Positions 1 through 36,713 of a stretch of 36,713 bases of DNA are shown here, piece by piece. This DNA is from Verrucomicrobiota bacterium (GTDB taxonomy: Bacteria; Verrucomicrobiota; Verrucomicrobiia; Chthoniobacterales; UBA10450), in the NCBI GenBank assembly GCA_003219265.1, contig QHQE01000002.1, positions 1-36,713 of the forward strand, in the 5' to 3' direction. The stretch's first letter is position 1; each line of letters opens with the position of its first letter. Under the pieces are notes generated by a model that saw only the letters and a list, made by a program, of their open reading frames with translations, searched no databases and was not told the DNA's origin. A program made the translations under genes and the position numbers.

Positions 1-475
1 CCAGCCGCGCCAGGTTGATCGGATTCTTGATGTGTTTCAAACTGGCGACCGCTCCGGCCCGCAATGTTTTCCCGTCCATGATCGCGGCATCCAGTTCATT
101 CGTGCCGGCATTTGTAAAGACGGCGCCTTTGCCGGCGTTGAAATGAGGATCGTCCTCGAGCACGCGCACGGCAGCTTCGCTGGCATCGAGGCTCGATCCG
201 CCGAGTTTTAAAATCTCGTAACCCGCAGTAAGCGCGCGCTCAAGCGCGGCACGATATTGCTGTTCGCCCTCCGCGCTCATTTTGCCGCGCTCAATGGTTC
301 CGGCCCCGCCGTGAATCACAAGCCCGAACTTTTTCTGATTTGTCTGCATAATTTCGCTAGCCCCTCGCGCCGCGGCATCTTTCACACTGCTTTCCTGTGA
401 CTGCGCCAGATCGGCTGCCGTCGCGGCAAGGAGTGCGACTGCGAACAAGTATTTAAATGGCCAGGCTATTTTCAC
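1..475 (-). CDS. Isoaspartyl peptidase / L-asparaginase, N-terminal part (partial)
   Basis: This is the N-terminal 158 residues of a plant-type asparaginase/isoaspartyl peptidase, an Ntn-hydrolase that removes isoaspartyl residues from damaged peptides or hydrolyses asparagine. The gene runs off the left edge, so the autocleavage Thr is not visible. A GTG start at 475 gives a hydrophobic leader (MKIAWPFKYLFAVALLAATA), suggesting export. An internal ATG at 349 would give a cytoplasmic form beginning MQTNQKKFGLVIHGGAG. Visible family motifs are HGGAG, FNAGKGAVFTNAG and ELDAAIMDG, which match the conserved N-terminal half of E. coli IaaA. It is divergent from mlaE across about 130 bp. Confidence 0.9.
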   Translation of the reverse strand, partial: MKIAWPFKYLFAVALLAATAADLAQSQESSVKDAAARGASEIMQTNQKKFGLVIHGGAGTIERGKMSAEGEQQYRAALERALTAGYEILKLGGSSLDASEAAVRVLEDDPHFNAGKGAVFTNAGTNELDAAIMDGKTLRAGAVASLKHIKNPINLARL

Positions 476-606
476 AACTAAGCCTTATCGGTCAGGCTCT
501 TCGCCCGGTTTTAGCGCACTGGCAAGAAACGTGTGGCTAGGAAATACATTTCGACGCAGCTTTTCTCCTTTTCCACATCGCGAAGTGAGGCAACTTCCCC
601 GTAAAC

Positions 607-1428
607 ATGGCGAACGCGCATCATCCGGTTGTAGTTATGCAAGGCATCGGTCAGCTCGGCCGCAATTTCCTTCGCGAAGTCGGCAGCGTCTTTTGGTTTA
701 TCGCCCACACCTTAGACGAAAGCATCGGCCGCATCCGGCGCGGCCGCGTTCCATTTCGCGCCGCCAGCTTTTTTCGTCAGACCGAGCGCGCTGGTGTCGA
801 ATCCGTTCCGCTGGTTGGTCTCGTCTCATTTTTTCTCGGCTTAACCATGGCTTTGCTAACCGGCTATCAACTTCAGCGCTTTGGGACCGAGCGGTTGATT
901 CCCGGTTTGGTGGCAATCGCTTTTACGCGAGAGCTGGGTCCGCTGATCACCGGAATCATGCTCGCGGCGCGAATCGGCGCAGCCTTCACCGCGGAACTCG
1001 GCACGATGCAGGTTTCCGAGGAGGTTGAAGCGATCGAGGCGATGGGCATCGGGCCGCTGCGTTTTCTGGTCGCGCCGAGAATGCTGGCGCTTTTTTTCCT
1101 GATGCCTTGTCTTTCCACGGTGTCGAATATCGCAGCGATCGCCGCCAGCAGCCTGGTCTCGCGCGCCTACTTTCACATTGCCTTCGTTTATTTTGTCGAT
1201 CTTGTGCGCGACGCTCTTCTTATCCGGGACATCATCACTGGCGTGCTAAAGAGTGTTATGTTCGGCCTGCTTATCGGCGCGATCGCTTGTTACCGGGGCT
1301 TGACCGTGAAAGGCGGCGCGGCCGGCGTCGGGACCGCGACAACCTCGAGCGTAGTTACAGCAATTACAACCGTGATTGGGTTCGATACGCTCTACAACAT
1401 CGTTTACACCGTGTTTTTCCCCACGTGA
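607..1428 (+). CDS. mlaE: MlaE-family ABC transporter permease
   Basis: This 273-residue inner-membrane protein is the permease of an Mla/MCE-type ABC transporter, which moves phospholipid between inner and outer membranes. After a cytoplasmic amphipathic N-terminus, several hydrophobic segments are seen (about residues 62-85, 95-115, 150-180, 205-230 and 245-270). The family core FTRELGPLITGIMLAARIGA and the following AELGTMQVSEEVEAIEAMG are intact. It is first in an mlaE-mlaF-mlaD run; its TGA stop overlaps a possible GTG start of mlaF. E. coli has the order F-E-D-C-B; neither mlaC nor mlaB is found here. Confidence 0.95.
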   Translation: MANAHHPVVVMQGIGQLGRNFLREVGSVFWFIAHTLDESIGRIRRGRVPFRAASFFRQTERAGVESVPLVGLVSFFLGLTMALLTGYQLQRFGTERLIPGLVAIAFTRELGPLITGIMLAARIGAAFTAELGTMQVSEEVEAIEAMGIGPLRFLVAPRMLALFFLMPCLSTVSNIAAIAASSLVSRAYFHIAFVYFVDLVRDALLIRDIITGVLKSVMFGLLIGAIACYRGLTVKGGAAGVGTATTSSVVTAITTVIGFDTLYNIVYTVFFPT

Positions 1429-1445
1429 GCGCGCCGCCTTCGCAT

Positions 1446-2216
1446 ATGGTCAAGCTGCGCGACGTGACGATGCAGTTTGACGAAAAGAAAGTGCTCGACG
1501 GGCTCTCGCTCGAGGTCAAGCCGCAGGATCGCCTGGTGATCATGGGGCAGAGCGGCAGCGGCAAGAGCACAATCCTGCGCCTGATCCTGGGAATTTTGCA
1601 GCCCAATTCCGGCTCGATTTTTTTTAAGCAGTTCGAAATTACGCGGCTGTCGCGTCGCAAATTGCAACAGATTCGCAGACACATCGGAATGGTGTATCAA
1701 TACTCGGCCCTGCTCAGCTCGCGGACCGTGCGCGATAACGTTGCGCTGCCACTGGAAGAGCTGACCACCAAATCACGCCAGGAAATCGACGAGATTGTCG
1801 ATGAAAAACTCGCGCTGGTGGGAATGAGCAAGTCAAAAGACCTGATGCCTTCCGAGCTCAGCGGCGGCATGAAAAAACGCGTGAGCGTGGCACGGGCGCT
1901 GGTGCTGGAGCCGGAATTGATTCTCTTTGACGAGCCGGGGGCTGGTCTCGATCCGGTCATTGGCTCGGTCATCGATGAATTGATCATCAGCCTGAGCGAA
2001 AAATCCAAAGTGACATCGGTCACCGTGACGCATGAAATGGACAGTGCCTTTCGCATCGGCACGCGCATGGCTATGCTTTATCAAGGAAAAATCATTGAAG
2101 ACGCCGAGCCCGAGCGATTCAAGCAGTCGAAGAATCCGGTGGTCGCTCAATTCTTGAGCGGAAGCACTGAAGGCCCCATTCTGGAAGAGAGCGAAGATGC
2201 AATTGCAACGAAATGA
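1446..2216 (+). CDS. mlaF: MlaF-family ABC transporter ATP-binding protein
   Basis: This 256-residue cytoplasmic ATPase powers the MlaE permease. Walker A GQSGSGKS lies at about residues 34-41, the signature LSGGMKKR at 138-145 and Walker B LILFDEP at 158-164, followed by the switch His in VTHEM. The ATG at 1446 gives the usual family N-terminus MVKLRDVTMQF. A GTG at 1425 is in frame and overlaps the mlaE stop as GTGA, which would add seven residues and couple translation, so the start is not settled. The 3' end overlaps mlaD by 20 nt. Confidence 0.94.
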   Translation: MVKLRDVTMQFDEKKVLDGLSLEVKPQDRLVIMGQSGSGKSTILRLILGILQPNSGSIFFKQFEITRLSRRKLQQIRRHIGMVYQYSALLSSRTVRDNVALPLEELTTKSRQEIDEIVDEKLALVGMSKSKDLMPSELSGGMKKRVSVARALVLEPELILFDEPGAGLDPVIGSVIDELIISLSEKSKVTSVTVTHEMDSAFRIGTRMAMLYQGKIIEDAEPERFKQSKNPVVAQFLSGSTEGPILEESEDAIATK

Positions 2217-3207
2217 AATTTTAACCGGCCTCCTGGTCGTCGGCACGGTGGCAGTGATAACAGGCGTTCTCATCCTGCTCGGCACGCCCGGGCTTTTCCG
2301 CCCGCTCGTGACCTACAAGATTTACTTCGACAACGCGGCCGGAATCAAACTTGGCGCGCCGGTTCTGCTGGCTGGTCGCAAGATTGGACAAGTCGAAAAA
2401 TTGTATTCGCCGGTTTCGCGCGAAGAGGACGAGCGTGCACAAGAAGCCGCCACGGCGATGCACCCGCCCGATCCCAACGCGACCCCTACGCCGTCGGACG
2501 GCAAACCGAAATTCGAAGTCCGCATCGACGTGCAGGTGGACAAGAACGCGAAGGTCTATCGCGACGCCAAGCCGCGCTTGATTACGCTCGGCTTGCTCGG
2601 CGAGACGGCCATCGACATTTCCCAGGGAACCGATGCCTCGGGTCGCGCCAAAAGTGGCGAGATGTTTGCCGGGGAGCGCGTTCCCGATTTCAGCGAAGCG
2701 GCGGCCAAGATGCTCGAGATCATCAAGCCGGTGGCGACGGAAGCGACCGCCACCATGAAAGAACTGGAGACCACCGCGCAAAATCTCAATCACCTCACCG
2801 ACGAAAGTTCCGACCTCACTCTCGCCATCGGCCAGTTCAAAACTTTCGGGGAGCATCTTGTAGATCTCACCGCACCGGACAGCTCCCTCTCGGTTTCGCT
2901 CAAGAACATCGAGAAGGTCAGCCACGACCTTTCGGCCAATAACAACATTGAAGTCTCACTCCAGAACCTTCGCAATTCCTCCGAAAAATTGAAATCGGCC
3001 GTCAACGATCTCGGCCCAGCCGGCCGCAACATCAAGGAATTCACGGAGACCGTGAAGACGCAGCCGTGGCGTCTCATTTGGCCAACCACGAAAAAATATT
3101 CCGAGAAGGAACAACCACAGATGGCCGGAGAACAAACCATCACCGTCCGCAAGAGCGCAAAGACCAAACCCACACCTACGCCGGCGCGGCGAGCAAGCCG
3201 CGAATAA
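2197..3207 (+). CDS. mlaD: MlaD-family MCE-domain lipid-binding protein
   Basis: This 336-residue protein has one N-terminal membrane anchor (about residues 9-30) and then an MCE domain (about 37-155), ending in the motif GLLGETAIDIS. Such proteins form periplasmic hexameric rings that carry lipid from the MlaE/F complex. The MCE domain contains a charged, proline-rich insert around residues 75-105 (DPNATPTPSDGKPK), longer than in E. coli MlaD. The rest is a helical tail with heptad-like Leu/Asn spacing, ending in a basic, TPTPAR-rich terminus. It overlaps mlaF by 20 nt, indicating co-translation. Confidence 0.93.
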   Translation: MQLQRNEILTGLLVVGTVAVITGVLILLGTPGLFRPLVTYKIYFDNAAGIKLGAPVLLAGRKIGQVEKLYSPVSREEDERAQEAATAMHPPDPNATPTPSDGKPKFEVRIDVQVDKNAKVYRDAKPRLITLGLLGETAIDISQGTDASGRAKSGEMFAGERVPDFSEAAAKMLEIIKPVATEATATMKELETTAQNLNHLTDESSDLTLAIGQFKTFGEHLVDLTAPDSSLSVSLKNIEKVSHDLSANNNIEVSLQNLRNSSEKLKSAVNDLGPAGRNIKEFTETVKTQPWRLIWPTTKKYSEKEQPQMAGEQTITVRKSAKTKPTPTPARRASRE

Positions 3208-3224
3208 CGCGCCTCAGCCGAGGC

Positions 3225-4415
3225 TCAGGCTGCTTTTCTGGCCAGGCGCGCTTGCAAAAACTTCAAGACCGCGGTCTCGCTGGACCGTAAGTCACAACGA
3301 TTTTGTGTAACGGCTTCTTCGGCTTTCTGCTTCAATCCTTCGATCGAATTCCCATCCAGATAAGCTTGGAGAATAGCCGGATGAACATAACATTTTCGGC
3401 AAATCGCCGGAGTGTTGCCGAGCAGTTTTGAAACAGTGCCGATCGCATCGTTAATGTTGGCCCTGGCCTGTTTCTTTGTTTCAAATGGATCGCGCACACT
3501 CAGCGCCATCGCCGCCAGCACCGTTCCCGCCCAGGTGCGAAAATCTTTGGCCGTGAAATCCTGGCCGGTCACCTCGCGCAAGTAATCGTTCACGTCCTGC
3601 GAAGTGGTGTCGCGCACTTCACCCTCATCATCGACATATTGAAACAATTCCTGGCCAGGCAAATCCTGGAACTTCGAGACGATCTTCGCGATTCGCCCGT
3701 CGGTCAGATCGATCTGATGTTTGATCCCGCGCTTGCCGCGGAAACGAAACCGCAGTTGCGATCCCTTCACGTCCACATGCCGATCTTGCATGGTCGTTAG
3801 GCCGAACGACTTGTTCTCGCGGGCATACGCTTCATTGCCAACGCGAATGAATGTTCGCTCGAGCAACTGCACCACTGTCGCCAGCACTTTGTTTCGGGGC
3901 AGACCGGACAAAGCGAGATCTTTGTTTACGCGCCTGCGGATTTTCGGAAGCTCATTACCGAAAACGACCATGCGATCGTATTTGTTTTCATCCCGCACCT
4001 CGCGCCAGCGCTCGTGATAACGGTATTGCTTGCGCCCGCGGGCATCGCGCCCCGTCGCTTGAATGTGACCGTTCGGCGACGGACAAATCCAAACGCGGGT
4101 GTAAGCGGGCGGAACGGCCAAACGTTTGATGCGCAGAAGCCGTTGCTCGTCGCGGATCAACTTTCCTTCCGTGTCGAAGTAATCGAAATCGTCACCTTTC
4201 CCTTTGCGCGTGTAACCCGGCTGACCGTCACTGACGTAGCGTAAACCGGCTTCTTCAGCAGCTTCGATCGGATTGCTAACGATGTTTAAATCGGCAACGG
4301 AGCCGGCGGGAGCCGAGCGACGTGGAGGGGAAAGCCCGCGAGGGTTCACGCGCCGGGAGGCGAGTGAATCAATCTTCTTTTTCTCCCGCCGGATTTTCTT
4401 CGCGGACGCGTGCAT
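3225..4415 (-). CDS. DNA topoisomerase IB (poxvirus/eukaryotic type)
   Basis: This 396-residue protein matches bacterial type IB topoisomerases, which relax supercoils by a 3'-phosphotyrosine intermediate. The N-terminal half carries the DNA-binding domain (YTRKGKGDDFDYFDTEGK, LAVPPAYTRVWICP, GRKQYRYHERW). The catalytic half shows the expected order: Arg in ENKSFGLTT, Lys in the FRGKRGIKH hairpin, Arg in DFRTWAGT, and the nucleophile Tyr343 in CRKCYVHPAI. It is convergent with mlaD, with 17 bp between the stops. A very basic N-terminus (KKIRREKKK) precedes the fold. A 59-bp palindromic repeat lies 4 nt upstream of its start. Confidence 0.95.
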   Translation of the reverse strand: MHASAKKIRREKKKIDSLASRRVNPRGLSPPRRSAPAGSVADLNIVSNPIEAAEEAGLRYVSDGQPGYTRKGKGDDFDYFDTEGKLIRDEQRLLRIKRLAVPPAYTRVWICPSPNGHIQATGRDARGRKQYRYHERWREVRDENKYDRMVVFGNELPKIRRRVNKDLALSGLPRNKVLATVVQLLERTFIRVGNEAYARENKSFGLTTMQDRHVDVKGSQLRFRFRGKRGIKHQIDLTDGRIAKIVSKFQDLPGQELFQYVDDEGEVRDTTSQDVNDYLREVTGQDFTAKDFRTWAGTVLAAMALSVRDPFETKKQARANINDAIGTVSKLLGNTPAICRKCYVHPAILQAYLDGNSIEGLKQKAEEAVTQNRCDLRSSETAVLKFLQARLARKAA

Positions 4416-4418
4416 TTA

Positions 4419-4477
4419 TGTAGCGGCGCTCTGCGCGCGTGCACTGACTAGATCGGCGGTCATAGAACGCTGCTACA
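4419..4477. repeat. Extragenic palindromic element, TGTAGCGGCG family, copy 1
   Basis: Imperfect inverted repeat with outer arms TGTAGCGGCG and CGCTGCTACA. It fills the gap between the topoisomerase start (4415) and the stop of the DUF1844 gene (4479-4481), ending 1 nt from that stop. Related copies lie at 20371-20445 and 24528-24597. It may fold as a transcript 3'-end hairpin for the DUF1844 operon; that role is inferred. Confidence 0.75.
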
Positions 4478-4478
4478 G

Positions 4479-4916
4479 TTACGGGCCGTAGCTTTTCGTG
4501 AACTTCTTCTTTGATTCGGACTCGGTCGGAGCAGGAGGTGAAATTGGCTCGGGAACTTTCGGTTTCTCTTCGGGCGTTGTGGAGGAAGATGCAGATGGTT
4601 GGGGTTGCGGCGCCGGTTGGGCGCCACCTTTGGGCGCTTGCCGCGCAACCTCGACGTATGCCATCTGCAAATTTGAAAGCGTGTTGCGCAAAACTGTCGT
4701 CTCCTCGTTGGTCAAATTGCCGCGCGTCTTTTCCTGAATCATGGCGAGCTGATCGATGAACATCTTGGCCAGCTCAAGGTTCACTTCCCCTTCGCCAGTC
4801 TTGGGATTTGGAATCTGCCCAAGAAAAAGCGCGGCATTCTGCGCTTGCATCATAACGAACTCGATGAAGCGCTGGGCAAGCTCGCCGCTTTGCGTGCTGG
4901 TCTGGACTTCAGCCAT
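4479..4916 (-). CDS. DUF1844 domain protein
   Basis: This 145-residue soluble protein has a DUF1844-type domain at about residues 8-90: FIEFVMMQAQNAALFLGQIP, then ELAKMFIDQLAMIQEKTRGNLT and a Leu-rich helix TVLRNTLSNLQMAYVEV. The function of this family is unknown. The remaining 50 residues are a low-complexity Pro/Ala/Ser/Lys tail that looks disordered. It is the last gene of a leftward run: Minf_1886-like gene, M16 protease, then this gene, 3 nt after the protease stop. The ATG at 4916 is the natural start. Confidence 0.85.
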   Translation of the reverse strand: MAEVQTSTQSGELAQRFIEFVMMQAQNAALFLGQIPNPKTGEGEVNLELAKMFIDQLAMIQEKTRGNLTNEETTVLRNTLSNLQMAYVEVARQAPKGGAQPAPQPQPSASSSTTPEEKPKVPEPISPPAPTESESKKKFTKSYGP

Positions 4917-4919
4917 GGC

Positions 4920-7568
4920 TCAATTAGTTTTCGGCGCTCCGACATGATCTGGCGGTCGCACCGTCGCCAAAACATACGGTTGATCGCGAAAATATTTTCC
5001 GGCCACGCGCCTGATATCGTCAAGCGTGACTGCTTCGACATCGTGTTCGAGAGATTTGTAATGATCGAAACCGAGCCCGTAAAGCTCATCGAGCGCGCAC
5101 TGGTAACCGAATGAGTCATTGCTTTGATTCGCGATTTGCTGCTGGCCGATCAACTTTTTCTTGGCGCGGGCCAACTCTTCCCTCGTCAGGCCTTCACTTG
5201 CGAGTTTTTGAATCTCATCGAGAAGCGCCGTTTTCACTGGCTCGATCTTCTGTGGATCGGTTCCGAGATAGAAAGCGAAAAGCCCGGGCACCAGTCCTTG
5301 CATTTGACTGGCGCCGACGTAGTACGCCAACCCCATTTGTTCGCGGATGCGGATGAAAAAACGCGAGCCCAGATCGCTGCTTGCTTCATCGATGAGTTCG
5401 AGCGCATAGCGATCCGGACTAAACATGTCAACGCCGCGATATCCGACCATGATCACGCCTTGCGCTTTCTCTTTTTGGCTCTCGACATTTGTCATCTGCC
5501 GCAACGGCGCCGCCGGATGGGCGTCCGTTAAGGCAAGCGCACCCGGCCTCAGCGCGCCGAGTGTCTCCTCGAAAAGCTGTTTCACTTCCGCAGCTTTCAC
5601 GTCTCCAAAAACGGAAATGACGCCGTTCTTTGCCGCCAGATAACGATCACGAAAGTCGAGTAAATCTTTCTGCGTCAAACGTTGGACGGAATCAGGCGAT
5701 CCATTCGCCCGCAACGCGTAGGGATGATGCGCAAAGAGCGCGGCGCGCAAGATGTTGCGCGCGACGGCCGTGAGCTGTTCGTCTTCTTCTTTAATCCCGG
5801 CGATCTGAACTTCCTGTTCGCGCGCCACGGCTTTCGCCGGCATGGTCGCGTTTCGTAATACATCCGAGAGTAAATCAACGCCCAGTTTCAGATCGGGCTT
5901 GGTAAGGTGAAGCGAAACACTGAAGCTGTTATTGCCCGCGTCGCTGCCGATGCTGCCGCCGACCGCTTCGATCTGATTCGCGATCTGCTCCGCCGCGCGC
6001 GTCTTGGTTCCTTTGAGCAACACTTTGGCCATCAATCGGGTGATGCCGTTGGTCTGGGGCGTTTCGGCGAGCAGCCCGCTGCGGAACACAGCAGTCATCG
6101 AGACCAGCGGCAACCGGGCGTCTTCGCGCACGAGAATACGCAAGCCGTTGGCCAGTTCGAACTTTTGAATTTCAGTCGCCGTCGCGACCTTCGCGCCCTC
6201 CGCTTTTGCCACGAGCGAGCCCCGTGGGTTGAGCGACACGACCGTCAAGTTGTCGCTAGTGAGATAGTTCGTGGCGACGCGGCGAATATCGTCGAGCGTC
6301 ACTTTCTGGACGGCCGCGAGATAGTCGCGACTGAAATTAAGATTGCGTGTGAGCAGCCAGTTCCCTCCGATATCCGACGCCTGGCCACGCATCGTGGCCA
6401 GAGCATCGAGATGATGACTGAGCGAGATTTTCTTCGCTTTCATCAACTCCTCCGGCGTGACGCCGGCCTGTTTCACTTCATCGATGATTTGCAAAATCAA
6501 GTGCTCCGCGCCCTCGCGCTTTTTTGGATCGACCGTGGCATCAATGCCGAGCAATCCTGGGTCGCCCGGCGTGTAGGAAAACGCCGAGACGCCAAAGGCC
6601 AGGCCGGCCTCTTCCCGCACGCGCCGATACAAGCGCGAGCTGCGGCCGTCACCCAAAATCGTCGAGAGCACATCGAGCGCGGGAACGTCCGGATGCGTGA
6701 GCTCGGGAACGTGCCAAGCCAGTGAGAGACGCGTTAGCTCGGTAGCGAACTCGTTGTGCACTTCACGCCGGCCCAGTTGCGGCGGTTCCTCAGGAATGAA
6801 GACCGGCTTGAGTGATTTCTCCGGATAAAGCTTGAAGAATTCGGCGAGCTGCTGATGCACCTTTTCTGCATCGACATCTCCCGCTACGATAAAGATGAGA
6901 TTGTTCGGGACGTAACGTGCTTTGTAATACCGCATCACCTGCTCTTGTGTGAGCTGATTGTAAATTTCCATCTGCCCGATCACCGGCAGCCGGTAAGGAT
7001 GCCGCTGGAAGGCGGTGGCTAAGAGAAGTTGGCTGGTCATTCGGTCGGGATTATCCAGATTCATCGCGAACTCGCGCCGGATCACTTCCTGTTCCTTCAA
7101 ATACTCCGCCGGCGGCAATGTCGAATTCATCATCGCATCGGCCAAAACATCGAGCGCGGTGGCGACGCCGTCTCTTGGAACGTCGATCCAGAAAACCGTG
7201 CGGTCGAAATCGGTGTAGGCGTTGATGTAACCGCCCACGTCCTGAATTTTTTGCGCGATGGCGTTGGTCGTTCGCGTCTTCGTTCCTTTGAAGAGCATGT
7301 GTTCGAGAATGTGGGACAGGCCCGCACCCAGATGCTCGTCCTCGCTCACGCTCCCTGTGGCGCACCAGGCCTGCACGCTCGCCACCGGGGCGCTGTGATC
7401 CTCCTGCACAATGACCGTCAAACCGTCCGGCAAGACCCATTTCTGCGCCGAGCTCGGGGGAAAGGTAATAACCGCCGAATCGTCGGTGGGCGTGGCTTTC
7501 AAATTGGCAGTGCTGAACATAGTTGCCACGACAAGTGCCAGGCCCAGTCCCGGCAGCCGCGGGATCAT
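4920..7568 (-). CDS. Two-domain M16 zinc metalloprotease, exported
   Basis: This 882-residue protein has an N-terminal signal (MIPRLPGLGLALVVATMFS) and two tandem M16 (pitrilysin/processing-peptidase) units. The first unit, about residues 45-460, has the inverted zinc motif HILEH at 86-90 and a downstream Glu near residue 166 in VIRREFAMN, so it should be catalytic. The second unit, about 465-875, repeats the fold but reads RLMAK where HxxEH would be, so it is the inactive half of the clamshell, as is usual in this family. It likely degrades peptides in the periplasm. Its ATG overlaps the upstream gene's TGA by 4 nt. Confidence 0.95.
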   Translation of the reverse strand: MIPRLPGLGLALVVATMFSTANLKATPTDDSAVITFPPSSAQKWVLPDGLTVIVQEDHSAPVASVQAWCATGSVSEDEHLGAGLSHILEHMLFKGTKTRTTNAIAQKIQDVGGYINAYTDFDRTVFWIDVPRDGVATALDVLADAMMNSTLPPAEYLKEQEVIRREFAMNLDNPDRMTSQLLLATAFQRHPYRLPVIGQMEIYNQLTQEQVMRYYKARYVPNNLIFIVAGDVDAEKVHQQLAEFFKLYPEKSLKPVFIPEEPPQLGRREVHNEFATELTRLSLAWHVPELTHPDVPALDVLSTILGDGRSSRLYRRVREEAGLAFGVSAFSYTPGDPGLLGIDATVDPKKREGAEHLILQIIDEVKQAGVTPEELMKAKKISLSHHLDALATMRGQASDIGGNWLLTRNLNFSRDYLAAVQKVTLDDIRRVATNYLTSDNLTVVSLNPRGSLVAKAEGAKVATATEIQKFELANGLRILVREDARLPLVSMTAVFRSGLLAETPQTNGITRLMAKVLLKGTKTRAAEQIANQIEAVGGSIGSDAGNNSFSVSLHLTKPDLKLGVDLLSDVLRNATMPAKAVAREQEVQIAGIKEEDEQLTAVARNILRAALFAHHPYALRANGSPDSVQRLTQKDLLDFRDRYLAAKNGVISVFGDVKAAEVKQLFEETLGALRPGALALTDAHPAAPLRQMTNVESQKEKAQGVIMVGYRGVDMFSPDRYALELIDEASSDLGSRFFIRIREQMGLAYYVGASQMQGLVPGLFAFYLGTDPQKIEPVKTALLDEIQKLASEGLTREELARAKKKLIGQQQIANQSNDSFGYQCALDELYGLGFDHYKSLEHDVEAVTLDDIRRVAGKYFRDQPYVLATVRPPDHVGAPKTN

Positions 7569-8005
7569 AACGATTTTGGCGCTGGCAGACCTGGCGGCCC
7601 CGCGACCGCGGGAGCAATTGGTTTCGCGGGCGCGAACGGCCTTACGAACGCCTCCTCAAAATCGTAAACATTCTTAAAGTCCTCCAGCGAATCTTCCTCG
7701 GTTTTCCCGAAAATCCCGGCCCTGATCAGATTGAAAACCATGTGCCCAATGTCCTCGCAGCAGTGGATTCCCCAATTATCAAAAACCGTGATCACCATCG
7801 GCCCGAATTCCTTGAGCGCGTACTGCCGGACGCCGTCGAGCAGTTCCGGACCGGCCACATGACGCACGGTGGCGCCTTTGATCTTCTTCTGCTGTTTGGT
7901 GGTGAAATCGAGCGCGTCGCGCAAAAAAACATACGCCTCCCGCTGATAACGTGGGTCGCTGGCCACGATGGAATCGAGAGCTTCGGCAAATCCAATTTTC
8001 TGCAT
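7565..8005 (-). CDS. Minf_1886-like conserved protein
   Basis: This 146-residue soluble protein has no assigned function. Its central part (YQREAYVFLRDALDFTTKQ, HVAGPELLDGVRQYALKEFG, WGIHCCEDIGHMVFNLI) resembles the Minf_1886 family, which I recall as restricted to Verrucomicrobia and Planctomycetes. The assignment is from memory, not a search. A vicinal Cys-Cys with nearby His residues (IHCCEDIGH) could bind metal. The last 25 residues are Pro/Ala-rich. It overlaps the M16 protease start by 4 nt, so the two are probably translated together. Confidence 0.8.
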   Translation of the reverse strand: MQKIGFAEALDSIVASDPRYQREAYVFLRDALDFTTKQQKKIKGATVRHVAGPELLDGVRQYALKEFGPMVITVFDNWGIHCCEDIGHMVFNLIRAGIFGKTEEDSLEDFKNVYDFEEAFVRPFAPAKPIAPAVAGPPGLPAPKSL

Positions 8006-8248
8006 GAGAATGAAAAAGACGCGGCTTAGTCGCGCGGCTTATGATAATCAGCAACCGCGCAACGAGCAACTGCCGCTGTAGCCGCTTCCGCGTAGGCCGA
8101 CGCCCGGCGGAGCCATCGAATTCCCGTACCCTGTTCGCCATCTCGCCAGCATTTCACGGCACCGAGACTTGGTGTTTACTCCACCGTCGCGATCTTGGCG
8201 AGATTAGGAAGGCCAAATGAAACCGCTGGGCGATCGCCGATGCGACAA

Positions 8249-8611
8249 TCACTTTTTGTCCGACCAAATGGCGAACTCGCCGCCGCCGGGCTCACGGAAG
8301 TGAAAACGGCGTCCGCCGGGGAATTCAAAAATCTCGCGTGTGATCTTGCCGCCGAGTTTCTTCACCTCGGCCAGCATCTTCTCCAGCTCGGGCTGATAAA
8401 AGACCACAAGCGGCGCGCCCGTGTCCACTCCCGCGGTTTTTTCTGAAGCGAAAAAGCCGCCGGTCATTCGGCCATCATCAAACGACGCATAATCGGGTCC
8501 GTAGTCTTGAAACGACCAGCCCAATAACGCGCTGAAAAACCTTTTCGTCTCCGCGAGATGGCGCGAAGCCATTTCGATGTAATCGATCGCGTTCTTAAGC
8601 GATTCGTGCAT
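8249..8611 (-). CDS. VOC (glyoxalase/bleomycin-resistance) family protein
   Basis: This 120-residue protein has the two-module VOC fold: AIDYIEMASRHLAETKRFFSA and GWSFQDYGPDYASFDDGRMTGGFF form the first half, and VVFYQPELEKMLAEVKKLGG with FPGGRRFHFREPGGGEFAIW the second. The C-terminal RFHFREPGGGEFAIW matches the conserved end of small VOC proteins. The substrate is unknown; such stand-alone proteins are often called glyoxalase-like or PhnB-like. The ATG at 8611 is chosen because upstream codons would run into the neighbouring gene, which stops at 8619; the 7-nt gap suggests one transcript. Confidence 0.88.
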   Translation of the reverse strand: MHESLKNAIDYIEMASRHLAETKRFFSALLGWSFQDYGPDYASFDDGRMTGGFFASEKTAGVDTGAPLVVFYQPELEKMLAEVKKLGGKITREIFEFPGGRRFHFREPGGGEFAIWSDKK

Positions 8612-8618
8612 TCGATCT

Positions 8619-9905
8619 TCAATCTTGAAATTGTTCTTCCAATGCGTCGAGATAAACCGAGAGTGCGTCCCGACGCCGCGGGCGCGCCTCATTCTGTTCT
8701 TGAGCCGCTTTGAGGTAATCGACAAATGCCCCGCTTTTTGTTTTGGATTGCGTCGCTTCGAACCAGTTCATGTAATCGTCGATCTCGCTCATGCACGTGG
8801 CAAGTCTTGCGCGAACCGTTTGCACACGTGCGAGACGCGCAGTCAGTCCTTTCCGTTTGCCGTTCGTCAAAAGAGCCGCGATTTGCTGATATTCCTGCAC
8901 AATCGGCCGCAGGATCGGATTCGCCCGCGCCGCTAGCAAGACCAAATCCTGGCTCGCCGCGGCGACCGCCGCACTCTCCACAGGTGAGATCTTTCGCTGC
9001 GAAAGATCGCCAAGCTGGACGGTTTTGGTTAAATGCCCAATATCTGAAATTTTGATGCGCAACAATTCGTCCAAGTGTCGCTCGGTTTCGGCAAAAGTGA
9101 GCAATTGATAACTCTGCGTGGCACCCAGTCGAACTACGCCTGAGCGCCAGGTTTTTTCCGCCCCGCCGTTGAATACCGGAAACTGCGCCTTCAAATCGGC
9201 GAGCGGATCGGTTGAGGCGCGCGATAGATTGTCGATGTAGCGTGCCAGCCGCGCAGGCCCGCCCGTTGCATCGACCAGCAACTGCACAAGCGCAAATGAG
9301 TAAGCGCGATAAAGCAGCTGCGCGGGAGAATCGAGGCCCGAAATGCTTGTGGGCCGGAGAAGTTTTTCCAGCGGCATGATCTTGTCCGAGAGGAGAAGCG
9401 CCTCGACCAGCGGCCTGCGATCGCGGCCGGGCGTGAGCGCCAGCACGCCATCGAGCAACCAATCCGGCGGCTGCACGTACGGCGTGCCTGGAGCGATGTC
9501 TGGTTGGTTCCGATAAATCATTTCCAGCAGAATCGCGCGCAGCAATGCACGCTCGACCAGTGAGCCATCGACATCTCGAGCGACGGTGAAATCGAGCTGT
9601 AACTTGAGACCGAAGCCGGTCTGGCTGAAACGCAACGCGGCCGGCGGTATTTTAGGCGGGTTCGCTTGCGACAATTGCAAATTGATAAGCACGGGCGTCT
9701 TCCAGCGATCAGGCCGCCGCAGGAGCGCGAGGAAATTGGCTTTAGTCCGCTCCGCCAGCTCTGAAACCGCGCCGCGCCACGCGCCATTGGCACCGTAAAT
9801 AATGAATTGCTGCGAAGGGCTCACGCTCCGCTCCGGAGGCGCCGCGCGGAGCAATTGCAGCGTGAAGACCGACAGTATAAAGATCGCGGGGCAGTTCACC
9901 TTCAT
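8619..9905 (-). CDS. Exported protein resembling a catalytically dead gluzincin peptidase
   Basis: This protein of 428 residues starts with a signal peptide (MKVNCPAIFILSVFTLQLLRA); an upstream GTG at 9941 would lengthen it by 12 residues. I do not recognise a named family. The middle part reads ALLRAILLEMIYRN, then PPDWLLDGVLAL about 20 residues later. This has the layout of peptidase MA-like gluzincins, which show HExxH followed by PRWLxEG, but the zinc His residues and the third ligand Glu are absent. The C-terminal third is helical and charged. If the reading is right, it is a non-catalytic periplasmic relative. It is co-oriented with the VOC gene 7 nt downstream. Confidence 0.75.
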   Translation of the reverse strand: MKVNCPAIFILSVFTLQLLRAAPPERSVSPSQQFIIYGANGAWRGAVSELAERTKANFLALLRRPDRWKTPVLINLQLSQANPPKIPPAALRFSQTGFGLKLQLDFTVARDVDGSLVERALLRAILLEMIYRNQPDIAPGTPYVQPPDWLLDGVLALTPGRDRRPLVEALLLSDKIMPLEKLLRPTSISGLDSPAQLLYRAYSFALVQLLVDATGGPARLARYIDNLSRASTDPLADLKAQFPVFNGGAEKTWRSGVVRLGATQSYQLLTFAETERHLDELLRIKISDIGHLTKTVQLGDLSQRKISPVESAAVAAASQDLVLLAARANPILRPIVQEYQQIAALLTNGKRKGLTARLARVQTVRARLATCMSEIDDYMNWFEATQSKTKSGAFVDYLKAAQEQNEARPRRRDALSVYLDALEEQFQD

Positions 9906-10038
9906 CAAGATGCTGGCGGATGATAATCGGGAAGGGAGCACGCTGGCTAGTAAAACTCGTCAGCCGCATCAGTCGTCACTATTTACGAAACTCTCCCCAT
10001 TTCGAGGTGTGTAATTTACGGACAACCCAAAACAATCT

Positions 10039-10608
10039 ATGAATAAAAAAGCTATACTTTTCTTAAGCGCTTTGGCGGCGGTAGCGTTGCCCGTGCCACT
10101 GGCGATGGCCGATCCACGCGGCGGACGCGGCGGCGGCGGGCACTTCGGGCGGGCGCCCGCGCGAGGGGCATTCGCGATGACCGGCAGCGCAGGAACATTC
10201 CGTCAGGGAGGATTCAATCGCTGGAATGGCAACCGCTGGAGCGGTGATTGGCGGCACCGCGGACACTTCCGTGACCGTGACGACTTCATCTTTTTCGGCG
10301 GGTTTGGTTTCCCGTACTACGGATATCCTTACGGTTACTACCCGTACGGTTATTACGGCTATGGCTATGGCTATTATCCATATGGGTACTCCTCTCCCTA
10401 TGGGTACGATTATGGTTACTCCAGGGAGCCAGCTTACGGATATGACTATCGCGATCGTTATCGCGGAGGGTCTTCAGTTGTCGCGCTCCAGCGCCAAATG
10501 GCTCGAGCGGGCTACTATCATGGTGCCATTGACGGAATCATGGGGCCAGAAACCCGTCGTGCGGTCCGCGCCTACGAACGTTCGCACGGCGCACTGAGTG
10601 GGCGCTAA
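10039..10608 (+). CDS. Exported Tyr/Gly-rich protein with C-terminal peptidoglycan-binding domain
   Basis: This 189-residue protein has a clear signal peptide (about residues 1-24, ending AMA), a Gly/Arg-rich stretch, and a Tyr-Gly-Pro low-complexity segment at about 90-140 made of repeated YGYYPYG-like units. The C-terminal 40 residues (VVALQRQMARAGYYHGAIDG, GPETRRAVRAYERSHG) form a PG_binding_1 module, which binds peptidoglycan. It probably sits in the periplasm or on the cell wall; what the Tyr-rich part does is unknown. It is a single gene, divergent from the dead-peptidase gene and convergent with the zinc-ribbon gene. Confidence 0.88.
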   Translation: MNKKAILFLSALAAVALPVPLAMADPRGGRGGGGHFGRAPARGAFAMTGSAGTFRQGGFNRWNGNRWSGDWRHRGHFRDRDDFIFFGGFGFPYYGYPYGYYPYGYYGYGYGYYPYGYSSPYGYDYGYSREPAYGYDYRDRYRGGSSVVALQRQMARAGYYHGAIDGIMGPETRRAVRAYERSHGALSGR

Positions 10609-10645
10609 TTACGAATCCCAGTTGTCGATTCTTGCGGTTGGTGTT

Positions 10646-10686
10646 GACCGGCGGGCTCGCAGGGTGAGAGGGTGGGCCTGCCGGTC
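10646..10686. terminator. Stem-loop between convergent genes
   Basis: GACCGGCGGGC at 10646-10656 pairs with GCCTGCCGGTC at 10676-10686 with one mismatch, around a 19-nt loop. It lies 37 nt after the Tyr-rich gene and 5 nt after the stop of the convergent zinc-ribbon gene, so it could end both transcripts. There is no T-tract, so it is not a classical intrinsic terminator. Confidence 0.4.
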
Positions 10687-10690
10687 GCTC

Positions 10691-11437
10691 CTAATGCGGC
10701 TGCGGCGGCGCGCTCAGCAGAACCTGCTTTTCGTGAAATTCGATCGCGCCCATTTTGGCGATTAGTTTCTGCTCACGCTGGAGCGCCGACCACAGATCGG
10801 CGAAAATAATATCCATGAACTGCATGATCTCTGGATGAAATGGAAGCCGGCCGATGTTGCCGCCTTTGTTCGAGACGACGATTTTTCCTTCTCCGGCACG
10901 GACCGCGTAAGCAGAGCCGCTGTAGAGCGAATATCCAAAAAGGGAACGTTCAGCCGTGATGGTAACAGCGCCCTCGCCGAATCCAACGATCGCACGCTTG
11001 AAATTCAGCAGCCGCTTGTTTAAAGCGGACTGCTTGCTCTTCAGCGTGTAGGCGAGATAAGCATTCACCTGCTCCTCCGTGTACTCAAGCTGAGCTGGTC
11101 GGTGGGAATAGATCGCGTTTTCCAAGTCGAAATTGATCTGCCGCGGCGCCACATCTTTGCTCGCCGATGGGACATCCGGTGGCAGAATCATTTGAATCAC
11201 TGCGGCTGCCGCGCACGCGCCGAGGACCACCTTGGAAATCGTGAAAAACAAACGGCGGAACCCCACGTTTTGCGGCCCTAACATCTTTCGAACATGACGC
11301 TGCGTGTCCTTCAACTCCTTCTGCTGCGACGCCCGCGACGCGGTGGCGGAACGGTCGAGTCGCGCCCCGCAGCGATGACAATAAATGCGCTCCGGCTCGT
11401 TCTCATGCCCGCACTCGGGACAAATCAGCTTGGTCAT
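10691..11437 (-). CDS. Membrane-anchored zinc-ribbon protein, function unknown
   Basis: This 248-residue protein begins with a zinc ribbon (CPECGHENEPERIYCHRCG, residues 6-24, four Cys), then a charged helix and one membrane segment at about residues 66-85 (VVLGACAAAAVIQMI). The rest (about residues 95-245) would be outside the inner membrane; it is a mixed domain with no motif I recognise (TEEQVNAYLAYTLKSKQ, VTITAERSLFGYSLYSG). The TEEQVNAYL stretch resembles lipid-binding or LysM-linked exported domains only loosely, and I assign no function. Its ATG overlaps the stop of the FmdB-like gene by 4 nt. Confidence 0.85.
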   Translation of the reverse strand: MTKLICPECGHENEPERIYCHRCGARLDRSATASRASQQKELKDTQRHVRKMLGPQNVGFRRLFFTISKVVLGACAAAAVIQMILPPDVPSASKDVAPRQINFDLENAIYSHRPAQLEYTEEQVNAYLAYTLKSKQSALNKRLLNFKRAIVGFGEGAVTITAERSLFGYSLYSGSAYAVRAGEGKIVVSNKGGNIGRLPFHPEIMQFMDIIFADLWSALQREQKLIAKMGAIEFHEKQVLLSAPPQPH

Positions 11438-11766
11438 GCGGTTGGTTCTTTCCCTGGCTTGTTCGTCGTTGTCGATGTTGCAGGCTGAGTCTTCGTCGCC
11501 GTCTCTTTCGCAGCGGGGACGGGGGCGGGCGCATCTTTCTTGGCCGCTTCTTTGTACGAGCTACTTCGATAATCGGTGATGTAGAAACCAGAGCCCTTGA
11601 AGATCAATCCAGCCCCCGTGCCAAGAAGGCGCTTCACCTTCCCATGTCCCCATCTGGGCAGTCGGCAAAGCTCTTTCGGGCACTCGCGGAATGGTTTGTC
11701 GCGCATGGATTGAAATACCTCAAAGGTTTGGTCGCACTTTGCGCAGGAATACTCGTAAGTGGGCAT
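11434..11766 (-). CDS. FmdB-family zinc-ribbon protein
   Basis: This 110-residue protein starts MPTYEYSCAKCDQTFE, the hallmark of the FmdB/CxxC zinc-ribbon family. The second Cys pair is in CPKELC, two residues longer than a CxxC. The middle ends with the family phrase GAGLIFKGSGFYITDY. The last 40 residues are a Lys/Ala/Thr/Pro-rich disordered tail. FmdB proteins are proposed regulators, but their role is mostly unknown. The ATG at 11766 is chosen because MPTYEYxC is the conserved N-terminus. It heads a two-gene unit with the membrane zinc-ribbon gene (4-nt overlap). Confidence 0.92.
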   Translation of the reverse strand: MPTYEYSCAKCDQTFEVFQSMRDKPFRECPKELCRLPRWGHGKVKRLLGTGAGLIFKGSGFYITDYRSSSYKEAAKKDAPAPVPAAKETATKTQPATSTTTNKPGKEPTA

Positions 11767-11848
11767 GGAAGGAAACGGCCGCGGAAGTCTGCATGAAAGC
11801 AAGCACAATTCAAGCCGAGGCCCGGGACTGTATCAGTTTCGCATCTAA

Positions 11849-11898
11849 GCGCCGTAGGCGCGCCACGTTTATAGAGCATTGTCTCGGAAGGGAGACAA
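11849..11898. repeat. Two small palindromes in a divergent intergenic region
   Basis: The 278-bp gap between the fmdB-like gene and the L,D-transpeptidase holds GCGCC-GTA-GGCGC (11849-11861) and the perfect hairpin TTGTCTC-ggaagg-GAGACAA (11879-11898). No convincing promoter was found around them. They could be operators or repeat-family debris. Confidence 0.5.
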
Positions 11899-12044
11899 GT
11901 CTTAAGAACGGGCCGCATGCTAGAAACAGGGCGTGCGCCTACTTCCGCTACCGGCCAATCAAACTGGTGCACTGCACGCGGGGGCGGCCGTTCCTTGACT
12001 TTACCCGCTTCGAACGTTAACAAAATCCGTTTCGAACAAATCCT

Positions 12045-12656
12045 ATGTCTCGTTTGTTTCTACGAATTTCATCGATGCCCATTTTCGCGGCCGCGATCTT
12101 TTTTATGAGTGGCTGCGAAGAAGACGCGCGCTTCGCCGCCCGGACTCAATATTTAGGGGGCATCTACGGAACAGCGCCGACGGCCGGCGCGCCGCACGAC
12201 ACGGTCTCATATTGGGATGGGGATGGGATTGGGGGGAAACCCGCCATCAAGATCAGTCTCGGAGAGCAGCGTGCGTATTTTTATAAGAGCGGAATGCTCG
12301 TCGGCATCTCCCAGCTTTCGACTGGCCGTGAAGGGCTTAACACTCCGGCGGGCCATTTCTCCATTATCCAGAAGGACCTCAAACACGTCTCGACCAAGTA
12401 TGGCGATTACGTCGATGCCGCCGACAACGTCGTCGTGCAGAATATCGATGTGGATAAGGATCCGCGGCCGCCCGGCACTCATTTTCAAGGCGCGCCCATG
12501 CCTTATTTTATGCGCATCGTTGGCGGGGTGGGGATGCACGCAGGTTACTTGCCCGGTTATCCCGCCTCGCACGGCTGCATCCGCATGCCGGAGTTCATGG
12601 CTGAAAACTTTTTTAAGTCAGTCTCAGCCGGCACACCGGTTACAATCACAAATTAA
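12045..12656 (+). CDS. L,D-transpeptidase (YkuD domain), probable lipoprotein
   Basis: This 203-residue protein makes or edits 3-3 peptidoglycan cross-links, or anchors proteins to peptidoglycan. The N-terminal hydrophobic segment ends in MSGC (Cys24), a plausible though non-ideal lipobox, so it may be tethered to the membrane. The YkuD domain spans about residues 65-200 with TGREGLNTPAGHFSI, then His165 in GGVGMHAG and the catalytic Cys178 in PASHGCIRMP. All expected catalytic residues are present. It is followed 60 bp later by mfd in the same direction. Confidence 0.94.
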   Translation: MSRLFLRISSMPIFAAAIFFMSGCEEDARFAARTQYLGGIYGTAPTAGAPHDTVSYWDGDGIGGKPAIKISLGEQRAYFYKSGMLVGISQLSTGREGLNTPAGHFSIIQKDLKHVSTKYGDYVDAADNVVVQNIDVDKDPRPPGTHFQGAPMPYFMRIVGGVGMHAGYLPGYPASHGCIRMPEFMAENFFKSVSAGTPVTITN

Positions 12657-12716
12657 ACGCGACCGCCGGCTCGCGGTTGTCTTTGAAGTTGCGGTTGTTT
12701 CGGCGAAACATTCGCC

Positions 12717-15700
12717 GTGGAAAAATCGACGCCCGGTGACCTTCTAACGCTCGTTGCGCGCTCCGAACCGATCGCGGCGAAGTTGCGCCAGATTGAGAAC
12801 CGCATACGGCCCATCGTCTTTTCCCACGTCATCGATTCGGCCCAGGCATTCCTCGTTGCCACCATTGCGCACAACATCGACAAGACGATTTGGGTCTTCT
12901 GCCCGAGCGTTCATTCCCAGGAATTGCTCTACGAGAGTTTGCTCAACTGGCAACTGGACGCGCTCTTCCTGCCGGAAGCAGAATTTGCCGCGGTCGAAAA
13001 TATCTTGCCCGACCCGGAGATCGCGGCCGAACGCCTCGCCTTGCTTTCTCTCGTCGAGCGCAATGCAGGAGCGCACGTCATTGTTGCAACTCGCGCCAGC
13101 CTCGATCAACCCGCGCCTGAACCGGGCGCGCTCATCTCCGCTTCCATCCAACTTCGACGCAGGACGACGGAAAAGATGGAACGCATCCTTGAGCAGCTTT
13201 CCGGCGCTGGTTATGAACGCGTCGCTCAAGTAACCACGCGCGGACAGTTCGCTGTCCGCGGTGGGATTGTCGATCTTTATTCGTGGCAGGCGCCGCTGCC
13301 GGTGCGGGTCGAATTCTTTGGCGATGAAATCGAATCCCTGCGCGAGTTCGATATCGATACTCAGACCTCGGTGAACGACTTGGGCTCGGTCGAAATCCTT
13401 CTCAGCGCCGCGGCGAAACAAGGAGCGGCGGTTTCCAAAACGCCGGGGCGATTTGGAAATCGCCCTTCCTTGATAGAAGACCAAAGTGGTTTCATTCGCG
13501 ATTACATCGACAATCACGATTTAAAGATCGACATCGAACCGGGCGAAAATTCCGACGCACAGATTCAGATAAGCGAAAGTTGGATCGAAAGTGGACCCGA
13601 AGATTTCAGCGGCGCGTTTCAAGATTGCGAAGTCGGAGAGTTCGCGATCGGCGATCTCATGCTCGTGCAAGCAAAGCGCGCACAGTTTGCCGCGCGATTG
13701 AAAGAATGGCGCGCGAACAAGGCGAAGATCGTCATCTATTTTCAGACTGACGGCGAAATCGAGCGTTTTCGCGAAATCATGGGCGAGAAGGGCGCGCTCG
13801 ATGATGTCGATCTTGTCGAAGGCACTCTCGCGCGCGGCTTTTGTTTTCCGGCCGCTAATCTTGTCGTGCTTTCGGCCGCGGAATTATTCGGGCGGTTCGC
13901 CGCGCATGGCCGCCGGCGCTTGCGCCGCGCAGAACGCCATCGTGCGCAGATTGATTTCAGTGAGCTGCGTGAGGGCGACTTCGTTGTCCATCTCGAACAC
14001 GGCGTCGGACGGTTCCTCGGTCTTGAAAAATTCGCGGCGCAAAACAGAGTGCAAGAAGTTTTGGTCCTCGAGTTTGCCGATGAAGCGAAACTTTATGTGC
14101 CGCTTGAACAGGCCTATCTCGTTTCCCGCTACGTCGGTGTCGGCAAAAAGTCGCCGCCACTCAGTTCGCTTGGCAACGCAAAATGGGCGCGCGCGAAGAA
14201 AAACGCCGCGGCCTCCATTTTCGACTACGCCGGCAAAATGCTCGCCCTCCAAGCTGAACGCGAAACGCATCCCGGCCACGCGTTTGGTCCCGACACGAAA
14301 TGGCAGGCCGAATTTGAGCATTCGTTTCCATTTCGCGAAACACCGGACCAACTGAAAACAATCGTCGAAACAAAAATCGACATGGAGCAGCCGCGGCCGA
14401 TGGACCGCTTGATTTGCGGCGATGCCGGCTTTGGCAAAACCGAAGTCGCCATTCGCGCCGCGTTCAAGGCGGTCATGGACGGCAAACAAGTGGCGGTACT
14501 CGCGCCCACGACCGTGCTCGCCCAACAACATTCCGAAGTCTTTCGCCAGCGCATGCTCGACTACCCAGTGCGGATCGAAATGCTTAGCCGCTTCCGCTCA
14601 CACTCCGAACAACGCAAAGTTCTGGAACTTTTACGTGAAGGCGGCGTCGATATCGTGATCGGCACGCATCGGCTCATCTCCGGCGATGTCGTTTTCAAAG
14701 ATCTCGGCCTCGTCGTCATCGACGAAGAGCAGCGCTTCGGAGTTTTGCACAAAGAAAAATTCAAAGAGCTCTTCAAACTTGTCGATGTCCTGACCCTTTC
14801 TGCCACGCCCATCCCGCGCACGCTTTATCTTTCGCTCGTCGGCGTGAAAGACATGTCAACCATTGAGACGCCGCCGCTCAATCGCTTGCCAGTGGAAACG
14901 GTGGTCTGCGGTTACGATGAGCGAATCATTCGCGACGCCATCAATCGCGAGATCGAGCGACAGGGTCAGGTTTTCTTTTTGCACAATCGCGTTCAGACAA
15001 TCGAGCGCATGCGCGACAAGATCGCCGATCTTTGCCCGGATGCGAAGATCGACATCGGCCATGGCCAGATGGATTCGGATGAATTGGAAGCGGTCATGGC
15101 GCGCTTCGTCGCGGGAAAAATCGACGTGCTGGTTTGCACGACGATTGTCGAGAGCGGTCTCGATATTCCGAACGCGAACACGATTATCATCGATCGCGCG
15201 GATCGATTTGGTCTGGCCGATCTTTATCAACTGCGCGGACGCGTCGGCCGGGCCGAGCACAAAGCCTACGCTTATTTGCTCTTACCACGCGAGATGATGA
15301 CCATTGGCGGCGCCCGCAAACGGATCAACGCCATCAAACAATACAGCTCGTTAGGCGCGGGCTTCCGGATCGCAATGCGCGATCTGGAGATTCGCGGCGC
15401 GGGCAGCATTCTCGGCACGGCGCAGAGCGGCCACATCGTGGCCGTCGGTTTCGATTTATATTGCCAGTTGCTCAAGCAAGCGGTGGCGCAACGCAAAGGT
15501 GAAAAATTGCGACTGCGGCTGGAGGTCGATCTGCGGCTCGATTTTGTCGCAACCAACGAAGCCGAGTTCGTTCCGCTTGGGCCCGAGGCGCGCATGCCGG
15601 CTTTCATTCCGGCCAGTTTTGTCGGCGACACCACTTTGCGCATCCAGGCGTATCGTCACATCGCTGAAATAACGACGCGCGAGCAATTGGAACGACTGGG

Positions 15701-15941
15701 GCGCGATTGGCGCGACCGCTTCGGCCCGTTCCCGCCCGCGGTTGACAATTTGTTCCTTCTCACCGAAATCAAGCTCGCGGCAGCCGACGCCAGCATTAGC
15801 CGTGTGGAAGCGCGGGAGCGTAAATTGATGCTGACCCGGCGCAGGGATTTTATACTTGTCGGTGGCAAATTCCCCCGTTTAGTTGCGAGTAGAATCGACC
15901 AGCGTCTCAGGGAAATTCTGGAGCTGATCAAGAAACTATGA
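12717..15941 (+). CDS. mfd: Transcription-repair coupling factor Mfd
   Basis: Mfd (1074 residues here, 1148 in E. coli) removes RNA polymerase stalled at DNA lesions and recruits UvrA. Visible parts are the degenerate UvrB-like N-terminal region (about 1-330), the RNA-polymerase-interacting domain ([20 protein letters not shown], near 420), helicase motifs Walker A GDAGFGKT near 568 and DEEQRFG near 669, the second RecA lobe with [16 protein letters not shown] and QLRGRVGR, and the C-terminal UvrA-binding region near 950-1070. The start is GTG at 12717. Residues about 235-252 are encoded by an in-frame copy of a dispersed palindromic repeat. It overlaps the surA-like gene by 4 nt. Confidence 0.97.
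13419..13472. repeat. Palindromic repeat embedded in the mfd coding sequence
   Basis: A 54-bp segment runs from CAAGGAGCGGCG to CGCCCTTCCTTG and holds the perfect hairpin GGCGATTT-gg-AAATCGCC. The same edges and core occur extragenically at 32533-32566. It is 18 codons long, contributes no stop, and falls in the variable N-terminal part of Mfd after the SVEILLSAA stretch. Confidence 0.75.
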
Positions 15942-16936
15942 AGTGTATGATGCGTCCGTTTGTTATCGCGTTGCTGGCGGTTTTTGGCTTCCCTCTGTCA
16001 CCACTTTGCCGCGCCGCTTTCGCGGCGGAGCTGGTGGAGCCGCAAGTGGTTGATGGCATTGCCGCAATTGTGAACGGAGACGTGATCACATACTCTCAAG
16101 TGCGTCTTTTATCCGCGCCCCGAGAAAAGTTACTGCGTTCGCAGGCGACCGGCGAAGAGCTGGTGAACAAGGTCAAGGAAGCCCGGCAAGCGGCGCTGAA
16201 TGACCTGATCGATCGACAACTAATTATCCAGGCGTTCAAAAAAGAGAGCTATCAGATTCCAGATCATTATGTGGACGAGCGGGTGCACGAGATTATCCAG
16301 GAGTCATTCGGGGGCGACCGCAATACGTTTATCAAGACGCTGGAAGCGCAAAATTATACGCTGGGCGAATTCAAAAAGTTCGAGACCGAGAGGATGATTG
16401 TGCAGGCGATGCGGGGCAAGAACGTCAAGCGGAACTTGATTATTTCGCCGGTCAAAATTGAAGAGTATTACAAAAATCACCGGGATGAATTTACGGCCAG
16501 AGAACAGATCAAGCTGCGCATGATTATGATTCCCGGCCACGCAGAAACCGGTAATTCCGCGGCCCAGAAAGCGATGGCCGAAGAAGTTCTCGGGAAGCTG
16601 GCGAGCGGCGCGGAGTTCGATCGCATGGCGCAGATTTATTCAGAGGACAGCACACGCGAGCTCGGCGGCGATTGGGGCTGGATCGAACGCAAGACACTCG
16701 CCGCTCCGCTCGAAAAGGTGGCCTTCAACCTGCCAGTGGGAAGAATCAGCCGCATCGTCGAATTCGGCGGCAATTATTACATCCTCAAGGTCGACGACAA
16801 GCATGGCGGCGCCACGCGTTCGCTCGCCGAAGTTCGCCCCGAAATCGAGAAGAAACTGATTCAACTGGAAGCGCAGAACCTTCAGGAACGCTGGATCGCC
16901 AGCCTCCGATCAAAGGCCTACATCCGGACATTTTAG
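15938..16936 (+). CDS. SurA-like periplasmic peptidyl-prolyl isomerase / chaperone
   Basis: This 332-residue protein has a signal peptide (about residues 1-30), a SurA N-terminal chaperone domain (about 35-180; VDGIAAIVNGDVITYSQV is typical), and one PpiC/parvulin domain (about 185-285; IKLRMIMIP, GAEFDRMAQIYSEDSTRELGG, LPVGRISRIVEFGGNYYILKV). E. coli SurA has two parvulin domains; this has one. It should assist outer-membrane protein folding. Its ATG overlaps the mfd stop (ATGA). It is followed by pdxA, the same neighbour as in E. coli. A palindromic element begins on the last base of its TAG stop. Confidence 0.9.
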   Translation: MKCMMRPFVIALLAVFGFPLSPLCRAAFAAELVEPQVVDGIAAIVNGDVITYSQVRLLSAPREKLLRSQATGEELVNKVKEARQAALNDLIDRQLIIQAFKKESYQIPDHYVDERVHEIIQESFGGDRNTFIKTLEAQNYTLGEFKKFETERMIVQAMRGKNVKRNLIISPVKIEEYYKNHRDEFTAREQIKLRMIMIPGHAETGNSAAQKAMAEEVLGKLASGAEFDRMAQIYSEDSTRELGGDWGWIERKTLAAPLEKVAFNLPVGRISRIVEFGGNYYILKVDDKHGGATRSLAEVRPEIEKKLIQLEAQNLQERWIASLRSKAYIRTF

Positions 16937-16992
16937 TGGCGCAAGCTTCCAGCTTGCGAATCTTTAGCGCGCAACTTGGAAAGTCGCGCCAC
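16936..16992. repeat. Palindromic element with GCAAGCTT core, copy 1
   Basis: A 57-bp element bounded by GTGGCGC and GCGCCAC, containing CGCAAGCT-tcc-AGCTTGCG (16940-16958). A second copy (about 59 bp, diverged) is at 30225-30283; their right halves of 22 nt match at about 16 positions. It starts on the final base of the surA-like stop codon and ends 1 nt before the favoured pdxA start. Confidence 0.75.
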
Positions 16993-16993
16993 T

Positions 16994-17875
16994 TTGAAAC
17001 GCATCGGCATCACGCTCGGAGATTGCGCGGGCATCGGCCCGGAGATTGTTGAGGCGGCGCTGGAGTCAGAGCACTTGCCAAAGTCGGCCAGATACAAGGT
17101 CATTGGCAAATATCCGGAGTGTTCGTTAGGCAAACCCACGATCGAGACCGCGCGCGCGGCCGCAGCTGCGCTTGAAGAAGCCGTCACGCTCGCACGGCGC
17201 GGCACACTCGCCGCCGTGGTGACGGGCCCGGTGCACAAAGCGCGCATGTTCGAAGCGGGCTTTAAGTTCCCCGGACAAACCGAGTTTTTCGCTGAACGCT
17301 GCGGCGTGAAAAACTTCGCCATGTTATTGACCGGCGGGAAAATCACCGTCGCGCTCGTGACCGCGCATCTTCCGCTGCGCAAAGTTCCAAGCGCGCTCAA
17401 GCAATCCGAGATTGTGCGCGTCGGTCTCTTGCTGGTCGATTTCCTTCATCGTCGATCCAAAAAAACGCCGCGCATTGCCGTTGCCGGATTAAATCCCCAT
17501 GCGGGCGAATCGGGAAAACTTGGTCGCGAAGAAATCGAAATCATCGCCCCAGCGGTCGCGCAACTTAACCAATCACCCATCACTTCTCACAAATCACCTT
17601 CCCTCTTCGCCGGCCCGGTCTCTCCCGACACGCTCTTCCATCGTCTGGCGGAGGGTGAATGGGATGCTGCTCTCTGCATGTATCACGATCAAGGGTTGAT
17701 CCCGCTCAAACTGCACGCCTTTCATACCGGGGTGAACGTGACGCTTGGTCTCCCGTTCCCACGCACCAGCCCCGATCACGGCACCGCCTTTGACATCGCC
17801 GGAAAAGGAATCGCCCAACCCAACAGCATGATCGCCGCGATCACGGTTGCGGTTGAACTCGCGCAAGACAAATGA
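16994..17875 (+). CDS. pdxA: 4-hydroxythreonine-4-phosphate dehydrogenase PdxA
   Basis: PdxA oxidises 4-phosphohydroxy-L-threonine in vitamin B6 synthesis. Family motifs are present: LGDCAGIGPEI (the usual Pro of GDPAG is Cys here), VTGPVHKARM, VTAHLPLRKV, GLNPHAGESGKLGREE, and MYHDQGLIPLKL with FPRTSPDHGTAFDIAGKG, which supply the metal His and Asp residues. No ATG is available near the start; TTG at 16994 gives LKRIGITLGD, and TTG at 16976 is possible but lies inside a palindromic repeat. A 28-bp heptamer tract codes part of a surface loop (about residues 193-202). The stop overlaps the permease ATG. Confidence 0.92.
   Translation: MKRIGITLGDCAGIGPEIVEAALESEHLPKSARYKVIGKYPECSLGKPTIETARAAAAALEEAVTLARRGTLAAVVTGPVHKARMFEAGFKFPGQTEFFAERCGVKNFAMLLTGGKITVALVTAHLPLRKVPSALKQSEIVRVGLLLVDFLHRRSKKTPRIAVAGLNPHAGESGKLGREEIEIIAPAVAQLNQSPITSHKSPSLFAGPVSPDTLFHRLAEGEWDAALCMYHDQGLIPLKLHAFHTGVNVTLGLPFPRTSPDHGTAFDIAGKGIAQPNSMIAAITVAVELAQDK
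17571..17598. repeat. Heptamer tandem tract inside pdxA
   Basis: Four degenerate 7-bp units (AATCACC, CATCACT, TCTCACA, AATCACC). On the minus strand they read as GTGA-type heptamers, like those at 30864-30898. The tract lies in the coding region of pdxA, between the HAGESGKLG motif and GPVSPDTLF, a loop that varies in length in PdxA. Confidence 0.65.
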
Positions 17876-18684
17876 CGGCTAGGATCGACAAGTACATCTC
17901 GGTCTTCAACATCGGACTGCAGAACACCTTTGTTTATCGCTGGAATTATTTTCTGCGCGCGCTCTTCGGATTGATTCCGCTGGCCGGCACCGTTTTTCTC
18001 TGGCGCGCCATCTTCAAAGAGCGCGGTGGCGGGCTCCACGGCTACGATTACGGCTCGATGATTTATTATTATTTGCTCGCGCTCCTGGTCAGCAACCTGG
18101 TCACGCCGACAGAGGACGAATGGCAGATCGCGGCCGACATTCGCGAAGGCCAGATCAATTCTTTCCTCACCAAGCCGCTGAGTTACCTCGGCTACCGGTT
18201 TAGCATTTTCCTAAGCGGCCGCCTCGTCTACACCGCCGTTACCCTGCCGCCCATCGTACTCATCTTCGCTTATTTCCGTCACTACATCGCCCTGCCCGAT
18301 CAGGCGATAACGTACGTTTACGCATTTATCTCGATGCTGATGGCGGCGTTCATGCAGTTTTTCATCACCTACAGCCTGGCGATGATGGCCTTCTGGATTC
18401 TCGAGATCTCCACTGTCGTGTTTATTGTTTACTCCTTCGAATATTTCCTCGGCGGCCAGATGTTTCCCATCGATATCATGCCCGCGGGAGTCCAGGCAGT
18501 GATGAAATGGCTGCCGTTTTATTACGAACTTTTTTGCCCGATTGCGATCTTTCTCGGACGGCTTCAAGGTGCGGCCCTGGCGCAGGCATTCGCCATTCAA
18601 AGTAGCTGGCTGTTGTTAACTTGGGCCGCCGCGCGCGCCATGTGGAAACGCGGCCTCGGCCATTACCAGGCCGTCGGCGGTTAA
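17872..18684 (+). CDS. ABC-2 family transporter permease (DUF990-like), first of two
   Basis: This 270-residue protein has about six membrane segments and the phrase IREGQINSFLTKPLSYLGYRF, typical of ABC-2 permeases of the DUF990 type that come as pairs with one ATPase. It probably exports an unknown substrate. Its ATG overlaps the pdxA stop by 4 nt. The second, distantly similar permease lies at 22476-23270, separated from this one by a leftward rhodanese/MacAB block. No dedicated ATPase gene for the pair is seen in the window. Confidence 0.85.
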   Translation: MTARIDKYISVFNIGLQNTFVYRWNYFLRALFGLIPLAGTVFLWRAIFKERGGGLHGYDYGSMIYYYLLALLVSNLVTPTEDEWQIAADIREGQINSFLTKPLSYLGYRFSIFLSGRLVYTAVTLPPIVLIFAYFRHYIALPDQAITYVYAFISMLMAAFMQFFITYSLAMMAFWILEISTVVFIVYSFEYFLGGQMFPIDIMPAGVQAVMKWLPFYYELFCPIAIFLGRLQGAALAQAFAIQSSWLLLTWAAARAMWKRGLGHYQAVGG

Positions 18685-18694
18685 GTTTGCGAGC

Positions 18695-18762
18695 GCTGTG
18701 GCGGCGTTTGTGTCAAACGCCGAACCGAGAAACGCACTCGCCGCGGCGAGCGCCTCCACAGC
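18695..18762. repeat. Extragenic palindrome GCTGTGG ... CCACAGC
   Basis: Imperfect palindrome between convergent genes: arms GCTGTGG and CCACAGC, with an inner GGCGTTTG-tg-TCAAACGCC hairpin and a second CTCGCCGCGGCGAG hairpin. It ends 1 nt before the rhodanese stop (18764-18766) and begins 10 nt after the permease stop. Confidence 0.7.
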
Positions 18763-18763
18763 A

Positions 18764-19129
18764 TTATTTCTTCGTCGGTAGGCCTGCTGCTTTCCACGCT
18801 TTGAAGCCGCCGGCCATGGAGCGGACGTTTTTGTAGCCCATCTTTTGCAGGCTCTCAGCCGCGAGCGCGGAGCGGCCGCCGCCGCCGCAATGGGTGATAA
18901 TGGTCTTGTTTAAATCCGGAAACTTTTCGTCGATTTCCAATTCGATGGTGCCACGACTGAGATGCGTCGCATCTGGAATGTGTTCTCCGTCCCACTCCTC
19001 CTTTTCCCGGACATCAACAATTACCGCTTCGCCGCTCTTCATTTTCGCGGCCGCATCTTCCGGTGAAATTTCGCGGATGTTCTTTTTCGCCTCCGCGACC
19101 AGTTTTTCAAAACGAGTGTGCTCAGCCAT
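18764..19129 (-). CDS. Single-domain rhodanese
   Basis: This 121-residue cytoplasmic protein is a rhodanese homology domain. The N-terminal helix is followed by ISPEDAAAKMKSGEAVIVDVRE and the CH2-like DATHLSRGTIE. The active loop is HCGGGGRSA with Cys81 and a closing Arg, six residues long as in sulfurtransferases. The end, MAGGFKAWKAAGLP, is typical. It may transfer sulfane sulfur; the partner is unknown. The ATG at 19129 is preferred over one 12 nt upstream. It lies 18 nt after the MacB-like permease stop and may be transcribed with it. Confidence 0.92.
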   Translation of the reverse strand: MAEHTRFEKLVAEAKKNIREISPEDAAAKMKSGEAVIVDVREKEEWDGEHIPDATHLSRGTIELEIDEKFPDLNKTIITHCGGGGRSALAAESLQKMGYKNVRSMAGGFKAWKAAGLPTKK

Positions 19130-19147
19130 AAAGTTGATCAATGGAAG

Positions 19148-20365
19148 TTATTCGTAACGCAACGCTTCAATCGGGTCGAGCGCGGCGGCTTTTCGCGCCG
19201 GATAAAATCCGAAGAAAATTCCAACGGCTGCGCTCACGAGAAAGGCGATGACAATTGAACCCGGCGAAATCAGCGCGGGCCAATGCCGCGTGATCGCGAT
19301 TGTTTTGGCGGCAGCGATTCCGATGATGATTCCCAGAACGCCACCGACCGAACTCAGTGAGATCGCTTCGATCAAAAATTGGGTGAGAATGTCGCGGCCG
19401 TGCGCGCCGACGGCCATGCGGGTGCCGATTTCGCGTGTGCGTTCGGTCACACTCACGAGCATGATGTTCATGATTCCAATGCCACCGACCACGAGCGAAA
19501 CGCCGGCAATTGCGCCAAGTAATCCAGTCATGACATTGGTCGTCGCCGTGGCTGCGTCGGCGATCTCCTGTTGACTGCGCACGGTGAAATCATCGTCGCG
19601 CCCCGGCCGAATGTTATGACGCTGGCGCAACAAATCGATGATCTGTTTTTGTGCGGCGTTCATCTGATTGGCATCGCCCACCTGCACGTTGATGTTACGC
19701 AAAGTCGTCCCGCCGGCCACGCGCTTCATCGCGCTCGTGTAGGGCATGATCACAATGTCGTCTTGATCGACACCTTGCGCGCTCAATCCTTTCGGCGTCA
19801 AAACACCGGTGATGGTGAACGGCACATTCTTGACCCGCAACACCTGGCCGATGGGATCGTCGTTGCCGTAAATCTGCGTCGCGGTGGTGCGGCCGATCAC
19901 GCAAACTTTGTTTGCGCTGCGCACGTCCTGCGGTGTGAATGGCGAGCCATCGGCCAGCGGCCATTGACGAATGTCGAGGTAATCGGCCGATTCGCCGTAA
20001 ATCCGCGTAAACCAATTTTGATTTCCGGCCGCGACTTGCGTGGTCGAAACAACTTCTTCACTCACCGCGGTCACACCGGAAACTTCGCGCCGAATCGCTT
20101 CCGCGTCTTCAATCTTCAGCGTGCCTGCGCCGCCCCAGCCCGTGCGAATGCCACTCGATGTCGTGCTCCCGGAAAAAACTAGAATGATGTTCTGACCAAG
20201 ACTCGCGATTTGCGCTTCCACCTGCGCCTTCGCGCCGTTGCCAATCCCCACCATCGCGATGACCGCCGCCACGCCGATGATGATTCCAAGCGCAGTCAGC
20301 ACGGAGCGCAATTTGTTCCGCCGCAGCGCGCGGAACGCGATGTTAAATGTCGATCCAACTCTCAT
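19148..20365 (-). CDS. MacB-like ABC transporter permease (FtsX family)
   Basis: This 405-residue protein has the MacB/FtsX architecture: one membrane helix near the N-terminus (residues 20-45, LTALGIIIGVAAVIAMVGIG), a periplasmic MacB_PCD domain (about 45-250), and three C-terminal helices (about 285-385), ending in FYPARKAAALDPIEALRYE, the family signature. In E. coli MacB, ATPase and permease are fused; here they are separate genes. With the ATPase and adaptor it forms an efflux or mechanotransmission complex. The ATPase gene lies upstream, separated by about 99 bp that hold a palindromic repeat. Confidence 0.94.
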   Translation of the reverse strand: MRVGSTFNIAFRALRRNKLRSVLTALGIIIGVAAVIAMVGIGNGAKAQVEAQIASLGQNIILVFSGSTTSSGIRTGWGGAGTLKIEDAEAIRREVSGVTAVSEEVVSTTQVAAGNQNWFTRIYGESADYLDIRQWPLADGSPFTPQDVRSANKVCVIGRTTATQIYGNDDPIGQVLRVKNVPFTITGVLTPKGLSAQGVDQDDIVIMPYTSAMKRVAGGTTLRNINVQVGDANQMNAAQKQIIDLLRQRHNIRPGRDDDFTVRSQQEIADAATATTNVMTGLLGAIAGVSLVVGGIGIMNIMLVSVTERTREIGTRMAVGAHGRDILTQFLIEAISLSSVGGVLGIIIGIAAAKTIAITRHWPALISPGSIVIAFLVSAAVGIFFGFYPARKAAALDPIEALRYE

Positions 20366-20370
20366 CGGTC

Positions 20371-20445
20371 TGTAGCGGCGGTCTGTGACCGTCGCTCAAA
20401 TTTAGAGCAAGGAGATAAGTGCGACGGCCATAGACCGCCGCTCCA
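20371..20445. repeat. Extragenic palindromic element, TGTAGCGGCG family, copy 2
   Basis: A 75-bp imperfect palindrome with arms TGTAGCGGCGGTCTGTGACC and GGCCATAGACCGCCGCTCCA. It lies between the ATPase stop (20465) and the permease start (20365) within the MacB-like operon, so it would form a hairpin in the shared mRNA. It ends 19 nt from the ATPase stop, the only extragenic copy not hugging a stop. Confidence 0.75.
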
Positions 20446-20464
20446 GGGCTTCCTCCGCTTTGAC

Positions 20465-21220
20465 TCATGATTCATTTGTCGATCTTGCCAGTTTTTCCAA
20501 CTCGGCCGCCGCATCGAAGCGTTGCGAAACTGAGTGATCGTTCAGGATCAGACCGTCACGCATCATCACATTTCGTCGCGCATAGGCCGCGATGTCCTGC
20601 TCATGCGTCACCATGATGATCGTAATTCCGCGCTCGTTCAGTTGTTGAAAGATTCCCATGATCTCGATGCTGGTCCGACTGTCGAGATTGCCAGTCGGCT
20701 CGTCCGCCAGCACAACTTCGGGGCCATTGATCAACGCGCGCGCGATTGCGACGCGTTGTTGCTGGCCACCGGAGAGCTGACTGGGATGATGATCTTCCCG
20801 ACCTTCCAATCCAACTGACGCAAGAACGGCGTCGGCCTTTTCGCGCAGCTGCGCGTTCGTTAGGCCACGCCTGCCGTAGAGCAAAGGCAACTCGACGTTT
20901 TCCCGCGCCGACGTCCTTGGCAACAAATTGAAGTTCTGAAAAACGAACCCGATCTTGTTATTGCGAATGTCCGCCAGTTGATCGCGATTCAGCGCGGAAA
21001 CATCGGATTCATCAAGCACGTATCGGCCGGCTGTCGGCCGATCGAGACAACCGAGAATATTCATGAGTGTCGATTTGCCGGAACCGCTCGCGCCCATCAG
21101 CGCGACAAATTCGCCGCGCTGGATTTCGAGCGAGACACCGCGCACCGCGTGCACTTCCATCTCGCCGGTGCGGTACGTCTTGTGGACATCGCTCAACCTG
21201 ACGACCGTGCCGTTGTTCAT
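20465..21220 (-). CDS. MacB-like ABC transporter ATP-binding protein
   Basis: This 251-residue ATPase matches the LolD/MacB family. Walker A GASGSGKS is at residues 43-50, the Q-loop at [10 protein letters not shown], the signature LSGGQQQR at 149-156, and Walker [13 protein letters not shown] near 169-180, followed by VTHEQ. The C-terminal tail (about 230-251) is unlike the core. It should energise the separate permease at 19148-20365. It is preceded by the adaptor gene 18 nt upstream. Confidence 0.96.
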
Positions 21221-21238
21221 ATCGATCTTAACTCCGGT

Positions 21239-22429
21239 TCATGGAAAGCGACGCGGAGCACTGAATGGATTCGCCGCCGGCGAAGATGATAGGGATGTCG
21301 ATGTTAACTCAGCCGTAACGACGCGGTCGCCTTCTTTCAAACCCTCGAGAACTTCAGTGGAAATGCCGTCGCTGATTCCGGTTTTGATCTGCGTGGTTTT
21401 CGGGCGGCCGCCGGAAAGAACATAAACCGTCCGTTCGCCGCTTCGCCGCTCGCGTCCACCGCTCGAGCGCGCACTACTTGGCGCGGAAGGAGATGTTGAT
21501 TTTGCCTCACTCGGCGTGGCATCGGCCGGCCGATAACGCAAAGCCGCGTTCTTGATTTGCAAAACATTGTCGCGATGCGCGATGAGGATCGACACATTCG
21601 CCGTCATTCCCGGCTTCAGTTTCAAATCCGGATTGCTCACGCCGATGACCGTGTCGTAGGTCACCACGTTCTGCACTGTGATCGGCGCATTGCGCACCTG
21701 CGTGACCTTCCCATGAAAGGTGTGCGTCGGAAATGCGTCCACCGTAAAATCGACATTTTGATCGATGGTGACGACGCCAACGTCCGCTTCCGCCACGTTG
21801 GAGTCGATCTGCATTTTGGTGAGATCGTTCGCAATCATGAAAATAATCGGCGCCTGCAAACTGGCCGCTACGGTTTGGCCAACATCGACACTGCGCGAGA
21901 TCACGACGCCATCAATCGGCGACGTGATGGTGCAATGATCGAGGTCCGCTTTCGCTTTATCGAGCGCGCCTTGTTTGATTTTCACGTTGGCTTCGGCCTG
22001 ATGCAGGTTCGCCATCGCCTGATCGAGATCCTGTTGGGATGAATTTTTCTGCGTGAAAAGCTGTTGCGTGCGCGTCGCATTCAGTTTCGCAAGTTCGAGC
22101 GCCGCCTGCGCGCTCGCCAAATCACCTTCGGTTTGCGTGACGGTGGCTTGAAAAAGCGCCGGATCAATTTGCGCGACCACGTCTCCGGCTTTGACCTGTG
22201 AATTAAAATCGGCAAACAACTTCGCGATATTTCCGGAAACCTGGCTGCCCACCTGCACGTTCACGACAGGATTTAGCGTTCCAGTTGCAGTGACCGCCTG
22301 CGTCAGCGGACCGTGCGTCACGGTTGCCGTCTGATAATTTGCGGCGCCACTTTGTCGACATTGGCGCAGGACGAACGCGAACACGATCAAGCCGATGATT
22401 ATGACTAGCAGCGGGAAAAAGCGTTTCAT
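21239..22429 (-). CDS. MacA-like periplasmic adaptor (HlyD/RND family)
   Basis: This 396-residue protein has an N-terminal membrane anchor (residues 5-25), a lipoyl/barrel-sandwich half (VQVGSQVSGNIAKLFADFNSQVKAGD), a long alpha-hairpin (about residues 90-165), the second lipoyl half (ITSPIDGVVISRSVDVGQTV), a beta-barrel domain and a membrane-proximal domain. A Ser/Arg-rich linker lies near 310-330. This is the MacA-type membrane-fusion protein that links the ABC pair to an outer-membrane channel; no TolC-like gene is in the window. It heads the leftward adaptor-ATPase-permease operon. Confidence 0.94.
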   Translation of the reverse strand: MKRFFPLLVIIIGLIVFAFVLRQCRQSGAANYQTATVTHGPLTQAVTATGTLNPVVNVQVGSQVSGNIAKLFADFNSQVKAGDVVAQIDPALFQATVTQTEGDLASAQAALELAKLNATRTQQLFTQKNSSQQDLDQAMANLHQAEANVKIKQGALDKAKADLDHCTITSPIDGVVISRSVDVGQTVAASLQAPIIFMIANDLTKMQIDSNVAEADVGVVTIDQNVDFTVDAFPTHTFHGKVTQVRNAPITVQNVVTYDTVIGVSNPDLKLKPGMTANVSILIAHRDNVLQIKNAALRYRPADATPSEAKSTSPSAPSSARSSGGRERRSGERTVYVLSGGRPKTTQIKTGISDGISTEVLEGLKEGDRVVTAELTSTSLSSSPAANPFSAPRRFP

Positions 22430-22475
22430 GCGGGTGGAGGTTGACTTCGCCTGTAACTAAAGACAGGAAAAGGTA

Positions 22476-23270
22476 GTGCGGCGTTACATCGACATCTACT
22501 CCATCATGCTGCGCAATTCTCTCATCCGCGAGATGAGTTTCAAAGCCAACTTCCTCCTTTGGATGATCGTCGAAGTCCTCTGGTTCTGCGGGCAGATCGT
22601 TTTCTTCAGCATCATTTTTGGCCAGGTCGATCGCATTGGCGATTGGACGAAATGGGAAGTGGTGTTGCTCGTCGGCACGCACCAAATGATCGCGCAACTT
22701 TTCCAGGGATTCTTTTTCGTCAACATCGCAAACATTCCCGAGCTTGTCCGCACCGGAAAGCTCGACTCGCTGCTCGTTTTGCCCATCGACAGCCAGTTTG
22801 CGGTTTCGACCAAACAATTTGGCTTCGACAGCATGATCAACGCCGCGCTCGGTGGCGTCGTCGTTTGCGTATCGCTCTCCCGGCTCGGCCTCGTCCCAAA
22901 TCCGCTGTCGATCTTGCTTTATCTGACCGCCCTCGGGTTCGGCGTCGCCGTGCATTACTCGATCATGCTTTGCCTCGCGGCCGTGAGTTTTTGGATCGTC
23001 CGGGCCCAAGGCCTGGTTTACGGCTACTTCAATTTTCTCAACATTGCGCGCTATCCGGACGTAATTTTTCCGCGGATTTTTCGATTCATTTTCGGCTGGA
23101 TCGTTCCAGTCGTGATCATTGCAAATATTCCAGCGCGGCTGCTCATCAAACCGCTCGGACAACCAGGCTGGCTGATGTTGCACCTGGTGATTGCCTCCAC
23201 AATTATCTTCTGGTTATCGCGCGTTTTCTGGCGTTTTGCCCTGCGCCGTTACTCCAGCGCCAGCTCGTAA
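22476..23270 (+). CDS. ABC-2 family transporter permease (DUF990-like), second of two
   Basis: This 264-residue protein has about six membrane segments and the paired-permease phrase VRTGKLDSLLVLPIDSQF, which parallels REGQINSFLTKPL in the permease at 17872. The GTG start at 22476 is preceded by an AGGAAAAGG ribosome site. It should form a heterodimeric channel with its relative, but the two genes are about 3.8 kb apart with a leftward block between. No ATPase gene is adjacent. The substrate is unknown. Confidence 0.85.
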   Translation: MRRYIDIYSIMLRNSLIREMSFKANFLLWMIVEVLWFCGQIVFFSIIFGQVDRIGDWTKWEVVLLVGTHQMIAQLFQGFFFVNIANIPELVRTGKLDSLLVLPIDSQFAVSTKQFGFDSMINAALGGVVVCVSLSRLGLVPNPLSILLYLTALGFGVAVHYSIMLCLAAVSFWIVRAQGLVYGYFNFLNIARYPDVIFPRIFRFIFGWIVPVVIIANIPARLLIKPLGQPGWLMLHLVIASTIIFWLSRVFWRFALRRYSSASS

Positions 23271-23396
23271 AATCGACAGCAAACGCGCGGAATTTGGTTA
23301 AATCTTTACGTAAAATCTCCGCTTGCGCCTTTGGTGAAATGTTCTTAATTAAGCCTCCGTTTTTGGCGCCCGAAACCGCCGGCGTCCCCCTGAATT

Positions 23397-24101
23397 ATGG
23401 CCAAATCAAAGAAAAAGAAAGCTCCCGCAAAAAGGCCCGCGGCGCGCAAAGCAAAGGCGACTCGCAAGGTCGCCGCCAAAAGATCGACATCGAAAAAAGC
23501 CGCGCGAATTACAAAAAAGGCGCCAAAACATCCGGCGAAGCGTCCGCCAAAATTTTCCAAATCCAAAAGAGGAAGCAAAGACTCGCGCGGCACGCTCAAG
23601 CTGCTCGGCCGGAATCATCGCGAGAAGAGACTCGATTCCTTCACCCGCGCGCAAAAGGAGAAGCTGCTTCAGTTGCGCGATGCCATGGTCGATTCCATGG
23701 CCGGAGTGGCGCAGGACACGTTGCGTTCGCGCGCCGAAGGCAGTGAGGCTTCCGCCTTCGGGATGCATCAGGCCGACGCCGGATCGGACGCTTACGATCG
23801 CGATTTCGCGCTGAGTTTGCTCTCGCAGGAACAGGACGCACTTTACGAAATCGACCAGGCGCTCAAGCGCATTGAGCTCGGCACCTACGGCACGTGTGAG
23901 ATGTCGGGCAAGCCGATCCCCCGTGCGCGACTCGAAGCAATCCCGTTCGCACGTTTCACGGTCGAATGTCAATCGCAGCTCGAGAAACAAAGTAAAGCTT
24001 CGCGCGTCCGCCAATCCGTGACTTCGCTCTTCGGTTTGACCGAGGACGAAGGCGGCGAAGCCGAGGAGGAAGAGGCCGCGCCGACTGACGCGAAAGAGTA
24101 A
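23397..24101 (+). CDS. DksA/TraR-family protein with Lys-rich N-terminus and degenerate zinc site
   Basis: This 234-residue protein has a histone-like Lys/Ala/Arg-rich N-terminal part (about residues 1-60), a coiled-coil region, and a DksA/TraR C-terminal module (about 120-200). DksA-type proteins bind RNA polymerase in the secondary channel and adjust rRNA promoters. The usual CxxC-X17-CxxC reads C167-x2-S170-X17-T188-x2-C191, so only two of four zinc Cys remain. The basic tail could bind nucleic acid. The end is acidic ([14 protein letters not shown]). It precedes rpmG by 5 nt, so it may be part of a ribosomal-protein transcript. Confidence 0.85.
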
Positions 24102-24106
24102 TCGCC

Positions 24107-24280
24107 ATGGCGCAGGAAATTATCACCCTCGAATGCACCGAGGCCAAGGCGCTCGGCAAACCGGTCTCTCGCTACACGACCACGCGGAACAAAAAAAGCC
24201 CGCGCACGCCCAATCGTTTGGAAAAGAAAAAATACAATCCGTTTTTGAAGCGGCACACGCTCCACCGCGAGACGAGATAG
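24107..24280 (+). CDS. rpmG: 50S ribosomal protein L33
   Basis: This 57-residue protein carries the L33 core [28 protein letters not shown]. It has a single Cys (residue 10), so it is a zinc-free (C-minus) form. It lies 5 nt after the DksA-like gene and 6 nt before rpsR, in one unit. Confidence 0.95.
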
Positions 24281-24286
24281 ATTTAG

Positions 24287-24526
24287 ATGCAACCAAAAAC
24301 TGCCAAACGCCGTTCCGCGTTCCGCCGCGCCAATCGCACCATGCCGCGCCGCCGGATCGACATCGCCCTGGAAGCGATCGATTACAAAAATCCCGATCTC
24401 CTGAGAAAATTCGTCACTGAGAGCGGCAAAATTTTGCCGCGCCGCGTCACCGGCATGCCCGCGTACATGCACCGCAAGATCACCCGCGAAATCAAGCGCA
24501 GCCGCTCGATGCTCTTGATGAAATAA
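24287..24526 (+). CDS. rpsR: 30S ribosomal protein S18
   Basis: This 79-residue protein matches S18: the core [20 protein letters not shown] followed by [20 protein letters not shown] is diagnostic. S18 sits on the 30S platform with S6. It follows rpmG with a 6-nt gap. Its TAA stop is 1 nt from a palindromic element that fills the gap to the convergent RelE-like gene. Confidence 0.97.
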
Positions 24527-24527
24527 T

Positions 24528-24597
24528 TGTAGCGGCGCTCTATGAGCGTCGCATTATTCGCCGATCTTTCGAGCGACGGTCATAGACCGCCGCTACA
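24528..24597. repeat. Extragenic palindromic element, TGTAGCGGCG family, copy 3
   Basis: A 70-bp palindrome with perfect 9-bp ends TGTAGCGGC / GCCGCTACA and near-perfect 25-bp arms. It lies 1 nt after the rpsR stop and 1 nt from the stop of the convergent RelE-like gene, filling the gap completely. It likely forms the 3' end of both transcripts. Confidence 0.8.
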
Positions 24598-24598
24598 G

Positions 24599-24961
24599 CT
24601 ACAGTTTCCGCGTCCGCTCGCCTTGCTCGATGAGTCTCCAGAACTCGCGCGTTTCCCCAAGCTGCGCGTCCTCGGACGTCGGCAATTTACTGCGGAAAAG
24701 AAAATCGCGCAGTGTGTTTTTGTGCAGGACGCGATGCACGGTGATCCCTTCGTCGCGCTTCTCGAAATAAATCCGGTAATCTTTCGCGCGAAAACGATAT
24801 AACTTTTTTCCTTCCCGCTCGATCACGCCAAATCGCGAGTTATCGAGATGGTCGAGGTCTTCCGGCAAGATTTGAAACTCAGCCAACAGATTGAGCTGCA
24901 ACGACTTCGGCAGCGCCGAAATCTCCGCCGCACTCAGCTCATTGAAAATGATTTGGAACAT
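24599..24961 (-). CDS. RelE/ParE-like toxin-family protein without visible antitoxin
   Basis: This 120-residue protein has the small alpha/beta RelE/ParE fold pattern: an N-terminal helix with ISALPKSLQLNLLAEFQ, then LYRFRAKDYRIYFEKRDEGITVHRVLHKNTLRDF, matching the RelE strand core with its Arg and Tyr residues. A C-terminal extension of about 25 residues follows. Usual type II antitoxins are short genes next door, but the neighbours are alr (upstream, 32 nt) and a palindrome; no small antitoxin gene fits. It may be a solitary ribonuclease-fold protein with a housekeeping role. The ATG at 24961 is chosen by homology. Confidence 0.78.
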   Translation of the reverse strand: MFQIIFNELSAAEISALPKSLQLNLLAEFQILPEDLDHLDNSRFGVIEREGKKLYRFRAKDYRIYFEKRDEGITVHRVLHKNTLRDFLFRSKLPTSEDAQLGETREFWRLIEQGERTRKL

Positions 24962-24975
24962 GGGAAGCGTGGATT

Positions 24976-24999
24976 CGTTAAATCGTTGAATCGTTAAAC
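24976..24999. repeat. Octamer tract at the alr 3' end
   Basis: Three 8-bp units CGTTAAAT, CGTTGAAT, CGTTAAAC. The alr stop codon (24994-24996 on the minus strand) lies within the tract. Same unit type as 30631-30662. Confidence 0.6.
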
Positions 25000-26097
25000 G
25001 TAAACGCGCCGGACCCGGCTGCCAACGCGCGTCGTGATTTCCCACGTGATCGTGCCGGCCCGCTCCGCCAACTCCGCGCACGGAATTTCTTGTTCGCCCT
25101 GCTTTCCCATCAAAACGACTTCGTCGCCAACTTGAACATTGTCGATTTTGCTCACGTCGATCATCATCAAATCCATGGTCACGCGTCCGAGCAGCGCGCA
25201 GCGCTGACCGCGAACTAAAGCGGCGGCATCACGATTCGAAAGATGTCGCGGATAACCATCAGCATAACCCGCCGCGAGCGTTGCGATCCGCATTTTGCTT
25301 GGCGTGATGAACGTACGGCCATAACTGATCGAACTTCCCTTCGGCATATCGCGGACGAGACCAATTCTCGTTTTCCATGTCATCACCGGTCTTAGAATTT
25401 TCTGAAACTCCAGCAAAGGCGAGATACCGTAGAGGACGATCCCCGCGCGGACAATATCGAACGTCGGATCGGCAAAGGCGAGCAGACCGGCGCTTTGCAA
25501 TACGTGTGCTTTGTAATCGCCGGGAATTTCGGCGCGTATTTGCCTAACGAGTTTGCCAAATCGCGCCAGCTCGTCCCGCGTATACTCGGCGTCCTCGTTC
25601 GAAGCCGGAAGATGCGTCGAGATGCTGTGGATTTTGATCTTTGGCAACGCCGAAACTTTTTTGAAAAGAGCGCGCGCATTGCCTTCCGGAACGCCCATGC
25701 GCCCCATTCCGGTGTCGATCTTGAAGTTGATTGAGGTCGCTGCGTCTTTTGCAGCGAGACTGAACTCCTGCGCTTCTTCGAAAGTGGAAATCGTTGGGAT
25801 AAATCCGCGCTCGGCGATGGTCGATCTTTCTTCAGGAATAGAGGGGCCAAGAATGATGATTGGATGAAGAAGCGCGGCGCGCAGTTGGATCGCTTCCTCC
25901 AGATTAGCTACCCCAAATAATTGCGCGTCCTTCGCGAGCGCTTCCGCGACGCCGGCCAATCCGTGCCCATAAGCGTTCGCTTTCACGACGGCGAGAAGTT
26001 GTGCGGCTGATCCGATTCGCTCACGCACGAGTCGTGCGTTGTGACGCAACGCGCTCCGATCGATCTCAGCCCAGCATCGATAGGTTTCCTTGGTCAT
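24994..26097 (-). CDS. alr: Alanine racemase
   Basis: This 367-residue PLP enzyme makes D-alanine for peptidoglycan. Lys39 in VVKANAYGHG binds PLP. The beta-barrel C-terminal domain carries the second catalytic Tyr in SISYGRTF, followed by LAAGYADGYPR. Length fits the family. The ATG overlaps the tsaB stop by 4 nt, so alr is translated with tsaB. The last residues (RRVYV) and the stop lie in an octamer tract. Confidence 0.96.
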   Translation of the reverse strand: MTKETYRCWAEIDRSALRHNARLVRERIGSAAQLLAVVKANAYGHGLAGVAEALAKDAQLFGVANLEEAIQLRAALLHPIIILGPSIPEERSTIAERGFIPTISTFEEAQEFSLAAKDAATSINFKIDTGMGRMGVPEGNARALFKKVSALPKIKIHSISTHLPASNEDAEYTRDELARFGKLVRQIRAEIPGDYKAHVLQSAGLLAFADPTFDIVRAGIVLYGISPLLEFQKILRPVMTWKTRIGLVRDMPKGSSISYGRTFITPSKMRIATLAAGYADGYPRHLSNRDAAALVRGQRCALLGRVTMDLMMIDVSKIDNVQVGDEVVLMGKQGEQEIPCAELAERAGTITWEITTRVGSRVRRVYV

Positions 26098-26711
26098 GAA
26101 GCGGTTGTTGCGGTTTTAGGTATGGTGATGTGCGGTTCGCGCAAATAAATTGGCTCAAGCGGCGGCAAAGAAAAGTTGTGACTCGCGCTTCGAGTAAGGC
26201 CTGCCAGCACAAGCGCCGAGGGATAACTAAGCTCAACGCCTTTAAATAGCGTCAGGTTATCGGACGAAAAGATCGGCATGTTATCTTCGAGCTTGTCCCA
26301 CTTCGCTTGCAGTTCGCTTTCAGTAAACAGCGTCGGACCTTCGATCAACCCGTGGGCGCGAACGCGGGCAAAGAAAAATGATTGGCGGCGTGCGTCCCCG
26401 ATGACGCCATATTCGTCCGCCTCACATTCCATCGCACAAATCGAAGGATATCCGATAAGTCGCGTTTTCGACGTAACTTGCAATCCAATCGCCGCCGAGA
26501 TCGCAATCCGAACGCCCGCATAAGAACCGGGCCCCAGACCAACAATGATTTCTTCTGGAGGACCGAATTTCTCGCGGATGTTCTGCAGGTTTACAAAAAA
26601 TGGTCCGGAATTCTTCCGATCGTTTGTCCATTCGCGCATGACAAGATCGACCTCATCCAGCCAGGCGATGCTGCCGCGCGCGGTGGAAAGTTCGAGGGCG
26701 AGAATTTTCAT
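26094..26711 (-). CDS. tsaB: tRNA threonylcarbamoyladenosine biosynthesis protein TsaB
   Basis: TsaB (205 residues) is the non-catalytic partner of TsaD in making t6A37 on ANN-reading tRNAs. The ASKHA-fold N-terminal half shows MKILALELSTARGSIAW, then VGLGPGSYAGVRIAISAAIGL, the family signature. The C-terminal part is less conserved and ends in PLEPIYLREP. TsaE is directly upstream with a 4-nt overlap; tsaD is not in the window. The 4-nt overlap with alr follows. Confidence 0.95.
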   Translation of the reverse strand: MKILALELSTARGSIAWLDEVDLVMREWTNDRKNSGPFFVNLQNIREKFGPPEEIIVGLGPGSYAGVRIAISAAIGLQVTSKTRLIGYPSICAMECEADEYGVIGDARRQSFFFARVRAHGLIEGPTLFTESELQAKWDKLEDNMPIFSSDNLTLFKGVELSYPSALVLAGLTRSASHNFSLPPLEPIYLREPHITIPKTATTAS

Positions 26712-27121
26712 TTCGTCTTGATCGCTCGCACGGTCTCCGATCTTATCTCGAAATTAAGCCAGCGCGCTTGCTCGGGAATGAATTCGGGAAAACGATCCGC
26801 CCATTCGACCACCGAGACGCCGGCGGCGAAAAAATAATCATCGAGGCCGAGTCGCGCGATCGATTTTGGATCTCGCAGGCGGAAAAAATCGAAATGATAA
26901 ATCGGCAAGCGGCCGCCAGGATACTCGTGCACAATCGTGAAAGTCGGGCTGGTGACGGATGCGCTACTTCCCACGCCGGCGACGAGCCCTTTGACGAATT
27001 GTGTTTTGCCGGTGCCGAGCGCACCCTGTAGCGCAAGCACCGAACCAAGCCCGACATCTTTGGCAAAGAGCCGCCCAATTGCCTCCGTTTCCGCCGGGTT
27101 ATTGGAAATGAACGTAGCCAC
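26708..27121 (-). CDS. tsaE: tRNA threonylcarbamoyladenosine biosynthesis ATPase TsaE
   Basis: TsaE (137 residues) is the P-loop ATPase that resets the TsaB-TsaD complex. Walker A GALGTGKT lies at residues 33-40; SPTFTIVHEY and LPIYHFDFFRL follow, then GLDDYF and VSVVEWADRFPEF, all family motifs. The 5' end overlaps thiL by 23 nt, and the 3' end overlaps tsaB by 4 nt. Confidence 0.96.
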   Translation of the reverse strand: MATFISNNPAETEAIGRLFAKDVGLGSVLALQGALGTGKTQFVKGLVAGVGSSASVTSPTFTIVHEYPGGRLPIYHFDFFRLRDPKSIARLGLDDYFFAAGVSVVEWADRFPEFIPEQARWLNFEIRSETVRAIKTK

Positions 27122-27989
27122 GGAGCAATCTCGAATCTCGAATCTCGAATCTCGAATTCAATCGACCGATGCGCGTCAGCAAAAGTTTCGGAAATTTTTT
27201 AGACCAACTCTTTTGCAGCCGTTCGCTTTCGCGCGGCGAGATCGCGAAGAGCAATTCGTAATCATCGCCGTCTGAGATCGCATTGTCGATGTTGCAGCCA
27301 GGGCTGCGCGGCAAAAGGTTGATGTCGATTTTGAATCCGACCTTGCTGGCGCGTGTGAGCCGTGGAAGATCGACGCCGAGTCCATCGCTCAAGTCCATCA
27401 TAGCATGGATCGAGAAATTCTTTGTCAACCAGCGCGATTCTTCGATCCGCGGGACAAATCGCAAGTGTCTTCCCCGGTTCGCTCCGCCGAGCCGGCCAGT
27501 GACAAAAAGATCATCACCGGCTTTGCCGCCGCTGCGCGAGACGCAGCGATTTTTCTCAACCAATCCTGAAACGCTGACCGAGATGACGGCGGGCCCTCGC
27601 GTGCTGCTCGTCTCGCCGCCGACAATGCTGACCTTGAAGCGCGCCGCGGCCCGGCTCAGGCCGCGATAAATCCTTTTCACCCATTCGCTCGTTGTTTGCT
27701 TCGGGACAATGAGCGTAATCAACGCAAACTGGGGCCGAGCGGAAGTCGCGGCAAAATCGCTCAGCGGGCGCATCATTGCCTTCCAACCAACATCGAGAGC
27801 GTCGGCTCGCGGCAAAAAGTGCACGCCTTCGACCACGCAATCGGTTTTGAGAACGAGAAAATTACGCCCGGTGGGAGCTTCCACCAGCGCGCAATCGTCT
27901 CCGGCGCCCGCGAAGACTGCCTTGCCGCGGGGAAGACGAGGCAAAAGTTGAGCGAGCAGCCGGTCTTCGCCGAGCTCTCTCAATTTCAT
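27099..27989 (-). CDS. thiL: Thiamine-monophosphate kinase
   Basis: ThiL (296 residues) phosphorylates thiamine monophosphate to the pyrophosphate. Motifs present: the GAGDD metal loop near residues 28-32, DCVVEGVHF, DLSDGLGVDLPRL near 215, and SDGDDYELLF. The ATG at 27989 gives MKLRELGEDRLL, the family start, and overlaps the CPBP stop by 4 nt. The last 20 codons run through a four-unit heptamer tract yet still give a normal ending (GYVHF). Confidence 0.95.
   Translation of the reverse strand: MKLRELGEDRLLAQLLPRLPRGKAVFAGAGDDCALVEAPTGRNFLVLKTDCVVEGVHFLPRADALDVGWKAMMRPLSDFAATSARPQFALITLIVPKQTTSEWVKRIYRGLSRAAARFKVSIVGGETSSTRGPAVISVSVSGLVEKNRCVSRSGGKAGDDLFVTGRLGGANRGRHLRFVPRIEESRWLTKNFSIHAMMDLSDGLGVDLPRLTRASKVGFKIDINLLPRSPGCNIDNAISDGDDYELLFAISPRESERLQKSWSKKFPKLLLTRIGRLNSRFEIRDSRLLRGYVHFQ
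27127..27154. repeat. Perfect heptamer tract at the thiL 3' end
   Basis: Four exact copies of AATCTCG (CGAGATT on the coding strand) encode part of the ThiL C-terminus and lie 5 nt upstream of the tsaE start. The unit is not a multiple of three, so gain or loss of one unit would shift the thiL reading frame. Confidence 0.9.
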
Positions 27990-28798
27990 TGCGGAAAGAG
28001 TTCTGGAAACGCAAGCAAAGCGAGCGACACCGAATTGAAGAGCGCATGCATCGTCATCGAGACGAGGATGGAACCGCTCCATTCGTAGGCGATCGTGAAA
28101 CAGCTTCCCAGAACAAAGAGTGGCACGAAGGAGGGCAAATGGGTGTGGACGGCGGCAAAAAGTAGCGCGTTAGCCGTGAGCCCGAGCAAGCGCCCGAAAT
28201 AGCGCTTGAGCACGCCGTAAAGAAAAAAGCGAAAGAGAAATTCCTCGGCCGCGGGCGCAATGGCGACCGCAAAAACGATGATCATGATCCGCTGATTGAT
28301 CGTTTGCGATGCATTGAAAAGTTCCACGATGCTCTGTTTGCTCGAGCCGCTTCCGAGAAGGCGCTGCGCAATTGCGTCGGCCAGCGAGATCAAAGGATAA
28401 GCCGCCAACATCAGGATTGTTCCGGTGCTGAGAGCACGAAAAAAACTGAGTTTGGCAAAACCGCCCAAGAAATTCAGATCAAACCCACGGAACTGCAAAA
28501 AGGCGATCACAACCAAAACAACTCCAAGGGTGAAGAAAAGGTTCTCCACCAGATCGCGACTCTTGAGCTGGATCGATGGATGCGAAAGTGAAGCGACAAC
28601 GCCAAGCAAAAGCAAAAAGACCAACCCGACAGCAAGAATGGCTTCGGGCAAGCCAAATGTCCTGGTCGATCCATTCGTCGATGCCGGTGTTCGCGCGCCG
28701 ATCTGACGGATGAGCGAAACGTAGATATAAACGCCGACGATAAGGAAGAGCGCGTTGGCCACGCCTCCGAGCGCCGTTAAGAGGCTGTCGGATGACAT
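27986..28798 (-). CDS. CPBP-family intramembrane glutamic endopeptidase
   Basis: This 270-residue membrane protein has about seven hydrophobic segments and the CPBP (Rce1-like) motifs: EEFLFR (Glu185, Glu186, Arg190), FAAVH (His218) and HALFNS (His251), so it should be catalytically competent. Substrate unknown; relatives process prenylated or bacteriocin-like peptides. It follows sppA by 14 nt and overlaps thiL by 4 nt. Confidence 0.93.
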   Translation of the reverse strand: MSSDSLLTALGGVANALFLIVGVYIYVSLIRQIGARTPASTNGSTRTFGLPEAILAVGLVFLLLLGVVASLSHPSIQLKSRDLVENLFFTLGVVLVVIAFLQFRGFDLNFLGGFAKLSFFRALSTGTILMLAAYPLISLADAIAQRLLGSGSSKQSIVELFNASQTINQRIMIIVFAVAIAPAAEEFLFRFFLYGVLKRYFGRLLGLTANALLFAAVHTHLPSFVPLFVLGSCFTIAYEWSGSILVSMTMHALFNSVSLALLAFPELFPQ

Positions 28799-28812
28799 GT
28801 GGCCGTGCCCGC

Positions 28813-29817
28813 CTACGGAGCGTAATAGCTCGGCAGGAAATAAGCGCGCCCCGTTTCTAATTGCGGAACGAGTTGCTTCGGGAGCTGGAGTTCGATCTTG
28901 GAGTCGGCTTGTCCGAACATGCGGAAAAAGCGGCTCAGGCTGAAGGGCGGACCGTACTTCACAACTTTCGCCTCCGGCGCACTCCCCAGTTGCTTCGCTT
29001 TGGCGAAGGCGTCTTCCAGTTGGCCAAGTCCATCAACCAATTTGTTGTCGAGAGCGTCCTTGCCCGAGAGAATCCGGCCGTCGGCGATGGTGTTGCGGAG
29101 CAGATCGGCGGGAAGATTCCGCTCTTTGGCGACGATGCCGAGAAATTTGTCGTAGGTTTTCATAATGAAACTTTGCACCAGCTCGCGCTCTTCCGGCGTG
29201 ACCGGGCGCGCGCCGTTGAGCATGTCCTTGAACTTTCCGCTTTTGAAAACAACGGAAGCGAGGCCGACTTTGTTAAACAATTGCTCGTAGTTCAGAGTCT
29301 GGATGATGACGCCGATGCTGCCAGTGATGGTGGTGTCGTTCGCCATTAAAAATTTTCCGCCGCAGGAAACGTAGTACCCGCCGGAAGCGGCGAGCGAGTC
29401 CATGTAAACGACGACCGGTTTTCTCGCGCGCGCCTTGACCACGGCATTGTAAATCTGGTCGGAAGCGGTCACTTCTCCGCCAGGCGAATCGATTTCCAGG
29501 ACGATCGCCTTGACGCGATCGTCCTCGCGGGCTTGTTGCAGCGCCGCCCGCATGTCATCGACCATGGAATCGCTCACGTTCCCGGGGATGGAAGAGCTGA
29601 TCAAACCGCGCAACATGATCACCGCGATCTTGTCCGAAATTCCACGGCTGCCTCGTTGGATAATGATCTCCCGGAAACGCGAGATGGGTTCTTCTTCCCG
29701 CATTACGCCCCCGAAGCGCTGGAAGGCAGCGAGGACCAGCACTAAATTAATGAATACGCTGGCGCAGAGCGCGACGAATAAGAAGATGCTAAGACAACCG
29801 AGTTTGCGATCTGCCAT
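28813..29817 (-). CDS. sppA: Signal peptide peptidase SppA, single-domain type
   Basis: This 334-residue protein has an N-terminal membrane anchor (about residues 8-34) and one S49 protease domain, like Bacillus SppA rather than the duplicated E. coli form. The oxyanion region SPGGEVTAS, the nucleophile Ser145 in MDSLAASGGYYV, TGSIGVI, and the catalytic Lys in SGKFKDML (residues 193-200) are present. It cleaves residual signal peptides in the membrane. The ATG at 29817 begins MADRKLGCLSIF; the longer reading frame upstream lacks family support. It heads the leftward seven-gene run. Confidence 0.94.
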   Translation of the reverse strand: MADRKLGCLSIFLFVALCASVFINLVLVLAAFQRFGGVMREEEPISRFREIIIQRGSRGISDKIAVIMLRGLISSSIPGNVSDSMVDDMRAALQQAREDDRVKAIVLEIDSPGGEVTASDQIYNAVVKARARKPVVVYMDSLAASGGYYVSCGGKFLMANDTTITGSIGVIIQTLNYEQLFNKVGLASVVFKSGKFKDMLNGARPVTPEERELVQSFIMKTYDKFLGIVAKERNLPADLLRNTIADGRILSGKDALDNKLVDGLGQLEDAFAKAKQLGSAPEAKVVKYGPPFSLSRFFRMFGQADSKIELQLPKQLVPQLETGRAYFLPSYYAP

Positions 29818-30003
29818 GACGGCTGCAAGAGTGGCGGAGAACCCGCGCACGCACAAGCGCTTTTCGCGACGCTGTAGAGGCAGCTCTTGCTCGCGAATCG
29901 ATTCCGAGTCACACGCGGCTGGACCTCGCGGTTTTGCCCCGAATGCTTTCGGGGCCAACTACGACAACGCTGGCCTGGAAGCTGCTTCGAATCCATCGCA
30001 GCA

Positions 30004-30222
30004 ATGAATAGCAGCGGACACCTTCCCGTGAGCGACTCGACCGCTCGCCGAGGGCGGAAGTCGAAAGCGCGACGAAGAAGCCGGCCCCGCAAACAAAGGG
30101 CCACGAACACTTACACCAATGACGAGCCGGAACTTGCCGCCGCCGGGAGTCTCACCCGCACCAAAGCGCTCTTGCTCGCGGCATTGCGCGTCTGGGAATT
30201 AAAACACCGGATCGGCGATTGA
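30004..30222 (+). CDS. Small basic protein, possible
   Basis: This 72-residue frame starts MNSSGHLPVSD, has a very basic middle (RRGRKSKARRRSRPRKQR) and a helical end (TKALLLAALRVWELKHRIGD). The helical end looks protein-like and could be a small nucleic-acid-binding protein. I recognise no family. It lies in the gap between the divergently read sppA and a palindromic element, with no clear ribosome site. It may be spurious. Confidence 0.4.
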   Translation: MNSSGHLPVSDSTARRGRKSKARRRSRPRKQRATNTYTNDEPELAAAGSLTRTKALLLAALRVWELKHRIGD

Positions 30223-30224
30223 GA

Positions 30225-30283
30225 GTAGCGCAAGCTTCTAGCTTGCGATTTTGTTAAAGCAGCAACCTAGAAGGCCGCTCTAC
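30225..30283. repeat. Palindromic element with GCAAGCTT core, copy 2
   Basis: Contains CGCAAGCT-tct-AGCTTGCG (30229-30247) and ends GCTCTAC, a diverged copy of the element at 16936-16992. It provides the stop codon (TAG, 30280-30282) of the DUF6717-like gene on the minus strand. Confidence 0.7.
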
Positions 30284-30624
30284 TTTTTCGGCTCAACCTT
30301 TACATAAATCTCTTGCGGCGCACTCGGGAAATATCTTGAGAGCGCCGGGCAAAGCCAGCCTTCGATCTCAAACTGGTCGCTGTAGTACCAATTGCCGCCG
30401 GAGTCTTCGCGGCGCCATTCCAGTTTGAATTGCGATCCGGGAAATGGCCTTGCACTGAAGATGGCGCGAAATCCCCGTTCGGCCCTTGGGATATCGGCGA
30501 CCACTTTATCGATCATCGTATCGATGCCCGCGATAAAGGGCTCCTTCGACAATCCGACCGCCGGATCATCAAAAACCCACAGGCCTTCGTATTTGTAAGG
30601 CGCGATGACGAAGAGAGCATTCAT
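30280..30624 (-). CDS. DUF6717-like small protein
   Basis: This 114-residue soluble protein reads MNALFVIAPYKYEGLWVFDD near the start, then AVGLSKEPFIAGIDTMIDK, RPFPGSQFKLEWRREDSGGNWY and EGWLCPALSRYFPSAPQEIYVKV. From memory this resembles DUF6717, a family of unknown function; no search was run. It is a single gene between a palindromic element and an octamer tract beginning 7 nt upstream of its start. Confidence 0.82.
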   Translation of the reverse strand: MNALFVIAPYKYEGLWVFDDPAVGLSKEPFIAGIDTMIDKVVADIPRAERGFRAIFSARPFPGSQFKLEWRREDSGGNWYYSDQFEIEGWLCPALSRYFPSAPQEIYVKVEPKK

Positions 30625-30630
30625 CGAGGG

Positions 30631-30662
30631 CGTTGAAACGTTGGAGCGTTGAATCGTTCAAG
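30631..30662. repeat. Octamer tract, CGTTGAAN family
   Basis: Four 8-bp units CGTTGAAA, CGTTGGAG, CGTTGAAT, CGTTCAAG, lying 7 nt upstream of the DUF6717-like start. Confidence 0.75.
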
Positions 30663-30682
30663 CGATAGAGATTTCGCCGCAG

Positions 30683-30720
30683 CCATCACTCCATTAACTC
30701 CACTGCTCCAGCCCATCCAT
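30683..30720. repeat. Second octamer-like tract, GGAGTNAT family
   Basis: On the minus strand this reads as spaced GGAG units every 8-9 nt (TGGAGCAG, TGGAGTTAA, TGGAGTGA). It follows the CGTTGAAN tract by 20 nt and precedes the tRNA-Arg gene. Confidence 0.5.
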
Positions 30721-30777
30721 GCTTTAACGATCCACTGGATTTTCTTTCGTTCCCAGCGACATATTGCAACGCGATCT

Positions 30778-30851
30778 GCGCCCGTAGCTCAGCCGGATAG
30801 AGCAACGGATTTCTAATCCGTCGGTCGGGTGTTCGAGTCACCCCGGGCGCG
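30778..30851 (+). tRNA. tRNA-Arg (anticodon TCT)
   Basis: A 74-nt cloverleaf: acceptor GCGCCCG/CGGGCGC fully paired, D stem GCTC/GAGC, anticodon stem ACGGA/TCCGT with loop TTTCTAA and anticodon TCT at 30812-30814, T stem GGGTG/CACCC with loop TTCGAGT. The discriminator is G. CCA is not encoded. It reads AGA (and AGG by wobble) codons. Confidence 0.97.
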
Positions 30852-30863
30852 CTTTCTTCAGAA

Positions 30864-30898
30864 GGTGAGAAGTGAATAGTGACAGGTGAGCGGTGCGG
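30864..30898. repeat. Heptamer tract, GTGA family, left arm
   Basis: Five 7-bp units GGTGAGA, AGTGAAT, AGTGACA, GGTGAGC, GGTGCGG, starting 12 nt after the tRNA-Arg gene. Confidence 0.8.
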
Positions 30899-30917
30899 CG
30901 CGAATCCAGTCTTCCTC

Positions 30918-30945
30918 TTCTCACTTATCGCCATTCACTGATCGC
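30918..30945. repeat. Heptamer tract, inverted copy over the ada 3' end
   Basis: Four degenerate 7-bp units (TTCTCAC, TTATCGC, CATTCAC, TGATCGC), opposite in orientation to 30864-30898, so the pair could fold. The Ada C-terminal residues SVNGDK and its stop are encoded here. Confidence 0.6.
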
Positions 30946-32003
30946 GTTTCTTTCCAACGCCGCTCATGGTCGAGTAGCCATTTCTTTCGCCACAATCCAC
31001 CGCCGTAGCCGCAGAGCGTGCCATCCGCGCGAATGACGCGATGGCACGGAATCACGATGCAAATCATGTTCGTGCCGTTCGCGCGACCGACGGCGCGACG
31101 CGCGTTCTCATCTCCGAGCTGTCTCGCCATCCACGAATACGAGCGCGTTTCGCCGACCGGAATAGAACGCAAAATCTCCCAGGCCCGTAGCTGAAAGTCC
31201 GACCCGACTGGCGCCAGCGGAATGTCGAACTCCAGTTTCCTGCCAGAGAAATAGCCGGCCAGTTGCGAGCGGATCGTCTCCAGATACGGATGCTCGCCCG
31301 GCACGACATTTGTCCGCAAACGTTTTCGTAAGATCGACAATTCCCTCTCCGTTGCCCGCCGATCGGCAAACTCGAGCAGGCGCAATCCTTCGTCGTCCGC
31401 CACCGCAACCATGGCGCCGAGTGGCGTCTCGATTCGTTCCGCAAACATGGGAGCACGCGATTTTGCGGCTGTCGGCGGATCGCCAAAAATGCGCGAAAAA
31501 GCTTCGCGAAAACCGCTCGCCGATTCGAAACCGCTGCCGTTTTTCGCTTCATCGACGCGACCGCCCCGGCGCACCTCGCGCAGTGCCAAACCCAACCGGC
31601 GCGCGCGATAGTAAGCTTGGAATGTCATTCCATAGTGTCTCTTGAACTGCCGTCGCGCCGTGGATGGATCGATGGCCATCGCCGCAAGCTCTTTGTCCGT
31701 CAGCCGACCGCCCGGGGCGCATTCGACTTCCGCGCGCAACCGCGCAATCAATTTGGGCGGACGTTTGCCCGGATCCATCGGATGGCAGCGCAAACACGGA
31801 CGATAACCGCCGTGCAATGCTTCACTCGGTGTCGCGAAAAAATCCACATTCTCGCGCGCCGGCTTTTTCGCCGAGCAAGTTGGCCGACAAAAAATTCCGG
31901 TAGTCCGCACGCCGACGTAGAAAATGCCTTCGAAGCTGGAATCACGATTTACCAAGGCGCGATACATCGTGTCGGACGGAGGAAGAAGTTCAGGCGCTTT
32001 CAT
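30921..32003 (-). CDS. ada: Ada: DNA methyl repair and transcription regulator
   Basis: This 360-residue bifunctional protein combines the N-terminal zinc domain with Cys39, Cys43, Cys70 and Cys73 (GIFCRPTCSAKK, YRPCLRCHP; Cys39 aligns with the E. coli Cys38 methylphosphotriester acceptor), an AraC helix-turn-helix (about 85-175), and the O6-methylguanine methyltransferase domain with Cys320 in IPCHRVIRADGTLCGYGGG. When methylated, Ada activates its own regulon in E. coli; no clear Ada box was seen here. The ATG at 32003 overlaps the DUF1203 stop by 4 nt. The C-terminal tail falls in a heptamer tract. Confidence 0.96.
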   Translation of the reverse strand: MKAPELLPPSDTMYRALVNRDSSFEGIFYVGVRTTGIFCRPTCSAKKPARENVDFFATPSEALHGGYRPCLRCHPMDPGKRPPKLIARLRAEVECAPGGRLTDKELAAMAIDPSTARRQFKRHYGMTFQAYYRARRLGLALREVRRGGRVDEAKNGSGFESASGFREAFSRIFGDPPTAAKSRAPMFAERIETPLGAMVAVADDEGLRLLEFADRRATERELSILRKRLRTNVVPGEHPYLETIRSQLAGYFSGRKLEFDIPLAPVGSDFQLRAWEILRSIPVGETRSYSWMARQLGDENARRAVGRANGTNMICIVIPCHRVIRADGTLCGYGGGLWRKKWLLDHERRWKETRSVNGDK

Positions 32004-32467
32004 ATGCGTTCCATTCGAAAGGTGTAACAACCGCGGGTCACGCTGCGAGCATCCACGAATGCAGTCTCCGGGCTTTGCAGCAACTTTTCAATCACCGCTT
32101 CGGGTTCATTTCCGTTTACGACCTCGGCGCCGATCATGTCGTAACTTGAGTTGTAAGCGCGAAACACGCGGCCGCTTCGAAGATCCGCGGGGAATTCGTG
32201 CGTCGCACGATAGCGCTCGCATGGCTCCGCGTGGACAAAGATCGGTCCGCTTTCCGAATACGGATGACCGGATGGAATGGCGGCGTATGGAAAAAGAATT
32301 ACGCGCTCGCCGGGTTGCGCCCAACGCAAACAGTGACGGCAGGGATAACCTCTTGGTGAATCGGCTGTAATGACGGCGTGATCTGGTGCGCCACTCGCCG
32401 CTGCACGTCGCGCCGCCTCCGCCATCTCAGTCGCAAGAGGAACAATGCGAAAGTTCAAGGTTTTCAT
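32000..32467 (-). CDS. DUF1203 family protein
   Basis: This 155-residue protein matches DUF1203: MKTLNFRIVPLATEMAE, then PCRHCLRWAQPGERVILFPY, GPIFVHAEPCERY and YDMIGAEVVNG near the end. Its Cys and His residues (CRHC, HAEPC) could bind metal. Function unknown. The ATG at 32467 fits the family; longer upstream frames run into a repeat. It is directly upstream of ada (4-nt overlap), so it may belong to the alkylation response. Confidence 0.9.
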   Translation of the reverse strand: MKTLNFRIVPLATEMAEAARRAAASGAPDHAVITADSPRGYPCRHCLRWAQPGERVILFPYAAIPSGHPYSESGPIFVHAEPCERYRATHEFPADLRSGRVFRAYNSSYDMIGAEVVNGNEPEAVIEKLLQSPETAFVDARSVTRGCYTFRMERI

Positions 32468-32532
32468 GACTCCAGCTAAACGCACGTCAGCCGATCGCGC
32501 ATCGACGGATTTCGGGCAGCGAATTCGGCTTT

Positions 32533-32566
32533 CAAGGAGCGGCGATCTTGAAATCGCCCTTCCTTG
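32533..32566. repeat. Extragenic palindrome CAAGGAGCGGCG ... CGCCCTTCCTTG
   Basis: A 34-bp palindrome (GGCGAT-cttgaa-ATCGCC core) ending 2 nt before the stop of the thioesterase gene. It shares both ends and core with the copy inside mfd at 13419-13472. Confidence 0.75.
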
Positions 32567-32568
32567 TT

Positions 32569-33042
32569 TCACCACCGATGATATGCGGGATGGCCTTCTT
32601 TCACGGCCACAAAAATGCCGCGACAAGTTGCGCAAACTTTTCCGCCCGCGCTGAGCGTTCCTTCGACCGTCGCGCGATCGCCGGTTAAATCGACAATCTT
32701 CGCGGAAAGATAAACCGGACCCTTCGTCGGCGTTGGTCGCAGCAATTTAATCGCGTATTCGGCCGTGACTGTGCACGGCGCACGATCGTCCCCGGCGCGT
32801 TCCATCAAATGGTAGGCCGCCGTCCAGTTGCAATGGCAATCAAGCAACGTCCCGATTATTCCGCCGTTCAAAACTCCCGGAAACGCCTCGTACTTTTGTT
32901 CCGATATCCATTCCGCGACGACTTCGTCATTTTTTGCGAAACTGCGGATGTGCAGACCGTCGGGGTTCGCCGGGCCACACCCCCAACAGGCGTTATTCGG
33001 CGCATAACGTTCCTGAAGCGAGAGCGAATCCTGCTCTGTCAT
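32569..33042 (-). CDS. Hotdog-fold thioesterase (PaaI-like)
   Basis: This 157-residue protein has the hotdog pattern: CWGCGPANPDGLHIR, then the central helix GVLNGGIIGTLLDCHCNWTA and VTAEYAIKLLRPTP. It resembles PaaI/YbgC-type acyl-CoA thioesterases, with Asp68 in LLDCH as the likely catalytic residue of the helix. A CWGCG Cys pair near the N-terminus is typical of this subgroup. Substrate unknown. It lies 14 nt downstream of the citrate synthase gene, probably in the same transcript. Confidence 0.9.
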   Translation of the reverse strand: MTEQDSLSLQERYAPNNACWGCGPANPDGLHIRSFAKNDEVVAEWISEQKYEAFPGVLNGGIIGTLLDCHCNWTAAYHLMERAGDDRAPCTVTAEYAIKLLRPTPTKGPVYLSAKIVDLTGDRATVEGTLSAGGKVCATCRGIFVAVKEGHPAYHRW

Positions 33043-33056
33043 TCGAGATCGCGACC

Positions 33057-34208
33057 TTATTGCCGATTTTGCGCGCCGTCCGAAGCTGATCCCGGATACG
33101 GCCGCATTTCCGGCCCGGTGTAAAGCGAGCGTGGCCGGATCAGACGATTGTTGTCATGCTGCTCGGTCACGTGCGCGCACCAGCCGGCCACGCGCGACGC
33201 GGCGAAGAGCGGCGTGTTAAGTTCGGGTGCGAAACCGAGCATCCAAAACACTGGCGCGGCGTAAAGATCGACATTGGCGCAAAGATGCTTCTCGCGCTCC
33301 ATCACTTTCTCGAGCTTCTCGCAAATCGGCACCCACTCTTCCTTGCCCGTTCGCTTGCCCAGATCACGCCCGATCTCGCGCATCACCGGCACGCGCGAAT
33401 CGCCTTTTTTGTAAACACGGTGGCCGAAGCCCATGACCTTCTCTTTGGCCTCGAGCTTCTTCTTTAACCAAGCCTCCGCGTGGTCGGGCATCTTGATTTC
33501 CTCGAGCATCTTCATCGATTCCTCATTCGCGCCGCCATGCAGCGGACCTTTCAGCGCCGCGCAAGCGGACGTGACCGCGGCGTACATGCCCGCTAATGTG
33601 GAAGCGGTTACGCGCGCCGCAAAAGTGGAGGCGTTGAATTCGTGGTCGGCATACAAAATGAAAATCGTATCGAGCATCCGGATTTTCCACGCCGGCGGAA
33701 CTTCGCCCTTTAACTTGTAGAAGAAGTTTCCCGCCTGTGTGAGATCCGGCCTTTCCGGCAATGGCTCGTCCCCGTGCAAAATGCGCCAACCATCGGTGAT
33801 CAAAGTCGAAACGCGCGCGATCAGGCGGATCGACTTGCGAATGTTCGCCGCATGTGAGTTATCGCTCAATTCTTTGTCGAACATGCTTAACATCGACACG
33901 CCGGTGCGCAGCATGTCCATCGGATGCGAGTCGCGCGGCAACAGTCTCAACATTTTCACAACCTGCGCCGGCAATTCGCGTTCCGCCGCGATCTGCCGTG
34001 TAAATTCCGCCAGTTGCTTGACATCCGGAAGCTCGCCGTTGAGTAGCAAATAAGCGACCTCTTCAAAGCTCGCCTTCGAGGCCACTTCGTGAATGTCGTA
34101 ACCGCGATACGTCAGCCCGGCATTCGGATCGACCCAGCAAATTTGTGTTTCGCCTGCGATCACGCCCGCGAGGCCAGGACTGTAGGCTGGTTTGGGTTCA
34201 GCGCTCAT
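33057..34208 (-). CDS. prpC: 2-methylcitrate synthase / citrate synthase
   Basis: This 383-residue enzyme is of the citrate synthase family: His189 (ADHEFNAS), His224 (GPLHGG), His263 (GFGHRVY) and Asp314 (NVDLY) are the expected active-site residues. It should condense oxaloacetate with propionyl-CoA or acetyl-CoA; prpB and prpD next door favour methylcitrate synthase. The ATG at 34208 begins MSAEPKPAYSPGLAGVIAGE, the family start. Upstream lie a heptamer tract and a 123-bp palindrome. Confidence 0.92.
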   Translation of the reverse strand: MSAEPKPAYSPGLAGVIAGETQICWVDPNAGLTYRGYDIHEVASKASFEEVAYLLLNGELPDVKQLAEFTRQIAAERELPAQVVKMLRLLPRDSHPMDMLRTGVSMLSMFDKELSDNSHAANIRKSIRLIARVSTLITDGWRILHGDEPLPERPDLTQAGNFFYKLKGEVPPAWKIRMLDTIFILYADHEFNASTFAARVTASTLAGMYAAVTSACAALKGPLHGGANEESMKMLEEIKMPDHAEAWLKKKLEAKEKVMGFGHRVYKKGDSRVPVMREIGRDLGKRTGKEEWVPICEKLEKVMEREKHLCANVDLYAAPVFWMLGFAPELNTPLFAASRVAGWCAHVTEQHDNNRLIRPRSLYTGPEMRPYPGSASDGAQNRQ

Positions 34209-34240
34209 CGTGTCTGCTCTTTCCTTACTCGTGAAACAAA

Positions 34241-34268
34241 AACGTTCAACGCTCAACGCGCAACATTC
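34241..34268. repeat. Heptamer tract, CGTTGAN family
   Basis: Four 7-bp units AACGTTC, AACGCTC, AACGCGC, AACATTC, about 32 nt upstream of the prpC start. On the minus strand they read as CGTTGAN units, like the octamer tracts at 24976 and 30631. Confidence 0.65.
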
Positions 34269-34282
34269 ATTCAATGAACGCT

Positions 34283-34405
34283 AGGTGGATCGAGCAGTCC
34301 CTTGTCCGCCAACGGACGGACTCGTCCCGTGGCGAGCTCGATGTCAAGAATGGCGGCGCAGCCGCATTTATTTTAACATCGCGCGGCGGAGCGCACGATC
34401 CACCT
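34283..34405. repeat. Large extragenic palindrome AGGTGGATCG ... CGATCCACCT
   Basis: A 123-bp element with 10-bp perfect ends, and inner hairpins GTCCG-ccaa-CGGAC and GCGGC-gca-GCCGC. It fills most of the prpB-prpC gap and ends on the first base of the prpB stop codon (34405-34407). It would be transcribed with the prp genes. Confidence 0.75.
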
Positions 34406-35265
34406 TACCCTGGCCAATTTCCCGCGGCCGGGTCGTAATCGAGCAACTCATATAGCTCCTGTCGCGTTTGCATCTTGTCGATCCAACCGGATTGCGTCCC
34501 TTGTTTTTTCAAATCACGGAGAAACTCTTCGCTCGCTTTCATCGACACTCGAAACGCGCTCATCGGATAAATCACCATTCGGTATCCCAGATCGGACAAC
34601 TCTTTGAACGAGAGCAGCGGACTTTTTCCGAACTCGGTCATGTTCGCCAGCAGCGGCGCCTTAATTTCACCTGCGAAGGTTTTGAATTCCTCCGCGCTTT
34701 GCAATGCCTCGGGAAAAATCGCGTCCGCGCCCGCTTCGACGTATGCTTGCGCGCGTTTAACCGCGCCTTTCAAATCTTCAATCGCACGCGCATCCGTTCG
34801 CGCCATGATGAAAAAATCCGGATCGCGACGCGATGCGACCGCGGCTTTGATCTTCCCAACCATCTCCTCGACATCGACAATCGATTTTCCGGCGAGATGT
34901 CCGCAACGCTTCGGAAATTCCTGATCCTCGATGTGACAACCGGCCAATCTCGCCGATTCCAATTCTCGAATTGTTCGGGCGACATTTTCCGCACCGCCAA
35001 ATCCCGTGTCTGCGTCGACAATTGCCGGAATGTTCACTGCGTTGGCGATGTAGCCGGCCAACCGCGCGACTTCCGTCAGTGTGAGCAAACCGATATCGGG
35101 CACGCCTGCGGTCGAGTTCGCCATTCCCGCGCCGCTGATGTAAACCGCTTCGAAACCGGCGCGCTCAACCTGCCGCGCCACCGCCGCATTCGGCACACCC
35201 GGTATCATCACGCAACCTTTCGCTATCAGTTTTCGAAACCGCGCACTGTTTGTTTGCTTTTGCAT
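34405..35265 (-). CDS. prpB: 2-methylisocitrate lyase
   Basis: This 286-residue enzyme of the isocitrate lyase/PEP mutase family splits 2-methylisocitrate into pyruvate and succinate. DADTGFG (84-90), EDQEFPKRCGH with the catalytic Cys121, and MARTDAR are diagnostic of methylisocitrate lyase. It directly follows prpD with no gap between the genes. The prpD, prpB, prpC order supports the methylcitrate cycle. Confidence 0.94.
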   Translation of the reverse strand: MQKQTNSARFRKLIAKGCVMIPGVPNAAVARQVERAGFEAVYISGAGMANSTAGVPDIGLLTLTEVARLAGYIANAVNIPAIVDADTGFGGAENVARTIRELESARLAGCHIEDQEFPKRCGHLAGKSIVDVEEMVGKIKAAVASRRDPDFFIMARTDARAIEDLKGAVKRAQAYVEAGADAIFPEALQSAEEFKTFAGEIKAPLLANMTEFGKSPLLSFKELSDLGYRMVIYPMSAFRVSMKASEEFLRDLKKQGTQSGWIDKMQTRQELYELLDYDPAAGNWPG

Positions 35266-36657
35266 TTACTGCGGCACTTCCACCGCCTTCATCAATCCAT
35301 TGACATTTTTCGCTTCGTCGAGCTTCCAGACAAGATCGACAATCGCCCGGGCGCGCTTCTCGCCAAGTACCGGCGTCACCAATGCGAAAAACTTTCCTTC
35401 AACCTCTGTATCCTTCAGTGGATTTCTTGCGTGACCGAGTGGATAATCGACACGCTTCGTCAATCTCTTTCCGTCGGCAAGATCGACATGCACGATGTTC
35501 GCGACCGCGCCGGGATACATCGCGCTCAGTTCCGCGTTTCGTTCCACTTTCACTTTCTCCAAAAATTTCCAAACCTTCGGATCCGCGAAGCGTTCCCGCT
35601 CGAATTGTTTGCTCGTCACTTCGCCGTCGATCAACGCAATCGCCGTGATGTATGGCAAACTGTGGTCCGCCGTCTCGCGCGTTTCCGGTTTCCATTTCTC
35701 CAGCTCGCTTCCGATAATGTCCACTGCCGCGTCGTGACTCTCGATCGTCACCGACTTCATCTGCGCAAGACCGGTAATTTCTTTTCGCAGGAGCAACGCT
35801 GCCTCAATCGCGCTCTGGCTGTGATATTCCGCCGGCCAATATTTGATACTCGTGTTCAGGATCATCGACGCCGGACCGTGATCCATCTTCGGAAACGGCA
35901 CAGAAAACTTTTCGCCGATTTTACCTAACGAGACGCCAAGTTGTTTCTCGAAACCCATCTGCCCTTCGAAAATGGGAGCAGGTCCAGTCATGCCGGCGCG
36001 TGCGAGCAACGCTGAGTAAACGCCGTGCCGCGCCGTGTTCGCGAATGCGACACCTTTCCAATGCGAGAGTTCGCCGACGCGCGCCTGACGCATCGCCGCA
36101 CACGCAACGCCGGCGATGTTCACTGCGTGTCGGGTTTTCTCGGGATCAAGTTTCATCAAGCGCGCGCAGGCCAGTGCCGTCGAGAACGCGCCATAGGTGA
36201 CATGGTCCCAACCGCGCGCCCGAATGCTGGCCGCATCGCACAACCGGCATTGCACTTCATATGCGAGCGCGATTGCCGTAATTAATTCACGGCCATTCGC
36301 GCCGACGTTTTCCGCGACCGCGAGCGCAGCGGCGATGTTGTCGCTCGGATGCGCCGGCTCTTTGGAAAGATAGGTGTCATTGTAATCGAAATAGCGAATG
36401 CAACAGCCACTGGCGAACGCGGCCCAGTCCGGCGGCGCCTTGTGATTTGTGCCGATGATGGTCGCACCATTCTTGGCCGAAAACTCTGACGCGACGTTTC
36501 GGGCAATTACACATGGCTCTTCATTCCAGGCGCCGAGCGCGCAGCCTAACGAGTCGATCATGCGCCGCTTCACTTCGTGCACGACTTCTGGCGAAAGATC
36601 CTCGAAGCCAAGCGAGCACGCGTAATTGGCGAAGTGATTAGCGAGTGTCTTGGTCAT
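35266..36657 (-). CDS. prpD: 2-methylcitrate dehydratase (MmgE/PrpD family)
   Basis: This 463-residue protein is of the MmgE/PrpD family, which dehydrates 2-methylcitrate. The helical N-terminal domain holds ALGAWNEEP and FDYNDTYL near residues 95-110, with LAYEVQCRL and WDHVTYGAFSTALACARLM following; the second domain carries KYWPAEYHSQSAIEAALLLR. ATG at 36657 (MTKTLANHFANYA) is preferred; a TTG at 36702 would add 15 residues. It begins the leftward prpD-prpB-prpC unit, so its promoter lies at the right edge or beyond it. Confidence 0.93.
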   Translation of the reverse strand: MTKTLANHFANYACSLGFEDLSPEVVHEVKRRMIDSLGCALGAWNEEPCVIARNVASEFSAKNGATIIGTNHKAPPDWAAFASGCCIRYFDYNDTYLSKEPAHPSDNIAAALAVAENVGANGRELITAIALAYEVQCRLCDAASIRARGWDHVTYGAFSTALACARLMKLDPEKTRHAVNIAGVACAAMRQARVGELSHWKGVAFANTARHGVYSALLARAGMTGPAPIFEGQMGFEKQLGVSLGKIGEKFSVPFPKMDHGPASMILNTSIKYWPAEYHSQSAIEAALLLRKEITGLAQMKSVTIESHDAAVDIIGSELEKWKPETRETADHSLPYITAIALIDGEVTSKQFERERFADPKVWKFLEKVKVERNAELSAMYPGAVANIVHVDLADGKRLTKRVDYPLGHARNPLKDTEVEGKFFALVTPVLGEKRARAIVDLVWKLDEAKNVNGLMKAVEVPQ

Positions 36658-36713
36658 GGAAAAATTGAAGCTGCAATCTGCCGATAGGATGCGATTCGGC
36701 AAGCGGATTGGGG

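Follow-up and report, generated by a model that had tools for sequence, protein, structure and literature searches.

The perfect heptamer repeat at the junction of thiL and tsaE in this Verrucomicrobiota genome is probably a coding repeat that is locked to its reading frame, homogenises itself and belongs to a dispersed heptamer family, and it does not appear to act as a switch. Across the taxonomic family of this genome the array keeps its position, its frame and mostly its length, while one unit word gives way to another throughout the array.

The features are collected in Table 1; the window is the whole stretch of 36,713 nucleotides that was analysed. On the plus strand the array reads AATCTCG x4 + AAT, with period 7 perfect throughout, and on the thiL strand it is ATTCGAGATTCGAGATTCGAGATTCGAGATT, i.e. 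(ATTCGAG)x4 + ATT. Read as in the first-pass annotation, it holds four exact CGAGATT units plus three bases (31 nt, 4.4 copies). Sequence and simulations thus confirm the perfect CGAGATT x4 tract which that annotation had placed at this junction. The span proposed for it (27099–27154) holds as to the presence of the tract and not as to its limits, as it runs from the thiL stop into the array. At lag 7 the longest run of matching positions (s[i]=s[i+7]) anywhere in the window measures 24, while 300 first-order simulations gave a maximum of 12, and a chance repeat is thereby ruled out. A three-unit word is unique in the 2.09-Mb assembly (no second site; reversed control 0). The array does end just upstream of the tsaE start, as had been claimed: the GTG at 27121 lies within thiL, 5 nt past the array, and the two genes overlap by 23 nt. 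The idea that the tract encodes the C-terminus of ThiL has to be corrected, since the extreme end is GYVHFQ, which lies downstream of the array and contains the conserved GYxHF motif. The nearest relatives of this ThiL are soil MAGs of Udaeobacter/Chthoniobacterales. An Rfam search of the window gave a tRNA as its sole match. Weaker arrays of period 7–8 are seen in the window at 24964–24995, 30630–30664 and 34241–34264, with the words AATCGTTN, GCGTTGAA and NNCAACG.

Table 1. Features at the thiL–tsaE junction (window coordinates)
Feature	Position	Strand	Basis
perfect array of heptamers; thiL strand reads (ATTCGAG)x4 + ATT	27127..27157	-	sequence, lag-7 simulations
13-codon ThiL linker NSRFEIRDSRLLR, filled by the array	27120..27158	-	13 codons also in 62/74 distinct family sequences
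GYVHF codons, conserved ThiL end, overlapping the tsaE start	27105..27119	-	G291, Y292, H294 and F295 invariant (22 rows)
thiL, thiamine-phosphate kinase	27099..27989	-	TIGR01379, 216.7 bits vs cut-off 184.15
tsaE, GTG start	26708..27121	-	PF02367; TIGR00150, 112.8 bits vs cut-off 60.1

Relatives among the soil Verrucomicrobiota MAGs have the same arrangement. Junctions were extracted from 143 loci, 109 from the family and 34 from other families of the order, with some genomes present twice; four loci had no recognisable thiL end and three had no GYxHF-like motif in their DNA. In the relatives the array fills the ThiL linker between TRIGxL and GYxHF (G[YFH]xHF), and because of this position it is coding, though not the last part of ThiL. 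The linker is 39 nt in most of the distinct family sequences (Table 1), and the remaining ones have 11 (one sequence), 12 (six), 14 (two), 19 (two) or 32 codons (one). Where the motif is present, GYxHF stands in the thiL frame at 106 of 107 family junctions and at all 29 outgroup junctions. Mean self-match at lag 7 is 0.59 in the family (60 distinct sequences) as compared to 0.31 in 19 outgroups; at other lags it is 0.21–0.31 in the family, apart from the harmonic lag 14 (0.53). The linkers with 19 or 32 codons (L161, L203, L028/L216) carry additional in-frame pieces within the array, and among these pieces are small palindromes such as AGTCCGNCTCGGACY in L161 and L203. As for the structure of the linker, an AlphaFold model built from 22 close relatives has a mean pLDDT of 37.5 and was left unused; ThiL relatives exist in the PDB, and the alignments shown end before the end of the linker.

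The sequence of the units is much less stable than their place. Unit words vary by species (AATCCGC, AATCGAA, AATCCGA, CATCAAA, TCTCAAC, ATTCGAG and others), and the five rows of the window's own clade, whose branches are well supported, already hold three of them. In the thinned set 47 of 61 linkers are array-like; some of the other 14 are also 39 nt long, so the array is dispensable for the linker. For the 47 array-like linkers, unit identity is 0.831 within an array, 0.559 at the same position between species and 0.554 at different positions between species, and none of 2000 permutations gave a within-array identity as high. Units that evolve independently would not be expected to show such an excess over same-position identity. 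Selection on the protein is excluded as the cause of the periodicity: a lag of 7 nt is out of codon phase and shifts the letters between codon positions, so the uniformity must come from a process at the DNA level. In columns where two of the four units share a variant, the sharing units are adjacent (AABB) in 21 of 31, with ABBA and ABAB seen five times each; one third would be expected, keeping in mind that the columns are not independent. The TCTCAAC class is different in having arrays that are decayed and not homogenised.

We suggest that the array serves as a flexible linker joining the ThiL body to the GYxHF end that overlaps the tsaE start. Transient slipped pairing would copy units onto their neighbours, with the length unchanged or with each gain offset by a loss. 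Changes by a single unit would then be purged by selection on the thiL frame and on the thiL–tsaE overlap, because any such gain or loss destroys the ThiL end and the overlap, and loss of one unit fuses the frames of the two genes.

Replacement of whole arrays is a strong rival to this copying between neighbours, and we give it an appreciable, though less than even, chance. Here an array would repeatedly recombine with other heptamer arrays, or new four-unit arrays would be written, and only the in-frame outcomes would survive. Between loci L004 and L005 every one of the four units has changed despite 87% identity over the upstream 90 nt, and neither this change nor some others, such as that from TCTCAAC to AATCGAA, have intermediates; whole-array replacement fits changes of the latter kind at least as well as spread unit by unit. 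A tree of 40 ThiL proteins requires at least 20 changes among 13 unit classes, potential donor arrays are plentiful, and the equality of same-position and different-position identity means that unit order is not remembered. However, adjacent units share variants, as the AABB columns demonstrate, and the flanks of different arrays seem to offer no homology that could guide recombination.

The reading that we prefer is self-homogenisation within a fixed frame. The thiL tract is one member of a dispersed set of very short heptamer arrays with the core AATCNNN, usually about four units and about 31 bp, which are found near the ends of genes or within conserved proteins, where they are read in frame as hydrophilic loops. 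The corresponding pattern AATCNNNAATCNNNAATCNNNAAT is present in 78 of 83 family genomes, with reversed controls near 0. It occurs in 155 of 387 genomes sampled across the phylum, where its abundance is lineage-specific and reversed-control matches are numerous in some genomes. In four genomes (G374, G439, G288 and G579) the reversed control pattern (TAANNNCTAANNN...) is very abundant, which suggests a separate heptamer class there. Within 397 kb of the window's genome (G000) period 7 is the commonest, with 10 tracts; every other period between 4 and 13 gives 0–6 (period 6, four; period 8, six) and the harmonic 14 gives seven. Array size points to a preference for four units: among 51 arrays with at least three anchors, 13, 28, 9 and 1 have three, four, five and six, respectively. 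Our own count also peaks at four, both in G000 (7/9/3 for three to five anchors) and in G021 (10/14/5/1 for three to six), and so does a further set of loci, part of which had been picked by a pattern that favours more than three. Genome-wide, identity of the NNN part is 0.367 within arrays as compared to 0.076 between arrays, and unit order has a weak effect, which 53 of 2000 shuffles reached. In the literature searched, with subscription journals mostly outside it, we found no prior account of an AATCNNN family in Verrucomicrobiota.

Similar repeats have been described in other bacteria. Rehm et al. 2015 (PMC4692102) report GGGNATC repeats in Xanthomonas and Nostoc, found as four-unit arrays and inverted pairs, with the four units tied to G-quadruplexes. 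On that account, both systems have period 7, dispersed arrays near genes, a four-unit preference and paired inverted copies, and GGGAATC, being a rotated AATCGGG, fits AATCNNN. The GGGNATC repeats described there are G-rich and mostly intergenic, whereas the AATCNNN arrays are nearly devoid of G-tracts and many lie in frame within genes; our study also follows unit turnover at one fixed site across species. In MacGregor 2015 (PMC4679880), the TAACTGA repeats of Beggiatoaceae are likewise heptamers close to start codons and also in ORFs, and a translational role is hypothesised; they are said to have one fixed unit in 2–6 copies, with related heptamers rare, whereas AATCNNN varies freely about its core. 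The same paper cites Mrazek et al. 2007 for 7 nt being the most abundant class of long SSRs in most genomes surveyed, a general statistic that, as cited, carries no fixed size or site-specific turnover. The nearest parallel for siting in frame in unrelated conserved genes is found in the Rickettsia palindromic elements, small dispersed repeats located in frame in unrelated metabolic genes according to a review (PMC10969869). As given there these elements are about 150 bp long and palindromic, whereas the AATCNNN arrays are tandem heptamers of about 31 bp; nothing in the arrays corresponds to a long palindrome that encodes a conserved peptide.

G-quadruplexes are ruled out here as the reason for four units. 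GGG makes up one of 407 NNN triplets (in a set whose loci were partly picked by a pattern favouring more than three units), the window's own CGAGATT is free of G-tracts, and the size bias persists, so another cause is needed. One could imagine that heptamer arrays of four units constitute a genetic element in their own right and not slippage debris. A cellular activity would then write or rewrite them at chosen sites in several phyla, with a fixed size of about 31 bp and a free three-base variable part, and the G-quadruplex link reported for four-unit GGGAATC would be a by-product of that particular unit. We regard this proposal as improbable when taken with all its parts.

G021 and G024 together supplied 40 stretches in which the siting of arrays relative to genes was examined. 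Of 51 arrays 19 are within predicted genes and 32 outside, and the nearest gene edge is at most 21 nt away in 23 of 31 cases after the last AATC and in 6 of 32 before the first; these counts rest on a simple homemade gene finder, which may tend to place gene starts clear of arrays. All 19 in-gene arrays are in sense orientation. This bias would fit a tolerated hydrophilic peptide, the antisense peptide being hydrophobic. The hosts, which we take to be PurL, GlnRS, Der, GcvP, UvrA, PrmC, TrmD and ValRS, receive peptides such as NPKSEIRNPKSEI. Equivalent loops of PurL and ValRS in other species carry different heptamers or palindromic repeats, again in frame (28 PurL loops were extracted, two of them query loci seen twice, and 24 ValRS loops, one likewise). 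At L291, L292, L297, L302 and L308, which come from several species, the PurL loop holds an in-frame hairpin-like repeat of the type GTAGGGCGAGACTC...GTCTCGCCCTACC. One divergent gene pair, present in several genera (L076, L086, L087, L089, L090, L092), has two AATCNNN arrays facing away from each other, each a few nucleotides upstream of a start codon. At L074, L085, L245 and L250 arrays stand immediately before what look by eye like tRNA sequences.

Such positions raise the question of a regulatory element. By analogy with the proposal for TAACTGA repeats, the A+T-rich array before tsaE, a gene that lacks a Shine–Dalgarno sequence, may be a landing site for ribosomes or an RNA-binding protein. 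The short distance between array and tsaE would suit this role, and so would the low GC of the linker (0.46, as compared to 0.56 upstream), the scarcity of SD-like cores upstream of tsaE (just 2 of 74) and the gene edges often found within about 20 nt of arrays. We nevertheless judge it unlikely: arrays are found likewise beside stop codons, beside tRNAs and within genes, the junction is unchanged in linkers that lack the array, and the unit sequence is not conserved.

The first-pass annotation proposed that the tract could be a phase-variable switch of downstream coupling, worked by slipped-strand change of one unit. As a rival explanation, this would have changes of unit number toggle the ThiL ending and its coupling to TsaE on the time scale of populations. 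Phase-variable SSR contingency loci have a tandem unit that is not a multiple of three at a coding end, and the thiL unit resembles them in that a unit change shifts the frame. The frame arithmetic behind the claim is borne out in silico: with one unit less or two more thiL enters the tsaE frame as a single ORF of 424 or 431 aa, with one more or two less it runs in the third frame to 417 or 410 aa, and a change by three in either direction retains the present end. There is also a natural case, G025 (L204), with three AATCGCA units, where the open frame runs from ThiL through TsaE. This is the sole out-of-frame family junction among the 107, so single-unit change does occur, yet rarely, when species are compared. 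The annotation had named invariant copy number across many isolates as the finding that would refute a switch; between species the copy number is nearly constant, and the 39-nt linkers and in-frame GYxHF ends give the switch no support at this level. Four copies are short for a phase-variable tract. In addition, the genes involved are housekeeping genes, and like arrays stand at many unrelated genes, often adjoining or within housekeeping genes. We therefore consider phase variation very unlikely. An assembly artefact or chance can practically be dismissed: nearly all compared sequences are MAGs, but the excess over simulation is twofold and the feature recurs in dozens of independent genomes.

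At thiL–tsaE the reading frame between two conserved motifs acts as a natural ruler, on which repeat turnover can be followed through dozens of species at near-constant length. Soil bacteria are also shown to carry small repeats in frame within conserved enzymes. The preference of bacterial heptamers for four units is separable from G-quadruplexes, because it is present here almost without G-tracts. Should the arrays be rewritten elements, thiL–tsaE would be a site where rewriting is datable on the species tree, and if a dedicated activity makes them, an unexplained class of bacterial repeats would become testable.
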